Shown: piece after piece, positions 1-64,000 of the stretch | Position numbering within the stretch: position 1 is the first letter of the stretch | Layout: every line of letters starts with the position of its first letter | NCBI RefSeq assembly: GCF_007859315.1 | Contig: NZ_VOHA01000011.1 | Location: forward strand, 62,001 to 126,000 | Source of the DNA: Reyranella sp. CPCC 100927 | GTDB taxonomy: Bacteria > Pseudomonadota > Alphaproteobacteria > Reyranellales > Reyranellaceae | Length of the DNA: 64,000 bases | Direction of reading: 5' to 3' | The notes under the pieces: generated by a model | Told to the model about the DNA's origin: nothing | Seen by the model: the letters and a program-made list of their open reading frames with translations, nothing else | The model's database searches: none | Translations under genes and position numbers: made by a program

Positions 1-25
1 AGGTCCCCTCCGCCCCTTCGGGGCA

Positions 26-47
26 CCTCCCCACTCTCGTGGGGAGG
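26..47. terminator. Hairpin 3' of the GMC oxidoreductase gene
   Basis: A 9-bp perfect stem (CCTCCCCAC / GTGGGGAGG, loop TCTC) lies directly beyond the TAA of the minus-strand gene. No T-run follows, so it may be a repeat of the CTCCCC type rather than a classical terminator. Similar hairpins recur near 36.4 kb. Confidence 0.45.
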
Positions 48-51
48 AAAT

Positions 52-1656
52 TTACGCAGCGTCGGCGCGGGCCATGTCGGCGCATTTCTCGCCGATCATG
101 ATGCAGGCGGCGTTGGTGTTGCCCGACACCACCTGCGGCATCACCGAGGCGTCGGCCACCCGCAGGCCATCGATGCCGCGCACGCGCAGGCGCTCGTCGA
201 CCACGGCCATCGTGTCGTTGGCCGGACCCATCTTGCAGGTGCCGGCGGGATGATAGATCGACCCGCCGTTGCCACGCAGAAAGTCCAGCCACTCAACGTC
301 GCTCTGCACCTTGGGGCCGGGCAGCAGTTCCTCGGCGATCCAGTCCTTCAGCGCCGGCTGCTGCGCGATGCGGCGCACGGCCTTCAGGCCATCGATCGCG
401 GCGCGGCGGTCGGCCGCGTCCGCCAGGTAGTTGGCCACCATCGCGGGGTACTGGCGCGCATCGGCCGAGCGCAGGGTCAGGCGGCCGCGGCTCTGCGGGC
501 GCGACTGGTTCATCGTTACCGTGAAGCCGGGGAAGTCGTGCAGGCTCGTGCCCATCTTGTCGGTCGAGAACGGGATGAAGTGCAGCTGGATGTCGGGGTC
601 CTCCAGCTCAGGCCGCGTGCGCAGGAACACGCCGACCAGCCCGGCACCCACGGTCAAAAGGCCGCGCCTTCCGAACGCATAGTCCAGCCCCATCTTCATC
701 TTGCCGAACAGGCTGCCGGCCGCCTCGTTCATCGTGCCCGGCTTGGCGCAGCGATAGAGCTGGCGGCACTGGTAGTGGTCGTGAAGGTTCTCACCCACGC
801 CCGGCAGGTGACGCCGCACCGCGATGCCGGTCTCGGCCAGATGCTCGGCCGGGCCTATGCCCGAAAGCATGAGCAGCTGCGGCGAGTTGATGGCGCCGCC
901 GCACAGGATGACCTCGCGCCCGGCCTTGGCCGTCTCGACGCGATCGCCCACGCGGTAGCGCACGCCGGTGGCGCGGCCATCCTCGATCTCTATCTTTTCG
1001 GTCAGTGCGTCGGTGAGGATGCGCAGGTTGGCGCGCCCGCGCGCCGGCTGCAGGTAGGCACGGGCGCTGGAGCACCGCCGGCCGCCCTGCGTCGTGAGCT
1101 GGTAGTAGCCAACGCCCTCCTGCTTGTGCCCGTTGAAATCGTCGTTGCGCGGGTAGCCGGCCTGGACGGCAGCCTCGAGGTAGGCGTCCGACAGCGCATT
1201 GCGCCAGCGCATGTCGTCGACACCCAACCCGCCCTCGCCGCCATGGAGGTCATCGCCGCCGCGCACGTTGCGCTCGGCCTTCTTGAAGTATGGCAGCACG
1301 TCGTCGAAGCCCCAGCCGGCATTGCCGAGCTGGCGCCAGTAGTTGAAGTCCGACGGGATGCCGCGAATGTAGATCAGGCCGTTGATCGAACTGGAACCGC
1401 CCAGCGTCTTGCCGCGCGGCCAGTAGATCTTGCGATCGCCGAGGTGCGGTTCGGGCTCGGTCTCGTACTTCCAGTTCACCTTCTCGTCGAGAAAGGTGCG
1501 GGCGTAGCCGATCGGGATGTGGATCCACATATGGTTGTCGGCCGGCCCGGCTTCGAGCAGAAGCACCTTGTGCCGCGTGTCCGCGCTCAGCCGAGCCGCC
1601 ACGGCGCAGCCCGCCGAGCCGGCACCGACAACGATGTAGTCGTAGCTATCCGCCAC
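52..1656 (-). CDS. GMC-family FAD oxidoreductase (choline/alcohol dehydrogenase type)
   Basis: This is a flavin-dependent alcohol oxidoreductase of the glucose-methanol-choline family, which oxidises an alcohol to an aldehyde or further. The N-terminus has the Rossmann FAD motif GAGSAG. GMC signature 1 is seen in RGKTLGGSSSINGLIYIRG near residue 85, and signature 2 in GAINSPQLLMLSGIGP near residue 255. The C-terminus has YHPAGTCKMG and VSGNTNAACIMIGEKCADM, which carry the catalytic His/Asn region. The start is taken as GTG at 1656 because AGGAGA sits 5 nt upstream and the ADSYDYIVVGAG N-terminus is normal for the family. An ATG 36 bases further up has no ribosome site. Length (534 aa) is typical. 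The substrate cannot be read from sequence; choline dehydrogenase BetA is possible, but no bet genes are adjacent. Confidence 0.9.
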   Translation of the reverse strand: MADSYDYIVVGAGSAGCAVAARLSADTRHKVLLLEAGPADNHMWIHIPIGYARTFLDEKVNWKYETEPEPHLGDRKIYWPRGKTLGGSSSINGLIYIRGIPSDFNYWRQLGNAGWGFDDVLPYFKKAERNVRGGDDLHGGEGGLGVDDMRWRNALSDAYLEAAVQAGYPRNDDFNGHKQEGVGYYQLTTQGGRRCSSARAYLQPARGRANLRILTDALTEKIEIEDGRATGVRYRVGDRVETAKAGREVILCGGAINSPQLLMLSGIGPAEHLAETGIAVRRHLPGVGENLHDHYQCRQLYRCAKPGTMNEAAGSLFGKMKMGLDYAFGRRGLLTVGAGLVGVFLRTRPELEDPDIQLHFIPFSTDKMGTSLHDFPGFTVTMNQSRPQSRGRLTLRSADARQYPAMVANYLADAADRRAAIDGLKAVRRIAQQPALKDWIAEELLPGPKVQSDVEWLDFLRGNGGSIYHPAGTCKMGPANDTMAVVDERLRVRGIDGLRVADASVMPQVVSGNTNAACIMIGEKCADMARADAA

Positions 1657-1806
1657 CCGTCTCTCCTTTGCGGCGCCGCGCGAACACACCATGCTAAGGC
1701 GCCATGCGCCGCCCGACGAGGCGTCTCGCTGCGATCGTATCGCATGGCGGCAGGCCGCTCCCTGCGGCTTGCAACGCCGGCATAGTAGCGCGCTGCGCGC
1801 ACTTAT

Positions 1807-4026
1807 CTAGGCGGGCGTGAGCAGTTCCGCGAGGCTTTGGCGGCGATTGCGCTGGAGGACGTCGTCGATCGGCTGAACCGCCGTGCCGCGGACCAGGGCA
1901 ACGATGCGCCGCGGATCACCATGGGCGACAAAGCGACCGTCAGGCGCCAGCGCGATGGAGTCGTATTCGTCGCCGAACAAGGTTGCCGCCAGCTGGCCGC
2001 TCTGGATGTTCCACAGCCGCACCGTCTTGTCGCGGCCTCCGGTTGCCAGGAACCGTCCGTTCGGCAGGAACGTAATCGATGTCACGCCATCCTCGTGCCC
2101 GTCGAGTGCCAGCAACCGCAGACCCGTTGTCGTATCCCAGAGATATACCGAGCCGCCGTTGTCGCCTGTCGCCGCCACGCGACCATCGGCGGAGAAAGCG
2201 ACGGCGATGACGATGGCGGCATGCCCTGTCAGGGTGTGACGTTTCGTGCCCGACACGGCGTCCCACAGAATGGCGGTCTTGGACCAGCCGCCGGTGAGCA
2301 GCCCCTTGCCGTCGCTCGAGAGCGCGAGCGTACTGACGCCGAGTTCATCCGCCGCGATGGTACGAACGGTCTTGCCTGACGCGGCATCCCATATCACGAC
2401 GGTCGCCTTGTCACCGGCCGATACAAGCCGCTGTCCGTCGCCGGAGGTCACGACGGCATAGACCGCGTTGGTATGATCATCGAAGCTGCGCAGCAGGGCG
2501 CCCGACGTTGCGTCCCACAGCTTCATGGTCCTGTCCTCGCTGCCCGATACGATGCGCCGGCCGTCGGCCGAGACGGCGACGGATATGACCGGCCCCCGGT
2601 GGCCTTTGAAGCTGCGTACCGTCCGGCCGGTGTCGATCTCGCGCAGGATCAAGACATCGGCACCGCCCGGTGCCCTGTAGTCGCGGGGCGGTGCACCCTC
2701 ACCCGTCAAGACCAACCTGCCATCGGGGAAAATCGCCGTCGCGTTGACGTCATGGCTGGAGTCGTCCCCCAGGCGCCGACGGATCGTACCGCTGGTCAGG
2801 TCCCACACCAGCGCGCCATGCGGCTGGGCCGAGACCAGAGCACCACCGTCCGGCGTAACGGCAATGGACCGCACGTCGCCACCCCGTGGCGGCGTGACAC
2901 TGTCCACGACCACGCCGGTATCCCGGTGCCATTGCGTGAAAGACCCGAACCGACCGACGGCGAGTACGCCCCGCCGGTTCGGCAGGAAGGCCACGGCTTC
3001 GGCATCCCAGTTCTCGCGGTAGGCCCCTGGATTGAACTGGGCGAACCGACGGATCCGTTCGCCCGTGGCGACATCCCACATCTGCAGCACCAGCTTCGAG
3101 TACTCGTCGGCGGTGAGCAAATACTGCCCGTCGGACGAGAAAGCCGCCGTGCCGGCACGATCGGCGGGGGTACTGAAGCGGCGCCTGATATCACCGCTGG
3201 CGACGTCCCACAGCGTCATCGTCCGCGACGTGAACAGGCTTTGGCCATCCGGCGAAAAGACGATGTCCGAGAATACGGCGCTGACGCCCTCGGCGGCGTA
3301 GGCTGGCAGGTCGCGCAGCACCTTGCCGCTCGCCAGATCCCACAGTGTCAGCATCCTCTCGCCGGCCGACGCCGCGATCTTGCCGTCGGGGGAAACGGCG
3401 ACCGCCAAGGTGGCGCCATCATGCCCCTCCAGGCGCCGCACCAGCGTGGCGCTGGTCGTGTCGAACAGCTCCACGGCCACGCTGTGTCCGATCTGCGCCT
3501 TGCTCCCGGCCAGGACATGACGACCGTCCGGCGTCACCGCAATCGACACGATGTCCTGCTCCGCGGTCGCGAAGCGACGCATCGCGGCGCCGCTCTCGAC
3601 ATCCCACAGCACCATCGTCTTGCCGCGATCGCCCGACACCAGGTGCCGTGAATCGCCGGAAAATGCGACCGACAGGATCGCAGTGTCATGACCGCGCATC
3701 GTGCGCAGGAGTCTGCCTGTTTCGGCGTCCCACAGCTTCACCACATGCTCATCGCTGCTGCCGGTCGCCACCAGCCGATTGTCGGGCGATATGCGTATGG
3801 CGCGGATCGGCCCGGGCACCTGGTCACGATCGTTGTGGCCGATCTGAAGCACCGTACGGAGGGCCGCACCATCCGCTGCGACCGGCGGCGCGGCCAATGC
3901 CGCGCCCGTTCGCCCCATACCGGGAAGTGCCAGTGCGGGTACTGCCGCCAGGGCGAGCAGAAGCCGCCGTCGGTGATGGTCGATCCTATCGGTCATCCCG
4001 ACACCCGTTCGCGGCGCTTTCGGCAT
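1807..4026 (-). CDS. Exported WD40-repeat beta-propeller protein with Tat-like signal
   Basis: A 739-residue protein made almost wholly of WD40 repeats. Many blades end in LWD or similar (VKLWDAETG, MVLWDVESG, LTLWDLASG, VRLWNIQSG) at roughly 40-residue spacing, so about 13-14 blades, enough for two seven-bladed propellers, are present. The N-terminus has RRRLLLALAAVPALALPG, a twin-arginine-like signal followed by an Ala-rich cleavage region, so export to the periplasm is likely. The ATG at 4026 has GAGGAA 3-5 nt upstream and is preferred over an internal Met at residue 11. WD40 propellers are usually binding scaffolds, and no enzymatic domain is visible. It stands alone, convergent with nothing obviously related, and its partner is unknown. 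Confidence 0.85.
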   Translation of the reverse strand: MPKAPRTGVGMTDRIDHHRRRLLLALAAVPALALPGMGRTGAALAAPPVAADGAALRTVLQIGHNDRDQVPGPIRAIRISPDNRLVATGSSDEHVVKLWDAETGRLLRTMRGHDTAILSVAFSGDSRHLVSGDRGKTMVLWDVESGAAMRRFATAEQDIVSIAVTPDGRHVLAGSKAQIGHSVAVELFDTTSATLVRRLEGHDGATLAVAVSPDGKIAASAGERMLTLWDLASGKVLRDLPAYAAEGVSAVFSDIVFSPDGQSLFTSRTMTLWDVASGDIRRRFSTPADRAGTAAFSSDGQYLLTADEYSKLVLQMWDVATGERIRRFAQFNPGAYRENWDAEAVAFLPNRRGVLAVGRFGSFTQWHRDTGVVVDSVTPPRGGDVRSIAVTPDGGALVSAQPHGALVWDLTSGTIRRRLGDDSSHDVNATAIFPDGRLVLTGEGAPPRDYRAPGGADVLILREIDTGRTVRSFKGHRGPVISVAVSADGRRIVSGSEDRTMKLWDATSGALLRSFDDHTNAVYAVVTSGDGQRLVSAGDKATVVIWDAASGKTVRTIAADELGVSTLALSSDGKGLLTGGWSKTAILWDAVSGTKRHTLTGHAAIVIAVAFSADGRVAATGDNGGSVYLWDTTTGLRLLALDGHEDGVTSITFLPNGRFLATGGRDKTVRLWNIQSGQLAATLFGDEYDSIALAPDGRFVAHGDPRRIVALVRGTAVQPIDDVLQRNRRQSLAELLTPA

Positions 4027-4227
4027 TCATTCCTCGCAGGGACGACAGCGCCACATCATCAGGGAAATTCGCGTCGAAACTGCGGCGGACGGTTGGCCGG
4101 CGGCCGATCGGTCATGTCGGATGCCGCCGCGTTGGGCCGCGCAATCTCGCATCGCGGCACGCTGTCATTGCTTTGACCACAAAGCTCCACTAGCCGGGAA
4201 AGACGACAACCAGCGTGGAGCTCGACA

Positions 4228-4461
4228 ATGGCCCTGATTTCCTGCCCCGAATGTGCACGCCAGATCTCCGACAAGGCAATCGTCTGCGTCGGATGTGGCG
4301 TTCCACTGAAGGCAGAGGGATCACGCTGGACGTTCGGGAAAGTCGCCGGCACCTGGGTGCTCGCCTCCACGGCCGACACCCTCATCCGCGGCGTGGTGTT
4401 CATCGTGGCCGCCGCCGTCGTGGCGGTGGTCGCGCTTCTCGTGTCCGGACGACACGGCTGA
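4228..4461 (+). CDS. Small zinc-ribbon membrane protein
   Basis: A 77-residue protein. The N-terminus has two Cys pairs (CPECA at residues 6-10 and CVGCG about 14 residues later), forming a zinc ribbon of the kind annotated as DUF-type or zinc-ribbon domains. The C-terminus (VVFIVAAAVVAVVALLV) is a single transmembrane helix. The layout suggests a cytoplasmic zinc-binding head anchored in the inner membrane. Function is unknown. It lies between two minus-strand genes and is divergent from the WD40 gene. Confidence 0.7.
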   Translation: MALISCPECARQISDKAIVCVGCGVPLKAEGSRWTFGKVAGTWVLASTADTLIRGVVFIVAAAVVAVVALLVSGRHG

Positions 4462-4489
4462 ACCGTACGACGTCAGCGCGGCGCGGGCT

Positions 4490-6358
4490 CTACAGCCTGG
4501 ACAGGTGGTAACCCAGCAGCTCGCCCAGCCGGCTGCGACCGATGGGTTCGCGGTAGGCGCGCTGGATGAACGATACATCCATGTTGCTGTTGCCTTCGAC
4601 CACCATCGGACCGTCGGTGGTGAGCGCCAGGTCCCAGCCGATGACGATGCGGCGGCGAAACACGCGATGGGCGCGCAGCGCGAGTTCGCGCAACGCCGGC
4701 CATTGTTCGATCCGCCGCCCCAGCACCGGCGCGCCGGTCACGGGATGCGAGTCGTACCAGGCAAGGCAGGTTTCGGGATCATCACCCGTCAGCCAACCCA
4801 GGTCGCCGGTCTCGACATCGATGGCGGCACCGTATTCCGCGTCGGGGCGCGTATCCCAGTCAGGCTCGATCTTGGCGAGGATGCGCAGCATCGCGTGCGT
4901 CACCTCGGGCGCACCGTCGCGATCGAGGCAGGTCACGGCGCGGATGACCATCAGCGAGTCCTTGGCAAGGTCGGCCAGGTCAGGATGGTTGTAGAGGCGT
5001 GGCTGGAGGATGACGGGCACCGTCTTCGTGCCCACCATCGTCAATGATTGCCGGCGCATGTCGTCGACGATCTCATCCAAGGAGAGCAGCCGTCCCTGCC
5101 GATCGACATAGTCGAACGGCGCAACACGGTGAAACTGGCCGGTCTTCTTCGTGCCGCGCCCCCGCATCAACTTGGCGAACAGGTCGCGATCGAAGGCGGT
5201 GATGTCATCGCGCCACGATACCTGGCCATCGATCGCCGTCAGCAGAATCGGCGGCGTCGCAATACCGGCGGCGGCACAGGCAGCACCGAAAGCCGCCTTG
5301 TCGGTGAGGTCGTGCGCGATGGTGTCATCGCGCGGCTGCAAGGCGTTCAATGCGGCGAACAGGCCGTTCTTGGTCTCACGCCGGGTCAGATAGTACGCGG
5401 CGCGGGCGCGGCCGTCGGGACGATAGAGCTCGAACAAATAGTAACTGACGGCGTCGATGCCCTGCAGAACACCCATGCGCAGCAGATCGGCGAACTGGCG
5501 CATCAACGGCGTTCCCACCGCTTGCCGCACGCGTGGCCCGATCCGACTGCCGAACAGGATCACCATACCCACGGCCTCGACCTGCCGCAGGACGGGACGA
5601 TGCAGGATATCGAAGCGCGTCGGATAGCGCGCCACACGAAACAGGCGCAGATCGGAGAACAGCGCGCGCGCCACGGCGCCGATCGCCACCGGCGTCAGCG
5701 CCGGCGCCGGCAAGGCACCCGCGGCCCTGAAGACCGGCGCCGACACGTCGAGGAGCCGCCGGACGACGGCTGCCGGCGTATCCGCGGCCAGGCTGCTGAA
5801 GAGCAGCGCCGACAGGATGCACAGCAGGCCCAGCAACGACGTGTAATCCTGACAGATATCGAGGAGATCGTCCGACAGCGGGATGACACTCTCCGCAACC
5901 TTCAGCCCGACGGACACCAGCATGAGGGCGAGGCCTACCCGCCCCCAGAAGCGAACGCGCGAGCGGCTGGCACGCAGCTGCGTGCACTGATGAAAGCAGA
6001 ACCCCGCGATCAGCCACGGCGGGATCTCGGCCCAGTTCCGGTCGACCGGCGTGAGCGCGTAGCCGCCGAACCAGTCGGCCGTCACACTGACGGTGATGAA
6101 GGCGATCCCAATCGCAGCGAACAACCATCCTGTGCGCAGCGCTGAATCGGGCCAATGGCGGTAGAGCTGTACTGCCGTCAGCACCAGGCCACCCATCACG
6201 ACAATACTGACACAGACTTCAGTTGGAGAATCGACTCGCCATTTCGAATGACCGATCCCGATCTGCACCAGCAGCGAGACCAGCGCGTAAAGAGTGGCGA
6301 GCGCGAGGATCGCCTGCGGATGGATCCGCTGGTCCAGGGACAACGAGCGAGGTTTCAT
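4490..6358 (-). CDS. Membrane protein with C-terminal sugar-transfer-type ATP-grasp domain
   Basis: The first 220 or so residues contain about six hydrophobic segments, for example ILALATLYALVSLLVQIGIG and LLGLLCILSALLFSSLAA. The remaining 400 form a soluble domain. Its end, GWDLALTTDGPMVVEGNSNM, matches the metal- and ATP-binding end of ATP-grasp enzymes of the sugar-transfer-associated type (PF14397). These bind ATP and typically ligate or phosphorylate through an acyl-phosphate; family members occur beside polysaccharide genes. Here no polysaccharide genes are adjacent, so the substrate is unknown. The fusion to a multi-span membrane region is notable. The ATG at 6358 has no strong ribosome site, but no better start is seen. 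Confidence 0.7.
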   Translation of the reverse strand: MKPRSLSLDQRIHPQAILALATLYALVSLLVQIGIGHSKWRVDSPTEVCVSIVVMGGLVLTAVQLYRHWPDSALRTGWLFAAIGIAFITVSVTADWFGGYALTPVDRNWAEIPPWLIAGFCFHQCTQLRASRSRVRFWGRVGLALMLVSVGLKVAESVIPLSDDLLDICQDYTSLLGLLCILSALLFSSLAADTPAAVVRRLLDVSAPVFRAAGALPAPALTPVAIGAVARALFSDLRLFRVARYPTRFDILHRPVLRQVEAVGMVILFGSRIGPRVRQAVGTPLMRQFADLLRMGVLQGIDAVSYYLFELYRPDGRARAAYYLTRRETKNGLFAALNALQPRDDTIAHDLTDKAAFGAACAAAGIATPPILLTAIDGQVSWRDDITAFDRDLFAKLMRGRGTKKTGQFHRVAPFDYVDRQGRLLSLDEIVDDMRRQSLTMVGTKTVPVILQPRLYNHPDLADLAKDSLMVIRAVTCLDRDGAPEVTHAMLRILAKIEPDWDTRPDAEYGAAIDVETGDLGWLTGDDPETCLAWYDSHPVTGAPVLGRRIEQWPALRELALRAHRVFRRRIVIGWDLALTTDGPMVVEGNSNMDVSFIQRAYREPIGRSRLGELLGYHLSRL

Positions 6359-6535
6359 GGAAAGAGCTTCCGGCTAGGGGCCGCCTGCTATATGGGCTGC
6401 CGGCCTTACAAGCAACTGATGGCGATACCTTTGGCGCGTCTCAGGTGACCGCGCCGTCATCGCCATGAACCGCTCACCTGATCGTGTTTTCCGCGAGTGG
6501 CTACTAGCGCATCCAGCAGACGGTTTGCCTCCCGA

Positions 6536-6549
6536 TTGACACAAATCAA
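6536..6549 (+). promoter_or_regulatory. FNR/FixK-type operator
   Basis: TTGACACAAATCAA fits the TTGAY-N4-RTCAA form bound by FNR/FixK/Anr regulators. It lies 86 nt upstream of the 98-aa ORF. In the other direction it is 178 nt from the ATP-grasp start. Oxygen-linked control of the small gene is an inference. No CRP/FNR regulator gene lies in the window. Confidence 0.5.
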
Positions 6550-6634
6550 GCATCACGTTCTGCAATGGCATCCCGAGAAATGCTCCGGCATCGGACAGCC
6601 AGCATGATCCCGGGGAACATCGAGGATCAGTACC

Positions 6635-6931
6635 ATGATCAGAACACACGACCACACCCTTGGTGACCTCAACAAGCTGGATGCGCGCATCGAGTTCAGA
6701 ATCCGCGAGTTCCGGGAGCGAGGCGAATTCTCGAACATCGACGATACATACCTGGACGACCTGGAGAAGAAACGCAGCAAGGCGCGTCAGCGGCTGGACG
6801 CGGCAGTCCAGCGCGGCAACATCATCACGATCCTCGGGGCCGAAATACGACGCGAACTGCTTGCCATTCTGGACGAGGTGACTCGTTTCATCGAACGACT
6901 TGAAGCGACGTCGATGAAAAGACCGAACTGA
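6635..6931 (+). CDS. Small charged coiled-coil protein (hypothetical)
   Basis: A 98-residue, highly charged, Cys-free protein predicted to be largely helical, with heptad-like stretches such as DLNKLDARIEFRIREF and YLDDLEKKRSKARQRLDAA. The middle part loosely resembles the YdcH/DUF465 short coiled-coil family, but the match is weak. The ATG at 6635 is preceded by GAGGAT about 8 nt upstream. A good FNR/FixK-type box lies upstream, so expression under low oxygen is plausible. Function is not known. Confidence 0.6.
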   Translation: MIRTHDHTLGDLNKLDARIEFRIREFRERGEFSNIDDTYLDDLEKKRSKARQRLDAAVQRGNIITILGAEIRRELLAILDEVTRFIERLEATSMKRPN

Positions 6932-7119
6932 GGTGTGTGGGTATATCGATCGATCCCGCCGTGGGGGTTTGACGCCTCGCCACAGGTGACTGTAAATCGT
7001 GCCTGACAACAAGGGAGTATCGCGTTGGCGCGGCCGGCACGTTCACCTGACAGCACGATCGCCTCTGCCCCTGCACCTCGGTACGTCTCACACGATCGGC
7101 CTGCGCGCAGCGCCGCACC

Positions 7120-8358
7120 GTGACTGCCTATCGCATCGCCGTGGTCGGCTGCGGTGTCGGCGGCATGGCCGTCGCCACCCTGCTGGCAGAGGCCGGCCAT
7201 GACGTCACGGTCTATGAGCGCTTCGCGGAGCCGCGCCCGCTGGGCGCCGGCCTGTTGTTGCAGCCGACCGGACTGAAGGTCCTGCACCGGCTGGGCATCG
7301 AAACCGCGGCGCTCGAGGCGGGCGCGCGGATCGCCGGCATCGACGGGCGCACCACGCGGGGCCGCCAGGTATTGCACCTGGCCTACAGCGATCTCGATGC
7401 GCGGCTGCACGGACTGGGCATTCATCGCGGTGCGCTGTTTCGCCTGCTGTTCGACCGCCTGAAGCGCTCGCCCGCGACGCTGGTAACGGCGTCCGAGGTG
7501 GCCGCCATCGCAACGACGGCCACGCAGGCGACGCTGCGCTTCACCAACCGTACCGCGCCGGTGTCGGTCGACCTGGCGCTGGTGGCGGACGGTGCGCACT
7601 CCGCATTGCGCACGCAGTTCGGCATCCCACATCGCGCGCCGGTCTATCCCTGGGGCTGCCTATGGGTGACCTTGCCCGATCCGCAGGCGCGATTCGCCGG
7701 AGTGCTGCACCAGCGCTTTGCGGACAGCCGCGTGATGGTCGGCGCATTGCCGGTCGGTCGCCGACCGGATGATCCCGCCGGCACACCCTGCATCACCGTG
7801 TTCTGGAGCCTGCCGGCACGCCATATCGATGCGGCGCGCACGGCCGGCATCGCGGCGCTGAAGGCCAATATCGGGCGCCACTGGCCCGATCTCGCCGAGC
7901 CCCTGGCCGACCTGCGCGACATGGAGCAGGTTGCGGGCGCCACCTACCGCCACGTCGCCATGCCGCGCTGGTCGCGTGATCGGGTCGCCTTTCTCGGCGA
8001 CTGCGCGCACGGCACATCTCCCCAGCTGGGCCAGGGCGCCAACATGGCGCTGCTCGATGCGGCCACGCTGGCGAGCGCGTTGGCGCAAACCAACGACATC
8101 GCGAGCGGCCTTGCCATGGCTGAAGCCGCCCGCCAGGGTCCGACGCGCTTCTACCGTCAGGCCAGCCATCTGCTGACCCCCTTCTATCAGTCGCACCTGA
8201 TGCCGCTGGGTTGGCTGCGCGATCTCAGCTTCGGCACGCTCTGCACGCTGGCGCCGACGCGCAACATGATGCTCTCGACCTTGGCCGGCGTGCGCCGCAG
8301 CTGGTGGCACACATTCGACCTCGACGCCGATGGACGGCCCGACCTGCCGCTGGTGTAG
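7120..8358 (+). CDS. FAD-dependent monooxygenase (aromatic hydroxylase type)
   Basis: A 412-residue flavoprotein monooxygenase of the UbiH/salicylate-hydroxylase group (PF01494), which uses NAD(P)H and O2 to hydroxylate a substrate. The GxGxxG FAD motif is VVGCGVGGMAVATLL at residues 8-22, followed by the acidic end of the second strand (VTVYER). The second FAD-binding GD motif is FLGDCAHGTSPQLGQGANM near residue 292. The start is GTG at 7120, giving TAYRIAVVGCG. It is a stand-alone gene with no neighbouring ring-cleavage genes, so the substrate is open. Confidence 0.85.
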   Translation: MTAYRIAVVGCGVGGMAVATLLAEAGHDVTVYERFAEPRPLGAGLLLQPTGLKVLHRLGIETAALEAGARIAGIDGRTTRGRQVLHLAYSDLDARLHGLGIHRGALFRLLFDRLKRSPATLVTASEVAAIATTATQATLRFTNRTAPVSVDLALVADGAHSALRTQFGIPHRAPVYPWGCLWVTLPDPQARFAGVLHQRFADSRVMVGALPVGRRPDDPAGTPCITVFWSLPARHIDAARTAGIAALKANIGRHWPDLAEPLADLRDMEQVAGATYRHVAMPRWSRDRVAFLGDCAHGTSPQLGQGANMALLDAATLASALAQTNDIASGLAMAEAARQGPTRFYRQASHLLTPFYQSHLMPLGWLRDLSFGTLCTLAPTRNMMLSTLAGVRRSWWHTFDLDADGRPDLPLV

Positions 8359-8373
8359 CCCGCACGCCGGCTG

Positions 8374-8691
8374 CTATCGGCCGTCGGCACCCGGAACATA
8401 GATCAGGCGGCCGTCGGGCAGGCGGTACGTGATGCCGACCCGCACACCCTGCCCTTCGCCGATCTGGCCACTGGATTGGTAGCGCGTCAGTTCCTTGCCG
8501 TCCTTGACCGTGATGCGCATATCCGGCGCGCCCGGGTTCTCGACCGTCACCACCTTGCTGGCGCTGAACGGGTTGAGGGGGTTGTTCACGATGGCGACCA
8601 TCAGGATGGCAATCACGACCAGAAAGAGGTCGATCAGGTTGACGACGGAGAGGACCGGATCGTCGGCATCATCATCGGCCAGGAACCGCAT
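8374..8691 (-). CDS. DUF2149 membrane protein, HmuV-like channel partner
   Basis: A 105-residue protein with one transmembrane helix near the N-terminus (VNLIDLFLVVIAILMVAIV) and a periplasmic-looking tail ending in a beta-rich region (LPDGRLIYVPGADGR). The topology and the acidic residue in the helix region resemble ExbD/TolR, the plug partner of ExbB/TolQ channels. The sequence fits the DUF2149 family, which accompanies CobN-like proteins and is called HmuV in Bacteroidetes haem loci. Its ATG overlaps the stop of the ExbB-like gene (TGATG), so translation is coupled. It is the last gene of the operon starting at 14981. Confidence 0.75.
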   Translation of the reverse strand: MRFLADDDADDPVLSVVNLIDLFLVVIAILMVAIVNNPLNPFSASKVVTVENPGAPDMRITVKDGKELTRYQSSGQIGEGQGVRVGITYRLPDGRLIYVPGADGR

Positions 8692-9167
8692 CACGATGTC
8701 TCCCGCGCGCGTTCGATGGCGCGCAGTTCCTGAAGCAGCCAGCGGCGGCGGACGGTGAGCATGAAGAAGGCGAGACTGGCGCTGATCAGCGCCAGGATGA
8801 CCGACGAGAACGCCACCACCAGGTTCTCGCCCATCGCCTTGGCATCGTTGTTCGTCAGCGCCAGCAGCGCCGGGCCCATGGGAATCATCGTCGCCACCAG
8901 ACCCAGCATCGGCGTGCTGCGGGCAACCACGCGCAGCCACTCCAGGCGCTTCAGGATCCAGATCTCCAGGTCGTCGGAATTGCAATTGGTCTGGCGGTGA
9001 TGCGCCGCCAGACGGGAGCGATGAACGCCGCGCCAGCGTTGCCAGGCCTCCATGGCGAAAGCACCCAGCGCGACAAAGACGTAGACCAAAGCCACCAGAA
9101 CCAGGACGAGCACCGGCAACAGGAACAGGCGGGTGACCTCATAGAGACTCGATTCCAAGGCTGTCAT
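8691..9167 (-). CDS. MotA/TolQ/ExbB-family proton channel subunit (HmuU-like)
   Basis: A 158-residue membrane protein with an N-terminal helix (LFLLPVLVLVLVALVYVFVALGAF), a cytoplasmic charged loop and two C-terminal helices. The segment RSTPMLGLVATMIPMGPALLAL is the hallmark third-helix region of the ExbB/TolQ/MotA family (PF01618). The family forms proton-driven motors that energise outer-membrane or periplasmic machines. It is short for an ExbB. The ATG overlaps the CobN-like stop by 4 nt (ATGA), and its own stop overlaps the DUF2149 start, so the three subunits are probably made in a set ratio. By context it powers the CobN-like chelatase rather than a classical TonB complex; no tonB is present here. 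Confidence 0.85.
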   Translation of the reverse strand: MTALESSLYEVTRLFLLPVLVLVLVALVYVFVALGAFAMEAWQRWRGVHRSRLAAHHRQTNCNSDDLEIWILKRLEWLRVVARSTPMLGLVATMIPMGPALLALTNNDAKAMGENLVVAFSSVILALISASLAFFMLTVRRRWLLQELRAIERARETS

Positions 9168-12100
9168 GACACTCCCTCTCGCGCGCCTGCGTTGCTGCGG
9201 GCCTGCCACGCCATGCCGACCAGGAAACAGGTGCACAGCGCCGACAGGCAGAGCCAGGCCAGCCACGCCGATGGCTCGGTGGTTTGCCGCGGCACAGGTG
9301 CCAGGACCTGACCTTGCACCGGCTCGGGCGCACGTCCGGCGGGCGGCACAGCGGACTGCGCCGGCGCTGCTGTCGCCGACAGGCCGAAGCCCGCCGCAGC
9401 CTGCGTCACGAAGGCGCGCGTGGCCTCGGCGCCGATATCGACGCCATGATCGCGCGCCAGTTGCTGCCAGCGCTCGACAAGTTCGCGCCGCGTCTGTTCG
9501 CTCGCATCCCAGTAGCCTTCGCGAATCGCTTCGACGAGGCGTTCGACGACCTGCGCCTGGGCCGTCGGATTGTGCTGTGCGAACCAGCCGTTCAGATCCA
9601 GCTTGCGCTGGTCGCGCACGAACGTGTCGTGAATGGCCTGCCACTGGTCGGCCCGCACCGTATCCGGCGCCGTCACCTGCCAGCCCCAGACATTGTTCAC
9701 GATCTTCAGAATTTCGACGGTGCCGGCATAGCCTTCGCGCTTCATCGCGCCGATCCAGTGCGGGTTGAGGTATCGCGCCCGCAGTTCGTCGGCCAGCAGG
9801 CGCGCTGCCGGAGTCATCCGCGCCTTGGCGTCGCGCAGGTCAGCGACGTACAGGTCGGGCGCATTGCCCGTCAGATGGCGCACGGCCAGCGACAGGCCGC
9901 CGAGATACTCGAACGGATGGTCGGTCGAGAGCATGCCGTGCAGCCGCGACGAGCGTGCCAGGACAGCCGCCTGCACGCCATGCAGCTGCAGGGCGAACAG
10001 GTTGCCGTCATCCAGCCGCACGCCCCAGTCGCGCTTGCCGTAGGCATACTGCAGGCGCGCCAGGAAACGCTCAGCCAACGGCGCGTCGCTGTCCCATGAC
10101 GCGGAGCGCAAGGTCGCGTCCGGCAGGCCGCTGCCATAGTCGCCCGGTTCATTGCTGAACAGCCGCAGGCTCGCCAGCTGCTGCGCGCGTTGCGGCGCGA
10201 CACCGCGCGCCTGCAGCTGCTGCATGATCTGTCGCGTGTTGTGCGCCACTGCATTGCCGGGCTCGTCGAGCATGGCCAGACGCTCGATCGCGTCGGCCAG
10301 CAGTCGCATGAAGCCGTCGAACTGATCGCGGTAGACGCTGGTGACCTGCAGCACGACATCGATGCGCGACCGTCCCAGTTCGGACGCGGGAATGATGTCG
10401 AGCGCGACGACCCGCCCACCGCTGTTCCACACCGGCCGCAGGCCCAGCGCGTGCAGCACCTGGCTTTCCAGCACGCCAAGATGGCGCAACGCCTCCGACG
10501 ACCACAGTGAGAAGGCGAGCTTCTCGGGAGGCTTGCCGTCATGCTGCAGACGATAGGCATCGAGAAGCTTCTGCAAGGCCTCGTGCCCGGTGTCGTAGGC
10601 AGCGCGGGTCGGAATCTTGTCGGGTTCGAAGGCGAAGAGGTTGCGACCGCTGGGCACATCGGGGTTGCGTATCGGATCGCCGCCCGGCCCTGGCGCCACG
10701 AACCCGCCGGAGAGGCCGGCCAGCAGCGCCTCGATCTCCTGCGGGTCGCCGAGGTGCCGGTCGAGCGCGACGGCACGCGCCAGCACCTGCCGCATGCCGG
10801 CGTCCACGTCCGCCATCGGTACGCCCTCGCGCAGATAGCGTCGCAGATAGCGATAGGGCTCGCTGTCCTGCAGCGCCGCAAAATCCTCGGCGAAGACCTC
10901 CTGCGAATCCAGGCCCAGCCGCCGGTAGTACGACTCGCCCAGTTGCTGCATCACCGTGGCCAGACGATGCTCCGGCGCCGCGGGGTCGCCGAACGTATGC
11001 AACCCCAGCGGCAGCGCGTGGCGCGCCAGTTGATGCAGATGATCGTGCAAGGCACCGACGAAGCCGTCAGGGTCGCGCGTCATGGCGGCCTCGTCCCAGC
11101 CGAGATCGCGCTGCAGGTTGCCTTTCAGCACCGCCGCGCGGATCTGCGTCGCGGTGCGATCACGGGCCGGTCCTTCGGCAAGCTGAAGGTAATCGTGGAT
11201 CAGCACATGCAGGTCGCGCAGTTCGTCATAGAGGCCAGCTGGCGCGAAGGCGGGCGTCTGATGGCTCACGACGACGGCACGCCCGCGCCGCCGGGCCTGG
11301 ATGGCTTCGCCGATATTGTCCTGGATGTAGGGGTAGAAAACCGGCAGGTCGCCCACGGCGAGAAACGGAAAGTCGCTGGCCGCCAGGCCGCGATCCTTGC
11401 CCGGCGTCCATTCCTGCGTGCCGTGCGTGCCCAGATGGATTAGCGCGTGCGCGCCCTGCACCTGGCGGACATACAGGTAGGCCGCCAGATAGAGATGATC
11501 CGGCGGCGTGCGCGTGTCGTGATACGCCTTGGCGGAATCGCCGCCGCGCGGCGGCTGCGGCATCACGACAAGCTTGCCCAGCCGCAGACGCGGAACGATG
11601 AACTGCGCCTGGCCATCGACCTGCCGCACCGCCGCATGCGCCTCGGGTTGCCCCCAGCGCTCGACGAGCGCGACACGCACCGTCTCGGGCAACCCGTCGA
11701 ACCAGGCGCGATAGCGCGCCACCGGGACAGCTTCCGCCAACCCATCGGCCAGCAGTTTCTCGAGTACCTCGGGCCGATAGAACGCCGCCAGCATCGACTG
11801 TCCGGCGTCGATCAGCTGCCGTTCGTCAGCCGGCGTCACGTCATAGCCGGCCGCTGACAACGCCTTACTGATCCGCTCGAGGCTGCGCGGCACATTGAGG
11901 TGCGAGGCCGACAGGTTCTTTTCGCCGATCGGGTAGTTCCAGAACATCAACGCCAGGCGCTTGTCCGCCACCGGCGTGCGCCGCAGGGCGGCAAGCGCGG
12001 CGGCCTTGTCGAGCAGCGCAGCGACCTGCTCGGGCAGCGGCGTCGGCTCGCCATTCTCCACGGCATCGATCACCAGCGGATCGCTGACACCCCAGCTCTC

Positions 12101-13024
12101 GGGCAGGCTGAGGAACGGCGCCACGATGTGCGGCGGCACACCGCTGGTGGCCCGGCGCCACGCTGCCGGATCACCTTCGCGGAAGGTGATGGTCTGCAGC
12201 ACCGGCCGGTCGAGCGCCTGGAACTCGGCCAGGCGCACCGGGCCGTTCAACATGTGCTGCAGGTTGACCAGCACGTCGGGACTGGCGGACCCCAGCGTGC
12301 TCTGCAACGCGCGCGGATCGGCCGCCTCGAACCAGAACACCAGCGGCACCAGACCGCGCGCTTCGCTGGCCGCCACCAGCGCATCGATGACGCGGGTCTG
12401 CATGTTGGCCAGTGCGCTGGCATGAACGGCGAACGCAATGCGCGGCGCATCCGGCCGCCAGCGATCAGCCCCCCAGGCCAGATAGGTCTCGACCTGCGCA
12501 AACGGCTGTGGCGCCCGGGGGTGATAGAAACCGGCCTTGGGCAGGACCGCCGGTGGTGCCACCGACGCAACGTCGCCGCCGGCCTGCCATTGCTTGATGT
12601 AGCCGACCAGCCGACGCAGGTTGGCCTCGCCGCCGTTGGCGTAGTACGCGACGAGGCGCTGCGCGTGCTCAGGCGCGATGCGATCGAAGGCCGGGGGACC
12701 GCCGCCGATGCGGATCCAGGGGATGGTGCTCTGAGTCAGGGCCGTGCCCAGGCGCGCCTGTACGGCTGCCAGGTCGTTCGGCCGCGGCGTGTCGAGGATC
12801 ACGAGGTTGGCGCCGGCAATCCAGGCAGCCGGGTCGCCCGGCGCGGCGTCGATGTAGACGGGCTCGACCATCACACCGGCCTCACGTCCCCATGCGGCGA
12901 GCCTGGCGAACTTGGCCGGCAGCACGAAGTCGTTGGTGACGATGCGCACCACCGGCTCGGCCTGCGCAGTGCTCGCCGAGAAGAGAGCGCACACCAAGGC
13001 CATCACGCGCGCGATCGTGGGCAT
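9164..13024 (-). CDS. Exported, membrane-anchored CobN-like chelatase (HmuS-like)
   Basis: A 1286-residue member of the CobN/Mg-chelatase H-subunit family (PF02514). The core motif HLGTHGTQEWTPGKD lies near residues 528-542, followed by the usual GDLPVFYPYIQDNIGE region. Cytoplasmic CobN inserts cobalt during B12 synthesis. This one instead begins with a Sec signal (RVMALVCALFSASTAQA) and ends with a transmembrane helix (WLAWLCLSALCTCFLVGMAW) plus a short basic tail, so the catalytic body should face the periplasm. The ATG at 13024 follows the receptor stop by one base (TGACATG) and is preferred over an upstream Met that would overlap the receptor. Together with the TonB receptor, ExbB-like and DUF2149 genes this matches the HmuRSUV arrangement, where HmuS is linked to removing metal from tetrapyrrole. 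The metal and ligand here are not proven. Confidence 0.85.
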   Translation of the reverse strand: MPTIARVMALVCALFSASTAQAEPVVRIVTNDFVLPAKFARLAAWGREAGVMVEPVYIDAAPGDPAAWIAGANLVILDTPRPNDLAAVQARLGTALTQSTIPWIRIGGGPPAFDRIAPEHAQRLVAYYANGGEANLRRLVGYIKQWQAGGDVASVAPPAVLPKAGFYHPRAPQPFAQVETYLAWGADRWRPDAPRIAFAVHASALANMQTRVIDALVAASEARGLVPLVFWFEAADPRALQSTLGSASPDVLVNLQHMLNGPVRLAEFQALDRPVLQTITFREGDPAAWRRATSGVPPHIVAPFLSLPESWGVSDPLVIDAVENGEPTPLPEQVAALLDKAAALAALRRTPVADKRLALMFWNYPIGEKNLSASHLNVPRSLERISKALSAAGYDVTPADERQLIDAGQSMLAAFYRPEVLEKLLADGLAEAVPVARYRAWFDGLPETVRVALVERWGQPEAHAAVRQVDGQAQFIVPRLRLGKLVVMPQPPRGGDSAKAYHDTRTPPDHLYLAAYLYVRQVQGAHALIHLGTHGTQEWTPGKDRGLAASDFPFLAVGDLPVFYPYIQDNIGEAIQARRRGRAVVVSHQTPAFAPAGLYDELRDLHVLIHDYLQLAEGPARDRTATQIRAAVLKGNLQRDLGWDEAAMTRDPDGFVGALHDHLHQLARHALPLGLHTFGDPAAPEHRLATVMQQLGESYYRRLGLDSQEVFAEDFAALQDSEPYRYLRRYLREGVPMADVDAGMRQVLARAVALDRHLGDPQEIEALLAGLSGGFVAPGPGGDPIRNPDVPSGRNLFAFEPDKIPTRAAYDTGHEALQKLLDAYRLQHDGKPPEKLAFSLWSSEALRHLGVLESQVLHALGLRPVWNSGGRVVALDIIPASELGRSRIDVVLQVTSVYRDQFDGFMRLLADAIERLAMLDEPGNAVAHNTRQIMQQLQARGVAPQRAQQLASLRLFSNEPGDYGSGLPDATLRSASWDSDAPLAERFLARLQYAYGKRDWGVRLDDGNLFALQLHGVQAAVLARSSRLHGMLSTDHPFEYLGGLSLAVRHLTGNAPDLYVADLRDAKARMTPAARLLADELRARYLNPHWIGAMKREGYAGTVEILKIVNNVWGWQVTAPDTVRADQWQAIHDTFVRDQRKLDLNGWFAQHNPTAQAQVVERLVEAIREGYWDASEQTRRELVERWQQLARDHGVDIGAEATRAFVTQAAAGFGLSATAAPAQSAVPPAGRAPEPVQGQVLAPVPRQTTEPSAWLAWLCLSALCTCFLVGMAWQARSNAGAREGVS

Positions 13025-13025
13025 G

Positions 13026-14981
13026 TCAGAACCTGTAGTTGAGGCCGACCCAGTAGAGGCGACCCGGCTCGGCATAGGTGAACAACGACGATTTTTCGGC
13101 GAGGCGTTCGTTGGCGATGTTCTGGACGCCGGCGCGCATGGTGACCGTGTCGGTCAGTCGATGACTGAGGTCGATCGACCACAGCGTATAGCCCGGCAGA
13201 CGCCGGCCGCCGGTCGCGGTCGGATACACGATCTGCCGCCCGACATAGTCACCGCGCAGTTGCACGGTCGTGCCTTCGCGCGGCGTCCAGCCCAGCGTGA
13301 CGTTGCCGCTGTGCCGCGGGCGCTCCGGCAATTCCTGGCCCGTCGTGCGGTTCTTGGTGTCGAGAAACGTGTAGTTCGCATCCAGGCGCAGCTGCCAGGG
13401 CAGCGCCACGCCACCGGCGATCTCGACACCGCGAATGCGCGCCTTCTCGACATTCTCGTACGTGCGAATCTCGCGACCGCGGATACCGCAGAAGCGTACG
13501 CACGCGGTCTGGATCAGGTTCTTCAGGTCGTTCTGAAACACCGTGGCGCGCAACGACCATGACGCCGCCTGGTAGTCGGCACCGAACTCGTAGGATGTGT
13601 TGATCTCCGGCCGCAGATCGGGGTTGCCCACGATGGTGAAGCGGCCGGCCGCCGCCACGGCGCGGTACTCCGGCGACAGCTGCTTCAGGGTCGGCGCCTT
13701 GAAGCCGCGACCGACGCCGACCCGAAATGTCAGCGCGTCATTCCAGTGATGCACCAGATAGGCGCGCGGACTGTTCTGCCAGCCGAATGCATCGTGATGA
13801 TCGAGCCGATTGCCGATCACCAGCGACCAGTCGGCGCCCAGCGTGATCTCGTCCTGCAGGAAGAGCGCCTGGTGCGTCGCCTGCGCCCGGCCGCGGCGGT
13901 TGACCGTGCTGTCCTTCAGGCGCTCCTCGCGCCATTCACCGCCCAGCGTGATGCGATTGAAGCCGAACGCACCGAACGTCAGATGGCCATCGACAATGTC
14001 GTCGGTCAGCCGGTGTGGCCCCGACGGTGTCCCCTGCGAGCGCCGGCTCTCGCGATAGAGGGTCGATCGATAGGCACGCAGCGTGCTGCTGCCCCAACCC
14101 CAGTCTCCTTGATGGGTCAGCGAGAACTGCTGGCGCTCGACATCATCGGTCGTCTTGTAGAACGACGGCGCGGGGCCCTCCGACAACAGCTTGTACAGGC
14201 GCCGATCGACGCCATAGCCGTAGCTGAGGTCGATGCGCTGCGCCTGATCGGGCGTCCATGTCAGAACCGCCTTGCCGGCGGCGCTGTCGCGCTTCTCGAG
14301 TTCCGACCGGCGCGGCTCGGTGGGATCGGGGGCCAGCTGGCGACCGCTGGCCTCGCCATAGAGGCTGAGCGCGAGACGACCGGGCACCAGCGGACCGCCG
14401 GCATAGCCGCCGAACTGATACGTATCGCCGCCGCGACGCTGCTGCAGGCCACCGGTGCCGGAGAAACCGCCGTGCCAGGCATCCGTGGCGCGTCGCGTGA
14501 TGACGTTGATGACTCCACCCAGCGCTTCGGAGCCGTAGAGCGAGGACATCGGACCGCGCACCACCTCGATGCGCTCGATGGCCTCGACCGGAATCCAGTT
14601 CAGGTCGTAGTCGGCATGGGCGATGGCGCTGCCCGCGGTGTTGACGCGCTTGCCATCGACCAGGATCAGCGTGTGTTCGCTCGGCATGCCGCGGATGCTG
14701 ATGCCGCGCCGGTTGAGGCCGATACCGCCGATGGTGATTCCCGGCGTGCCGCGCAGAGCATCCGACAGATCCTGGACCGGTCGCCGGCTCAGCTGATCGC
14801 GCGTCACCACGGTAACTGTCGCCGGCGCGTCGCGCAGCTTGCGTTCGGTCGTCGTGGCGCTGACGACGACCGCGGGCAGCTCCTGGGATTCCTGGGCCTG
14901 CCCCTCGCCCGACATCATCGGCGCCACTGCCAGCAGAGACCAGTACAGCCGTCTTCGCGAGCGGTTGAACCGACAACGCAT
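13026..14981 (-). CDS. TonB-dependent outer-membrane receptor (BtuB/HmuR type)
   Basis: A 651-residue receptor. The signal peptide (RSRRRLYWSLLAVAPMM to GQAQ) is followed by a TonB-box-like LPAVVVSAT and a plug domain with GITIGGIGLNRRGISIRGM, ILVDGKRVN and IEVVRGPMSSLYGSEALGG. The last residue is an aromatic (VGLNYRF), as needed for barrel assembly. The start is ATG at 14981, with GGGGAG 8 nt upstream; a TTG 15 nt further up is less likely. An unusual Cys pair (ACVRFCG) lies in the barrel region about 490 residues in. It is the first gene of a four-gene operon controlled by a Zur-like palindrome, so the cargo is likely a metal, a metal-tetrapyrrole or a metallophore complex. Confidence 0.9.
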   Translation of the reverse strand: MRCRFNRSRRRLYWSLLAVAPMMSGEGQAQESQELPAVVVSATTTERKLRDAPATVTVVTRDQLSRRPVQDLSDALRGTPGITIGGIGLNRRGISIRGMPSEHTLILVDGKRVNTAGSAIAHADYDLNWIPVEAIERIEVVRGPMSSLYGSEALGGVINVITRRATDAWHGGFSGTGGLQQRRGGDTYQFGGYAGGPLVPGRLALSLYGEASGRQLAPDPTEPRRSELEKRDSAAGKAVLTWTPDQAQRIDLSYGYGVDRRLYKLLSEGPAPSFYKTTDDVERQQFSLTHQGDWGWGSSTLRAYRSTLYRESRRSQGTPSGPHRLTDDIVDGHLTFGAFGFNRITLGGEWREERLKDSTVNRRGRAQATHQALFLQDEITLGADWSLVIGNRLDHHDAFGWQNSPRAYLVHHWNDALTFRVGVGRGFKAPTLKQLSPEYRAVAAAGRFTIVGNPDLRPEINTSYEFGADYQAASWSLRATVFQNDLKNLIQTACVRFCGIRGREIRTYENVEKARIRGVEIAGGVALPWQLRLDANYTFLDTKNRTTGQELPERPRHSGNVTLGWTPREGTTVQLRGDYVGRQIVYPTATGGRRLPGYTLWSIDLSHRLTDTVTMRAGVQNIANERLAEKSSLFTYAEPGRLYWVGLNYRF

Positions 14982-15015
14982 TCCCGAACTCCCCAACGCA
15001 CCTTTCCGATCGCGA

Positions 15016-15041
15016 ATTATAGAATGTTATAACGTAACATT
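15016..15041 (-). promoter_or_regulatory. Zur-like palindrome overlapping the receptor operon promoter
   Basis: AATGTTATAACGTAACATT at 15023-15041 has perfect 7-bp arms (AATGTTA/TAACATT) and agrees at 16 of 18 defined positions with the classical Zur site AATGTTATA-N-TATAACATT. Read on the minus strand it abuts a perfect TATAAT at 15021-15016, 34 nt before the receptor ATG, and a TATAAC lies inside it. Binding would block the promoter, giving repression by Zur under zinc-replete conditions. No zur gene is in the window. Confidence 0.65.
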
Positions 15042-15062
15042 TCCGATTGCAACAAAGTCTGG

Positions 15063-15104
15063 GCCGTCTGTCATCCCGCGCGCTGGCGCGGGATGACAGA
15101 CGGC
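15063..15104. terminator. Long hairpin between ettA and the receptor operon
   Basis: A perfect 18-bp stem (15063-15080 with 15087-15104, loop CGCTGG) begins right after the ettA stop codon. It contains GTCATCCCGCG and its complement, so it belongs to the same GTCATCC palindrome family seen near 18.1, 25.5 and 34.9 kb. No T-run follows, but its place fits transcript termination of ettA ahead of the operator. Confidence 0.6.
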
Positions 15105-15107
15105 GCG

Positions 15108-16790
<1,683 letters not shown>

Positions 16791-16954
16791 GATGGATTCC
16801 TGCTGCGCGAAATTTCGGGGGCAATCGGGCCGCTTCTCTAGCGGAGCCGCGCTGCGATGGCAACGTAACCACCGCGCTCTTGCATCGCCTTTTCCCGGCC
16901 CGTGAAATCGCCTTAAATGCCTCTTGTGAACCGGTTTCGAGGGGATGGGGAGCA

Positions 16955-17290
16955 ATGAGCAGGGGCAAGATCGCGGCCATCGTCGCCGGCGGCATCGCCG
17001 CCGTGCTGGTCATTGCCTTCTTGGTCTATCGCATGGTGGTCCAGGAGGCCGGGCCGGCGTTCGACCAGTCCTTCAACGAAAGCTTCCTTGATAACTGCCT
17101 GAAATCGGCGCGTGGCGCCTTGACGCAGCAGGGCAAGACCGGACCCGACGCCGAAGCCCTGGTGCAGCGTTACTGCACCTGCGCGCTTGACGTCGTCAAA
17201 CCCATGCCGGCTGCCGACAAGATCCTGCTGGGCAATTCGGAGGCGAAGCAGCGCGAGGTCATGGCAGAAGTGCAGAAACGGTGCCGGTAA
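16955..17290 (+). CDS. Small membrane-anchored or secreted Cys-containing protein (hypothetical)
   Basis: A 111-residue protein with an N-terminal hydrophobic helix (IAAIVAGGIAAVLVIAFLVY) that is either a signal anchor or signal peptide. The remainder is hydrophilic and has four cysteines (DNCLK, YCTCA and a C-terminal KRCR), which could form two disulfides in the periplasm. The ATG at 16955 has GGGGAG 4 nt upstream. It lies divergent from ettA and just before the SDR gene. No family was recognised. Confidence 0.6.
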   Translation: MSRGKIAAIVAGGIAAVLVIAFLVYRMVVQEAGPAFDQSFNESFLDNCLKSARGALTQQGKTGPDAEALVQRYCTCALDVVKPMPAADKILLGNSEAKQREVMAEVQKRCR

Positions 17291-17341
17291 GCCGCCGGTA
17301 AGCGGCGCACCATCGACGGACGGATCGGAGGATAGTGACGG

Positions 17342-18112
17342 ATGAGCGGGCGGTTGAACGGCAAGGTGGCGCTGATCACGGGCGGCGCATCGGGACTGGG
17401 TGAATGCGCGGCGATCCTGATGGCGCAGGAAGGCGCCAAGGTCGTGATCGCCGACATCCAGGCCGACAAAGGCAAGGCCGTGGCCGGCAAGATCGGCAGC
17501 GCCGCATCGTTCGTGCTGCTTGATGTGACCAGCGAAGCGCAATGGCAGGCAGCGATCGCCGCGGCGGTCGCCACGTTCGGCGCCCTGCACGTGCTGGTGA
17601 ATTCGGCCGGTATCGGGCTGGGCAAGACCGTGGAGGATATCGAGCTCGAGGAGTGGCGCCGCGTGCACGCGATCGATCTGGACGGCGTGTTCCTGGGCTG
17701 CAAGCACGGCGTGCGCGAGATCAAGAAGCATACCGGGGCGCTGGGCGGCTCGATCATCAACATCTCGTCGATCTCGGGCATCATCGCCGGCGCCAACATG
17801 GCGGCCTACAACTCGGCCAAGGCCGGCGTGCGGTTGTTGTCGAAGTCGGTGGCGCTACATTGCGCCAAATCGGGCTACAACATCCGCTGCAATTCGGTGC
17901 ACCCGACCTTCATCGACACGCCGATCCTCGACCGCTACCGCACGCGCTTCGGCGACGAGGTCATGCAACAGAAGCTCGGCCGCCAGGTGCCGATCGGACG
18001 GCTGGGCCGGCCCGAGGAAGTCGGCTGGCCGATCGTGTTCCTCGCCTCCGACGAATCGAGCTTCATGACCGGTTCGGAAGTGGTGGTCGACGGCGGCATC
18101 AGCGCGATGTGA
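17342..18112 (+). CDS. Short-chain dehydrogenase/reductase (SDR)
   Basis: A 256-residue classical SDR using NAD(P)H. The cofactor motif is TGGASGLG at residues 14-21; NSAG is the strand-4 motif; catalytic Ser is in ISSISG and Tyr/Lys in YNSAK. An acidic residue after strand 2 (VIADIQ) favours NAD over NADP. GGAGGA lies about 10 nt upstream of the ATG. It heads a codirectional series (hydrolase, SnoaL-like, acyl-CoA dehydrogenase), so a role in degrading an alicyclic or fatty substrate is plausible but unproven. Confidence 0.88.
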   Translation: MSGRLNGKVALITGGASGLGECAAILMAQEGAKVVIADIQADKGKAVAGKIGSAASFVLLDVTSEAQWQAAIAAAVATFGALHVLVNSAGIGLGKTVEDIELEEWRRVHAIDLDGVFLGCKHGVREIKKHTGALGGSIINISSISGIIAGANMAAYNSAKAGVRLLSKSVALHCAKSGYNIRCNSVHPTFIDTPILDRYRTRFGDEVMQQKLGRQVPIGRLGRPEEVGWPIVFLASDESSFMTGSEVVVDGGISAM

Positions 18113-18127
18113 CGGTCGCGCAAGCGA

Positions 18128-18208
18128 CCGTCATCCCGAGCGGCACGAGGGACCTTCTGCGGCAGGCGTTCTTACTGAGAAAAGATTCCGCGCTACGCTC
18201 GGCATGAC
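18128..18208. repeat. Palindromic GTCATCC repeat, diverged copy
   Basis: Arms read CCGTCATCCCGAGCGGCACG and, in inverted form, CGCTACGCTCGGCATGACAA. It belongs to the family seen in fuller form at 25452-25579 and 34905-35031. It fills the gap between the SDR and hydrolase genes. Confidence 0.6.
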
Positions 18209-18228
18209 AAAGGGAACGGAGGCTATCC

Positions 18229-19026
18229 ATGCTCCTGGCAATCGACGGACACCGCGTCTACTACGATATCGTCGGCCCCGATCAGGCGCCGGTCGTGTGC
18301 TTCACCCATTCGCTGTCGTCGGACGGCGGCATGTGGCAGGAGCAGGTGCCGATCCTGCTGGGCGCCGGCTTCCGCGTGCTGCGGCTGGACATGCGCGGCC
18401 ACGGCGGCAGCGACCCGGTGGCCGGCGACTACACGATGTCGATCCTGGCCGGCGACGTGATCAAGGCGCTCGACACGTTGGGCATCGACAAGGTGCATTA
18501 CATCGGCCTGTCGATCGGCGGCATGATCGGCCAGGCCCTGCTGCTGGACCACGGCACCCGGCTGCTGTCGGCGATGCTGTGCGACACCCTGCCCGGCACG
18601 CCGCCCGGCTCGGAGGCCTCGTGGGAGGAGCGCAAGGCGGCGGTGCGGCTGGCCAACGGCCTGGCCACGATCGCCGACGGCACCATGGACCGCTGGTTCA
18701 CGCCGGCCTTCAAGAACCGCAACCCGGCGCGCTGGACGCAGATCCGCGACACCATCGTGGGCACGACGGCGCAGGGCTTCCTGGGCTGCGCCGCCGCGAT
18801 CCAGAACTTCAACTTCGAGAACCAGCTGCACTCCATCAAGGTGCCGACCCTTGTCGTCTGCGGTGACCAGGACCCCGGCACGCCGCCGGACGCCAACAAG
18901 CTGATCGCATCCAAGATCCCGGGCGGCCGCTACGAGGAGATCAAGGACGCCCGCCACCTGCCCAACGTCGAGCACCCCGACACGTTCAACCCGGTCATGG
19001 TGTCGTGGCTGCGGCAGAACAAATGA
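18229..19026 (+). CDS. Alpha/beta hydrolase (3-oxoadipate enol-lactonase type)
   Basis: A 265-residue alpha/beta hydrolase. The nucleophile elbow is GLSIGGMIG near residue 95, the acid lies in VVCGDQDPGTPP near residue 210, and the catalytic His is in ARHLPNVE near the end. The fold and length fit the PcaD-like group that opens lactones or hydrolyses esters. The ATG at 18229 has GGAGG 7 nt upstream, and its stop overlaps the next gene (ATGA). No other beta-ketoadipate genes are near, so the PcaD function is not assured. Confidence 0.85.
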   Translation: MLLAIDGHRVYYDIVGPDQAPVVCFTHSLSSDGGMWQEQVPILLGAGFRVLRLDMRGHGGSDPVAGDYTMSILAGDVIKALDTLGIDKVHYIGLSIGGMIGQALLLDHGTRLLSAMLCDTLPGTPPGSEASWEERKAAVRLANGLATIADGTMDRWFTPAFKNRNPARWTQIRDTIVGTTAQGFLGCAAAIQNFNFENQLHSIKVPTLVVCGDQDPGTPPDANKLIASKIPGGRYEEIKDARHLPNVEHPDTFNPVMVSWLRQNK

Positions 19027-19421
19027 CGCGCGAGGCCATCGACGTGGTGCGCGCCCACTACGACGCCCTCGGCCGGCGCGATCGCCCCGGCGTGCTGGCG
19101 ACGGTGGCCGACGACGTCGACTGGCAATTCACAGGTCCGCCGACCATCCCGTTCGCCGGCGCTCACCAGGGCCGCGCGGCCGTCGCGGCGTTCCTGGCGA
19201 CGATCGCCAATAGCGTCGACGTGCTGGCGTTCGATGTCGAGCGGATGATCGCCGATGGCGACACCGTCGTCGTGTTCGGCCGCGAGCATTTCCGGGTACG
19301 GGCGACGCGACGCGCCTGGGACGTCGACTGGATCCAGGTCCACACCGTTCGCGACGGCGTCATCAGCCGCTTTCGCGAGTACACCGACACCGCCGCGATC
19401 GCCGCGGCCTACGACGCCTGA
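19023..19421 (+). CDS. SnoaL/NTF2-like small cone-shaped protein
   Basis: A 132-residue protein of the NTF2-like/SnoaL superfamily. The N-terminal helix (AIDVVRAHYDALGRRD), the DVDWQFTGPPTIPFAGAHQG segment and the C-terminal IQVHTVRDGVISRFREYTD strand are typical. Such proteins are isomerases, dehydratases or ligand binders. The ATG overlaps the stop of the hydrolase gene by 4 nt, so they are translationally coupled and probably act on the same compound. Confidence 0.8.
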   Translation: MTREAIDVVRAHYDALGRRDRPGVLATVADDVDWQFTGPPTIPFAGAHQGRAAVAAFLATIANSVDVLAFDVERMIADGDTVVVFGREHFRVRATRRAWDVDWIQVHTVRDGVISRFREYTDTAAIAAAYDA

Positions 19422-19453
19422 ATGGCGCAGCATCACAGCAACGAGGAAAGACC

Positions 19454-20620
19454 ATGCAATTCGGCTTCAGCGAGCAGCAACAGGCGATCCGCGACAGCGT
19501 GGCGAAGCTGTGCACGCAGTTCGACGATTCCTACTGGCTGAAGAAGGACAAGGAAGGCGGGTTCCCCAACGACTTCTATGCCGCCATGGCGGAAGCCGGC
19601 TGGCTGGGCATCGCCATGCCGGAGGAATACGGCGGCGCCGGGCTGGGCGTCACCGAGGCCGCGGTGATGATGCAGACCGTGGCCGAATCGGGTGCCGCCC
19701 TGCAGGGCGCCTCGGCGATCCACCTCAACATCTTCGGGCCCAACCCCATCGTCGTGTTCGGCACCGAGGAGCAGAAGAAGCGCATTCTGCCCGACATCAT
19801 CCAGGGCAAGGTCAAGGGCTGCTTCGCGGTCACCGAGCCCAACGCCGGGCTGAACACCACGGCGCTGGAGACGCGCGCCGAGCGTGACGGCAACGGCTAT
19901 GTGGTCTACGGCAAGAAGGTGTTCATCACCACGGCGCAGATCGCCGACAAGATGCTGCTGATCGCCCGCACCACGCCGCGCGACCAGTGCAAGCGGCCGA
20001 CCGACGGACTGTCGCTGTTCTACACCGACTTCGACCGCTCCAAGATCGAGGTGCGCGAGATCGACAAGATGGGCCGCAAGGCGGTCGACACCAACCAGGT
20101 GTTCATCGACGGGCTGAAGGTGCCGCTGGAGGACCGCATCGGCGAGGAAGGCAAAGGCTTCCAGTACCTGCTGCACGGCCTCAATCCCGAGCGCATCCTG
20201 ATCGCGGCCGAGGCCATCGGCATCGGCCGCGCGGCGTTGAAGCGCGCGACGCAATACGCCAAGGAACGCGTCGTGTTCGGCCGCCCCATTGGCAAGAACC
20301 AGGCGATCCAGCATCCGCTGGCCGAAAGCTGGATGCAGCTGGAGGCCGCCGACCTGATGGCCTTCAAGGCCGCCTGGCTCTACGACAACGGCCAGGAGTG
20401 CGGTGCCGAGGCCAACGCCGCCAAGTATCTCGGCGCCGAGGCCGCCTTCGAAGCCTGCCAGCGCGCCATCATGACCCACGGCGGCTACGGCTATACCAAG
20501 GAGTTCCACGTCGAGCGCTACCTGCGCGAGGTCATGATCGCGCGCATCGCGCCGGTCAGCCCGCAGCTGATCCTCTGCTACATCGCCGAGAAGGTGCTGG
20601 GGCTGCCGAAGTCGTATTGA
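19454..20620 (+). CDS. Acyl-CoA dehydrogenase
   Basis: A 388-residue FAD enzyme that introduces a 2,3-double bond into an acyl-CoA. The N-terminal helical domain starts with FGFSEQQQAIRDSVAKL. The middle domain has CFAVTEPNAGLNTTALET, the usual FAD/substrate signature. The C-terminal domain has MTHGGYGYTKEFHVERYLRE, close to the second family signature. The ATG has GAGGAAAG about 6 nt upstream. It is last in the series starting with the SDR at 17342. Specific chain length or substrate cannot be assigned. Confidence 0.92.
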   Translation: MQFGFSEQQQAIRDSVAKLCTQFDDSYWLKKDKEGGFPNDFYAAMAEAGWLGIAMPEEYGGAGLGVTEAAVMMQTVAESGAALQGASAIHLNIFGPNPIVVFGTEEQKKRILPDIIQGKVKGCFAVTEPNAGLNTTALETRAERDGNGYVVYGKKVFITTAQIADKMLLIARTTPRDQCKRPTDGLSLFYTDFDRSKIEVREIDKMGRKAVDTNQVFIDGLKVPLEDRIGEEGKGFQYLLHGLNPERILIAAEAIGIGRAALKRATQYAKERVVFGRPIGKNQAIQHPLAESWMQLEAADLMAFKAAWLYDNGQECGAEANAAKYLGAEAAFEACQRAIMTHGGYGYTKEFHVERYLREVMIARIAPVSPQLILCYIAEKVLGLPKSY

Positions 20621-20624
20621 TGAA

Positions 20625-20767
20625 CCTCTCCCGCAGGCGGGAGAGGTCGACGGACGCGATGCGTCCGGCGGGTGAGGGACTACACACGAAGCGTCGTGTC
20701 CTTGGCCCCTCACCTTCCCATCGTGCTACGCACGATGGGCCCCTTCCTCTCCCGCCTGCGGGAGAGG
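20625..20767. repeat. Paired CTCTCCC palindromes between convergent genes
   Basis: Two 22-bp perfect palindromes built on CCTCTCCCGC (20625-20646 and 20746-20767) flank a third hairpin, CCCATCGTGC / GCACGATGGG at 20717-20739. The outer copies are reverse complements of each other, so the whole element is a nested inverted repeat. It lies exactly between the convergent acyl-CoA dehydrogenase and Na/Pi transporter genes and probably ends transcription from both sides. Confidence 0.65.
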
Positions 20768-20770
20768 AGA

Positions 20771-22486
20771 TCACGCTGGCAGCGGCGCAGCCTGCGCGGG
20801 ACCGGCGGGCAAATCCCTGGCGGCCGCCGACTCGGGTTCGACGACGCGGGCCACCGAGCGGCGCTCGGCATCGATGCGCTCGATCAGGTAGAATGCCCGC
20901 TCGGCGCTGCCCAGCAGCGCCAGGATGGCGCCACGCTCGACCCAGGGTAATTCGGCACCCAGTTTCAGGCACCGCTCGCGCAGCGCCTCGAGACCGGGCA
21001 GGCGCGGCTCGGCCAAAGCCGATACCGGCGAGGCGTTGGCGTCCTCCGGTGCGATCGCCCGCATCGCCTCGGCGATCTGATCGATCGTGGCATTGACCAG
21101 TTCGCGGCCGATGTCACCGAAGATCTGGCGTTCGACGCGCCGGCCGACCTGGTACAGCGTCTCGCCGAGACTGGCGGTGAAGTCCTCCTCCTCGATCAGG
21201 CTCGCCAGCAGGTTGGCCTTGGCGTAGGGCATGTCGGGATCGAACATCGCGGCAGTGTACTGCCGGATGTCCCGGCTCAGCGTATCGATGGCCGCGTAAT
21301 GCTCCTGCGCATCGTCCGGGGCGTTCTCGGCGCCGCGCGCGATCGCCAGGAATTCCTTGGCCGCATCGAGGTAGCGCACGGTCTCCTTCTGCACCGCCGG
21401 CACGCCCTTGGTCAGGTCCTTGCCGTGGCGCGGATCGAGGTAGCGCGGGACCGAGTAGTCCTCCTTGTCGTCGGCCACGTTGTGCCCGACACGGGACAGG
21501 ACGCGATAGAAGACCTCGGTGAACGGGAACAACAGCGCAGTGTTGAAGATGTTGAAAGCCGTCGAGTAGAGGCCGACCGCGACCGGCACCAGCGGGAAGG
21601 TTTCCTTGCCGTTCACGATCTCGGGTGTCCCCGGATCGCCGCCGAACCAGCCCATGACCCAGACCAGCAGGTTCATGGACACGAAGAACAGCGGGATCAT
21701 CACCGCCACGCCGATGATGTTGAACGAGATATGGGCGTAGGCGGCGCGCTTGGCGTTTTTCGACAGATTGAGCGATGCCATCCACGAGGTGATGGTGGTG
21801 CCCAGATCGGCGCCCAGCGAAAACGCCACGGCCGTCTGCCAGTCGAGCACACCGGCCGAGCCCAGGCCCATGACGATGCCGATGGTTGCCGACGAGGAGT
21901 GGATCATGGCGGTGATCAAGGCTGCGATCACCACGCAGTAGATCAGCGCGACGTAGTTGTCGGCCTTCAGGCTGGCCAGCAGCTGCATCACCTCGGGCAT
22001 GCCGCGCAGCGGCCGCAGGCCGCCGGTCATCAGGTTCAGGCCGTAGAAGATCAGCGAGAAGCCCATGCACGCGAGCGCGATGTTGCGAACCTTGTCGTCC
22101 TTGGCGAACACGTAGATGAGCGCGAAGATACCGCCCAGAATCAGACCCAGCGGCCCCAGCGGCAGCGCGATCAGGCCATTGCCCAAGGTGGTGCCGATGT
22201 TGGCGCCCATGATGACGCTGATCGCCGGCCGCAACCCGAGCACGCCGGCATTGACCAGGCCCACGGTCATGACCGTCATGGCGGTACTGGACTGGATGAC
22301 GCCGGTGATGACCGTGCCGGCGGCCAAGCCCGTAACCGGCGTGCCGGCGACCTTGGCCAGGAATGCCCGCATCTTGTTGACGGCGAGCGCCTGGATGCCG
22401 TTGCTCATGAACTCCAGGCCGAGCATGAAGATGCCCAGCCCGCCGACCACCGGCACGAGAATGTCCTTGAAGATGTCAGCCTGCAT
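20771..22486 (-). CDS. Na+/phosphate cotransporter with PhoU-like C-terminus
   Basis: A 571-residue inner-membrane protein of the NptA/YjbB group (PF02690). Two internal repeats carry the Gln-Ser-Ser motif: GVIQSSTAMTVMTVG near residue 62 and MIHSSSATIGIVMG near residue 196. About eight to nine helices precede a soluble C-terminal PhoU-like helical domain of some 200 residues. The family moves inorganic phosphate with sodium. Here it may serve uptake or efflux. A PHO-box-like element lies about 195 nt upstream, and an orphan pstS lies 1.9 kb away, supporting a place in phosphate homeostasis. Confidence 0.88.
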   Translation of the reverse strand: MQADIFKDILVPVVGGLGIFMLGLEFMSNGIQALAVNKMRAFLAKVAGTPVTGLAAGTVITGVIQSSTAMTVMTVGLVNAGVLGLRPAISVIMGANIGTTLGNGLIALPLGPLGLILGGIFALIYVFAKDDKVRNIALACMGFSLIFYGLNLMTGGLRPLRGMPEVMQLLASLKADNYVALIYCVVIAALITAMIHSSSATIGIVMGLGSAGVLDWQTAVAFSLGADLGTTITSWMASLNLSKNAKRAAYAHISFNIIGVAVMIPLFFVSMNLLVWVMGWFGGDPGTPEIVNGKETFPLVPVAVGLYSTAFNIFNTALLFPFTEVFYRVLSRVGHNVADDKEDYSVPRYLDPRHGKDLTKGVPAVQKETVRYLDAAKEFLAIARGAENAPDDAQEHYAAIDTLSRDIRQYTAAMFDPDMPYAKANLLASLIEEEDFTASLGETLYQVGRRVERQIFGDIGRELVNATIDQIAEAMRAIAPEDANASPVSALAEPRLPGLEALRERCLKLGAELPWVERGAILALLGSAERAFYLIERIDAERRSVARVVEPESAAARDLPAGPAQAAPLPA

Positions 22487-22681
22487 CGCACGAAGCCCCC
22501 AAACGAGCCTGGGCGAACGTCAGCGCGTTCGGGATGCGGAACACACGTCCTTCGCGGCACGACACGGCCGCTCGGGAAACACCGTGCACAATTCCGGCAG
22601 CAACGCCGCAACAGCGCACGGGTCGGCATCGACCCGAACCTGACGACCCCAGACAACTTGCGTGATTGTTGCCCGGCCAAC

Positions 22682-22699
22682 ATGACAGGGTTACGACAT
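22682..22699 (-). promoter_or_regulatory. Candidate Pho box upstream of the Na/Pi transporter
   Basis: ATGACAGGGTTACGACAT on the plus strand reads on the minus strand as a 7-4-7 repeat with one perfect CTGTCAT half and one half matching 5 of 7. It lies 196 nt upstream of the transporter ATG and 84 nt before the divergent CoA-transferase. The rest of the 296-nt gap shows no gene. Confidence 0.4.
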
Positions 22700-22782
22700 C
22701 TCCAAGACAGTCGGGTGCGACGGTCCGCTAGGATTGGCGGACAGACAAAGTCATTGGCGACGACAGCGGTGAGGAAACAGGC

Positions 22783-24024
22783 ATGCCGGGCGCTCTGGAG
22801 GGTGTGAAGATCGTCGACCTGACAGCGGTGCTGCTGGGGCCATTTGCCACGCAGCACATGGCCGACATGGGCGCCGACGTCATCAAGATCGAACCACCGG
22901 AAGGCGACCTGCTGCGCAATTCCGGCCGCGGGCCGTCGCCCAAGATGGGACCGATCTACGTCGCGGCCGGTCGCAACAAGCGCTCGGTGTGCCTGGACCT
23001 GAAGAAGCCCGCCGCCGTCGCGGTGGTGAAGCGCCTGGTGAAGGACGCCGACATCTTCATCCACAACAGCCGCCCGCAGGCGATCGAACGGCTGGGGCTG
23101 GGATACGACGATCTGAAGAAGATCAAGCCCGACATCGTCTATGCCTATGCGCTGGGCTACAAGCGCAGCGGGCCCTACGGCCACAAGCCGGCCTTCGACG
23201 ACCTGGTCCAGGGCGCCAGCGGCGCTGCGTCCCTGCAATCGCGCGTCGATGGCGGGCCGCCGCGTTTCATGCCCAGCCTGATCGCCGACAAGACCACCGG
23301 CCTGCACCTGGCCATGGCCGTGCTGGCCGCGCTGTTCCATCGCCAGCGCACCGGCGAGGGCCAGATGATCGAGGTGCCGATGTTCGAGACCCTGGTCTCG
23401 TTCTGGATGACCGAGCATCTGTTCGGCGAGACGTTCGATCCGCCCACGGGCGCCATGGGCTACGACCGCATCATCAACAAATACCGCCATCCGTTCAAAA
23501 CCAGGGACGGCTATATCTGCGCCCTGCCCTACACCGACCGGCACTGGCTGAAGTTCTTCGAATTGGCCGAGCGCCCCGACATTGCCAAGGACCCGCGCTT
23601 CAGCGACGGCCCGACGCGGGCGCGGCACTACTCGGAACTCTACCAGGTGCTCGATACCCTGCTGCTGAACCGCACCACCGAGGAATGGCTCGACCTGTTC
23701 GACAAGGCCGACATCCCGGCGATGCCGGTGCGCACCCTGGAGGATATCCCGCGCGATCCACACCTGGTAGCGACCGGCTTTTTCAGCGAGCGCGAGCATC
23801 CGACGGAAGGTCGCATCACGACCATGGCCAGCCCGCTCGACTTCTCGGCGACGCCGACCAGCTTCCGCCGTCATGCGCCACGGCTGGGCATCGACGGACC
23901 CGACGTGCTCAAAGCGCACGGCTACACGCAGGCCGACATCGACCGCCTGATGGCCGAAAAGGCGCTGCTGATCCCGACCTTCGAGCAGGCCGCACCGCCG
24001 GCGCAGGCACCCGCGGCGTCGTAG
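22783..24024 (+). CDS. CaiB/BaiF-family CoA-transferase (class III)
   Basis: A 413-residue class III CoA-transferase (PF02515), which moves CoA between carboxylic acids. The N-terminus GALEGVKIVDLTAVLLGPFATQ and the next motif MGADVIKIEPPEGD are typical. The catalytic Asp sits in SLIADKTTGLHLA near residue 170, and the C-terminal DIPAMPVRTLEDIPRDPHL is characteristic. The ATG has GAGGAAA upstream. A small ORF of unknown role follows it 35 nt later. Formyl-CoA, carnitine or succinyl donors are all possible. Confidence 0.9.
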   Translation: MPGALEGVKIVDLTAVLLGPFATQHMADMGADVIKIEPPEGDLLRNSGRGPSPKMGPIYVAAGRNKRSVCLDLKKPAAVAVVKRLVKDADIFIHNSRPQAIERLGLGYDDLKKIKPDIVYAYALGYKRSGPYGHKPAFDDLVQGASGAASLQSRVDGGPPRFMPSLIADKTTGLHLAMAVLAALFHRQRTGEGQMIEVPMFETLVSFWMTEHLFGETFDPPTGAMGYDRIINKYRHPFKTRDGYICALPYTDRHWLKFFELAERPDIAKDPRFSDGPTRARHYSELYQVLDTLLLNRTTEEWLDLFDKADIPAMPVRTLEDIPRDPHLVATGFFSEREHPTEGRITTMASPLDFSATPTSFRRHAPRLGIDGPDVLKAHGYTQADIDRLMAEKALLIPTFEQAAPPAQAPAAS

Positions 24025-24059
24025 GCCGGACGGCCGCGACCGGTCAGAAAGGATTGCCG

Positions 24060-24278
24060 ATGAGTGCCTATGCCTTGATCGCCAAGCATGTCGACGCCGC
24101 CCTGGCGGAGGCAGCCTCGCAATCCATTTCGGCCGATGTCGTTGCCCGCAATCTGCTGGCCGAGGCGGTTCGCATTTTCAAGCAGGAGGGCCGGCCGCTG
24201 GACGACATCGCCGCCGAACTGGTGGCCACGGCCGAGAACCTCGATGACGACGAGGCCATGGGCTTCATGCGACCCTGA
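24060..24278 (+). CDS. Small helical acidic protein (hypothetical)
   Basis: A 72-residue protein, all helical by composition, with an amphipathic N-terminal stretch (YALIAKHVDAALAEAASQ) and an acidic end (ENLDDDEAMGFM). The ATG at 24060 follows AGAAAGGATTGCCG, which holds a modest ribosome site. It is codirectional with and 35 nt behind the CoA-transferase and may be cotranscribed. No family was recognised. Confidence 0.55.
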   Translation: MSAYALIAKHVDAALAEAASQSISADVVARNLLAEAVRIFKQEGRPLDDIAAELVATAENLDDDEAMGFMRP

Positions 24279-24302
24279 CGGGCTCGTTCCGTCGATGGCA
24301 GG

Positions 24303-24320
24303 CCGTCACTGCACTGTCAT
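24303..24320 (+). promoter_or_regulatory. Pho box upstream of pstS
   Basis: CCGTCACTGCACTGTCAT is a direct repeat of 7-mers (CCGTCAC, CTGTCAT) separated by 4 nt, the canonical PhoB-binding layout. The second half is perfect and the first matches 5 of 7. It ends 46 nt before the pstS start, at a good position for PhoB activation in phosphate starvation. Confidence 0.7.
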
Positions 24321-24366
24321 TGTCTGATCCTACCAATGGACGCGCAGTCACGTTGGGGGATGTATC

Positions 24367-25446
24367 GTGAAACGCTCGGCCGTGCTCGGCTTTGCCGCGC
24401 TTTGTGTCGCCGCCTGGATGGGTGCCGCCAGCGCCCAGGAGGTTACGACGATCACGGGCGCCGGCTCGACCTTCGCCCATCCGGTTCTCACCAAATGGTC
24501 ACGCGCCTATCGTCAGGGCGGCAGCGGCGACTTCCCGACCACCAATTCCGGTCTCGAGGACCCGCAGAGCGGCTCGATCCTCGACTATGAGCCCAGCGGC
24601 TCATTGGCCGGCACGATGCGGGTCAAGGACCGTGCCGTCGACTTCGGTGCCTCCGACGCACCCTTGAAATCGGATGAGCTCGCCAAACTGGGGCTCGGCC
24701 AGTTTCCCATCGTGATCGGCGGCGTGGTGGTCGCGGTCAATGTCGAGGGTATCGGCCCTGGCCAGATCAAGTTCACCGGACCGCTGCTGGCCGACATCTT
24801 CATGGGCAAGGTCACGACGTGGTCGGACCCGGCGATCAAGGCGGTCAACCCCGACCTCAAGCTGCCCGATGCCAAGATCGCGGTGATCCACCGCGCCGAA
24901 GGCTCCGGTACGACATTCAACCTCGCCGACTATCTCGCCAAGGTAAGCCCGCCATGGCGCCAGGCGATGGGTGTCGACACCGTGTTGAAGTGGCCGACCG
25001 GTACGGGCGCCAAGGGCAACGAGGGCGTCGCGCAGGCGGTGAAGAGGACCAACAACGCCATCGGCTACGTCGAATACACGCAGGCCGTCCAGGCCAAGCT
25101 CACCACCGCGCTGATCCAGAACAGCGCCGGCACGTTCGTCAAACCGGATACCCAGAGCTTCCAGGCGGCCGCCGCGCGCGCCGACTGGAGCAAGACCAGC
25201 GACTTCCACCTGCTGCTCACCGATGCGCCCGGCACCGACGCCTATCCGATCGCTGCGACGGTGTTCGTGCTGATGCACAAGCAGCCGACATGGCTGCAGA
25301 ACCCGCGCGCTACGCTCGACTTCTTCCGCTGGACGTTGGATCACGGCGCCAAGCACGCCGCCGATCTCGGCTACGTGCCGCTGCCGCCAAGCCTAGCGAC
25401 CCAGGTCAAGGACTACTGGTCGAAGACGTTCAAGGTCGGGTACTGA
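24367..25446 (+). CDS. pstS: Phosphate ABC transporter substrate-binding protein PstS
   Basis: A 359-residue periplasmic phosphate-binding protein. The Sec signal is KRSAVLGFAALCVAAWMGAASA, then the mature start QEVTTITGAGSTFAHPV, the family hallmark with the phosphate-binding GAGSTF loop. Other binding segments are DFGASDAPL near residue 96 and HRAEGSGTTFNLADYL near residue 177. The start codon is GTG with GGGGGA upstream. It captures phosphate for the PstCAB permease. No pstC, pstA, pstB or phoU lies next to it; the neighbours are an unrelated small ORF and cysE, so it is an orphan copy with its own Pho box. Confidence 0.93.
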   Translation: MKRSAVLGFAALCVAAWMGAASAQEVTTITGAGSTFAHPVLTKWSRAYRQGGSGDFPTTNSGLEDPQSGSILDYEPSGSLAGTMRVKDRAVDFGASDAPLKSDELAKLGLGQFPIVIGGVVVAVNVEGIGPGQIKFTGPLLADIFMGKVTTWSDPAIKAVNPDLKLPDAKIAVIHRAEGSGTTFNLADYLAKVSPPWRQAMGVDTVLKWPTGTGAKGNEGVAQAVKRTNNAIGYVEYTQAVQAKLTTALIQNSAGTFVKPDTQSFQAAAARADWSKTSDFHLLLTDAPGTDAYPIAATVFVLMHKQPTWLQNPRATLDFFRWTLDHGAKHAADLGYVPLPPSLATQVKDYWSKTFKVGY

Positions 25447-25451
25447 GGTCG

Positions 25452-25579
25452 CCGTCGTCCTGAGCGGAGCGAAGGACCCCGCGGTAGATCATTCAAAAGA
25501 TACCGGCGCTGGTGATCACCAGCGCCGGTTATGTTTGATGCGAACACCGCAAGATCCTTCGCTACGCTCAGGATGACGG
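25452..25579. repeat. Large palindromic GTCATCC repeat, full copy
   Basis: Outer arms CCGTCGTCCTGAGCGGAGCG and, inverted, GCTACGCTCAGGATGACGG enclose an internal 28-bp perfect palindrome at 25502-25529 centred on GGTGATCACC. The same plan, with a weaker core, is found at 34905-35031. It lies between convergent pstS and cysE. Confidence 0.75.
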
Positions 25580-25618
25580 TGACCAGGATGACGGCGACGC
25601 GCTTACGCGGAATGCCGG

Positions 25619-26419
25619 TCAGATCCGCTGGTCCATCTCCAGCGCCGGCTCCGGCACATCGACGCAACCGATGATGCGCGCCGGCACGCCGGCGGCGGTG
25701 CAGCCCGCCGGCACCGGCTCGAGCACGACGCTGCCGGCGGCGATCTTGGCGCAGGCACCGACCTCGATGTTGCCCAGCACCGTGGCGTTGGCGCCCAGCA
25801 GCACGCCGCGACGGATCTTGGGATGGCGATCGCCGCGCTCCTTGCCGGTGCCGCCCAGGGTGACGCCGTGCAGCATCGACACGCCGTCCTCGACCACCGC
25901 GGTCTCGCCGATCACCACGCCGGTGGCATGGTCGATCATGATGCCCTTGCCGATGCGGGCCGCCGGGTTGATGTCGACGCCGAACAGGGAGCTGGCCCGG
26001 CTCTGCAGGAAGAACGCCATGCCCTTGCGGCCACGCTTCCACAGCCAGTGGGCGGCACGATGCGTCTGCAGCGCATGGAAGCCCTTGAACCACAGGAACG
26101 GATCGAGATGCGAGGTGCAGGCCGGATCGCGCTCGTTCACCGCAACGATGTCGGCCCGTGCCGCCACGCCGATCTCGGGGTCGGCCGAGAATGCCTCATC
26201 GAATGTCTGGCGAATGAGCATCGCCGGCGTTTCGGGCGTGCCCAGCGTGCGGGCAAGGTGATAGCTGAGCGCTGCTTCGAAACGCGGCTGGTTGAGGACG
26301 GCGGCGTGCAGCAGGCCACCCAGGCCCGGCTCCGTCCGCGCCAGATCTTCCGCTGCCGCACGGACAGACGCCCAGACCGGGTCCACGGCAGCGATTTTGG
26401 TAATCGCACTGTGATCCAT
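25619..26419 (-). CDS. cysE: Serine O-acetyltransferase CysE
   Basis: A 266-residue cytoplasmic acetyltransferase that makes O-acetylserine from serine and acetyl-CoA, the first step of cysteine synthesis. The N-terminal helical domain (SVRAAAEDLARTEPGLGGLL) is followed by left-handed beta-helix hexapeptides. Catalytic-region motifs are DINPAARIGKGIMIDHATG, the VVIGETAVVEDGVSMLHGVT turn, and GGTGKERGDRHPKI with its His. The ATG at 26419 has AGGAAG just upstream and is chosen over an earlier Met at 26464. CysE proteins are usually feedback-inhibited by cysteine at the C-terminus, here DVPEPALEMDQRI. Confidence 0.95.
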   Translation of the reverse strand: MDHSAITKIAAVDPVWASVRAAAEDLARTEPGLGGLLHAAVLNQPRFEAALSYHLARTLGTPETPAMLIRQTFDEAFSADPEIGVAARADIVAVNERDPACTSHLDPFLWFKGFHALQTHRAAHWLWKRGRKGMAFFLQSRASSLFGVDINPAARIGKGIMIDHATGVVIGETAVVEDGVSMLHGVTLGGTGKERGDRHPKIRRGVLLGANATVLGNIEVGACAKIAAGSVVLEPVPAGCTAAGVPARIIGCVDVPEPALEMDQRI

Positions 26420-26551
26420 CACTTCCTCCGATGACCCGCCGCAATGGGTACGCTTGGACAGCAAGCCTTACCTTGAATGCGAACAACTGCAAGCCCGCGT
26501 CACACGAGTTTTTGTAGCCCCTCAAACAAGAAAGACTCGGGCGACACCCGT

Positions 26552-27145
26552 TCAGGCGCTCGCACGCCGCTCCAGCTCGGCAATCAGCGCATCAAGGCCG
26601 TTGCGCTGAATGTAGCCGTTGAAATCGGAACGGCGCGTGATGGCCATGCTGACGCCTTCGATGGTGACGTCGACAATCTTGCCGTTCACGACCTCCCAGA
26701 CCAGCCGGATGGCCGGTCCGCCGTTGGGCTGCACGATCTGGCTGTTCACCAGATCCTTGGGCGGCTGGTGCGTCACCTTGCCCACCACCAGCGACTGGCC
26801 TGAGTACTCACGGAAGCGGCTGGAATAGGCCCTGACCTCCGAGCGCTCGAAAGCCGCCAAAAAGCGCTGCTGCTGCTGGGGGGTCGCGGCATTCCAGTGC
26901 CGTCCCAGCACGGTGCGGCCGATCGCCGGCAGGTCGAAGCTCTGGCGCAGCATGGTCGACATCTCGCGCTCGCGCTCGGCGTCCGACACGCCCGACTTCA
27001 ACAGCGTCAGCAGCCGGTTGGCGATATTGTTGATCAGTGCCGCTGCATCCTGCGCGGCGGCCGGTGCCGCGGCAAAGCCCGCGCCGGCAACCAAGCCGCA
27101 GGCGGCACCCAGGACAAAGCGACGCGACAGCGTCGGTATCGACAC
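26552..27145 (-). CDS. mlaC: Phospholipid-binding protein MlaC (Ttg2D family)
   Basis: A 197-residue periplasmic shuttle protein of the MlaC/Ttg2D family (PF05494). The N-terminal signal (RRFVLGAACGLVAGAGFAAAPAAAQ) starts with an RR pair and may use Tat or Sec. Family features include MLRQSFDLPAIGRTVLGRHW, the Gln-rich PQQQQRFLAAFER and the final VEGVSMAITRRSDFNGYI type end. MlaC carries phospholipid between the outer-membrane MlaA and the MlaFEDB transporter to keep the outer membrane asymmetric. It lies 26 nt downstream of mlaA; mlaFED are not in the window. Confidence 0.9.
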   Translation of the reverse strand: MSIPTLSRRFVLGAACGLVAGAGFAAAPAAAQDAAALINNIANRLLTLLKSGVSDAEREREMSTMLRQSFDLPAIGRTVLGRHWNAATPQQQQRFLAAFERSEVRAYSSRFREYSGQSLVVGKVTHQPPKDLVNSQIVQPNGGPAIRLVWEVVNGKIVDVTIEGVSMAITRRSDFNGYIQRNGLDALIAELERRASA

Positions 27146-27171
27146 GGCAGGCCTCCCGAATAAAAAGCGGA

Positions 27172-27969
27172 TTAACGCGCCAGACCGATTTCAGCGCGCC
27201 CGGCGACATCGAGCGGGAGCGCTGCGGTCGAGACGACACCACGCTGGCGGATCTGGGCGGCGCGATGCTGCGTATAGGCGCTGCGAATAGCGCTGTAGAA
27301 GTCGACCGAGTTCTTTTCGATATCGTCCAGCGCCTGCAGCGTACGCGAGCGGGCGTCCGCCGCCTCCAGGCCGCCGCGAACGTAGAGCAGATAGTCGACA
27401 TTGAGTTCCGCCGCGGCGAACCGGAACGGATCCACCAGGTAATCGACCAGCAGTCCCACCGCGTCACGTGCGTTGGAGGGCCCGGCGAGCGGCAGCACCA
27501 GGTACGGGCCGCCATCTTCCGGCGGCGCCTTGGCCCACACGCCCAGCGTCTGGCCAAAATCTTCCTTGGTGCCCGGCAGGCCCATGTTCTTGGCAACGTC
27601 GAAGAGGCCCAGCACGCCGATGGTGGAATTGATCAGAAAGCGCGCCACCGTCTGGGCCGAGCGGGTCCCCTCGCCCTGGGCCAGTTCGTTGAACGCCGTC
27701 ACCGGCTCGCCGAGGTTGTTGAGCAGGTTGCGGGTACCACGCTGCACGCCCGGCGGCGTCAGGTCGCGGTACGTCACCGCCAGCGGCCGCAGGATGAACG
27801 TATCCAGGGTCTTGTTCAGGGCGAACATGAAGCGGTTCGGCGTCTCAAGGGGATCCCAGACCTCCCCTTCCTCACGAGTCGCGCAACCGCCGACCAAGCT
27901 CCCCGCCACGGCGAGGACTGCGATGGTGCGGCACGCGCCCGAAACCCAACCCCGAAGCATCATGGACAT
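27172..27969 (-). CDS. mlaA: Outer-membrane lipoprotein MlaA (VacJ)
   Basis: A 265-residue lipoprotein. The signal ends at a lipobox (SLVGGC), with cleavage before Cys 29 or so. The mature protein has WDPLETPNRFMFALNKTLD and ILRPLAVTYRDLTPPGVQRG, the signature of MlaA/VacJ (PF04333). MlaA sits in the outer membrane with porins and removes phospholipid from the outer leaflet. The gene leads directly into mlaC in the same orientation, so the two are probably one transcript. Confidence 0.95.
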   Translation of the reverse strand: MSMMLRGWVSGACRTIAVLAVAGSLVGGCATREEGEVWDPLETPNRFMFALNKTLDTFILRPLAVTYRDLTPPGVQRGTRNLLNNLGEPVTAFNELAQGEGTRSAQTVARFLINSTIGVLGLFDVAKNMGLPGTKEDFGQTLGVWAKAPPEDGGPYLVLPLAGPSNARDAVGLLVDYLVDPFRFAAAELNVDYLLYVRGGLEAADARSRTLQALDDIEKNSVDFYSAIRSAYTQHRAAQIRQRGVVSTAALPLDVAGRAEIGLAR

Positions 27970-28234
27970 CCCGTTAAGCCGCCTACGCCAGCGAGGCAGT
28001 ATGGCGAGGTGAACCCTTAAATCTCAATGCAAAAGTAAGAGAGCGACCACTGACTGCGACGTTCAACCCCGGTGGCCGCCGAAAACCTTGATCTGAGCGG
28101 GTTTATAGCACGCGCCCTCTGAGCCTTCCATGACACCGTCATGGAAATGTCGCCCAGATTTTGTGCCATTGACGGCAAAAAGTTCTTCGAAAGTTCCGCC
28201 ACTTGTCGCGATACATCCGGCAGCTAGACAAACG

Positions 28235-28254
28235 CATAAAAATATCCTTATATG
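28235..28254. promoter_or_regulatory. Imperfect palindrome in front of the ArsR-methyltransferase gene
   Basis: CATAAAAATATCCTTATATG is an AT-rich inverted repeat (7 of 10 positions pair) ending 5 nt before the regulator ATG. It stands out in a GC-rich genome. Its placement over the promoter suggests autorepression, and SahR-type regulators are known to bind AT-rich palindromes of this general form. The rest of the 290-nt gap to mlaA shows only a short hairpin (CCATGAC/GTCATGG). Confidence 0.4.
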
Positions 28255-28259
28255 TATGT

Positions 28260-29246
28260 ATGGATGATTTGCTCTCAGTTCTGCGGACGGTCGCCGAGGA
28301 GACGCGGCTGCGGATCCTGGCGCTGGCAGCCCGCGACCAGCTCACGGTCAGCGAGTTCGTCGACATCCTCGGCCAGTCGCAACCGCGCGTGTCGCGCCAC
28401 CTCAAGCTCCTGGTCGAAGCCGGACTGATGGAGCGCATCCGCGAGGGCCAGTGGGCCTATTTCCGGCTGGTGCGCGACCTGGGGTCGAGCCAATCCCTGG
28501 TGCGCGAGGTCATCGCCCGCTTGCCGACCGATAATGACCTGCTGGCCGCCGATCAGGCGCGCCTGACCGATCTCAAGCGCCGGCGCGAGAACCGCGCCAT
28601 CGCCTATTTCCGGCAGAACGCCCAGCGCTGGGATCAACTGCGTGCCCTGCATGTCGCCGACACCGAGATCGAGGCGGCGCTGCTGGCACAGCTGCCTGAA
28701 GACACCGAGTCGCTGCTGGATATCGGCACCGGCACCGGCCGCATCCTCGAGGTGCTGGCGCCGCACGTGGAGCACGCCGTCGGCATTGACCAGTCGCGCG
28801 AGATGCTGGCCGTGGCCCGCAACAACCTGGCGCGCATCGGCAACGGCAACGTCGAGATCCGGCAGGCCGACATGTATGCCCTGCCGTTCCCGTCGCTGTC
28901 CGTCGACGTCGTCACCATCCATCAGGTGCTGCACTACGCCGAGGATCCGGCCGCCGTGCTGCGCGAGGCGGCGCGCGTGCTGAAGCCGGGCGGCACGATG
29001 CTGGTGGTCGACTTCGCCCCGCACGATCTCGTCGAACTGCGCCGAGAGCATGCCCATGTCCACCTGGGTTTCGCCGACAACCAGGTCAGAGGCTGGCTGA
29101 CGGCCGCCGGCCTGTTGAGCGAGCCACCGACCCACTTGCCCGGCCGCCGGCTGATGGTCGGCATCTGGCGTGCACGCCGCCCGGAGCGGCGCGAACAGCC
29201 GTCGCTGTCGGACGGCAGCAAGCCCAACCACGACACCTTGAGCTGA
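28260..29246 (+). CDS. ArsR-family regulator fused to a SAM methyltransferase domain (SahR type)
   Basis: A 328-residue two-domain protein. Residues 1-90 form an ArsR winged helix (LLSVLRTVAEETRLRILAL, SQPRVSRHLKLLVEAGLMER). Residues 145-300 form a class I methyltransferase fold with DIGTGTGRILEVLA as motif I, followed by AVGIDQS and LKPGGTMLVVDF. In alphaproteobacteria such fusions next to metF and metH are often the SahR regulator, which senses S-adenosylhomocysteine and represses methionine-cycle genes; the methyltransferase fold may be only the ligand sensor. The ATG at 28260 is chosen because it starts the ArsR domain. metF follows 28 nt later, so regulator and targets share the locus. 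Confidence 0.75.
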   Translation: MDDLLSVLRTVAEETRLRILALAARDQLTVSEFVDILGQSQPRVSRHLKLLVEAGLMERIREGQWAYFRLVRDLGSSQSLVREVIARLPTDNDLLAADQARLTDLKRRRENRAIAYFRQNAQRWDQLRALHVADTEIEAALLAQLPEDTESLLDIGTGTGRILEVLAPHVEHAVGIDQSREMLAVARNNLARIGNGNVEIRQADMYALPFPSLSVDVVTIHQVLHYAEDPAAVLREAARVLKPGGTMLVVDFAPHDLVELRREHAHVHLGFADNQVRGWLTAAGLLSEPPTHLPGRRLMVGIWRARRPERREQPSLSDGSKPNHDTLS

Positions 29247-29274
29247 CGCGCGTCACGACGCCGACAGGAGTGCG

Positions 29275-30207
29275 ATGAGTCCCGACACCGGTCCCCTTTC
29301 CACGTCAGTGCCGACCAGCGAGTTCCCGGCGCGCAAGCCATCCAAGCTGGTGGTATCCTTCGAGTTCTCGCCGCCGCGCACCGACACGATGGCCGAGACC
29401 CTGTGGAACTCCATCGAGCGGCTGGCGCCGCTGCAGCCGGCCTTCATGTCTGTCACCTACGGCGCCGGCGGCTCGACGCGCCAGCGCACGCACGAGACCG
29501 TGGTGCGCATCAAGCGCGAGACCGGCATCGAACCCGCGGCGCATCTGACCTGCGTTGCCGCCACCTGTGGCGAGATCGATGACGTCGCGCGCGCCTACTG
29601 GGACGCCGGCATCCGCCATATCGTGGCGCTGCGCGGTGATCCGCCGCGCGAGAGCGGTGGCAAGTATGTCGCGCATCCCGGCGGCTATGCCAACGCCGCC
29701 GCGCTGGTTGCCGGCCTGAAGCGGATCGGCGATTTCCAGATCAGCGTCGCGGGTTATCCCGAATGCCATCCTGATTCGGCGGATGACATCACCGACCTCG
29801 ACAATCTCAAGCGCAAGGTCGACGCCGGCGCCGATCGCTGCATCACGCAGTTCTTCTTCGACGTCGAGGACTTCCTGCGTTTCCGCGACCGCGCCACGGC
29901 CGTCGGCGTGCAGGTGCCGATCGTGCCCGGCATCATGCCGGTCTCCAACTTCGCGGGCATCACCCGCATGGCCGGCATGTGCGGCGCCAAGGTACCGGGC
30001 TGGCTCGCCGCGCTGTTCGAGGGATTGGACGACGATCTCGAAACGCGCCGCATGATCGCCGCCACGGTGGCGGGCGACCTCTGCCGCAAGCTGGAGTCGG
30101 AGGGCGTTTCGGCCTTCCATTTCTATACCCTGAACCGGGCCGACCTGACCTACGCGCTCTGCCATCTGCTGGGCGTGCGGCCACAGGCGCGGCCCCGCGC
30201 GGAGTGA
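29275..30207 (+). CDS. metF: 5,10-methylenetetrahydrofolate reductase MetF
   Basis: A 310-residue TIM-barrel flavoprotein that reduces 5,10-methylene-THF to 5-methyl-THF, supplying the methyl group for methionine. Family motifs include SFEFSPPRTDTM with the catalytic Glu, MSVTYGAGGSTRQRT, HIVALRGDPPRESGG and ITQFFFDVEDFLRF. AGGAG lies about 6 nt before the ATG. It is followed by the metH N-terminal gene with only 5 nt between, forming the metF-metH operon. Confidence 0.95.
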   Translation: MSPDTGPLSTSVPTSEFPARKPSKLVVSFEFSPPRTDTMAETLWNSIERLAPLQPAFMSVTYGAGGSTRQRTHETVVRIKRETGIEPAAHLTCVAATCGEIDDVARAYWDAGIRHIVALRGDPPRESGGKYVAHPGGYANAAALVAGLKRIGDFQISVAGYPECHPDSADDITDLDNLKRKVDAGADRCITQFFFDVEDFLRFRDRATAVGVQVPIVPGIMPVSNFAGITRMAGMCGAKVPGWLAALFEGLDDDLETRRMIAATVAGDLCRKLESEGVSAFHFYTLNRADLTYALCHLLGVRPQARPRAE

Positions 30208-30212
30208 TCGTG

Positions 30213-33892
<3,680 letters not shown>

Positions 33893-33916
33893 TTTCTCGG
33901 CCGGGCTCCGGCGGTC

Positions 33917-34873
33917 ATGGAAAAGGACGCGCTTCTTCTGGGCGTACCCGCGGACCGGATGGTGTCGCTCTACGGCACGACACCACCACGCGCCGATGCA
34001 GGCCTTGAAGACGTCGCGCGCGCAGCGGAGCGGCTGGCGGATCGCGTGCGCGCGCTGCCGATCGACGGCCTCGTGGTCTACGACGTGCAGGATGAGGCGA
34101 CGCGCACATCCATACGTCGCCCCTTCCTGCCGACGATCGACCCCCGCCACTACAGCCGCCAGCTGCACCAACTGACGGGCAAGCCGACCGTGACCTACAA
34201 GTGCGTCGCGGACATGACGCGCGCCGATTGGTCGCCGTGGTTGGCAGAGACGCATCGTGACTATGGAATCGACCACCTGTCTCTCGTTGGCCTGCCATCA
34301 TCGCGTGGCGCCACAAGCGTACTGCCCCTGTCCGAGGCAACGCGGCTAGCGGCGACACATCTGGCGGGATTCACGCTCGGCGGCGTCGCGATCGCCGAGC
34401 GTCACGGACACGGGCGGAACGAAAGCGAGCGGATGCTGCGCAAAGCCGCCGACGGATGCCGCTTCTTCATTTCCCAGGCCGTCTACGACGCCGAAACGAC
34501 GATACGGCTGCTGACCGACTATGCCCGCGACTGCGCGCGCGAGGGCGTTACTCCCCGACGGGTCATCCTGACATTCATCCCGTGCGGACGCGCCAGGACG
34601 CTCGCGTTCATCCGCTGGCTCGGCATCGCCATCACCGACGCGACGGCGGCATCGATCTTCGCCGACGCCGCGCCGCTCAGCCGGTCGATTGCGATCTGTC
34701 GCGACCACCTGCAAGCCATCCTCAGCCAGGATTATGTGCGGACGATCCCGCTGGGACTGAACGTCGAGAGCGTGTCGATCTACAAAGACGAAATCGACGC
34801 CTCGATCGATCTGCACCACGCCTTGCATGACGTGGCGCGGGAGTTCCTGAACACGCCGGCTGCCGGTCTCTAG
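33917..34873 (+). CDS. Methylenetetrahydrofolate reductase-like protein
   Basis: A 318-residue relative of the MetF barrel. Signs of homology are DGLVVYDVQDE, TVTYKCVADMTR and the C-terminal FISQAVYDAETTIRLLTDY, comparable to the FFFD region of MetF. It lacks the N-terminal SFEFSPPR motif with the catalytic Glu; the equivalent is VSLYGTTPPR. It therefore may not perform the normal reaction. It lies 24 nt behind metH and is probably in the same transcript. A folate- or C1-related role is inferred from position. The start ATG has only a weak ribosome site. Confidence 0.6.
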   Translation: MEKDALLLGVPADRMVSLYGTTPPRADAGLEDVARAAERLADRVRALPIDGLVVYDVQDEATRTSIRRPFLPTIDPRHYSRQLHQLTGKPTVTYKCVADMTRADWSPWLAETHRDYGIDHLSLVGLPSSRGATSVLPLSEATRLAATHLAGFTLGGVAIAERHGHGRNESERMLRKAADGCRFFISQAVYDAETTIRLLTDYARDCAREGVTPRRVILTFIPCGRARTLAFIRWLGIAITDATAASIFADAAPLSRSIAICRDHLQAILSQDYVRTIPLGLNVESVSIYKDEIDASIDLHHALHDVAREFLNTPAAGL

Positions 34874-34904
34874 AGCGGTTCATCGTCTCATGGAATCGCC
34901 GTTG

Positions 34905-35031
34905 CCGTCGTCCTGAGCGCAGCGAAGGACCTTGCGGTGGATCGCTCAAGGAATGTCGGTACTGGTGATCATCAGCGCCAACAGCAGTTACGCCAACACT
35001 GCGGGATCCTTCGCTGCGCTCAGGATGACGG
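34905..35031. repeat. Large palindromic GTCATCC repeat, second full copy
   Basis: Outer arms CCGTCGTCCTGAGCGCAGCG and, inverted, GCTGCGCTCAGGATGACGG match the copy at 25452-25579. The core (GGTGATCATC) is a decayed form of the perfect palindrome there. It lies after the MTHFR-like gene; the remaining bases to 35167 show nothing else. Confidence 0.75.
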
Positions 35032-35167
35032 CGACGGCGGAGATCGAGCAACCGCGTGCGGCCATTCGATCGGAACAGCCCCCAGCGTTCAGCTCGTCCA
35101 AGCAGCCGGGTGCCTGACAACAGCGCCAGGCGCTACACTGTCACGACTTGCTTGCCTGGAGACGCGC

Positions 35168-35959
35168 GTGAGTTCGTTCTACGACGGCGTCGGCTCGATC
35201 TTCGTCGAAGCCTATGACGCCTTCTACGGTGCCGATCCGCCGGCGATGCTCGCGGGCGACATCGCGTTCTATGAGCGGCTGGCGCGGGCAACCGGTGGGC
35301 CGGTTCTCGAACTGGCGTGCGGTACCGGCCGCGTCACCGTGCCCTTGGCCGAAGCGGGATTGGACGTCACCGGCGTCGACAACGCCGAGGCCATGCTCGC
35401 CATCGCCGCCCGGCGCGTGCAGGCTGCACCCACACCGGTGCGCGAGCGCCTGACCCTCGTCCAGGGCGACATGACCGACCTGGACCTGGGGCGGACGTTC
35501 GGACTGGTGTTCGTGGCGTTCCGGTCGTTTCAGCTCCTGCTGACCGTCGAACGCCAACGCCAGGCGCTGGGGGTCATTCGCCGTCACATGCAGCCCGGCG
35601 GCCGCCTGGCGCTGCATCTGTTCGATCCGCGCCTCGAGCTTATGGTCGGTGACGGCGGTGCCGGCCGCATCGCGTCGGGCACGCACCCTGTCACCGGGCG
35701 CCGCTACGTCGCCGAGGTGCTGCGCGCCAATATCGACCCTGTCGCGCAGGTGCGCTGGGACCTCTGGCGCTACGCCGAAGTCGGCGACAATGACGCCGTC
35801 CTTGCCGAAGCGACGCGCGAGATGGCGTTGCGCTGGACCTACCGGTGGGAGCTGCGCCACCTGCTCGAGCTCTGCGGCTTCACGATCGAGGCCGACTACA
35901 GCGATTTCAGCGGCTCCGGGCCGGAATACGGCCGGGAGCTGATCGTGGTCGCGCGCTGA
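35168..35959 (+). CDS. Class I SAM-dependent methyltransferase
   Basis: A 263-residue methyltransferase with the fold of the Methyltransf_25 group. Motif I is VLELACGTGRVTVPLA near residue 43, then VTGVDNAEAMLAIA (acidic end of strand 2), LVQGDMTDLDL, and the post-motif LQPGGRLALHLF-type segment. The start is GTG at 35168, with GGAG 6 nt upstream. It is followed by a small zinc-ribbon gene on the same strand. The substrate is unknown. Confidence 0.82.
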   Translation: MSSFYDGVGSIFVEAYDAFYGADPPAMLAGDIAFYERLARATGGPVLELACGTGRVTVPLAEAGLDVTGVDNAEAMLAIAARRVQAAPTPVRERLTLVQGDMTDLDLGRTFGLVFVAFRSFQLLLTVERQRQALGVIRRHMQPGGRLALHLFDPRLELMVGDGGAGRIASGTHPVTGRRYVAEVLRANIDPVAQVRWDLWRYAEVGDNDAVLAEATREMALRWTYRWELRHLLELCGFTIEADYSDFSGSGPEYGRELIVVAR

Positions 35960-36048
35960 CTAGGTGCAACATTGTTGCCTTCGATGTCCTTGAAACGCCA
36001 CGATTGGCACTACACATCGCAGACAACTCGAACAGGGAGACTGTCGCG

Positions 36049-36372
36049 ATGCAATGTCCTGTCTGCACCACCGAACGCCTGGTCATGGCCGACCGCCAGG
36101 GCATTGAGATCGATTATTGTCCCAAGTGCCGCGGCGTCTGGCTGGATCGCGGCGAGTTGGACAAGCTCATCGAGAAATCCACCGGTGGTGTGCAGCAGCG
36201 TACCGAGCGGCGGGATGACGACGAGCGGCGCGAGGCGCCGCCACCCCGCCACTATGAACGGGATGATCACCACTACGACCCGCGCTACAAGAAGCACGAC
36301 GATGACGACTACAAGTACGGCAAGGGCCGCCGCCGCAAGTCGTTCCTCGGCGATATCTTCGATTTCGACTGA
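36049..36372 (+). CDS. TFIIB-type zinc-ribbon protein
   Basis: A 107-residue protein with a zf-TFIIB domain (PF13453) at the N-terminus: CPVC near residue 3 and YCPKCRGVWLDRGEL near residue 25. A long charged, low-complexity tail rich in Asp, Arg, His and Tyr follows (DDDYKYGKGRRRKSF). The family is widespread and uncharacterised. The ATG is at 36049. Confidence 0.8.
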   Translation: MQCPVCTTERLVMADRQGIEIDYCPKCRGVWLDRGELDKLIEKSTGGVQQRTERRDDDERREAPPPRHYERDDHHYDPRYKKHDDDDYKYGKGRRRKSFLGDIFDFD

Positions 36373-36385
36373 TTGAGGCATCCAT

Positions 36386-36446
36386 CCTCCCCAGCTTTGC
36401 TGGGGAGGTGCCCCAATACGACGTTTCGACGCTTGGCGTCGAAACG
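36386..36446. terminator. Two hairpins between convergent genes
   Basis: CCTCCCCAGC-TTT-GCTGGGGAGG (36386-36408) and CGTTTCGACGC-TTG-GCGTCGAAACG (36422-36446) lie between the zinc-ribbon gene and the dioxygenase gene, which end facing each other. Further CTCCCC-type hairpin sequence continues to about 36530. A bidirectional terminator region is likely. Confidence 0.6.
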
Positions 36447-36543
36447 GTGGGGAAGGCGACGTGGTCTTGATAACTGAGACTACGTTGGTTCCCCCTCCGG
36501 CCTTCGGCCACCTCCCCCACCTGCCGGTGGGGAGAATGCCCCC

Positions 36544-37389
36544 TTACGACAGCGTGCACCCCGCGACCGTGATGCGGTGCATGAGGCGCTGCTCGCCGTG
36601 ATAGTCGTTGGCGGCATAGTGCCAGGTCGCGCGGTTGTCCCAGAAGGCGAGCGCGCCCGGCGTCCAGCGGAAGCGGCAGGTGAATTCCGGACGCGTCGCG
36701 TGCCGGTAAAGGTGCTCCAGCAGCGGCTTGCTGTCGGCTTCCGACCAGCCGTCAAAGCGCACCGTGAAACCCGGGTTCACGTAGAGCGCCTTGCGGCCCG
36801 ACTCGGGATGCGTGATCACCACCGGATGCGTGACATCACCGCGCACGGCGTGCGCGTTGCCGATGCGGCCTACGGTATCGGCAGTCTGCTTGTGGTAGCC
36901 CTTGGCGCCGAACACGTGCTCGTCGGAGTGGATGGCACGCAGGCCCTCCAGGGTCTGGCGCAACCCGTCCGACAGCGCCTCATAGGCGGCGTACATGCTG
37001 GCGAACAGCGTGTCGCCGCCCTCGTCCGGCACCTCGCGCGCCAGCAGGATCGAGCCCATGGCCGGCGCCGGATCGTAGCTGTGATCGGTGTGCCAGCCGC
37101 CGCCGATGTTGGTCTTCTGCGCCTTCTCCTTGCGCACCTCGGCGATCTCAGGATAGCCCTCGACCGGCGTGAAGAAACGGTTGATGTCGATCGGGCCCCA
37201 ACGGCGCGCGAACTGGATATGCTGTTCGGGCGACAGGTCCTGATCGCGGAAGAAGATCACACCGTGATCGACGAAGGCGCGGCGGACCTCGTCCCATTGG
37301 CGGTTGGACAGCCGCGTCAGATCGACGCCGGAAATCTCCGCGCCGCAGCCGCCCGTCACCCGCCGCACCTGGATCGTTTCGTACGTCAT
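36544..37389 (-). CDS. TauD/TfdA-family Fe(II)/2-oxoglutarate dioxygenase
   Basis: A 281-residue non-haem iron oxygenase that couples 2-oxoglutarate decarboxylation to substrate hydroxylation. The iron-binding HxD is in GGGWHTDHSYDPAPAM near residue 100. The distal His lies in WDNRATWHYAANDY near the end, followed by the 2-oxoglutarate-binding Arg in RLMHRITVAG. Taurine, alkylsulfonate or phenoxyacetate-like substrates are typical. It is divergent from a TetR-family gene with an operator between them, so substrate-induced control is likely. Confidence 0.9.
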   Translation of the reverse strand: MTYETIQVRRVTGGCGAEISGVDLTRLSNRQWDEVRRAFVDHGVIFFRDQDLSPEQHIQFARRWGPIDINRFFTPVEGYPEIAEVRKEKAQKTNIGGGWHTDHSYDPAPAMGSILLAREVPDEGGDTLFASMYAAYEALSDGLRQTLEGLRAIHSDEHVFGAKGYHKQTADTVGRIGNAHAVRGDVTHPVVITHPESGRKALYVNPGFTVRFDGWSEADSKPLLEHLYRHATRPEFTCRFRWTPGALAFWDNRATWHYAANDYHGEQRLMHRITVAGCTLS

Positions 37390-37413
37390 GACCGTCTCCT
37401 CACCGGCTGATGC

Positions 37414-37467
37414 TTGACCCGTTCACCTCTACCCTATAATCTGAACCAGAACCATGATTCAGATTAT
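37414..37467 (+). promoter_or_regulatory. Promoter and perfect inverted-repeat operator for the TetR gene
   Basis: ATAATCTGAA (37436-37445) and TTCAGATTAT (37458-37467) form a perfect 10-bp inverted repeat with a 12-nt spacer. A TTGACC (37414-37419) and a perfect TATAAT (37435-37440) with 15-nt spacing overlap the left arm. The regulator start codon lies inside the palindrome. Autorepression, and control of the divergent dioxygenase whose ATG is 47 nt away, are inferred. Confidence 0.7.
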
Positions 37468-38152
37468 GAGTCAAGCCCTCCCCCCGACCGACGGCGACAG
37501 GACCGGTGCCCTGCCCGCCAAGCAGGCGCGCAGTCGCCGCACGCGCGATCAGTTGCTGGCCGCGGGTTATCGCCTGGTCGAGGTGCGCGATTTCGAGGCG
37601 GTGTCGATCGCCGACATCGCCAAGGCCGCCGGCTGCTCGGTGGGCGCCTTCTATTTCCGCTTCGCCGACAAGGATGCGTTCTTCCGCGCCCTGATCGCCC
37701 ACCGTCTGGAAGAAGCACGCACCGGCATCGCCGCCCTGCTGGATACGCCTGATGACGGCGATCCCCTGGAAGCGCTGGTGGCCATGATCACCGAGACGTT
37801 CCGGCGCCGGCCGGGCTTCCTGCGTGCCGCCCTGCGCAAGAGCATGGAAGATCCGTCGGTGTGGGAGCCCATGCGCGCGCATGGGCATTTCGTGGCCGAC
37901 CGCTACCTCGACCGCCTGGCGCGGGATGCCGGCGATCGGCCGGCCCAGGCGCTGGAGCGGCGCATCCGTTTTGCCTTCCAGATCATGAACGGCACGCTGA
38001 TCAACGCCCTGATCAACGCGCCCGGTCCGCTGCAACTCGACCATCCGACGCTGACGGAAGAGCTGGTGCGCGCCATGCGGCTGGTGATTGCCGCCGACAC
38101 ATCGTCACCAGCGGGTCGGCAAGGCGGCCGGACCGTCATGCGTCGGGAATAG
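37454..38152 (+). CDS. TetR/AcrR-family transcriptional regulator
   Basis: A 232-residue regulator. The helix-turn-helix region is RDQLLAAGYRLVEVRDFEAV to ADIAKAAGCSVGAFYFRFADK, residues 30-75. The C-terminal helical domain is the ligand-binding part. The start is ATG at 37454 or 37466; neither has a ribosome site, and a -10 element ends only 13 nt before the first, so the transcript may be nearly leaderless. It overlaps the convergent LLM gene by 48 bases. Target is most likely itself and the divergent dioxygenase. Confidence 0.88.
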   Translation: MIQIMSQALPPTDGDRTGALPAKQARSRRTRDQLLAAGYRLVEVRDFEAVSIADIAKAAGCSVGAFYFRFADKDAFFRALIAHRLEEARTGIAALLDTPDDGDPLEALVAMITETFRRRPGFLRAALRKSMEDPSVWEPMRAHGHFVADRYLDRLARDAGDRPAQALERRIRFAFQIMNGTLINALINAPGPLQLDHPTLTEELVRAMRLVIAADTSSPAGRQGGRTVMRRE

Positions 38153-39166
38153 CGGCAGCACCTCCTGCGCGATCTCCTCGATGATCTCGTCGACCGGCCT
38201 TTGCGCGAACTGGATGCCGAGCGCGGCATGATTGACACCGATTGACTGCCACTCCTCCAGGAGCTGGATCAGGCCCTTGCGGCCGGTGCGCAGCACGAAC
38301 CCACCCCGCAGCGCCATGCGCGGGTGATCGGGGTCGTCGACGAGGTCGATCCATTCGTTGGTCATGTGCGGGCGAAAGGCGCCATCCGGAATCATCGCAC
38401 GCCAGGCATCGATCTTGGGCTTGAGCGCCATCACGTCCTGGCGCGTTACCGCGGGTCCCGGGTAGCTCAACCACCCATCGGCGTGCTCGGCGATCCACGC
38501 CGGCGTCTGGCGGCTGGAGCCCGTGACAATGAGCGGGATCGCGCCGGTCGCGGGCTTCGGCAGGAGTTCGACCCCTGGCGGGATCACGCCGAGGGGCGAG
38601 TGGATGGCGCCGCGTCGCGCGGCGGTCAGCGCACGAAACAGGTGCACCGATTCGGCGAACCGTACACTGCGCCCATCCATGTCGATGCCATACGCGGGGA
38701 ACTCCACCGGCCGATCGCCCGATGCGATGGCCAGCACCAGCCGACCGCCCGACAGCTGATCGACGGTGACCGCCGCCTTGGCGAGGTCGATCGGATGGCG
38801 CAGGGTGAAGATGGCACTGCCGGTCACCAGCGCGACGTTGCTGGTTCGCGCCGCGAGATACGCGAGATAGCCGAACGGATCGAAAAGCTGACCGGCGTCG
38901 CCGAAACTCGGATCGAACAGGGGCACGTCGCGCACCCAGACGGCCGCAAAATTCCGGCGGTCGATCGCCGCGACGTGATCGGCCTGGTTTTCGAGAACCC
39001 GCATGTCGCCCTGGTAGAACCGCAGCGGCAGGAAGATGCCGACGGTCAACTTGTCCGATGCGAACATGCGCCGGAAGCCGGGATGGGCGCCGAAGATTGA
39101 GCTGCCGGCTGCCGGTGCCGGCGATGATGTCCTGATGGCCGCTGCCGTCGTCCCGAGCGCGTTCAT
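38105..39166 (-). CDS. Luciferase-like flavin-dependent monooxygenase (LLM, TIGR03571 type)
   Basis: A 353-residue flavin-dependent TIM-barrel oxidoreductase of the LLM class. The segment HPGFRRMFASDKLTVGIFLP and later VWVRDVPLFDPSFGDAGQ, LRHPIDLAKAAVTVDQLSGG and ASGDRPVEFPAYGID fit the group annotated as luciferase-type oxidoreductase, BA3436 family. FMNH2 from a separate reductase would be used. It is divergent from a LysR-type gene with paired operator half-sites between. The substrate is unknown. Confidence 0.85.
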   Translation of the reverse strand: MNALGTTAAAIRTSSPAPAAGSSIFGAHPGFRRMFASDKLTVGIFLPLRFYQGDMRVLENQADHVAAIDRRNFAAVWVRDVPLFDPSFGDAGQLFDPFGYLAYLAARTSNVALVTGSAIFTLRHPIDLAKAAVTVDQLSGGRLVLAIASGDRPVEFPAYGIDMDGRSVRFAESVHLFRALTAARRGAIHSPLGVIPPGVELLPKPATGAIPLIVTGSSRQTPAWIAEHADGWLSYPGPAVTRQDVMALKPKIDAWRAMIPDGAFRPHMTNEWIDLVDDPDHPRMALRGGFVLRTGRKGLIQLLEEWQSIGVNHAALGIQFAQRPVDEIIEEIAQEVLPLFPTHDGPAALPTRW

Positions 39167-39219
39167 GCCTCAACTCCTGGTCCGGATGTTGCTGTTCCGG
39201 CATCAATTATGGAGACACG

Positions 39220-39314
39220 CTAAATTCTGATGCCGGGATGCGTTCGAGAGATATGTTGCAATTCTTCGGTAAACGAGCGATTCCTTCTCATTCCTGAATT
39301 TAGAATGCCTAAAT
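39220..39314. promoter_or_regulatory. LysR-type operator region between divergent genes
   Basis: ATTTAG-AATGC-CTAAAT at 39298-39314 is a perfect 6-bp inverted repeat that contains a T-N11-A core and ends 3 nt before the LysR start. CTAAATTC at 39220-39227 is the reverse complement of GAATTTAG at 39296-39303, giving a second related half-site nearer the LLM gene. Two spaced sites suit LysR tetramer binding. Confidence 0.55.
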
Positions 39315-39317
39315 CAT

Positions 39318-40208
39318 ATGAACAGGGTTCTACCGCTCCTGGGTTTGCGCGCTTTCACCGAAGTGGGACGGCATGGGAGCGTGAAGGCGGCGGCCGTTGT
39401 GATGGGCGTCACGCCCGGCGCCGTCAGCCAGCAGATCAAGGCGCTGGAGGCGCAGGTCGGTGTCGCTTTATTCGAACGGGAGCAGCGCGGCCTGCATCTC
39501 AGCGAGGCCGGCGCGCGCGTCCACGCAACGCTTGCCCGTGCCTTCGATCAGATCGAGACGGCACTCGCGGCGCTGGACGCCATTCATGCGCACCAGACGC
39601 TGACCGTCAGTGCCGTCCCGTCATTCGCGGCCTCGTGGCTCGCCCCCCGCCTCGGTCATTTCACGCAACGGCATCCCACCATCGAGGTGCGCCTCGAAGC
39701 AACGTCGTCGCCCGTCGATCTGAGGCGTGATCGCGTCGACGTCGCCATCCGGCACGGTCTGGGGGACTATCCCGGACTGCGCGCGACCCATCTCATGACG
39801 CCCGTCTTCATTCCCGTCGCAAGCCCTGACCTGCTGGCGAAAGGCCCGCCGATCAGCGCCCCGATCGATTGCCTGCAGTACCCACTGCTCCAGGACTCCG
39901 ATCGCGCCGACTGGCTCCTGTGGCTGCGCGCGCACGATGTCGCAGACGATCCGCGGGCCGAGCGCGGTACGAGCTTCGACGATGATTTCCTGCTGATCCG
40001 CGCCGCGGGCGCCGGCCAGGGCATCGCCCTCATCCGCGATATCTACGCCCGCGAGGAGATCGCCGCCAGACGGCTCGCCGTCGCGCTCGACTGCCCGTGG
40101 CCGGCCCGGTTCGCCTACTACGTCGTGACCCGGCCCGGCGCCCTGCAGCAGCCGGCAACGGCAGCCTTTGTCGCCTGGCTCGCCGAAGAAGCAAAGGCCG
40201 CCGGCTAG
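39318..40208 (+). CDS. LysR-family transcriptional regulator (GcvA-like)
   Basis: A 296-residue regulator. The N-terminal helix-turn-helix is LLGLRAFTEVGRHGSVKAAA to GVTPGAVSQQIKALEAQVG. The effector domain begins at LTVSAVPSFAASWLAPRLG, the form of the GcvA/AmpR subgroup. The ATG at 39318 lies 3 nt behind a palindrome, so it is probably autorepressed. It should control the divergent LLM oxidoreductase. Its end overlaps the convergent Nudix gene by 4 nt. Confidence 0.93.
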   Translation: MNRVLPLLGLRAFTEVGRHGSVKAAAVVMGVTPGAVSQQIKALEAQVGVALFEREQRGLHLSEAGARVHATLARAFDQIETALAALDAIHAHQTLTVSAVPSFAASWLAPRLGHFTQRHPTIEVRLEATSSPVDLRRDRVDVAIRHGLGDYPGLRATHLMTPVFIPVASPDLLAKGPPISAPIDCLQYPLLQDSDRADWLLWLRAHDVADDPRAERGTSFDDDFLLIRAAGAGQGIALIRDIYAREEIAARRLAVALDCPWPARFAYYVVTRPGALQQPATAAFVAWLAEEAKAAG

Positions 40209-41026
40209 CCGCGGAAGCTGGCATCCATCTCGCGCTCGAAGAGCGCGTAGCCCGACTCCTTGCCGACCGTCAGGAACCGGCGGCCATCGCGCACTTCGAC
40301 GATGGGCAGGATCGGCTTCGGCAAGTAGCTGCCATAGTGCGCCAGCAGGGCCGCAACGGTCGGGATCTCGGCCAGCTTCATCAGGTTGAGCTTGGTCGGA
40401 AACAGCATGGTGCGATGCCCCGCCTCGGCGTCGGCGATCGCCTGCGCCGGCTGGATCCACACCGAATCGACGGACTCGTGGCCGTCGTGCAGGGCCACCT
40501 GGTCCGACGGCGCCGCCGCCACGAAGAAGCGGGTGTCGAAGCGCTTGGGCACGAAGGTGGGCGTGATCCAGTGCGCATACGGCAGCATCGTATCGCAGGC
40601 CAGCACCAGGTTCTCGACACGGGCCATGTCGGCCATCGTCACTTCGCCTTTCACCATTGCCTGGCGATAGCGGTCCTCGATCGGCTTGAGCGCCGCGGCG
40701 GCGATCAGGTCGGCGGCGCCGCGCCGACGGGCCAGCAGGACGCCGGTCTCCTCGAAGGCCTCGCGGATACCGGCCACGCGAAACGCCAACTCGGCATCCG
40801 ATGCGCCATCGATGCCCGTGCACAGGTCACGCAGACGCGGATCACTGTCGGCGGCATCGACCTTGCCGCCCGGGAAGACCAGCGCGCCGGATGCGAAATC
40901 AATCTGGTGATGGCGCACCACCATGAACACCTCGGGCGTCGACGCCGGATCGCCGTCGACGGAAGGCCGCAGCAGCAGCACGGTGGTGGCGGGGACTGGC
41001 GTTACCGGCGGTTTCTTCTCGGACAT
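40205..41026 (-). CDS. NUDIX hydrolase with split Nudix box (NUDT19-like)
   Basis: A 273-residue Nudix hydrolase. The Nudix box starts with FPGGKVDAADSDP and resumes, after about 30 inserted residues, with RVAGIREAFEETGVLL. The REAFEETG helix supplies the metal-binding glutamates. A split box with an insertion is characteristic of the NUDT19-type group, which in mammals hydrolyses CoA and acyl-CoA. A CoA-pyrophosphatase role is therefore a reasonable guess. AGGAACA precedes the ATG. The gene is followed upstream by an enoyl-reductase-like gene on the same strand. Confidence 0.8.
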   Translation of the reverse strand: MSEKKPPVTPVPATTVLLLRPSVDGDPASTPEVFMVVRHHQIDFASGALVFPGGKVDAADSDPRLRDLCTGIDGASDAELAFRVAGIREAFEETGVLLARRRGAADLIAAAALKPIEDRYRQAMVKGEVTMADMARVENLVLACDTMLPYAHWITPTFVPKRFDTRFFVAAAPSDQVALHDGHESVDSVWIQPAQAIADAEAGHRTMLFPTKLNLMKLAEIPTVAALLAHYGSYLPKPILPIVEVRDGRRFLTVGKESGYALFEREMDASFRG

Positions 41027-41054
41027 GTGTTCCTGTGTTCTTCGCTGATCGCGG

Positions 41055-42080
41055 TCATGCGCGGGTCGGATCGTCGGATACCTGCACCAGCAGCTTGCCG
41101 AAGTTGCGGCCCTTGAGCAGGCCGATGAAAGCCTCAGGCGCCTTGTCGAGGCCCTTCACGATGTCTTCGCGGTACTTGATCTTGCCCGCCTTCACCGCGG
41201 CCGGCACGTCCTGCCAGAAGCCCTGCATGTCGGCGAAGTGGTCGCTGACGATGAAGCCCTTGACCAGCGCCCGCTTGACCAGCAGCAGCCGCCAGTCGGG
41301 GCCGGGATTCATCTGCATCTCGTTGTACTGCGAGATCAGACCGCACAGCGGCACGCGCGCGAAGTCGTTGAGCTGCGGCAGCACGGCCGCCTGCACGGCA
41401 CCGCCGACATTCTCGAAATAGACGTCGATGCCCTTGGGACAGGCTTCGCGGATCGCCTTGAACAGATTGGCGCCGGCCGCCTTGTAGTCGACGCAGGCAT
41501 CGAAACCGAGTTCCTTGATCACGTAGTCGCATTTGTCCTGGCCACCGGCGATGCCCACGGCGCGGCAGCCCTGCAGCTTGGCGAGCTGCCCCACCACGGA
41601 GCCGACGGCGCCCGAAGCAGCCGACACCACGACCGTCTCGCCCGCCTTCGGCGCGCCGATCTTCATGAGGCCCCACCACGCGGTCTGCCCCGGCATGCCC
41701 AGCACCGACAGCGCCGTCGAGAGCGGCGCCACCTTCGGATCGAGCTTCATCGACATCGCACCCGTCGACACGGCATGGCTTTGCCAGCCCGAATACTCGA
41801 CGACGAAATCACCTTCCTTGAACTTCGGATTGCGCGACGTCACCACTTGGCCAACCGTACCGCCGACCATCGCATCGCCGAGATTGAGGTTGGCGGCGTA
41901 GCCCTTGGCCTCGCTCATGCGGCCGCGCATGTAGGGATCCAGCGACAGCCAGATGGTGCGCGACAGGTATTCGCCGTCCTTGGGTTCCGGCAGCGGCGCG
42001 TCGACGACATCGAAGTTCGCCGGTGTCGGCTCGCCCTGAGGACGCGACTTCAACAGCACGCGGCGGTTCGTCTCGGCCAT
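41055..42080 (-). CDS. Zinc-independent MDR-family NADP oxidoreductase (CurA/PTGR type)
   Basis: A 341-residue medium-chain dehydrogenase/reductase of the prostaglandin-reductase/leukotriene B4 dehydrogenase group, which reduces C=C bonds of enones with NADPH. The N-terminus RRVLLKSRPQGEPTPANFDV and DPYMRGRMSEAKGYA are typical, as is the Rossmann motif VVSAASGAVGSVVGQLAKL near residue 155. Zinc ligands are absent. GGGAGGGGA precedes the ATG. It lies 28 nt upstream of the Nudix gene and may share its transcript. Confidence 0.9.
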   Translation of the reverse strand: MAETNRRVLLKSRPQGEPTPANFDVVDAPLPEPKDGEYLSRTIWLSLDPYMRGRMSEAKGYAANLNLGDAMVGGTVGQVVTSRNPKFKEGDFVVEYSGWQSHAVSTGAMSMKLDPKVAPLSTALSVLGMPGQTAWWGLMKIGAPKAGETVVVSAASGAVGSVVGQLAKLQGCRAVGIAGGQDKCDYVIKELGFDACVDYKAAGANLFKAIREACPKGIDVYFENVGGAVQAAVLPQLNDFARVPLCGLISQYNEMQMNPGPDWRLLLVKRALVKGFIVSDHFADMQGFWQDVPAAVKAGKIKYREDIVKGLDKAPEAFIGLLKGRNFGKLLVQVSDDPTRA

Positions 42081-42230
42081 TGGGAATCCCCTCCCTTTGA
42101 ATTATGCCGGGCACCGTAGTCGCATCACCGCGGGGGCGCCAGCGTATGGATTTGCTGGGCGAAACCATGGGAACGACGCCTGACGTCCGACGTTGGCGTC
42201 ACAGCCAGCCATTGTGACGGCGTGCGATTG

Positions 42231-42320
42231 ATGGGCCCGCTGCAATTCGTTTTCCTGGGACTTGCCACTGCGCTCGGCCTGGTCGTCCTGGGCGTGCTGC
42301 TGTCCATCGTCATTGCCTAG
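42231..42320 (+). CDS. Possible 29-residue single-helix microprotein
   Basis: A short ORF encoding MGPLQFVFLGLATALGL and a further hydrophobic run to SIVIA. The whole peptide is one transmembrane helix. An in-frame GTG lies three codons upstream. No convincing ribosome site is visible and the ORF is too short for codon statistics. The rest of the 42081-42346 gap shows nothing else. Confidence 0.25.
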   Translation: MGPLQFVFLGLATALGLVVLGVLLSIVIA

Positions 42321-42346
42321 ATGCCAACGGTCAGGCGGAGTGAAAG

Positions 42347-42781
42347 ATGAGTCTCGTCGATCCGCAAGCTTTCTGGAAGCTGCTCGCCGGCATGCCGGTG
42401 TGCATGCTGGTGACACGCGACGGCCTCTCGTTGCGCTCGCGCCCGATGGCACCCAACATCGATCCGGCTCAAGAAGAGATTCGGTTTCTGACCCGACGCT
42501 CCTCGCACAAGGCGGACGAGATCGACGATATCGGCGAGGTCAATCTCGCCTTTCTCGCCACCGACCGGGAGGACTACGTGTCGGTCTCAGGGACAGCGAC
42601 GCTGACCCAGGACCGCGACCTGATTCGAGCGATCTGGACGTCGAACGACGACACCTGGTTTCCGGAGGGTCCCGACGGTCCTGACATGGCGGCGATCCGC
42701 GTGCGCCCGTCCCAGGCCGAATACTGGGACGCCAAGGGCGGTGACCGGCGCTATGCGTGGCTGAGTTTCCATCACACATGA
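42347..42781 (+). CDS. Pyridoxamine 5'-phosphate oxidase-like (general stress protein 26 type)
   Basis: A 144-residue flavin-binding split-barrel protein. DPQAFWKLLAGMPVCMLVTR, LRSRPMAPNIDP and EIRFLTRRSSHKADEI are typical of the stress-protein 26/PNPOx-like group. VSVSGTATLTQDRDLIRAIW completes the barrel. Such proteins bind FMN or F420-type cofactors. The ATG has GGAG 7 nt upstream. A strong hairpin follows the stop. Confidence 0.82.
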   Translation: MSLVDPQAFWKLLAGMPVCMLVTRDGLSLRSRPMAPNIDPAQEEIRFLTRRSSHKADEIDDIGEVNLAFLATDREDYVSVSGTATLTQDRDLIRAIWTSNDDTWFPEGPDGPDMAAIRVRPSQAEYWDAKGGDRRYAWLSFHHT

Positions 42782-42785
42782 CAAA

Positions 42786-42807
42786 GCCCGCCGGTCTCCC
42801 GGCGGGC
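42786..42807. terminator. Terminator hairpin between convergent genes
   Basis: GCCCGCCGG-TCTC-CCGGCGGGC, a 9-bp perfect GC stem, starts 5 nt after the stop of the PNPOx-like gene. The facing small membrane-protein gene ends at 42864, so it may serve both. Confidence 0.65.
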
Positions 42808-42863
42808 CCATTCCTCTCGACCGTGCGTCGCGCGCGGAGCGCGCTGGTCTCACGTGTTCGGCG

Positions 42864-43037
42864 TCAGAAGCCGGCCATCATGCGCGGCACGGCGAAAGTA
42901 AACGCCGATGCCAACAACACGCCGAGCATCAGTGCGATGAACACATAGGCGACGACTTCCCACCATGCCGCATGGTCGCTGGCATGGTGATGCACGTGGT
43001 CAGCGATGAAACGATGGAAGCGATCGACCGTGGCCAT
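42864..43037 (-). CDS. Small single-span membrane protein with His-rich N-terminus
   Basis: A 57-residue protein. The first half holds a His cluster (FIADHVHHHASDHAAWW), and the second is one transmembrane helix (VAYVFIALMLGVLLASAFTF). Its layout recalls small subunits of aa3-type cytochrome oxidase, but the sequence match is not good enough to assign. TGGAGG 6 nt upstream strongly supports the ATG at 43037. Confidence 0.6.
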   Translation of the reverse strand: MATVDRFHRFIADHVHHHASDHAAWWEVVAYVFIALMLGVLLASAFTFAVPRMMAGF

Positions 43038-43198
43038 GTTTGCCTCCAGCTGCAGGTAATGCCTTAACGGCATCGGCAGGTGTCAGTTGCCTCGGTGTCT
43101 AATGATGTAAGCCTTCCCGGCGCGCCGCTCAAGTACGGGAACCGCATGGCTGCAACGCTCGTTATCGGGGTGAGTGATTGGTCAGGAGGCCGCCGGAA

Positions 43199-43642
43199 AT
43201 GCGCAGCAAGCTGCTGCATGAAGATGATGGCCAGCGGACATACGCCATCGTCCTGGAAAGCGGCGAGGAAGCACTTGAATCGCTGCGGAAATTCGTCGCG
43301 ACCGAGGACATCGGCGCGGCGCAGTTTTCGGCGATCGGTGCACTGAGCGCGGCCGTGCTGAACTATTTTGACTGGGAGCGCAAAAAGTATCTTCCCATCC
43401 CGGTAGACGAGCAGGTCGAAGTTGCCTCGCTCACGGGCGATGTCGCGCTCTCCCCCGACGGCAAGCCGGCCCTGCACATCCATGCCGTGCTCGGCCGCCG
43501 CGACGGCACGGCGCTGGCCGGCCATCTCACCCAGGCGCAGGTACGCCCCACGCTGGAAGTGGTGCTCACCGAATCGCCGGTGCATCTGCGCAAGCGCTTC
43601 GATCCTGCGAGCGGCCTGGCCCTGATCCGACCAGACCTTTGA
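43199..43642 (+). CDS. PPC/DUF296 domain protein
   Basis: A 147-residue protein that is one PPC (plant and prokaryote conserved, DUF296) domain. The metal-site motif HIHAVLGRRDGTALAGHL near residue 97 is diagnostic. Bacterial members are trimers of unclear role; some bind DNA or zinc. AGGAGG lies 9 nt upstream of the ATG at 43199, which sets this start over an earlier Met. Confidence 0.85.
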   Translation: MRSKLLHEDDGQRTYAIVLESGEEALESLRKFVATEDIGAAQFSAIGALSAAVLNYFDWERKKYLPIPVDEQVEVASLTGDVALSPDGKPALHIHAVLGRRDGTALAGHLTQAQVRPTLEVVLTESPVHLRKRFDPASGLALIRPDL

Positions 43643-43735
43643 CCCGGCTCTAGCGATACCACGGCTTCGCGCACCGAAACGCCGATGGCATGCGTGGCTC
43701 GACTTGCATCACCGCGCCTCGCATCATCCGCCGTG

Positions 43736-44461
43736 ATGACTCCATCAATACCTCGCACTTTCGTCTGCCTGTCGGGCGCCTGGATGGGCGGCTGGTCGTG
43801 GACCTTCGTGGCCGACAGGCTGCGTGCGGCCGGACACATCGTCTTCACGCCGACCTTCCGCGGCCTGGCTGAACGGGCCCACGAGCTGTCGGCCGAGACC
43901 AGCAACGAGAGCTGCGTCGACGACGCCATCGCCTGCCTCGCCGACAACGACCTGCGGGACGTCGTGCTGGTCGGCCACTCCTTCGGCAGCCTGATCGCGG
44001 GGCTGGTGGTCGATCGTGCGCCAGGATACGCATCGCATCTCGTGATCATTGACGGCGGTATCCCGCGCGACGGCCAGTCGATCTTCGGTCGCATCCCGCA
44101 GCACATCGCCGACAAGCGTCAGAGGCTCGCGACCGAGATCAACGGCGTCAAGGTCCTGCCGTTCGCACCCGTGACCAGCCTGATCATCGACGACAGCGAC
44201 CTGGCGCAGTGGACCCACCGGCAGCTGACGCCGCATCCCCTGCGCTGCTATGTCGATCCCATCCGCCTGCACAACCCGCCGGGCAACGGCGTACCGATGA
44301 CCTACATCGCCTGCGTCAAGCCCCGCTATCCGGTGTCCGCCGGCAATCACGAACGCGTTCAGGCGATGCCCGATGTGCGCTTCCGCCCCATCGAAGCCGG
44401 CCACAACTGCATCATCTCGGCGCCCGACCTGGTCGCCGCCGAACTGCTGGCGGTGCCGTAG
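43736..44461 (+). CDS. Alpha/beta hydrolase (plant methylesterase-like)
   Basis: A 241-residue hydrolase. The nucleophile elbow is LVGHSFGSLIAG near residue 80, and the C-terminal His is in EAGHNCIISAPD near residue 222. The opening TFVCLSGAWMGGWSW matches the group of small esterases related to hydroxynitrile lyases and salicylate methylesterases. The ATG at 43736 is the best start; one 17 codons earlier has no support. Substrate is unknown. Confidence 0.78.
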   Translation: MTPSIPRTFVCLSGAWMGGWSWTFVADRLRAAGHIVFTPTFRGLAERAHELSAETSNESCVDDAIACLADNDLRDVVLVGHSFGSLIAGLVVDRAPGYASHLVIIDGGIPRDGQSIFGRIPQHIADKRQRLATEINGVKVLPFAPVTSLIIDDSDLAQWTHRQLTPHPLRCYVDPIRLHNPPGNGVPMTYIACVKPRYPVSAGNHERVQAMPDVRFRPIEAGHNCIISAPDLVAAELLAVP

Positions 44462-44464
44462 CGC

Positions 44465-44566
44465 TTGGACCGCGGGCGTCCACGCCCGCATCGCCCGAAG
44501 CGCACGCGCAGGGCGACGGCCATTCGGCGTTGCACGCCGATGCGCGCGTGGACGCGCGCAGTCCAA
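44465..44566. repeat. GGACCGC-type palindromic repeat, copy 1
   Basis: Arms TTGGACCGCGGGCGTCCACG and, inverted, CGTGGACGCGCGCAGTCCAA pair over about 29 nt with few mismatches. Related copies occur at 59672-59776 and 62821-62898. It occupies the gap between two codirectional genes. Confidence 0.7.
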
Positions 44567-44614
44567 AAAGACGAACACTTGCTTCCGATGTCACCGCTTC
44601 GCTACGGTCGTTCC

Positions 44615-45127
44615 ATGACAACGCTGCCCTACCCCCTCGTCGACCTCGACCTCACCGCACCGCTCGATCGCCATCACGCCACCGTGCTGCCGGAATGGAT
44701 CGACTGGAACGGCCACATGAATGTCGGCTTCTACGTCGTGGCCTTCGACAAGGCGACCGACACGTTCTGCACGCAGCTCGGCGTCGGCTGGGAGTACACG
44801 CGCGACAAGGTCGGCATGACGTTCGTGCTCGAGGCGCATGTCACCTACGATCGCGAGGTGCGCGAGGGCGACCCGCTGCGCATCACCACGCAGGTCCTCG
44901 ACTACGACAGCAAGCGCGTGCACTACTTCCACACCATGCATCATGGCAGCGAAGGCTGGGTATCGGCCACCAACGAGCTGATCCTGATGAACATCGACTT
45001 CCAGACGCGGCGCTCGGCACCGTGGCCGGCCGAGACCTATCGCCGACTGGAACAGATGGCCGCGGCGCATGCCAAGCTGTCCAAACCGGAGAAGGCCGGT
45101 CGCGTCATTGCAATCCGGCGGCGCTGA
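44615..45127 (+). CDS. Hotdog-fold acyl-CoA thioesterase
   Basis: A 170-residue thioesterase of the 4-hydroxybenzoyl-CoA/FadM group. VLPEWIDWNGHMNVGFYVVA near residue 30 has the catalytic Asp equivalent and the usual NGHMN loop. The ERxVREGDPLRI-like segment and YFHTMHH follow. It hydrolyses a CoA thioester. A close group acts in carnitine/betaine catabolism, but no such genes adjoin. ATG at 44615 is chosen; one at 44588 is also possible. Confidence 0.8.
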   Translation: MTTLPYPLVDLDLTAPLDRHHATVLPEWIDWNGHMNVGFYVVAFDKATDTFCTQLGVGWEYTRDKVGMTFVLEAHVTYDREVREGDPLRITTQVLDYDSKRVHYFHTMHHGSEGWVSATNELILMNIDFQTRRSAPWPAETYRRLEQMAAAHAKLSKPEKAGRVIAIRRR

Positions 45128-45155
45128 GATACCCGCGCTGCCGACCCGGCGCTGT

Positions 45156-45635
45156 TCAGCTTCCCGCCAGGGCCTGCAAGGCCGCGCCGCGAATCCGGTA
45201 GGGTAGCCACGTCTCGATATGGGTGCAGCCGATTGCCTCGTAGAAGCGGCGCGCCGGATTCCAGTGCAGCACGTTGAGATCGATGCGGCCGTAGCCCTTG
45301 TCGCGGCACTCGCGCGCCAAGGCCGCCATCAGCGCCCGGCCGACACCGGCCTGGCGCACATCCTGCTCAACCCAGATGTCCTCGACGAAGAGGCCGCGAC
45401 CGGCTTCCCAGACCGAGTAGTTGAACGTGTAGAGCGCGAAGCCCACCGGCTTGCCACCAAGCTCGGCTATCATGGTGGCAAACTTCGCGTCCGGGCCGAA
45501 ACCGTCGCGGGCCAGTACCTCCGGCGTCGCCTTCACGGCGTCGGGTTCACCCTCGAACGTGGCGAGCGCAACGCAGAAGCGGTGAATGGTGGCGGCGTCG
45601 GCGAGTGTCGCCGGACGGACAGTGACCTGGGACAT
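45156..45635 (-). CDS. GNAT-family N-acetyltransferase
   Basis: A 159-residue GNAT acetyltransferase. The acetyl-CoA-binding loop VRQAGVGRALMAALA near residue 97 follows the strand VEDIWVEQ; the later INVLHWNPARRFYEAIG-type motif (here LNVLHWNPARRFYEAIGC) is typical of diamine acetyltransferase-like members. It may acetylate a polyamine or amino compound. The ATG is 7 nt behind the upstream SDR stop, so it is last in the five-gene operon. Confidence 0.88.
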   Translation of the reverse strand: MSQVTVRPATLADAATIHRFCVALATFEGEPDAVKATPEVLARDGFGPDAKFATMIAELGGKPVGFALYTFNYSVWEAGRGLFVEDIWVEQDVRQAGVGRALMAALARECRDKGYGRIDLNVLHWNPARRFYEAIGCTHIETWLPYRIRGAALQALAGS

Positions 45636-45642
45636 GGTTGGC

Positions 45643-46401
45643 TCAAAACGCGAGATAGCCGCCGTCGACCGGCAGCACGACGCCGGTAATATAGCTGGCG
45701 GCGTCGGAGCACAGGAAGACGACAGGCCCGGCCAGTTCGTCCGGGGCGCCGCACCGGCGCAGCGGCACGTGCGTGAGGTACTGGCGCAGGCGCTCGGGAT
45801 CGGCACGGGTCTGCGTCGTCATCTCCGTTTCGATGATGCCGGGCGCGATGGCGTTGACACGCACGCCATGCGGCGCCAGCTCGTTGGCCAGCGCCCGCGT
45901 GAACTGCGCGATCGCCCCTTTGGACGCTGAATAGGCCGCCGAGTTGGGCGGTCCGACGAAGGACTGGATCGAGGCGACATTCACCACGCTGCCTTTCGTG
46001 GCCTTGATCTGCTCGACGAAAGCCGTGGTGACGTTGAAGGTGCCGTCGAGATTCACGTCGAACGTGGCACGCCATTTGTCGCGCGCATCGGCATCCGACA
46101 GGCCGCCGCGCAGCAGGATGCCGGCATTGTTGACCAGGATCGATGCCTTGCCATGCCTGGCTTCGACGTTGCGCGCGAGCTGCAGGCAGGCCGCGGCGTC
46201 GCGCACATCGAGTGTCACGGCGTGCGCCGCACCGCCGGCGCTCTGGATCGCCGCCGCGCTCTCTTGCGCCAGGGCGCCATCGACATCCGTCACGATCACG
46301 ACGGCGCCCGCCTTGGCCAGCCCGAGCGCGATCGCGGCACCATTGCCGCGGCCGGCGCCTGTGACGATCGCGACGCGGCCGCTCAGAAGATTATCCGTCA
46401 C
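45643..46401 (-). CDS. Short-chain dehydrogenase/reductase (SDR)
   Basis: A 252-residue classical SDR. Cofactor motif TGAGRGNGAAIALGLA at residues 14-29, NNAG motif in ILVNNAGILL, catalytic Ser in NVASIQSF and Tyr/Lys in YSASKGAIA. The strand-2 end VIVTDVD favours NAD. The start is GTG at 46401 with GAGG upstream. It sits between the DUF2783 and GNAT genes in the catabolic operon. Confidence 0.9.
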   Translation of the reverse strand: MTDNLLSGRVAIVTGAGRGNGAAIALGLAKAGAVVIVTDVDGALAQESAAAIQSAGGAAHAVTLDVRDAAACLQLARNVEARHGKASILVNNAGILLRGGLSDADARDKWRATFDVNLDGTFNVTTAFVEQIKATKGSVVNVASIQSFVGPPNSAAYSASKGAIAQFTRALANELAPHGVRVNAIAPGIIETEMTTQTRADPERLRQYLTHVPLRRCGAPDELAGPVVFLCSDAASYITGVVLPVDGGYLAF

Positions 46402-46418
46402 GCTCCACCTCTCTCGTA

Positions 46419-46441
46419 TCCTTCCCCCGGAGGGGGAAGGA
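46419..46441. terminator. Hairpin inside the catabolic operon
   Basis: TCCTTCCCCC-GGA-GGGGGAAGGA is a perfect 10-bp stem between the DUF2783 and SDR genes. It could attenuate transcription or protect mRNA ends, or be a CCCCC-type repeat. Confidence 0.4.
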
Positions 46442-46450
46442 CTTCAACGC

Positions 46451-46648
46451 TCAGGGCGCCAGGCCGGCCCGCGCCGCGTCGATCGCTTCGCGGATGGCGG
46501 CTTCGTCGCCGACCTGATTGGCCAGCAGCAGGATCAGGCGGGCGTCGAAGGCGCGGGATTGCGCCTCGTCGAGACCTTTGTGGGCGTCCACGAGCAGGTT
46601 GTACACGTCATCCGGCCGCGCCAGGTTGAGGTCACGCCGCAACGCCAT
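46451..46648 (-). CDS. DUF2783 small protein
   Basis: A 65-residue acidic helical protein (LNLARPDDVYNLLVDAHKGL, LILLLANQVGDEAAIREAI). The sequence fits DUF2783, a small family typically found beside FAD-dependent aromatic hydroxylases, as here 10 nt downstream of one. GAAGGAGGG 3 nt upstream gives a very strong ribosome site. It may help fold or regulate the hydroxylase; this is inference. Confidence 0.75.
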   Translation of the reverse strand: MALRRDLNLARPDDVYNLLVDAHKGLDEAQSRAFDARLILLLANQVGDEAAIREAIDAARAGLAP

Positions 46649-46658
46649 GGTCCCTCCT

Positions 46659-48317
46659 TCAGCAGCCCGTGGCCCGGCGCACGCCGTCGGCCAGCGCGGC
46701 CAGATCCAGCGCGCGCCATCGGCCGGCGATGACCTGATCGGGCCGCACCAGATAGGTCGTGCCTGGCCGCGCATCGCAGCGCCGCGCCAGCAGGCCTTGG
46801 GTATCGTGCAGCGCGGTCCAGCCCGCAGGCGACGCTCCAGGGTCCGACACGATGGCCAGGCGCTCGACATCGATCGGCCCGGCCAGACGTGCCGCGGCAT
46901 CCGCCGGCAGCGTCTGTGGCGCATCGGTGAACGTCACGACAGCAAATCGCCCCGCGACCCGTTCTGTGGTCCAGGTGCTGCTGCCGTTGGCCAGCGGCGC
47001 ATCCGGCAGCACATCGCCGGGAACCGGAGCCTGCGACCAGTCACCGTCGTCGTTGGTCGCGTGCAAAGGCGAATCGGCACACCGGGTCGGTCGCGTCAGG
47101 CGGCCGCTGTTGACCATGGCGCGTGCGAAGGGAAAGGCGCGGGCCAGATCCAGGACGGCATCGCGCAACACATGGCTGGCAGTAAACTTGGGTGTGATGA
47201 AATCAGTGCTGCGGGTCGATTGGCGGATGTTCTCCCGCGCCGCCTGCACGCGCTCGTGGTTGTAGCTCTCCAGCAGCGCTGCCGGCGCGTCGCCCTTGAC
47301 GACGAGCGCCAGCTTCCAGCCGAGATTGTCGGCGTCCTGCACGCCGGAATTGCCGCCGCGCGCGCCGAACGGCGAGACCACGTGCGCGGCATCACCGGCG
47401 AAGATCACCCGGCCGTGCACGAAGCGCGACAGCATGCGGCAGGTGAACTTGTAGATGCTGGTCCACTCGTGCTCCCAGCGTGCCTCGGGTCCGAACATCA
47501 TGCGCAGGCGCCGGTCGATGTTCTCGATCTTGCGCTCCTTGTCGGCGTCGGCCTCGCGGCCGAGCTGAAAGTCGATGCGCAGCACGTCGTCGGCCTGGCG
47601 ATGCAGCAATACCGAGTTGTCGGGATGGAACGGCGGGTAGAACCAGTATTTGCGGATGTTGGGCAGCGCCGTCTTCATGTGGATGTCGGCGATCAGGAAC
47701 TGATCGTCGAAGACTTCGCCTTCGTAGGGCAGCTTCAGCAGGCCGCGCACCGCGCTGCGCACGCCATCGCAGGCCACCAACCACTGCGCACGCAACATGT
47801 AGCGCCCGTCGGGTGTGTCGACATCGACGGCGACATGGTCGTTGGCCGGCCGCACGTCTGCCACCTTGTTGCGAAACCGCAGGTCGACGCCCGGGACCTC
47901 GCGGCAGCGCTCGATCAGGAACTGCTCGCAATAGTATTGCTGCAGGTTGATGAAGGCCGGGAACCGCTGGCCCGGCTCCGGCTGCATGTTGAAGCGATAG
48001 ACCTGCTGTTCGCCGACATAGAGCTCGCCAGTGTCCCAGGTGACGCCCTTGGCCACCATGCGGTCGGCGACGCCCAGGCGATGCCAGACCTCCAGCGTGC
48101 GCTGGGCCTGGCAGATCGAGCGGCTGCCGATGCTGACCGTGTCGTCCTCGTCGAGCACGGTGACCGGCACGCCCTTCAGCGCCAGGTCGAGCGCGAGCGT
48201 GAGGCCGACCAGCCCGGCGCCGACGATCACCACTGGATAGGTCGGCGCAGCACAGGCGCCGACCGTGAGTTCGGGCGGCGGTGTGTAGTCATACTTGGGA
48301 TAGACGTAGCTGCCCAT
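46659..48317 (-). CDS. FAD-dependent aromatic hydroxylase (MhpA type)
   Basis: A 552-residue class A flavoprotein monooxygenase. The FAD motif VVIVGAGLVGLTLALDLAL is near residue 29; the GD motif is in VIFAGDAAHVVSPFGARGGN near residue 315. A C-terminal thioredoxin-like tail of about 150 residues matches the 3-(3-hydroxyphenyl)propionate hydroxylase/phenol hydroxylase form. It likely hydroxylates a phenolic substrate using NAD(P)H. GGAAGG precedes the ATG. It lies second in a five-gene operon with an MBL-fold hydrolase, DUF2783, SDR and GNAT genes. Confidence 0.88.
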   Translation of the reverse strand: MGSYVYPKYDYTPPPELTVGACAAPTYPVVIVGAGLVGLTLALDLALKGVPVTVLDEDDTVSIGSRSICQAQRTLEVWHRLGVADRMVAKGVTWDTGELYVGEQQVYRFNMQPEPGQRFPAFINLQQYYCEQFLIERCREVPGVDLRFRNKVADVRPANDHVAVDVDTPDGRYMLRAQWLVACDGVRSAVRGLLKLPYEGEVFDDQFLIADIHMKTALPNIRKYWFYPPFHPDNSVLLHRQADDVLRIDFQLGREADADKERKIENIDRRLRMMFGPEARWEHEWTSIYKFTCRMLSRFVHGRVIFAGDAAHVVSPFGARGGNSGVQDADNLGWKLALVVKGDAPAALLESYNHERVQAARENIRQSTRSTDFITPKFTASHVLRDAVLDLARAFPFARAMVNSGRLTRPTRCADSPLHATNDDGDWSQAPVPGDVLPDAPLANGSSTWTTERVAGRFAVVTFTDAPQTLPADAAARLAGPIDVERLAIVSDPGASPAGWTALHDTQGLLARRCDARPGTTYLVRPDQVIAGRWRALDLAALADGVRRATGC

Positions 48318-48351
48318 CGGCGCAGCCTTCCCGGTTGGCCAAAGCGCGATG

Positions 48352-49299
48352 CTATTCCAGCGACTTCCACATCTCGATGTCGCGCTCGGCCGTCCAGATG
48401 CGCGGATGCTCGATGCCCTTGGCCTCGTCGTAGGCGCGCGACACGTCGAAGGGCATGCAATGCTCGAAGATCACCCAGTTACCGTAGCGTGGGCCGAGCT
48501 TGGCCATGGCGGCATCGTAGGCGGTCTTGAGGTCACCGCCGGCCTGCGCCCGCTTCTTCACTTCGGCATAGAGCTCGGTGATGAACGCCTGCGTGCCCGC
48601 CAGCCCTTCCTCGACCGCCTCCGGCGTCATCAGCGCATCGCCGCGGCCCGGCACCAAAGCCTCCGCCTTGAGGTCGCGCAGCCGCTGCAGGGTCTGCGGC
48701 CAGTCCTCGAAATAGGCGTCGCCGGCGTAGGGCGTGGCGCCGAACTCGACCAGGTCACCCGAGAACAGCACCCGCTCGTCGGGCAGCCAGGCGATGGTGT
48801 CGCCCTTGGTGTGGCCACGCCCGGCATGGATGATGTCGACCTGGACCTTGCCCAGCCAGATCGTCATGCGGTCGTTGAAGGTGATGGTGGGCCAGGTCAG
48901 CCCGGGGATCGACTCGGCGTTGCGGAACAGGCGCGGGAAGCGCTGGAATTCCGACTTCCAGTCCTGCATGCCGCGCTCGACGATCAGTTCGCGCGTGGCT
49001 TCGCTGGCAATGATGTGCTCGGCACCGTAGGCCGAAGCGCCCAGTACGCGTACCGCGTGGTAGTGACTGAGCAGCACGTACTTGATGGGCTTGTCGGTCA
49101 CCGTGCGGATGTGCTCGATGACCTGCTGCGCCATGGCAGGCGTTGCCTGGGCATCGAGCACCATCACGCAGTCGTCACCAACGATGACGCCGGTATTGGG
49201 ATCGCCCTCGGCGGTGAAACCGTAGGCGTGCTCCGACAGCCGGCTGAAGGTGATCTTCTTGTCTTCCAGGTCTGCCTGCGAGGCGAAGGCCTTGACCAT
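48352..49299 (-). CDS. MBL-fold hydrolase with altered metal site
   Basis: A 315-residue metallo-beta-lactamase fold protein. The usual HxHxDH becomes LLSHYHAVRVLGAS, so the second-site Asp and His are replaced by Val and Arg. The later GRGHTKGDTIAWLP and FSGDLVEFG supply His and Asp as normal, but the final GH is replaced by VPGRGDAL. At most one metal site is intact. It still may hydrolyse, or bind ligand. The ATG at 49299 has GGAGGG upstream. It heads the operon behind a MarR-type palindrome. Confidence 0.8.
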   Translation of the reverse strand: MVKAFASQADLEDKKITFSRLSEHAYGFTAEGDPNTGVIVGDDCVMVLDAQATPAMAQQVIEHIRTVTDKPIKYVLLSHYHAVRVLGASAYGAEHIIASEATRELIVERGMQDWKSEFQRFPRLFRNAESIPGLTWPTITFNDRMTIWLGKVQVDIIHAGRGHTKGDTIAWLPDERVLFSGDLVEFGATPYAGDAYFEDWPQTLQRLRDLKAEALVPGRGDALMTPEAVEEGLAGTQAFITELYAEVKKRAQAGGDLKTAYDAAMAKLGPRYGNWVIFEHCMPFDVSRAYDEAKGIEHPRIWTAERDIEMWKSLE

Positions 49300-49349
49300 C
49301 GTCGTCCCTCCTCTGCGCCGTCCAGCGCGGCCGCTGTCCAACGGCCAAT

Positions 49350-49390
49350 TAGTTTCATGTGTAACTATATAGGCCCAACAGGCGAGTCAA
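49350..49390 (-). promoter_or_regulatory. Promoter and MarR-type palindrome of the catabolic operon
   Basis: TAGTTTCATGTGTAACTA at 49350-49367 pairs at 14 of 18 positions and is of MarR-operator form. On the minus strand TTGACT (49390-49385) and TATAGT (49369-49364) with 15-nt spacing form a promoter that the palindrome overlaps. It lies 51 nt upstream of the MBL-fold gene. No MarR gene lies adjacent. Confidence 0.55.
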
Positions 49391-49408
49391 CTCAATCGGC
49401 AATGGCAG

Positions 49409-50452
49409 TTAGAGGCTCGAATCGAGCTTGAGGTACCGGTAGCGGTCGATCGAACGCACCGGTACATCCTCCGCCACGCCATCGCGTTCGATACCGAGCG
49501 TCACCACCGTACCGCTGTTTCCGGTGGCCCACAGCTTGCGATAGAAATCGGCGACTTCCTCCACCTCGCTGCCGCCGACATCGCGAATGATGTCGCCGCG
49601 ACGCAGGCCGGCCTTGTCGGCGGGACTGTCGGGTGAAACGTAGGCGATGACCAGCCGGCCATCCACCTCCTGGGTGTAGACACCGATCCAGGGCTTGGAG
49701 GTCGGCGGCCGTTTGCCCTCCTTCATGACCGCGATGATCGGCTTCAGCCGGTTGATCGGGATGAACATGTTGCCGGGCAGTGTGCCGCCGTGGGCACGAT
49801 AGGCATCGCCGACGAACAGCGAGCCGATGCCCAGCAGGTTCCCCTCGTCGCTCAGAAGCGCGGCACCGCCGAACAGTCCGTAGGGTGGCGAGGTGAAAAC
49901 GGCATTTTCCAACAGATACTCCCAGTAGCCGGCGAACTCGCGACGATCGACCACCACGGCGCGCTGCGCCATCTCCTCGCCACCGTGACCGGCGACCGTC
50001 ACGACATCGCGGAATTTCAGAACGTCGGAATCGCCAAACGGCAACGCGTTCGCCCGCAACGGCAGTGCCGTGCGCAACAGGCCGAAGCCGGATTCGTAGT
50101 CGTAGGCCAGCACGGTGGCCGATACGCGCCGGCCGCCGGCCTCGATGACCTCGACCGCTTCTGCTTCCATGACGAGATAGCCGACCGTCAACACCAGGCC
50201 GCTGTCGTCGATCAACACACCATGGCCCGCCCGCTCGGTGCCCAGCGTCTCGGCCGAGCGTGCCGTGCGCGGAATGGTTGCCTTCAGCGCGACGACCGCC
50301 GGCAACGCGCGTTTCACGGCATCCGGCAGGCGGACGCGCTCGCTCTGCGGGCCCGGCGCCTGCTGCGCCTCAGCGGCCCCGCTCAGAAAAACCGGCACCA
50401 GGCTGGCGATGGCGATATTGCGCCACCGCGATTTGTTGTCCTGACGCGGCAT
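49409..50452 (-). CDS. HtrA-like trypsin-fold PDZ protein without catalytic triad
   Basis: A 347-residue exported protein with a Sec signal (IAIASLVPVFLSGAAEA), an S1C protease-like domain (residues 40-230) and one PDZ domain (IAYVSPDSPADKAGLRRGDI). Against HtrA/DegP the three catalytic residues are lost: the His position reads LTVGYLV instead of TNxHV, the Asp position reads YESGFGLL instead of xxTDLAxL, and the Ser loop GNSGGP becomes GLFGGA. It is therefore predicted to be proteolytically dead and may act as a chaperone or scaffold. GAAGGAGGG before the ATG shows it is translated well. Confidence 0.82.
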   Translation of the reverse strand: MPRQDNKSRWRNIAIASLVPVFLSGAAEAQQAPGPQSERVRLPDAVKRALPAVVALKATIPRTARSAETLGTERAGHGVLIDDSGLVLTVGYLVMEAEAVEVIEAGGRRVSATVLAYDYESGFGLLRTALPLRANALPFGDSDVLKFRDVVTVAGHGGEEMAQRAVVVDRREFAGYWEYLLENAVFTSPPYGLFGGAALLSDEGNLLGIGSLFVGDAYRAHGGTLPGNMFIPINRLKPIIAVMKEGKRPPTSKPWIGVYTQEVDGRLVIAYVSPDSPADKAGLRRGDIIRDVGGSEVEEVADFYRKLWATGNSGTVVTLGIERDGVAEDVPVRSIDRYRYLKLDSSL

Positions 50453-50746
50453 CGTGCCCTCCTTCTGCCGGCACGGCGCTGCTGCGCCCTCCTCGTCCCG
50501 GGAACGTTAGCACGATGACGTTGCGGTGAAAAATGTTCGCCGTAGCCCCCGACGGGCCTCGAATGGCAGCCCGGCGACAGCGGCCGGCCGTGGGTTATTG
50601 CAGCCCTTGTGTCGTTGCCACTTCTTCAACCCCAGCCATGCCGAATCGCGGCAACTTCCCCGGCTATTGCGCGTTGGCCTCTAGAGCGCGCTACGGCGGG
50701 TGCAAACCTGCGGCGGCGGGCCCTAGTCGGCAAAGTGGAGAAAGCC

Positions 50747-51253
50747 ATGAAAACCAAGCATGTGACCGTCCCCGTAGTGGCGTCGGCACTGGCCGTGTCG
50801 CTTGCGTTGACCGGACCCGTGCTGGGCCAGACGACGTCGCCCGGCCAACCGCCGTCATCACCGCCGCCGGTGAGCTCGACTACGGACAAGGGCGTTGTGC
50901 CTGATGGCGCCGTGGCGCGCGCCAATGCCATGATCGGCACGTCGGTCCGCAACAGTGCGGGCGACAAGATCGGCACCATCGACGATCTGTTGATGGGCAA
51001 CGACTCCAAGGTCAACTACGCCGTGCTGAGCGTGGGCGGCTTCCTGGGCATCGGCGACCGGCTGGTCGCGGTCCCGATCAGTGACCTGCAGATGGCGTCG
51101 GACCACATGGTCTATCCGTCCGCCACCAAGGAATCGGTGTCCAAGATGCCGAAGTTCGATCGCAGCGCGGTCTATTATCCCGGCTACGTGAAGGAGGTTC
51201 CGCGCACGCCGCCGCCGAGCACGGGTGGATCGACGCCGCGTACCACCAACTAG
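50747..51253 (+). CDS. Secreted PRC-barrel protein
   Basis: A 168-residue protein. Sec signal VTVPVVASALAVSLALTGPVLG, a Ser/Pro-rich linker, then a PRC-barrel domain (PF05239): MIGTSVRNSAGDKIGTIDDL to DRLVAVPISDLQM, residues 60-120. PRC barrels bind RNA, protein or small ligands; periplasmic versions are common in alphaproteobacteria and unassigned. A Pro/Thr-rich C-terminus follows (TPPPSTGGSTPRTTN). The 294 nt upstream show no gene. Confidence 0.85.
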   Translation: MKTKHVTVPVVASALAVSLALTGPVLGQTTSPGQPPSSPPPVSSTTDKGVVPDGAVARANAMIGTSVRNSAGDKIGTIDDLLMGNDSKVNYAVLSVGGFLGIGDRLVAVPISDLQMASDHMVYPSATKESVSKMPKFDRSAVYYPGYVKEVPRTPPPSTGGSTPRTTN

Positions 51254-51290
51254 GTGTGCGCGCCTCGTCCGATGACGGGGCAAGGTGACC

Positions 51291-51324
51291 GGCACAGCGC
51301 GGTGAGCGATCACCGCGCTGTGCC
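51291..51324. terminator. Bidirectional terminator hairpin
   Basis: A perfect 15-bp stem (GGCACAGCGCGGTGA with TCACCGCGCTGTGCC, loop GCGA) lies between the convergent PRC-barrel and PhyH genes. Confidence 0.7.
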
Positions 51325-51335
51325 ACGTTATGGGA

Positions 51336-52196
51336 CTACGCGAGGTCGCCCGACTTCCACAGCAGGGGAAACCTGCTGCTCCGAGACAGCTTCTCGCCGG
51401 CCGGAAACCCCTCCTCGGGATAGGTGATCGGATCCTGAAAGCCTCGCTTGGGTTCGAAGACGGCATCGTCGCCGATCCACCGCGTCGAATAGGCGACACG
51501 ACGCTGCGTCTTGGAATGATTGCCCCGCGATGAATGCATGATGCGGGCGTTGAACAGCAGGCCATCACCAACTTGAATATCCCATGAGGCGATATCGTAG
51601 ACATCGCGCTGGCGATGATACTCGGGCGTCTTTTCTGTTTCGGTGGCAAAGCGTTCACTGGCCGCATCGCCGAACGCCGAGGGCAGATAGAGCCGGCCCT
51701 TGTCGCTGCCCTTGACGAACTCCAGCGCGCCGCTATCCACGGAGCACGGAGTCAAAGCCAACCAGAACGAACAGATCTGCGTGCCGCCGCATCCCCAATA
51801 GGGCATGTCCTGGTGCCAATAGTAGCTGTCCTTGGCGCAATCCTTGTCGAGCATGAAGAGGTGATCGAAGTAGAACCGCACCTCCTGCGATCGCAGCGCC
51901 TGGCCGGCGATCGCAGCCATGCGTGACGTCATGCAGAAATCGTTGAAGACCGGGTCCTGCTTGTAACATTCGCGCTCGCTGAGGAACGTACCGTCCTTCG
52001 CGAGATTGTTGGCGAATTCGCCGGGCTTTTCCTTGCGGAAATCCTCCAGGCGGCGATCTGCTGCCGCGAGGAGGCGTGCACACGTGGTCGCATCGGCCAG
52101 CGCCTCCAGATGAACGACCCCGTCACGGTGGAATGTCTCGATCTCCGCCGACGTCAGGTCGCGCACACCCGTGGCGTTCCCGAGTGTTTGGGCCAT
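51336..52196 (-). CDS. Phytanoyl-CoA dioxygenase family protein (PhyH)
   Basis: A 286-residue Fe(II)/2-oxoglutarate oxygenase. The iron-binding HxD is in SYYWHQDMPYWG near residue 122, and the distal His lies in ARIMHSSRGNHSK near residue 230, with the following Arg for 2-oxoglutarate. Family members hydroxylate acyl-CoAs, ectoine or natural products. GGAGGAA 4 nt before the ATG fixes the start; upstream coding in the same frame is not part of it. It is divergent from a DUF3237 gene across a perfect 16-bp palindrome. Confidence 0.88.
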   Translation of the reverse strand: MAQTLGNATGVRDLTSAEIETFHRDGVVHLEALADATTCARLLAAADRRLEDFRKEKPGEFANNLAKDGTFLSERECYKQDPVFNDFCMTSRMAAIAGQALRSQEVRFYFDHLFMLDKDCAKDSYYWHQDMPYWGCGGTQICSFWLALTPCSVDSGALEFVKGSDKGRLYLPSAFGDAASERFATETEKTPEYHRQRDVYDIASWDIQVGDGLLFNARIMHSSRGNHSKTQRRVAYSTRWIGDDAVFEPKRGFQDPITYPEEGFPAGEKLSRSSRFPLLWKSGDLA

Positions 52197-52250
52197 GGGC
52201 TTCCTCCAGGTCACGCTTGTTTGTCTTTTTCCCTTTGCCGACAATAAATA

Positions 52251-52266
52251 TGAATATCGATATTCA
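52251..52266. promoter_or_regulatory. Perfect 16-bp palindrome between divergent genes
   Basis: TGAATATCGATATTCA is perfectly self-complementary and very AT-rich for this genome. It lies 54 nt from the PhyH start and 50 nt from the DUF3237 start, an operator position serving both genes. The regulator is not in the window. Confidence 0.6.
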
Positions 52267-52316
52267 CAACAGGCGGGCGACGGCCGTCGCATCCATGCAG
52301 CAAAGGGTGGGTTCCC

Positions 52317-52802
52317 ATGACACCGGCGTTCGCGTTCGTGATGACGGTCCATCTGCGCATCGGGCCGCAGCCGGTGCAGCGGATCGGGCCGCTGCCGACG
52401 GGCGGCGACCGTCTCTTCGTGCCCCTCGCCGACGGTGTCTTCGAGGGGCCGCGGCTGCGCGGCAAGGTGCTGCCCGGCGGGGGCGAGTTTCCCCTGATCG
52501 CGCCCGAGGGCGTGCTGCGCATCGACGCGCGCTACTGCCTGCAGGAAGACGACGGCACGGTGATCCTGTTGCGCAACCGCGGCATCCGCCGGGCGCCACC
52601 CGAGGTATTCGCCCGCTGGCGGGACCCGGCCGTCACCGACAAACCCAAGCCATCGGAGTTCTACATGCGGGTCGTGCCCACGTTCGAAGTGCAGACCGGC
52701 CCGCATGACTGGCTGACGCAGAACATCTTCTTCGGCATCCTGTCCGACACGCCGTCGCCGGAACCGTGGCGCCTGTCCATCGATTATTTCCAGCTGCTGT
52801 AG
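52317..52802 (+). CDS. DUF3237 domain protein
   Basis: A 161-residue protein of the DUF3237/UPF0311 family. The N-terminal strand LRIGPQPVQRIGPLPTGGDR, the middle LPGGGEFPLIAPEGVLRIDA and the ending PWRLSIDYFQLL are family-like. No enzyme motif is visible. It shares a palindromic operator with the divergent PhyH gene and may be involved in the same pathway. Confidence 0.75.
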   Translation: MTPAFAFVMTVHLRIGPQPVQRIGPLPTGGDRLFVPLADGVFEGPRLRGKVLPGGGEFPLIAPEGVLRIDARYCLQEDDGTVILLRNRGIRRAPPEVFARWRDPAVTDKPKPSEFYMRVVPTFEVQTGPHDWLTQNIFFGILSDTPSPEPWRLSIDYFQLL

Positions 52803-52810
52803 GGTCATCC

Positions 52811-52836
52811 CTTCCCCCCGCGAAGGCGGGGAGAAG
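52811..52836. terminator. Hairpin between convergent genes
   Basis: CTTC-C-CCCCGC loop GAAG GCGGGG-A-GAAG forms a 10-bp stem with one mismatch, between the DUF3237 and alcohol dehydrogenase genes. Confidence 0.55.
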
Positions 52837-52845
52837 GACATACCC

Positions 52846-53865
52846 TCAGCCGATGCCGATACAGACCTTGCCGAAGTGCTTGCCCGCGCTCATGTGCGCC
52901 ATGGCGTCGGCCCATTTGTCCAACGGGAAGACGCTGTCCACCACGGGCTCCAGCTTCGCCGCATCGATCGCCTTGATCATCTGTTCGAGATCGGCGCGGC
53001 TGCCGACGGTGATCCCCTGCAGGCGCAAATTGCTCATCACCACCAGCGCCACCGGCACGTCGCCCGCGGCGCCATCGAGCACGCCGATCATGCTGAGCGT
53101 GCCGCCGAAGCGCGTCGCCCGGATCGATTGCGCCAGCGTGCCGGCACCGCCAACTTCCACCACCTGATCGACACCCTGACCGCCGTTGGCCGCCCGCGCC
53201 GCCTTGCCCCATTCCGGCGTCGTCTTGTAGTTGATCGTGACATCGGCGCCCAGCTGCTTCAGGCGCGCGATCTTCTCGCTGCTGGAGGACGTGGCGACAA
53301 CGCGGCATCCGCGCAGCTTCGCGAACTGCAAGGCGAAGATCGACACGCCGCCGCTGCCCTGTGTCAGCACCACATCGCCCGGCTCGGTCGTCGCCTGCGC
53401 CACCACGGCACTCCACGCCGTGACGCCCGCGCACGGCAGGCAGGCCGCAGCCTCGTAGGAAAGGTGCGATGGAATGACGGACACACCGCTCTCGTGGAAT
53501 ACGCCGAACTCACGCAGCGCGCCATCGTTGGGACCGCCCAACGGCGCCTTGTCGGGTACGGCACGCGGATCGAGCCGATGTGCCGGACCCGCGAGCCACT
53601 TCTGGAAAAAGCTCATCGTCACGCGATCACCCGGCTTCACGCGCGTGACGCCGGGGCCGACGTCAGCGACCTCGCCGGCGCCATCCGACACCGGCACGAA
53701 TGGCGGCTTGGCCACCGATCCGTAACCGCCCTTGACCATCAGCAGGTCGCGGTAGTTGAGCGAGGCGGCGCGAATGCGCACCAGCACCTGGCCCGGACCG
53801 GGCTTGGGCACGGGCAGGTCACGCATCTCGAGCTTGCCAAATGATTCAAGGACGACGGCTTTCAT
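52846..53865 (-). CDS. NAD(P)-dependent alcohol dehydrogenase/quinone reductase-like MDR
   Basis: A 339-residue medium-chain dehydrogenase/reductase. N-terminal KAVVLESFGKLEMRDLPVP, then NYRDLLMVKGGYGS; the Rossmann motif is TQGSGGVSIFALQFAKLRG near residue 168. The catalytic-zinc Cys and His of true alcohol dehydrogenases are replaced (NYRDLL where CHTDL-type is expected), so it is more like a quinone oxidoreductase. An NADPH-dependent reductase is likely. The ATG at 53865 is preferred; the same frame upstream is non-coding. Confidence 0.85.
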   Translation of the reverse strand: MKAVVLESFGKLEMRDLPVPKPGPGQVLVRIRAASLNYRDLLMVKGGYGSVAKPPFVPVSDGAGEVADVGPGVTRVKPGDRVTMSFFQKWLAGPAHRLDPRAVPDKAPLGGPNDGALREFGVFHESGVSVIPSHLSYEAAACLPCAGVTAWSAVVAQATTEPGDVVLTQGSGGVSIFALQFAKLRGCRVVATSSSSEKIARLKQLGADVTINYKTTPEWGKAARAANGGQGVDQVVEVGGAGTLAQSIRATRFGGTLSMIGVLDGAAGDVPVALVVMSNLRLQGITVGSRADLEQMIKAIDAAKLEPVVDSVFPLDKWADAMAHMSAGKHFGKVCIGIG

Positions 53866-54075
53866 GGGGCGGAATCCACTGGGTTGCGACAGATGATATC
53901 GAGGATGGCCGTGACATTCCCGGCGGGCAAGCAGAGGGCCGGCTACCGTCATCACGCTGCGAAAATGCCCCGCCCTGTTCCTGCCGCATTTGGCTGGCCT
54001 TGACGCTGTCATCGCCACCGTCGTGTAGTGGCGGGTCGGTCGCCATGCGCCGTCGCACAAGAGGAGGAAAAACCG

Positions 54076-54462
54076 ATGATCCGCCGTCGTCAGATGCTTA
54101 TCGCTGCGATCGCGGCATCACTGATGACCCCGGCCGCGGCCATCGCGCAGGCACCGACGGCGAGCCTGAATGAACTGATCGCCAAGCACGCGAAAGCCAA
54201 TGGCGTGCCCGAGTCGTTGATCCATCGCATCTGCCACGAAGAGAGCCGCTACCATCCCCGCGTGGTCGGCGGCGGCGGCGCCATGGGCCTGATGCAGATC
54301 AAGTACACCACCGCACGCGGCCTGGGCTATCGCGGCCCCGCCTCCGGTCTGCTCGACCCCGACATTAACCTCACCTGGGGCGTGCGCTATCTCGCCGGTG
54401 CCTACCGGATGGCGCAAGGCAACGCCGAAGTCGCACGCGTTCTCTACGGCACGGGATATTAG
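54076..54462 (+). CDS. Short SLT-type lytic transglycosylase
   Basis: A 128-residue exported protein. Signal MLIAAIAASLMTPAAAIA, then a soluble lytic transglycosylase domain: HEESRYHPRVVGG with the catalytic Glu near residue 58, GAMGLMQIKYTTARGLGY and LTWGVRYLAGAYRMAQGNAE. The domain ends abruptly at VLYGTGY where longer enzymes continue with a YNAG motif. It cleaves peptidoglycan glycan strands. GGAGGAAA precedes the ATG at 54076. A Pho-like repeat and btaA follow. Confidence 0.85.
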   Translation: MIRRRQMLIAAIAASLMTPAAAIAQAPTASLNELIAKHAKANGVPESLIHRICHEESRYHPRVVGGGGAMGLMQIKYTTARGLGYRGPASGLLDPDINLTWGVRYLAGAYRMAQGNAEVARVLYGTGY

Positions 54463-54469
54463 CCGCCGG

Positions 54470-54489
54470 CTGTCATTCCGTCCTGTCAT
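54470..54489 (+). promoter_or_regulatory. CTGTCAT doublet upstream of btaA, Pho-box-like
   Basis: CTGTCATTCCGTCCTGTCAT has two perfect CTGTCAT half-sites, but separated by 6 nt instead of the canonical 4. A third near-match TTGTCAC lies at 54516-54522. The doublet ends 61 nt before the btaA start. btaA is under PhoB control in other alphaproteobacteria, which supports the reading. Confidence 0.4.
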
Positions 54490-54550
54490 CAAACCAACAT
54501 CACCTATCCTTTAAGTTGTCACGCGCTAAACAGGCAGCGTGAGGACGGGA

Positions 54551-55783
54551 GTGAACAACAAGCACAGCGGCAAGCTGCTGAAACAGGCCGTTCACCGCAA
54601 CGGTGTCTTGTCCCGCGACGGGATCCTCGAACATCTGTTCACCTGGGCCTTCAAGGGGCTGGTCTATCCGCAGATCTGGGAAGATCCGGAGATCGACCTC
54701 GAGGCTCTGGCCATCGCGCCGGACCATCACGTGGTCGCGATCGCCTCGGGTGGTTGCAACATCCTCTCCTACCTGACGGCTGACCCGCAGCGCATCACGG
54801 CGGTCGACCTCAACCGCGCGCATGTCGCGCTCAACCGCCTGAAGCTCACGGCGGCGCAGCGCCTGCCCAACTGGTCGGCCTTCTACCGCTTCTTCGGCGA
54901 AGCCGACGACAAGGCGAATGTCACCGCCTACTGGCGCTTCCTGGCGCCGCATCTCGATACCGAGGCGCGTGCCTACTGGGAAGGCCGCGGCCTGTTCGGC
55001 CTGGGCCGTCGGCGGGTGTCGCTGTTCGCGCGCAACTTCTATCGCCATGGGCTGCTCGGCCACTTCCTCAGCGCCGGCTACTGGGCGGCACGGATCTACG
55101 GCGTCGATCTGCGCCATGCCCTGCGCGCGCGCACGCTCGACGAGCAGCGCAGCTTCTTCGACACGGCACTGGCGCCGCTGTTCGACAAGAAGCTGGTGCG
55201 ATGGGCGACCAGCAATCGCATGTCGCTGTACGGCCTGGGCATCCCGCCGGCGCAATACGATGCGCTCGCCGCCGCATCGGAGGGCCACGTGGCCACGGTG
55301 CTGCGGGCGCGCGTCGAGCGTCTGGCGTGCGGCTTCAGCTTCGAGGACAACTACTTCGCCTGGCAGGCCTTCGGTCGCGCCTACGCCGACGACGGCGCCG
55401 GCCCCTTGCCGCCCTACCTGCGGCGCGACCATTTCGAGGTCGTGCGCGCAAGGGCCGATCGTGTCGAGGTTTTGCATCGCTCCCTTACCGACTACCTCGA
55501 GAGCCGGCCGCGTGGTTCAGTCGACCGCTTCGTGCTGCTCGATGCGCAGGACTGGATGACGGACGCTCAGTTGAACGCGTTGTGGCAGCAGATCACGCGC
55601 ACGGCACGGCCGGACGCCCGGGTGATCTTCCGCACCGCCGCCGAACCCAGCCTGCTGCCCGGACGTGTCAGCGATGACACGATGGCCCATTGGCACTACG
55701 ACGATGCGACGTCACGGGCCTTGGCCGCGCGTGACCGCTCGGCCATCTACGGTGGCTTCCACCTCTACGTGCGGCGAGGCTAG
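54551..55783 (+). CDS. btaA: Betaine-lipid synthesis enzyme BtaA (3-amino-3-carboxypropyl transferase)
   Basis: A 410-residue DUF3419 protein. BtaA transfers the 3-amino-3-carboxypropyl group of SAM to diacylglycerol, the first step to diacylglyceryl-trimethylhomoserine (DGTS), a phosphorus-free lipid. The family features LVYPQIWEDPEIDLEAL, VVAIASGGCNILSYL (SAM site) and VDLNRAHVALNRLKL are all present. The preferred start is GTG at 54551, with GAGGACGGG upstream; a GTG 12 nt earlier is also possible. btaB follows 3 nt behind the stop. Membrane association would be peripheral, as no clear transmembrane helices are visible. Confidence 0.92.
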   Translation: MNNKHSGKLLKQAVHRNGVLSRDGILEHLFTWAFKGLVYPQIWEDPEIDLEALAIAPDHHVVAIASGGCNILSYLTADPQRITAVDLNRAHVALNRLKLTAAQRLPNWSAFYRFFGEADDKANVTAYWRFLAPHLDTEARAYWEGRGLFGLGRRRVSLFARNFYRHGLLGHFLSAGYWAARIYGVDLRHALRARTLDEQRSFFDTALAPLFDKKLVRWATSNRMSLYGLGIPPAQYDALAAASEGHVATVLRARVERLACGFSFEDNYFAWQAFGRAYADDGAGPLPPYLRRDHFEVVRARADRVEVLHRSLTDYLESRPRGSVDRFVLLDAQDWMTDAQLNALWQQITRTARPDARVIFRTAAEPSLLPGRVSDDTMAHWHYDDATSRALAARDRSAIYGGFHLYVRRG

Positions 55784-55786
55784 GCC

Positions 55787-56437
55787 GTGGACACCGCGAA
55801 CGCCGCGGTGCTGATGGACCGGATGTACCGGCATCAGCGGCATGTCTATAACCTCAGCCGCAAATTCTACCTGCTCGGTCGCGACCAATTGATCGCGCGG
55901 CTGGCACCGCCGGCGGGCTGTACCGTGCTGGAGGTCGGCTGCGGCACCGGGCGCAACCTGATCGCTGCGTCGCGCCGCTACCCCGCCGTCCGCTTCCACG
56001 GGCTTGACGTGTCGACCGCCATGCTGGCGACCGCCCGGCATCACATCGTGCGCAGCGGACTGGCGTCGCGCATCCGTCTGGTCCAGGCGGATGCCGTCAC
56101 GCTCGATCCGATCCGCCATTTTGGTCTGACACGGTTCGACCGCATCTTCATATCCTACAGCCTGTCGATGATCCCGGCCTGGCGTGACATCGTCGCCGGC
56201 ATGCCGCGCCTGATGTCGCCCGACGGCGAACTGCATATTGTGGACTTCGGTGATCAGGATGGTGTGCCGCGCTGGCTCCGCGCCGGGCTGCGGCACTGGC
56301 TTGCCCTGTTCGACGTTACGCCCTGCGATGACCTCGCGGCGGTAGTGTCGGCGGTCGCCCACCGTGCCGGCATGTCTGCCCGCGTCGAATCCCTCTACAG
56401 AGGCTATGCGCGCTACGCCGTGATGCGGACGGCCTGA
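55787..56437 (+). CDS. btaB: Betaine-lipid N-methyltransferase BtaB
   Basis: A 216-residue class I methyltransferase that trimethylates the diacylglyceryl-homoserine made by BtaA, finishing DGTS. Opening residues AVLMDRMYRHQRHVYNLSRK and the SAM motif VLEVGCGTGRNLI near residue 46 are typical of BtaB. The DVSTAMLATA and VDFGDQDG segments complete the binding site. The start is GTG, 3 nt after the btaA stop, so translation is coupled. Confidence 0.92.
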   Translation: MDTANAAVLMDRMYRHQRHVYNLSRKFYLLGRDQLIARLAPPAGCTVLEVGCGTGRNLIAASRRYPAVRFHGLDVSTAMLATARHHIVRSGLASRIRLVQADAVTLDPIRHFGLTRFDRIFISYSLSMIPAWRDIVAGMPRLMSPDGELHIVDFGDQDGVPRWLRAGLRHWLALFDVTPCDDLAAVVSAVAHRAGMSARVESLYRGYARYAVMRTA

Positions 56438-56658
56438 TCGACCACGACTGCCTCCCTCGCCCACCACAGGATGCTGGGCTATGGTAGGCCATGGCCTTGC
56501 CTCGCCCAGCACTGCTTCCTCAGCCGATCGGCGCGCCCAGCGGCGGATTTGCCGCTGCCGTGCCGTACAGGATTGATTGTCCAGGGGGTCGCTTCCGGGC
56601 GATTTGTGTCCTATTACCTCTGCGACAGCTCGGGTTGAGCGCGTTGCGGAGTTTCTGA

Positions 56659-58404
56659 ATGGCAGCAGCAAAAAAGAAAGCGGCAAAAGGTGCGACATCA
56701 CCGGCGACCAAGAAGGCCGCGGTGAAGAAGGTCGCCGCCAACAAGCCCGCGGCGAAGTCAGCAGCGCCAAAGAAGCCTGCGCCGAAGAAGGCAGCGACCA
56801 AGATGGCGGCGCCGAAGAAACCAGCCGCTGTCGTGGCGAAGACCAAGCCGAGCGCCAAGCCTGCCAAACCGCCGTCCAAAGCGGCGCTCGCCGTCGCCAA
56901 ACCGAAAAGCACCACGAAGCCAAAGGCAACGGCGTCGGTGACGACCGCGCTGCGCAACGCGGCCGCCGCCGTTGTCAAACAGAAGCCGGCTGTGACGACC
57001 GTGCGCCCGAAGTCCAAGGCCGCAACGTCACCCACGCCGGCGATTCAGTCGACATCACGGCCGCCGCAACCCGCCGTCGACACCGCCTTGCTCCATGACA
57101 CGGTGAGCTGGGCCAAGGCCGCCGGCGCCGATGCCGTCGATGCGATCTATGTCGAGGGCACGCAGCTTGCCGTCAGCCAGCGACTGGGCGAGCGCGAACA
57201 GCTGGAGCGCAGCGAGGGTCGCGATGTCGGCCTGCGCGTCTTCGTCGGCACACGCCAGGCCATCGTCTCGACGACCGATCTTAACGTTGCCGCCTTGAAG
57301 GAACTGGCGCAGCGCGCCGTGGCGATGGCACGCGCCGTGCCCGAGGATCCCGTATGCGGCCTGGCGCCATCGGACCTTCTGGCCCGGCAATGGCCTGACC
57401 TCGATCTCGACGATGGCGCCGAGGCATCGGTCGACCAGCTGGCCGACTGGTGCGCGCGGGCCGAGGACGCAGCGCGTGCCATCAGCGGCGTCACCAATTC
57501 GGAAGGTGCCTCGGCGTCGTGGGGACGCACCCGCGTGGCGCTGGCAGCCAGCAACGGCTTCGCCGGCACCTACAGCCGGGGCGGCTACTCGCTCTCCTGC
57601 TCGGTACTGGCTGGTGACGGCACCGGCATGGAGCGGGACTACGACTGGACCAGCGGCGTCTATGTCGACCAGCTCGAAGCGCCGGAGAAGATCGGCCGCA
57701 CCGCAGGCGAGAACGCCGTCAAGCGCCTCAATCCGCGCCGCATGAAGAGCACCAAGGCGCCGGTCGTCTATGACCAGCGGATCGCGTCGGGCCTGGTGGG
57801 CCACCTGGCCGGCGCCATCAACGGGCGGGCTATCGCCCGCAAGACGTCGTTCCTGCTCGACAGGCTGGGCCAACGCATCTTCAAGGCCGGCATCCGCATC
57901 GTCGATGACCCGCATCGCAAGCGCGAATCGGGATCGCGGCCGTTCGACGGCGAGGGCCTGCCGACCCGGCGCTGGAACATCATCGACGATGGCGTACTCA
58001 CCACGTGGGTGCTCGACATGGCCTCGGCCCGCCAGCTCGACCTGGCGCCGACAGGCCATGGCAGCCGCGGCGTCTCCGGACCGCCCAGCCCGTCGACCAG
58101 CAACCTCTACCTGGAGCCCGGCGATCAGTCGGTCGACGACCTGATCGCCGACATCGAGAACGGCCTCTACGTGACCGAGCTGATCGGATTCGGTGTCAAT
58201 GGCGTCACCGGCGACTACAGCCGCGGCGCCGCCGGCTTCTGGATCGAGAACGGCAAGCTGACCTTTCCCGTCTCGGGCATGACGGTGGCCGGCAATCTCA
58301 AGGACATGTTCCTCAACCTGACGCCGGCGAACGACCTGGTCTTCAAGGGCGCCGTCAACGCACCCACCGTGCGCGTCGACGGCATGACCATTGCCGGCGA
58401 GTAG
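56659..58404 (+). CDS. pmbA: TldE/PmbA metalloprotease-family protein with histone-H1-like N-terminus
   Basis: A 581-residue protein. Residues 1 to about 130 are a low-complexity tail dominated by Ala, Lys and Pro (KKAAVKK, PKKPAPKKAATK), like bacterial histone-H1-like proteins. The rest is a PmbA/TldE domain: LHDTVSWAKAAGADAVDAIY, FVGTRQAIVSTTDLN, RFNPRRM-type NAVKRLNPRRM and the late NGVTGDYSRGAAGFWIENG. TldE pairs with TldD to form a protease that processes peptides such as modified microcins or antitoxins; TldE itself lacks the metal ligands, and tldD is not in the window. GGAG 7 nt before the first ATG supports translation of the tail. The tail may bind nucleic acid or direct localisation. 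Confidence 0.85.
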   Translation: MAAAKKKAAKGATSPATKKAAVKKVAANKPAAKSAAPKKPAPKKAATKMAAPKKPAAVVAKTKPSAKPAKPPSKAALAVAKPKSTTKPKATASVTTALRNAAAAVVKQKPAVTTVRPKSKAATSPTPAIQSTSRPPQPAVDTALLHDTVSWAKAAGADAVDAIYVEGTQLAVSQRLGEREQLERSEGRDVGLRVFVGTRQAIVSTTDLNVAALKELAQRAVAMARAVPEDPVCGLAPSDLLARQWPDLDLDDGAEASVDQLADWCARAEDAARAISGVTNSEGASASWGRTRVALAASNGFAGTYSRGGYSLSCSVLAGDGTGMERDYDWTSGVYVDQLEAPEKIGRTAGENAVKRLNPRRMKSTKAPVVYDQRIASGLVGHLAGAINGRAIARKTSFLLDRLGQRIFKAGIRIVDDPHRKRESGSRPFDGEGLPTRRWNIIDDGVLTTWVLDMASARQLDLAPTGHGSRGVSGPPSPSTSNLYLEPGDQSVDDLIADIENGLYVTELIGFGVNGVTGDYSRGAAGFWIENGKLTFPVSGMTVAGNLKDMFLNLTPANDLVFKGAVNAPTVRVDGMTIAGE

Positions 58405-58430
58405 CGTCGTCCAGCCAGGGGTGTCCTGAT

Positions 58431-59669
58431 ATGAACACCATCATCTCCTTCGTCCGACGGCAGCGCTCGTCGACCACCGCAATCCTCCTGGCTGGCGGCC
58501 TGCTGGCCACCATGGGCAACTCATCGGCCACCGCCCAATCATCGGATTTCCGCGCCTGCCTTGATGCCATCCGGGACACAGCGGCCGGCCAGGGCGTGCC
58601 GCAGGCCGTCGCGGATCAGGCCTTGCGCACGATCACGCCGGATCCTCGCGTCATCGACCTCGACGGCAAGCAGCCGGAATTCACGCTGACGCTGGGGCGC
58701 TACCTGGGCAACGCAATCAGCGCCGAGCGCATTGCCAAGGGCCAGCAATTGCTGGCGCGGCACCGCGCGCTGCTGGATCCGGTCGAGCGCGAATACGGCG
58801 TGCAGAGTGCCTATCTCGTGGCGTTCTGGGGCCTGGAGACCAACTACGGCACGATCATGGGCGACTTCTCCGTGATCCGATCGCTGGCGACCCTGGCGTG
58901 CCAGACCAAGCGCGGCGCATTCTTTTCCAACGAACTGGTGCAGGCGCTGAAGATCCTGTCGCGCAACCATATGAGCGCGGCGCAGATGAAGGGCTCATGG
59001 GCGGGCGCCATGGGCAACACGCAGTTCATGCCCTCGACCTACGTCAACTACGCCGTCGATCGCGACGGCGATGGCCGGGTCGATCTGTGGGCCAGTCTGC
59101 CCGACGTCTTCGCCTCGTCGGCCAACTTCCTGTCCAAGAGCGGCTGGAAGCGCGGCCAGCCCTCGCACGAAGAAGTGGCGCTGCCACAGGCGTTCGATTA
59201 TGCGCGGGTCGACCTGTCGACCGAACGGACGGCACGCGAATGGCAAGCCCTGGGCGTGCGCTACGCCGATGGCCGCTCGCTCAACGATTTCGGCGAGCGC
59301 GCCGCCATCGCGCTGCCCGCCGGCTATCGCGGTCCGGCATTCCTGCTGTGGCCGAACTACAAGACGATCATGGTGTGGAATCGCTCGCAGCTCTACGCCC
59401 TGTCGGTGGGTGAGCTGGCGCGCCAGATCCAAGGTGGTTCGGGCCTGATGCGACAGCCGCCGGCCGACGACCAGCCGCTGTCGCGCGAGGCGGTGTTCGA
59501 CCTGCAGGGGCGCCTGCAGCGGCTCAATCTCTATAGCGACGAAATCGACGGCCTGCTGGGCCCGCGCACCCGGGCCGCCATCCGCGACTTCCAGGTCCGC
59601 GCCGGCGTCATCGCCGACGGCTACCCGACCCTGGACACCCTGGCCCGCCTACGCACCGCCGCACCGTAG
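58431..59669 (+). CDS. MltB-type lytic murein transglycosylase with peptidoglycan-binding domain
   Basis: A 412-residue exported enzyme. A signal (STTAILLAGGLLATMGNSSATA) is followed by an SLT_2 catalytic domain with the Glu in AFWGLETNYGTIMGDF near residue 142, then WAGAMGNTQFMPSTYVNYAVD. The C-terminal PG_binding_1 domain is AVFDLQGRLQRLNLYSDEID to IRDFQVRAGV. It cuts glycan strands to form 1,6-anhydro ends. The ATG at 58431 starts the signal; the open frame upstream overlaps pmbA and is not used. The lipobox of enterobacterial MltB is absent, so it may be soluble in the periplasm. Confidence 0.9.
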   Translation: MNTIISFVRRQRSSTTAILLAGGLLATMGNSSATAQSSDFRACLDAIRDTAAGQGVPQAVADQALRTITPDPRVIDLDGKQPEFTLTLGRYLGNAISAERIAKGQQLLARHRALLDPVEREYGVQSAYLVAFWGLETNYGTIMGDFSVIRSLATLACQTKRGAFFSNELVQALKILSRNHMSAAQMKGSWAGAMGNTQFMPSTYVNYAVDRDGDGRVDLWASLPDVFASSANFLSKSGWKRGQPSHEEVALPQAFDYARVDLSTERTAREWQALGVRYADGRSLNDFGERAAIALPAGYRGPAFLLWPNYKTIMVWNRSQLYALSVGELARQIQGGSGLMRQPPADDQPLSREAVFDLQGRLQRLNLYSDEIDGLLGPRTRAAIRDFQVRAGVIADGYPTLDTLARLRTAAP

Positions 59670-59671
59670 TT

Positions 59672-59776
59672 TTGGACCGCGCGCGTCCACGCGCGCATCG
59701 GCGCATTGAGCGCCGACGATCCTTCGCTCTGCGCTCCGCTCCGAGCGAATGCGGGCGCGGACGCCCGCGGTCCGAA
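59672..59776. repeat. GGACCGC-type palindromic repeat, copy 2
   Basis: Arms TTGGACCGCGCGCGTCCACG and, inverted, GGACGCCCGCGGTCCGAA flank a centre holding GATCCTTCGCTCTGCGCTCC. The two arms differ at the central GCGC/GGGC, so they come from different variants. It lies between the convergent MltB-type and lipid-kinase genes. Confidence 0.7.
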
Positions 59777-59811
59777 GGCACCCTCGCCGACCTTTCCCCG
59801 GTGGGGAGAGG

Positions 59812-60747
59812 TTAACTAGGTGGCATCAGCAGCCGCAGGCGGCGGGGGGCGACGGCGACGATGACGGGCAGCGCCGCGGTGTGATCGCCGTCGACCTGAA
59901 CCGGCTCGATGCCGCCGCCCGATGGCGCCACGCTGTCGATGCGCACATGCTGGCCCTCGACGACGCGATAGCCCGACGCGGCCGGTAACCGGCCCATCAC
60001 CAGGGCCGCGCCGTAGCGCATCACCTGTGTGCGGCCACCGCGTTCGAACAGACACACCGACAGGACAGGCCGGCGCAGATCGGCGGCCGGTGCCACGACG
60101 AACGCACCGCCATAAAACCGGCCGTTGCTGACCACCGCCGATGCGACGTCGCAGGACGCGCCATCGATCGACACCCGGTAGCGCCGGTCGCGATAGCGGG
60201 CCATCTCGACCAGGGATCGCCAGACATAGGCACCCTTCCCGAAGCGGCGCTTCAGGTCGGTATCGACCCCGGCCACGACATGGGCGTCGAACCCGGCGCC
60301 CACCATCAGCAGGAAATAGGAGTCCGTGCCGGCGGCATCCGTCAGCTTGCCGGCCATGACGGGCGTCGGGTCGCCCCGGGTCAGCGCCGCCGCCAGCTTC
60401 TCAATACGCGTGCCGACTCCGATCTCGCGGGCCAGCACATTGGCAGTGCCGAGCGCAATGATACCCAGGGCCAGGTCATCGACCGGACGGGTCATCAGGC
60501 CATTCACGACCTCGTTGATCGTACCGTCGCCGCCGGCCGCCACGACCACATCGTATCGCGCGGCATCGGCATCCCGGGCCAGCCGCTCGGCGTCACCGCG
60601 CGCCGCCGTATCCACGACGTCGACCATCAGGCCGCTGGCGCGAACCTGCGCCAGGACCGCGTCAAAGACCCGCGGATGGCGGCGGCCGGCCGTCGGGTTG
60701 CGGATCACCAGGAGGCGGCGCGGGGGAAGAGTGGTGGCGGACTGCAT
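59812..60747 (-). CDS. Diacylglycerol kinase-family lipid kinase
   Basis: A 311-residue soluble kinase of the DAGK_cat (YegS/DgkB-like) family. The nucleotide motif VAAGGDGTINEVVNGLM is near residue 60, followed by LGIIALGTANVLARE and the lipid-side YGGAFVVAPAADLRRP. It would phosphorylate diacylglycerol (or sphingoid base) with ATP. The ATG at 60747 gives a standard N-terminus (RRLLVIRNPTAG); a GTG at 60789 adds 14 residues and cannot be excluded. It is divergent from the phospholipase-like gene at 60914, a sensible partner since that enzyme would make diacylglycerol. Confidence 0.85.
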   Translation of the reverse strand: MQSATTLPPRRLLVIRNPTAGRRHPRVFDAVLAQVRASGLMVDVVDTAARGDAERLARDADAARYDVVVAAGGDGTINEVVNGLMTRPVDDLALGIIALGTANVLAREIGVGTRIEKLAAALTRGDPTPVMAGKLTDAAGTDSYFLLMVGAGFDAHVVAGVDTDLKRRFGKGAYVWRSLVEMARYRDRRYRVSIDGASCDVASAVVSNGRFYGGAFVVAPAADLRRPVLSVCLFERGGRTQVMRYGAALVMGRLPAASGYRVVEGQHVRIDSVAPSGGGIEPVQVDGDHTAALPVIVAVAPRRLRLLMPPS

Positions 60748-60913
60748 ACCGGACTGTGTGGAGCGTTCGTGGTGTGTTGGAAAGGTCACACTGTCTGGCC
60801 GTAATCGAACCGCCGCACAAGAGTCACAATGCCATCATCGACCAACCGTACAACAACGCCATTGAATCAACCCTTCGTGCCTTGCGCAACGAGAACCGGC
60901 AAGAGATGGTTCG

Positions 60914-61720
60914 ATGAACGCGCTGCGGCCGGCGCCGGCCAGATGGCGGACGATATACCTCTCGGATATCCATCTGGGCACCCGAGGCTGTCAGGCCGAG
61001 ATGCTGCTTGACTTCCTGCGCAACAACGAGAGCGACTACCTCTACCTGGTCGGCGACATCGTCGACGGCTGGCGCCTGAAACGCTGGTGGTACTGGCCGC
61101 AGGCCCACAACGATGTCGTGCAGAAGGTCCTGCGCAAGGCGCGCAAGGGCACCAAGGTCATTTACGTGCCCGGCAACCACGACGAGGCGGCGCGCGATTA
61201 CTGCGGCCTGCTGTTCGGTGGTGTCGAGGTTGTCGAAGAGGCGATCCACGAAACCGCCGATGGTCGCAAGCTGCTGATCCTGCACGGCGACATTTTCGAC
61301 GGTGTGGTGCGCCACGCGAAGTGGCTCGCTGTCCTGGGTGACTGGGCCTACGCGCTGGCGCTGAAGCTCAACTACATCTTCAACGGCATCCGTCGCGCGC
61401 TCGGCCTGCCCTACTGGTCGCTGTCGGCGTACCTCAAACACAAGGTCAAGAACGCCGTCGAGTACATCGGCCGCTTCGAGACCGCCGTCGCCGCCGAGGC
61501 GCGCCGCCGCGGCGTGGACGGCGTGGTCTGCGGCCACATCCACCATGCCGAGATCCGCGACATCGAGGGCGTGCTGTACTGCAACGACGGCGACTGGGTC
61601 GAAAGCTGCACCGCGCTGGTCGAGGACCGCAACGGGCACATGTCGATCCTGCGCTGGAGCGACGAGCGCGCCCGTCGACTGACGCCGATTCCGGCGCCGG
61701 CGCGACTGGCCGCCGAGTAG
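60914..61720 (+). CDS. plcP: PlcP-like metallophosphoesterase (phospholipase C), LpxH fold
   Basis: A 268-residue calcineurin-type phosphoesterase. Metal-binding motifs are LSDIHLGTRG, LVGDIVDGW, VPGNHDE, LHGDIFD and CGHIHHAE, in the usual order. It resembles UDP-2,3-diacylglucosamine hydrolase (LpxH/COG2908). The same family includes PlcP of Sinorhizobium meliloti, which removes the head group from phosphatidylcholine to give diacylglycerol when phosphate is scarce. Coupling to a diacylglycerol-type glycosyltransferase 7 nt downstream is the PlcP-Agt arrangement, so PlcP is preferred over LpxH. Biochemistry alone can settle it. Confidence 0.75.
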   Translation: MNALRPAPARWRTIYLSDIHLGTRGCQAEMLLDFLRNNESDYLYLVGDIVDGWRLKRWWYWPQAHNDVVQKVLRKARKGTKVIYVPGNHDEAARDYCGLLFGGVEVVEEAIHETADGRKLLILHGDIFDGVVRHAKWLAVLGDWAYALALKLNYIFNGIRRALGLPYWSLSAYLKHKVKNAVEYIGRFETAVAAEARRRGVDGVVCGHIHHAEIRDIEGVLYCNDGDWVESCTALVEDRNGHMSILRWSDERARRLTPIPAPARLAAE

Positions 61721-61727
61721 GTTCCGC

Positions 61728-62813
61728 GTGCGGATCGCCATCGTCAGCGACGCCTGGCTGCCTCAAGTCAACGGCGTCGTCCGTACCCTGGACACGGTAC
61801 GCGGCGAACTCGTGGAGATGGGCCACACCGTCGAGATGTTCGGCCCCGACCGTTTCCGCACCTGGCCTTGCCCGACATATCCCGAGATCCGCCTGGCGCT
61901 GTTTCCAACGCGCCGGCTGGCCACGTTGCTGCGGAGCTTTGCGCCCGAGGCGATCCATATCGCCACCGAAGGGCCGCTGGGCATGGCCGCACGCCGCTTC
62001 TGTCTCGACAACAAGCTGCCGTTCACGACCGCCTACCACACGCGCTTCCCCGAATACGTGCGGGCGCGCTTCCTGTTCCCGACCGCATGGACCTACGCGA
62101 TCATGCGCCGGTTCCATGGGCCGTCGTCGGGCGTGATGGTATCGACCGACAGCATCCGCCGCGATCTCGCGGCCCGCGGCTTCCGCAACATCAAGTCGTG
62201 GACCCGCGGCGTCGATCTGGAGCTGTTCCGCCCGCGCGATCCCGGCCCGACGCCGGAGGATCCGCAACGGCCGATCTGGCTCTATGTCGGCCGCGTCGCA
62301 ATCGAGAAGAACATCGAGGCGTTCCTGGCGCTGGACCTGCCGGGAAGCAAGTGGGTGGTGGGCGGCGGCCCGCTGCTGCCCAAGTTCGTCGCACGCTATC
62401 CCGACGTGCGCTTCACCGGCCAGCAGCAGGGCGAGCAGCTCGCGGCGCTCTATCGCGCCGCCGACGTGTTCGTCTTTCCCAGCCGCACCGATACGTTCGG
62501 GCTGGTGCTGCTCGAAGCGCTGGCCTCGGGCCTGCCGGTCGCGGCCTATCCGGTGCCGGGCCCGCGAGACGTCATCGGCGATGCACCCGTTGGCGCTCTG
62601 AACGACGATCTGCGCGCTGCGGCGCTGATGGCGCTGGACGCCGATCGCGCCGCCTGCCGTGCGCATGCCGCGCGCTACTCCTGGAGGCGGACGGCCGAAA
62701 TTTTTTTCGGGAACTTGGCGCCGTTCCAGGCGCCTGACGCCGGATGGCGCCAGACAAGACCCCAGCCTTCCGTTCACGCCGGGCAAGAAGGCATCGCCAG
62801 CAGGGCTGGCTGA
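61728..62813 (+). CDS. agt: Glycosyltransferase family 4, Agt-like glycolipid synthase
   Basis: A 361-residue GT-B glycosyltransferase of family 4. The acceptor domain starts RIAIVSDAWLPQVNGVVRTL; the nucleotide-sugar domain has WLYVGRVAIEKNIEAFLAL near residue 190 and the EX7E-like FPSRTDTFGLVLLEALASG near residue 250. In PlcP-Agt pairs this enzyme adds a sugar to the diacylglycerol left by PlcP, giving mono- or glucuronosyl-diacylglycerol. The start is GTG, 7 nt after the plcP stop, so coupled. The last 30 residues (QTRPQPSVHAGQEGIASRAG) look unstructured and abut a repeat. Confidence 0.8.
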   Translation: MRIAIVSDAWLPQVNGVVRTLDTVRGELVEMGHTVEMFGPDRFRTWPCPTYPEIRLALFPTRRLATLLRSFAPEAIHIATEGPLGMAARRFCLDNKLPFTTAYHTRFPEYVRARFLFPTAWTYAIMRRFHGPSSGVMVSTDSIRRDLAARGFRNIKSWTRGVDLELFRPRDPGPTPEDPQRPIWLYVGRVAIEKNIEAFLALDLPGSKWVVGGGPLLPKFVARYPDVRFTGQQQGEQLAALYRAADVFVFPSRTDTFGLVLLEALASGLPVAAYPVPGPRDVIGDAPVGALNDDLRAAALMALDADRAACRAHAARYSWRRTAEIFFGNLAPFQAPDAGWRQTRPQPSVHAGQEGIASRAG

Positions 62814-62820
62814 GTTTTGC

Positions 62821-62898
62821 CTGGGAGCGCGGGCGTCCCGCCCGCATCGGCGCCCGGCACCGAAAGGCATGAAGCGGGCGGGACGCCCGCGCTCCCAG
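62821..62898. repeat. GGGCGTCCCGCCC palindromic repeat, copy 3
   Basis: A perfect 25-bp inverted repeat (62821-62845 with 62874-62898) around a 28-nt centre. The stem includes GCGGGCGTCCCGCCCGC, related to the GGACCGC copies at 44.5 and 59.7 kb. It lies between convergent agt and the RraA-family gene and is a probable two-way terminator. Confidence 0.75.
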
Positions 62899-62905
62899 CA
62901 ATTAC

Positions 62906-63643
62906 TCAGTTCGTCGGTTCGCCGGCGGCGATCCAGGCCTTGTAGGCGGCCTTGGTTTCATCGTTGGGCGGATAAAGCCCCGGGATCGCCTTGCCCTTCA
63001 TCACCTGCAGGGCAATGAACTTCTCGAGGTGCTCCTGGTCGGCGGAATCGCGGGCCACTTCATCGGCGATGTGACGCGGCACCACGACGACACCGTCGGC
63101 ATCGGCGATGATCACGTCGTTGGGGAACACCGGCACGCCACCGCAGCCGATCGGACGCTGCACGTCGATCGGCATCAGGCTGGTCATGCTGGGCGGTGCC
63201 GTCGGACAGACGGCGAAGACCGGCAGGTTCATCGTCGCCAGCACCGGCGCATCGCGCATGCCGCCGTCGGAGACGACTCCGGCAATGCCGCGTACCATCA
63301 TGCGCGCCGCCAGGATGTCGCCGAACGTGCCGCTGCGCAGTTCACCGCCGCTCGACACCACGACGACGGCGCCCGCAGGCGCGAGCTCAACGGCTTCGCG
63401 TTGTGCGTTGCTCGGATCCGTCGGCTTGGGCGGCGGCGTGAGGTCTTCGCGTCCGGGAATGTAGCGCAGGGTAAAAGCCGGCCCGACCATGCGCGCGGCG
63501 TTGGGGTTCATCGGCCGCAGGTTGATCGCCATCTGGCGCAGGCCACGCTTCATCAGCTGCATGGTGATGGTGGCGGTGCTGGCGGCCTGGAACTGCTTGA
63601 TCGTTTCCGGTGACAGCGGCTTGAAGACAACGGCCTCGCTCAT
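62906..63643 (-). CDS. RraA/HMG-aldolase family protein
   Basis: A 245-residue protein of the RraA-like/dimethylmenaquinone methyltransferase-annotated family (PF03737). The hallmark GDILAARMMVRGIAGVVSDGGMRDAP near residues 108-130 includes the metal and substrate site (GGMRD); the later GVPVFPNDVIIADADGVVVVP is typical. Members are often 4-hydroxy-4-methyl-2-oxoglutarate/4-carboxy-4-hydroxy-2-oxoadipate aldolases. An aldolase or carboxylyase is more likely here than an RNase E regulator. The ATG at 63643 has GAGGGAGA upstream. xseA lies 22 nt upstream on the same strand. Confidence 0.85.
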   Translation of the reverse strand: MSEAVVFKPLSPETIKQFQAASTATITMQLMKRGLRQMAINLRPMNPNAARMVGPAFTLRYIPGREDLTPPPKPTDPSNAQREAVELAPAGAVVVVSSGGELRSGTFGDILAARMMVRGIAGVVSDGGMRDAPVLATMNLPVFAVCPTAPPSMTSLMPIDVQRPIGCGGVPVFPNDVIIADADGVVVVPRHIADEVARDSADQEHLEKFIALQVMKGKAIPGLYPPNDETKAAYKAWIAAGEPTN

Positions 63644-63665
63644 CTGCGTTTTCTCCCTCGATCGT

Positions 63666-64000
63666 TCAGAACAAGCTGCCCTGCGGGCCACCGTCGCGGC
63701 GGCGTGGTGGTGGTGGTGGTGTCTTGGCCGCGGTGAGCGCCGGGGCCGCAGCAGGCTTGGCCCCTCTATCGCTGGTGGTGGCATCGTCGATGGTGGCACC
63801 GGCGACACCGTCGGCGAATTCGATGTGGACGGCGCTGCCGGGCTGGGCTGCCGCCACCGACATCACCGTATGACCGGACGAATCGCGCACCAGGGCGAAG
63901 CCGCGCGCCAAGGTACCCTTGAAGGAATAGCTCTCCAGCAGCTTGCCCAGGCCGTCGAGGGCGGTGGCGTGTTGATCGGCAAGCCCGCGCATCGCCCGTG
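63666..64000 (-). CDS. xseA: Exodeoxyribonuclease VII large subunit XseA, C-terminal part (cut by window end)
   Basis: Only the last 110 or so residues are in the window. LLESYSFKGTLARGFALVRD and VHIEFADGVAGATIDD match the XseA C-terminus. XseA with XseB degrades single-stranded DNA into oligonucleotides. A Pro/Arg-rich low-complexity stretch (TPPPPPRRRDGG) precedes the final QGSLF, unlike the shorter end of enterobacterial XseA. The start lies beyond base 64000. Confidence 0.85.
   Translation of the reverse strand, partial: RAMRGLADQHATALDGLGKLLESYSFKGTLARGFALVRDSSGHTVMSVAAAQPGSAVHIEFADGVAGATIDDATTSDRGAKPAAAPALTAAKTPPPPPRRRDGGPQGSLF

Follow-up and report, generated by a model that had tools for sequence, protein, structure and literature searches.

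The four-gene operon of Reyranella sp. CPCC 100927 described here is best explained, from its sequence, as a Zur-repressed zinc-starvation operon of the type represented by PA1922-PA1925 of Pseudomonas aeruginosa, and its CobN-like product is in all likelihood an exported protein of the HmuS class. As the best reading of its function, which we favor by a little over even chances, a periplasmic and probably proton-driven de-chelatase would free metal from an imported chelate during zinc starvation.

From 2015 onward, PA1922-PA1925 has been described in publications as a Zur-regulated operon of unknown function, with transcript, EMSA, and proteome data, and zinc starvation strongly induces it in P. 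aeruginosa. The sequence-only reading that preceded this work held that a zinc-regulated periplasmic de-chelatase would be a new acquisition route; a zinc-regulated operon with this gene set, at least, is not new. The two operons share a Zur box and the order of receptor, CobN-like protein, ExbD/ExbB-type protein, and small protein (the P. aeruginosa side being taken from papers only, which also report induction upon zinc depletion there). They differ in that the methyltransferase PA1921 is listed with an equal Zur-site score, whereas here the boxed methyltransferase lies on another contig. Studies in P. aeruginosa favor free zinc or cobalt as the substrate of PA1922-PA1925, and its CobN gene is interpreted there as belonging with cobalamin; residues of HmuS type, described below, offer a direct, testable alternative. 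None of the literature matches listed, with subscription journals mostly outside the search, links PA1923 or Zur with HmuS de-chelation.

Gene Arrangement and the Zur Box

Within the window, by which we mean the whole stretch of 64,000 nucleotides that was analyzed, four tightly packed genes on the minus strand encode a CirA-like TonB receptor, an exported CobN-like protein, a short ExbB-like protein, and a DUF2149 protein (Table 1). Their coordinates agree with the earlier description of a four-gene array with overlaps or one-base gaps behind a palindrome: a single base separates the receptor and CobN-like genes, the CobN-like and ExbB-like genes share an ATGA overlap, and the ExbB-like and DUF2149 genes overlap by one base. 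All four products exceed their Pfam cut-offs (TonB receptor, CobN-Mg_chel, MotA_ExbB, and DUF2149). For the receptor, the top NCBIfam model is CirA, at 436 bits and thus under that model's cut-off of 745, and the top PDB match is the colicin I receptor. The ExbB-like protein carries residues that are invariant across relatives, and Asp21 of the DUF2149 protein is invariant in 79 of 79; alignment of DUF2149 with ExbD is weak and involves the helix alone (20% probability, p 0.0011; controls 1.5% and 0.4%).

Table 1. Features of the operon and its upstream box in the window.
Feature	Position	Strand	Evidence
DUF2149 protein, 105 aa	8374..8691	-	Pfam DUF2149; single membrane helix, judged by eye, bearing Asp21
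Short MotA/TolQ/ExbB-family protein, 158 aa	8691..9167	-	Pfam MotA_ExbB 2e-6; invariant residues
CobN/HmuS-like class I chelatase-type protein, exported (hydropathy), membrane-anchored, 1286 aa	9164..13024	-	
TonB-dependent outer-membrane receptor, CirA-like, 651 aa	13026..14981	-	Pfam; NCBIfam; PDB
Probable Zur box, 19-bp palindrome AATGTTATAACGTAACATT	15023..15041	.	Consensus match, conservation

The palindrome ahead of the operon is very probably a Zur box, judging by its match to the consensus and its conservation. It is unique in the window at up to three mismatches, where shuffles predict 0, and as first noted it agrees at 16 of 18 positions (2 of 18 differ) with what we take to be the Zur consensus, the 18-position pattern used for scoring. 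Positions 15026-15039 also match the published P. aeruginosa Zur consensus GWWAYWNNNTWHCR with 0 mismatches, this short pattern alone being expected 0.42 times per window. The proposed overlap of the palindrome with a promoter was not confirmed, as a sigma-70 consensus scan of 14900-15200 returned no promoter-like site.

Conservation of the Box and the Wider Zur Regulon

Control of the operon by Zur, suggested at the outset, is almost certain on these sequence grounds: the conserved boxes give it strong support, as do the matching boxes of znuA and the ZnuD-like genes and the Zur gene that the genome encodes. Among 70 orthologous operons from Alpha-, Beta-, and Gammaproteobacteria, 54 are preceded by a box that departs from the consensus at no more than 5 of 18 positions; at this threshold, a box occurs in 7 of 1400 shuffles and in 4 of 1317 control windows. 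The lack of conservation that would have told against the original proposal was not observed. The remaining 16 operons have no box at this threshold, nor does the plasmid copy (L119). Receptor kind differs in 6 of 80 loci, which retain the CobN-like/ExbB/DUF2149 core; five of these six carry a box at the same threshold, a count made without a control. Collectively, the boxes show that many members of all three proteobacterial classes carry the system.

In six relatives, the box pattern gave 18 matches in the forward and 0 in the reversed form, and boxes were located at znuA/znuC-type, dksA plus COG0523, ribosomal L31, and ZnuD-like genes as well as at this operon. One review, in which boxes were counted within 150 bases, describes Zur control of PA1922 as unique to P. 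aeruginosa. The 80 loci that we kept include Pseudomonas and Stutzerimonas relatives, none of them named P. aeruginosa; boxes scored with our assumed consensus occur in loci whose names assign them to other Pseudomonas species (e.g., L013, L028, and L056), and in five Stutzerimonas loci the box lies approximately 400-430 bases upstream.

In the host genome, close versions of the box also precede znuA, a ZnuD-like receptor gene, and a methyltransferase gene, the last on a contig other than that of the operon. The Zur gene (L108:2930-3433) matches PDB entry 7dh7, listed only as a Fur-family regulator, at 1.1e-36 and the zinc uptake regulation protein 4mtd at 7.4e-28. Because PA1921 is a methyltransferase, a methyltransferase neighbor was sought across the loci; just two weak matches (L031 and L070) were obtained and none was present among nine upstream neighbors examined with Pfam, indicating that, within this sample, the operon has no conserved neighbor of this kind. 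Genes for COG0523, Zur-like, ZnuA, and ZnuD-like proteins adjoin the operon in some loci or carry the box. Apart from COG0523, the flanking-ORF clusters common to at least six loci are generic (ABC ATPases, siderophore-type receptors, dehydrogenases, and LysR-type proteins), represent the other receptor kind, or are antisense frames thereof.

The CobN-Like Protein Groups with HmuS

The top PDB match of the CobN-like protein is HmuS (9d26), and the protein has a hydrophobic N-terminus and a C-terminal helix. With BchH as the root, the tree unites the window protein with 79 relatives and three plasmid relatives in one clade, which is sister to HmuS with a support of 1.0 and leaves CobN and BchH outside, HmuS being represented by one partial sequence on a long branch. 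HmuS residues His538, Glu577, Asp1208, His1209, and Glu1212 correspond to His534, Glu573, Asp1035, His1036, and Glu1039 of the window protein. Counterparts of the first three are kept in 80 of the 80 rows that carry a residue (the alignment has 81 rows, one gapped), and those of His1209 and Glu1212 in 78 of 80. Furthermore, the HmuS-specific haem ligand His254 corresponds to His257, which is found in 77 of 80 rows and in 0 of 7 CobN/BchH references. The alignment to HmuS begins at HmuS residue 122, so that the haem ligand Met79 falls outside it. Active-site residues and the tree thus support the kinship with HmuS that gene content had suggested, and make it more precise.

Several features count against an HmuS-type reading. 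Overall identity is not higher to HmuS (28.6%) than to CobN and BchH (27.9-32.5%). The Met-rich insertion of HmuS is absent, with query residues 717 to 722 opposite HmuS 721 to 895, and relatives have 43-70 residues across positions 700-745 of the window protein, the region of this insertion. In the relatives L039 and L049 and in the outlying L113 and L114, a CobN-like Asp/Gln pair replaces His/Glu; L113 lacks His257, and L114 is gapped at that position.

By sequence, the CobN-like protein is not a B12 enzyme. We rejected a B12 cobaltochelatase in view of the hydrophobic N-terminus and membrane anchor, as against cytosolic CobN, and a B12 reading of the operon in view of Rfam, which gave zero matches in the window; a second, shorter CobN gene is situated on another contig of the host genome with cobalamin riboswitches nearby. 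Across 18 further loci, comprising the receptor loci without a box except L032 and L058 (14 of 16), L046 (box at five mismatches), L113, L114, and L119, Rfam returned only one riboswitch, downstream in L119, plus a tRNA in L057.

A Possible Periplasmic De-Chelatase and Its Alternatives

The resemblance to an enzyme that removes iron from haem suggests that the CobN-like protein may pull metal from an imported carrier molecule. In such a mechanism, Zur would leave its box as zinc drops, and the receptor would bring into the periplasm a metal chelate, for which a metallo-tetrapyrrole is the likeliest candidate. The CobN-like protein would bind this chelate as HmuS binds haem and then remove the metal, while the ExbB-like/DUF2149 pair would use the proton gradient to power binding, release, or a conformational change. 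A ZnuA-type binding protein would then receive the released metal, zinc in the likeliest case. Removal of metal from a tetrapyrrole-like chelate by the CobN-like protein seems to us slightly favored. That the metal is zinc is a tentative inference; a shade more tentative is the full proposal of a widespread proteobacterial zinc route in which a periplasmic HmuS-type de-chelatase with its own two-protein proton channel would strip an imported zinc tetrapyrrole or zincophore. Two published observations count against the de-chelatase reading: HmuS activity requires NADH and reduced haem, needs for which zinc would appear to offer no obvious counterpart, and a B. fragilis btuS1 btuS2 double mutant still releases porphyrin from haem.

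Cobalt is a serious rival to zinc as the metal. An imported cobalt complex, either a corrinoid or a metallophore, would be stripped and its cobalt would replace zinc in enzymes, a form of salvage that we consider unlikely. The CobN superfamily membership of the protein is in keeping with it, Pederick et al. suggest that PA1922-PA1925 may explain the raised cobalt of a znuA mutant, and papers report that cobalt eases zinc starvation and that another Zur operon imports pyochelin-cobalt. However, the receptor's best models are CirA and not BtuB, the active-site residues His1036 and Glu1039 are unlike those of B12 CobN, and no cobalamin riboswitch lies ahead of the operon in the window or the 18 loci.

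Import of free zinc, with the receptor passing zinc ions, the ExbB-like/DUF2149 pair energizing it, and the CobN-like protein only holding zinc, would account for Zur control and follows what has been proposed in print for the P. aeruginosa receptor and its ExbD-type partner. We regard it as quite unlikely, since a mere zinc holder is hard to accept for a 1286-residue protein that conserves the HmuS catalytic set in 78-80 of 80 rows; in addition, no TonB gene is among the four, and it is the core that stays constant while the receptor varies. De-chelation of haem iron in the manner of HmuS, with Zur in control because a shortage of zinc makes the supply of haem or iron important, draws on the sister relationship and the common haem ligand, but the Zur box and the zinc-supply genes that adjoin the operon or share the box make it very improbable. 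Metal insertion by a periplasmic chelatase making a zinc or cobalt tetrapyrrole, as other class I chelatases insert metal, is scarcely credible, given that the ATP-driven partner subunits on which cytosolic class I chelatases depend are not among the four genes and that the operon encodes an uptake receptor.

Plants possess a magnesium de-chelatase, and we know of no zinc de-chelatase; the zinc de-chelatase reading, if true, would provide the first and would explain PA1922-PA1925.

Relation to Other Systems

HmuYRSTUV of Bacteroidota likewise combines a receptor, a membrane-bound CobN-like protein, an ExbB-like protein, and a small protein, and its haem de-chelatase HmuS shares the catalytic residues and His254. 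In contrast, no HmuY or HmuT gene is among the four genes here, the Met-rich insertion is missing, a Zur box lies ahead, and identity is about 29%. BtuS of Bacteroides, cited as the third CobN-like type of Rodionov 2003, is likewise predicted to be an exported, membrane-anchored CobN-like protein, but has been studied for haem iron; it was compared by description, B. theta HmuS being the only Bacteroides sequence. CobN and ChlH-BchH share the fold family and His534, but lack His257 and the Asp-His-x-x-Glu motif and have biosynthetic neighbors in annotated references. Finally, ZnuD receptors embody the same idea of a Zur-regulated TonB receptor for zinc, whereas the receptor of this operon is CirA-like and the ZnuD-like receptor of the genome is a separate gene.

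Operon organization and the candidate Zur box

The genome that bears the operon comprises 9.08 Mb in 81 contigs. The receptor and CobN-like genes are separated by a one-base gap, the CobN-like and ExbB-like genes overlap in an ATGA, and the ExbB-like and DUF2149 genes share one base. The palindrome ahead of the receptor gene departs from the Zur consensus at 2 of 18 positions; it also matches the P. aeruginosa Zur consensus as quoted in PMC10393844 and, judged from sequence, is very probably a Zur box.

Features of the operon (window positions)
Feature	Position	Strand	Basis
TonB receptor gene	14981-13026	minus	Pfam, over cut-off
CobN-like gene	13024-9164	minus	Pfam, over cut-off
ExbB-like gene	9167-8691	minus	Pfam, over cut-off
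DUF2149 gene	8691-8374	minus	Pfam, over cut-off
Palindrome	15023-15041		single occurrence within window

With 0 or 1 mismatch, the pattern ATGTTAYRNYRTAACAT occurs at four places genome-wide, this operon included. The other near-perfect sites lie upstream of the genome's only ZnuA-family gene, upstream of a ZnuD-like receptor gene (584 bits, below the model cut-off of 950), and directly ahead of a stand-alone SAM methyltransferase gene (L105:4261-4965; G000:C78 near 19979). PA1921 of P. aeruginosa, listed beside PA1922, likewise encodes a methyltransferase and has a Zur site. Allowing ≤3 mismatches gave 35 sites in this genome for the pattern and 41 for its reversed control, no excess, and therefore only the near-perfect sites are taken as informative. 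Three Fur-family genes were found in the genome: one, whose best PDB matches are 7dh7 (named Fur family only) and 4mtd (zinc uptake regulation protein), is taken as Zur by this similarity; the second is Irr; and the third (locus L109) was read by eye as Fur.

Conservation of operon and box

Scanning named genomes with the CobN-like protein as query yielded 167 loci, of which the top 80 were retained on protein similarity, a selection in which the box played no part. ExbB-like and DUF2149 genes follow the CobN-like gene in 78 of these 80 loci, and a receptor of the same type (>38% identity and >500 residues) precedes it in 70. In six loci the receptor belongs to a different kind (L007, L009, L011, L014, L026, and L045; Pfam on all except L009), L029 and L064 gave short receptor matches, and L047 and L067 had none. 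A box with ≤5 mismatches was present in 54 of the 70 regions upstream of same-type receptors (52/69 after start-codon refinement). Dinucleotide shuffling gave such a box in 7 of 1400 cases, and random windows from the same loci in 4 of 1317. The loci with other receptors had such a box in five of six cases. The best boxes of L039 and L049 have 6 and 9 mismatches. In two Stutzerimonas loci, a second Zur-like box lies ~140 bases 3' of the DUF2149 gene (L012:10836 and L038:10824). In Pseudoxanthomonas wuyuanensis (L034:562-3857), FecCD permease and ABC ATPase genes stand ahead of the operon, with a Zur-like box farther upstream, as if the operon were joined to a metallophore importer.

Across the genomes of six relatives, the box matched 18 times at ≤1 mismatch, counting overlapping registers, and the reversed pattern not once. 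These matches form 15 separate places, 13 of which had a locus examined: five at this operon, three at COG0523 genes, of which one follows a dksA gene, one each in the gap that separates a znuA gene from one for an ABC ATPase, at a ZnuD-like receptor, at a ribosomal L31 gene, and at a DUF1826 gene followed by a distant COG0523 relative (L192:1524-2237), and one unassigned place, in L199. By these neighbors, the predicted box marks a zinc regulon in relatives. Among the 80 loci, presumed COG0523 GTPase ORFs, grouped by clustering, flank the operon in 10, a Zur-like gene neighbors it in five, and ZnuA and a ZnuD-like receptor in one each; L018 has an additional short flanking ORF, cobW by Pfam.

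The CobN-like protein resembles HmuS

The window protein is hydrophobic at its N-terminus and carries a C-terminal helix; by a simple hydropathy cut, 70 and 74, respectively, of the 79 relatives that exceed 1150 residues share these features. A FastTree phylogeny with BchH as root places the window protein in a clade of 83, together with 79 relatives and the three plasmid relatives L113, L114, and L119. This clade is sister to B. theta HmuS (support 1.0; HmuS being a single partial sequence taken from alignments), with five CobN and two BchH sequences outside. Another CobN gene of this genome (1118 aa) lies on contig C45, which also carries cobalamin riboswitches. Assignment of the window protein as the B12 enzyme CobN was rejected on its predicted N-terminus and anchor, the CobN on the riboswitch contig, and the tree placement.

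Following the HmuS numbering and residue roles in PMC12583661 (EMBO J 2025), the window counterparts are His534 for catalytic His538, Glu573 for Glu577, Asp1035-His1036 for Asp1208-His1209, and Glu1039 for Glu1212. The comparison covers 81 rows (the window and 80 loci), of which one, presumably the interrupted L006, is a gap. His534, Glu573, and Asp1035 are kept in 80/80, and His1036 and Glu1039 in 78/80, the exceptions L039 and L049 having CobN-type Asp and Gln. In contrast, all five CobN sequences have other residues at the His1036 and Glu1039 places, those of this genome and Halobaculum differing at Asp1035 as well, whereas both BchH sequences retain Asp-His with Asp in place of Glu. Met79 and His254 are described as HmuS-specific (PMC12583661); only His254 could be aligned, and its equivalent, His257, occurs in 77/80 rows and 0/7 CobN/BchH references (among plasmid relatives, it is present in L119, absent from L113, and a gap in L114). 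The Met-rich insertion of HmuS is absent from the window protein. Since the HmuS-type residues are present and this insertion is not, the protein is HmuS-like yet lacks a feature that defines HmuS.

The orthologous CobN-like gene in L006 (Rhodospirillaceae bacterium SYSU D60014; L006:5935-6498) is broken near its beginning, which reflects either a genuine lesion or an error in the draft assembly. On an Azospirillum brasilense Sp7 plasmid (L119:5920-10976), the CobN-like/ExbB/DUF2149 set has neither a receptor gene beside it nor a Zur box, and behind it come a cobalamin riboswitch and genes of ABC-transporter and TonB-receptor type.

The small proteins

The ExbB-like protein has 158 aa. The DUF2149 protein has one helix, by eye, and an invariant Asp21 (79/79). 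hhalign placed this helix on that of ExbD with the Asp aligned (20% probability, p 0.0011; reversed profile 1.5%, CobN tail 0.4%), a resemblance that is suggestive only. In P. gingivalis, HmuU is described as ExbB-like and HmuV as without homology to a known family (PMC13227078).

A possible role in metal acquisition

In published work, PA1922-PA1925 were raised 147-, 122-, 45-, and 56-fold in a P. aeruginosa znuA mutant, with a Zur site listed (Pederick et al. 2015, PMC4542158); an EMSA with the PA1922 promoter was reported (PMC8531726); and three of the four proteins were detected and more abundant under zinc depletion (PMC11761036). Bacteroidota relatives are treated as haem proteins (B. 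fragilis 2018, PMC6460266; P. gingivalis 2026, PMC13227078), and porphyrin release persists in a B. fragilis double mutant (PMC6460266). No literature tying PA1923 to HmuS was found among the matches listed, and the searched passages of a Paracoccus zinc study (PMC5387054) showed no CobN gene.

The anatomy is compatible with a pathway in which the receptor would import a metal chelate, the HmuS-type protein would remove the metal in the periplasm, the ExbB-like/DUF2149 pair would supply energy, and freed zinc would be taken up by a ZnuA-type system. The computation supports regulation and anatomy only; substrate, direction, and metal are what we infer. HmuS requires NADH and reduced haem (PMC12583661), a need with no evident counterpart for zinc. 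The strongest rival is cobalt salvage by the operon, and cobalt as a zinc substitute is supported by PMC11481552 and PMC13083405. Reviews propose free-zinc import for PA1922-PA1925 (PMC8456098 and PMC10393844).

Distribution

Within the genome's own family, 54 of 75 genomes, this one included, had a match to the CobN-like protein, and a close copy occurred in this genome only. The other matches share 28–50% identity and are mostly pieces, with three nearly full length at 31–33%; they are taken, L124 and L125 only tentatively, as B12 CobN or BchH, and L123 has the BchH motif. None was found in the three other genomes of the genus, and the closest proteins, among the best 80 of 167 loci, belong to Azospirillum, Stella, and other Rhodospirillales (~65–70%). 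Because close copies are lacking elsewhere in the family and genus and the nearest proteins lie in these groups, the distribution suggests that the operon was gained laterally.
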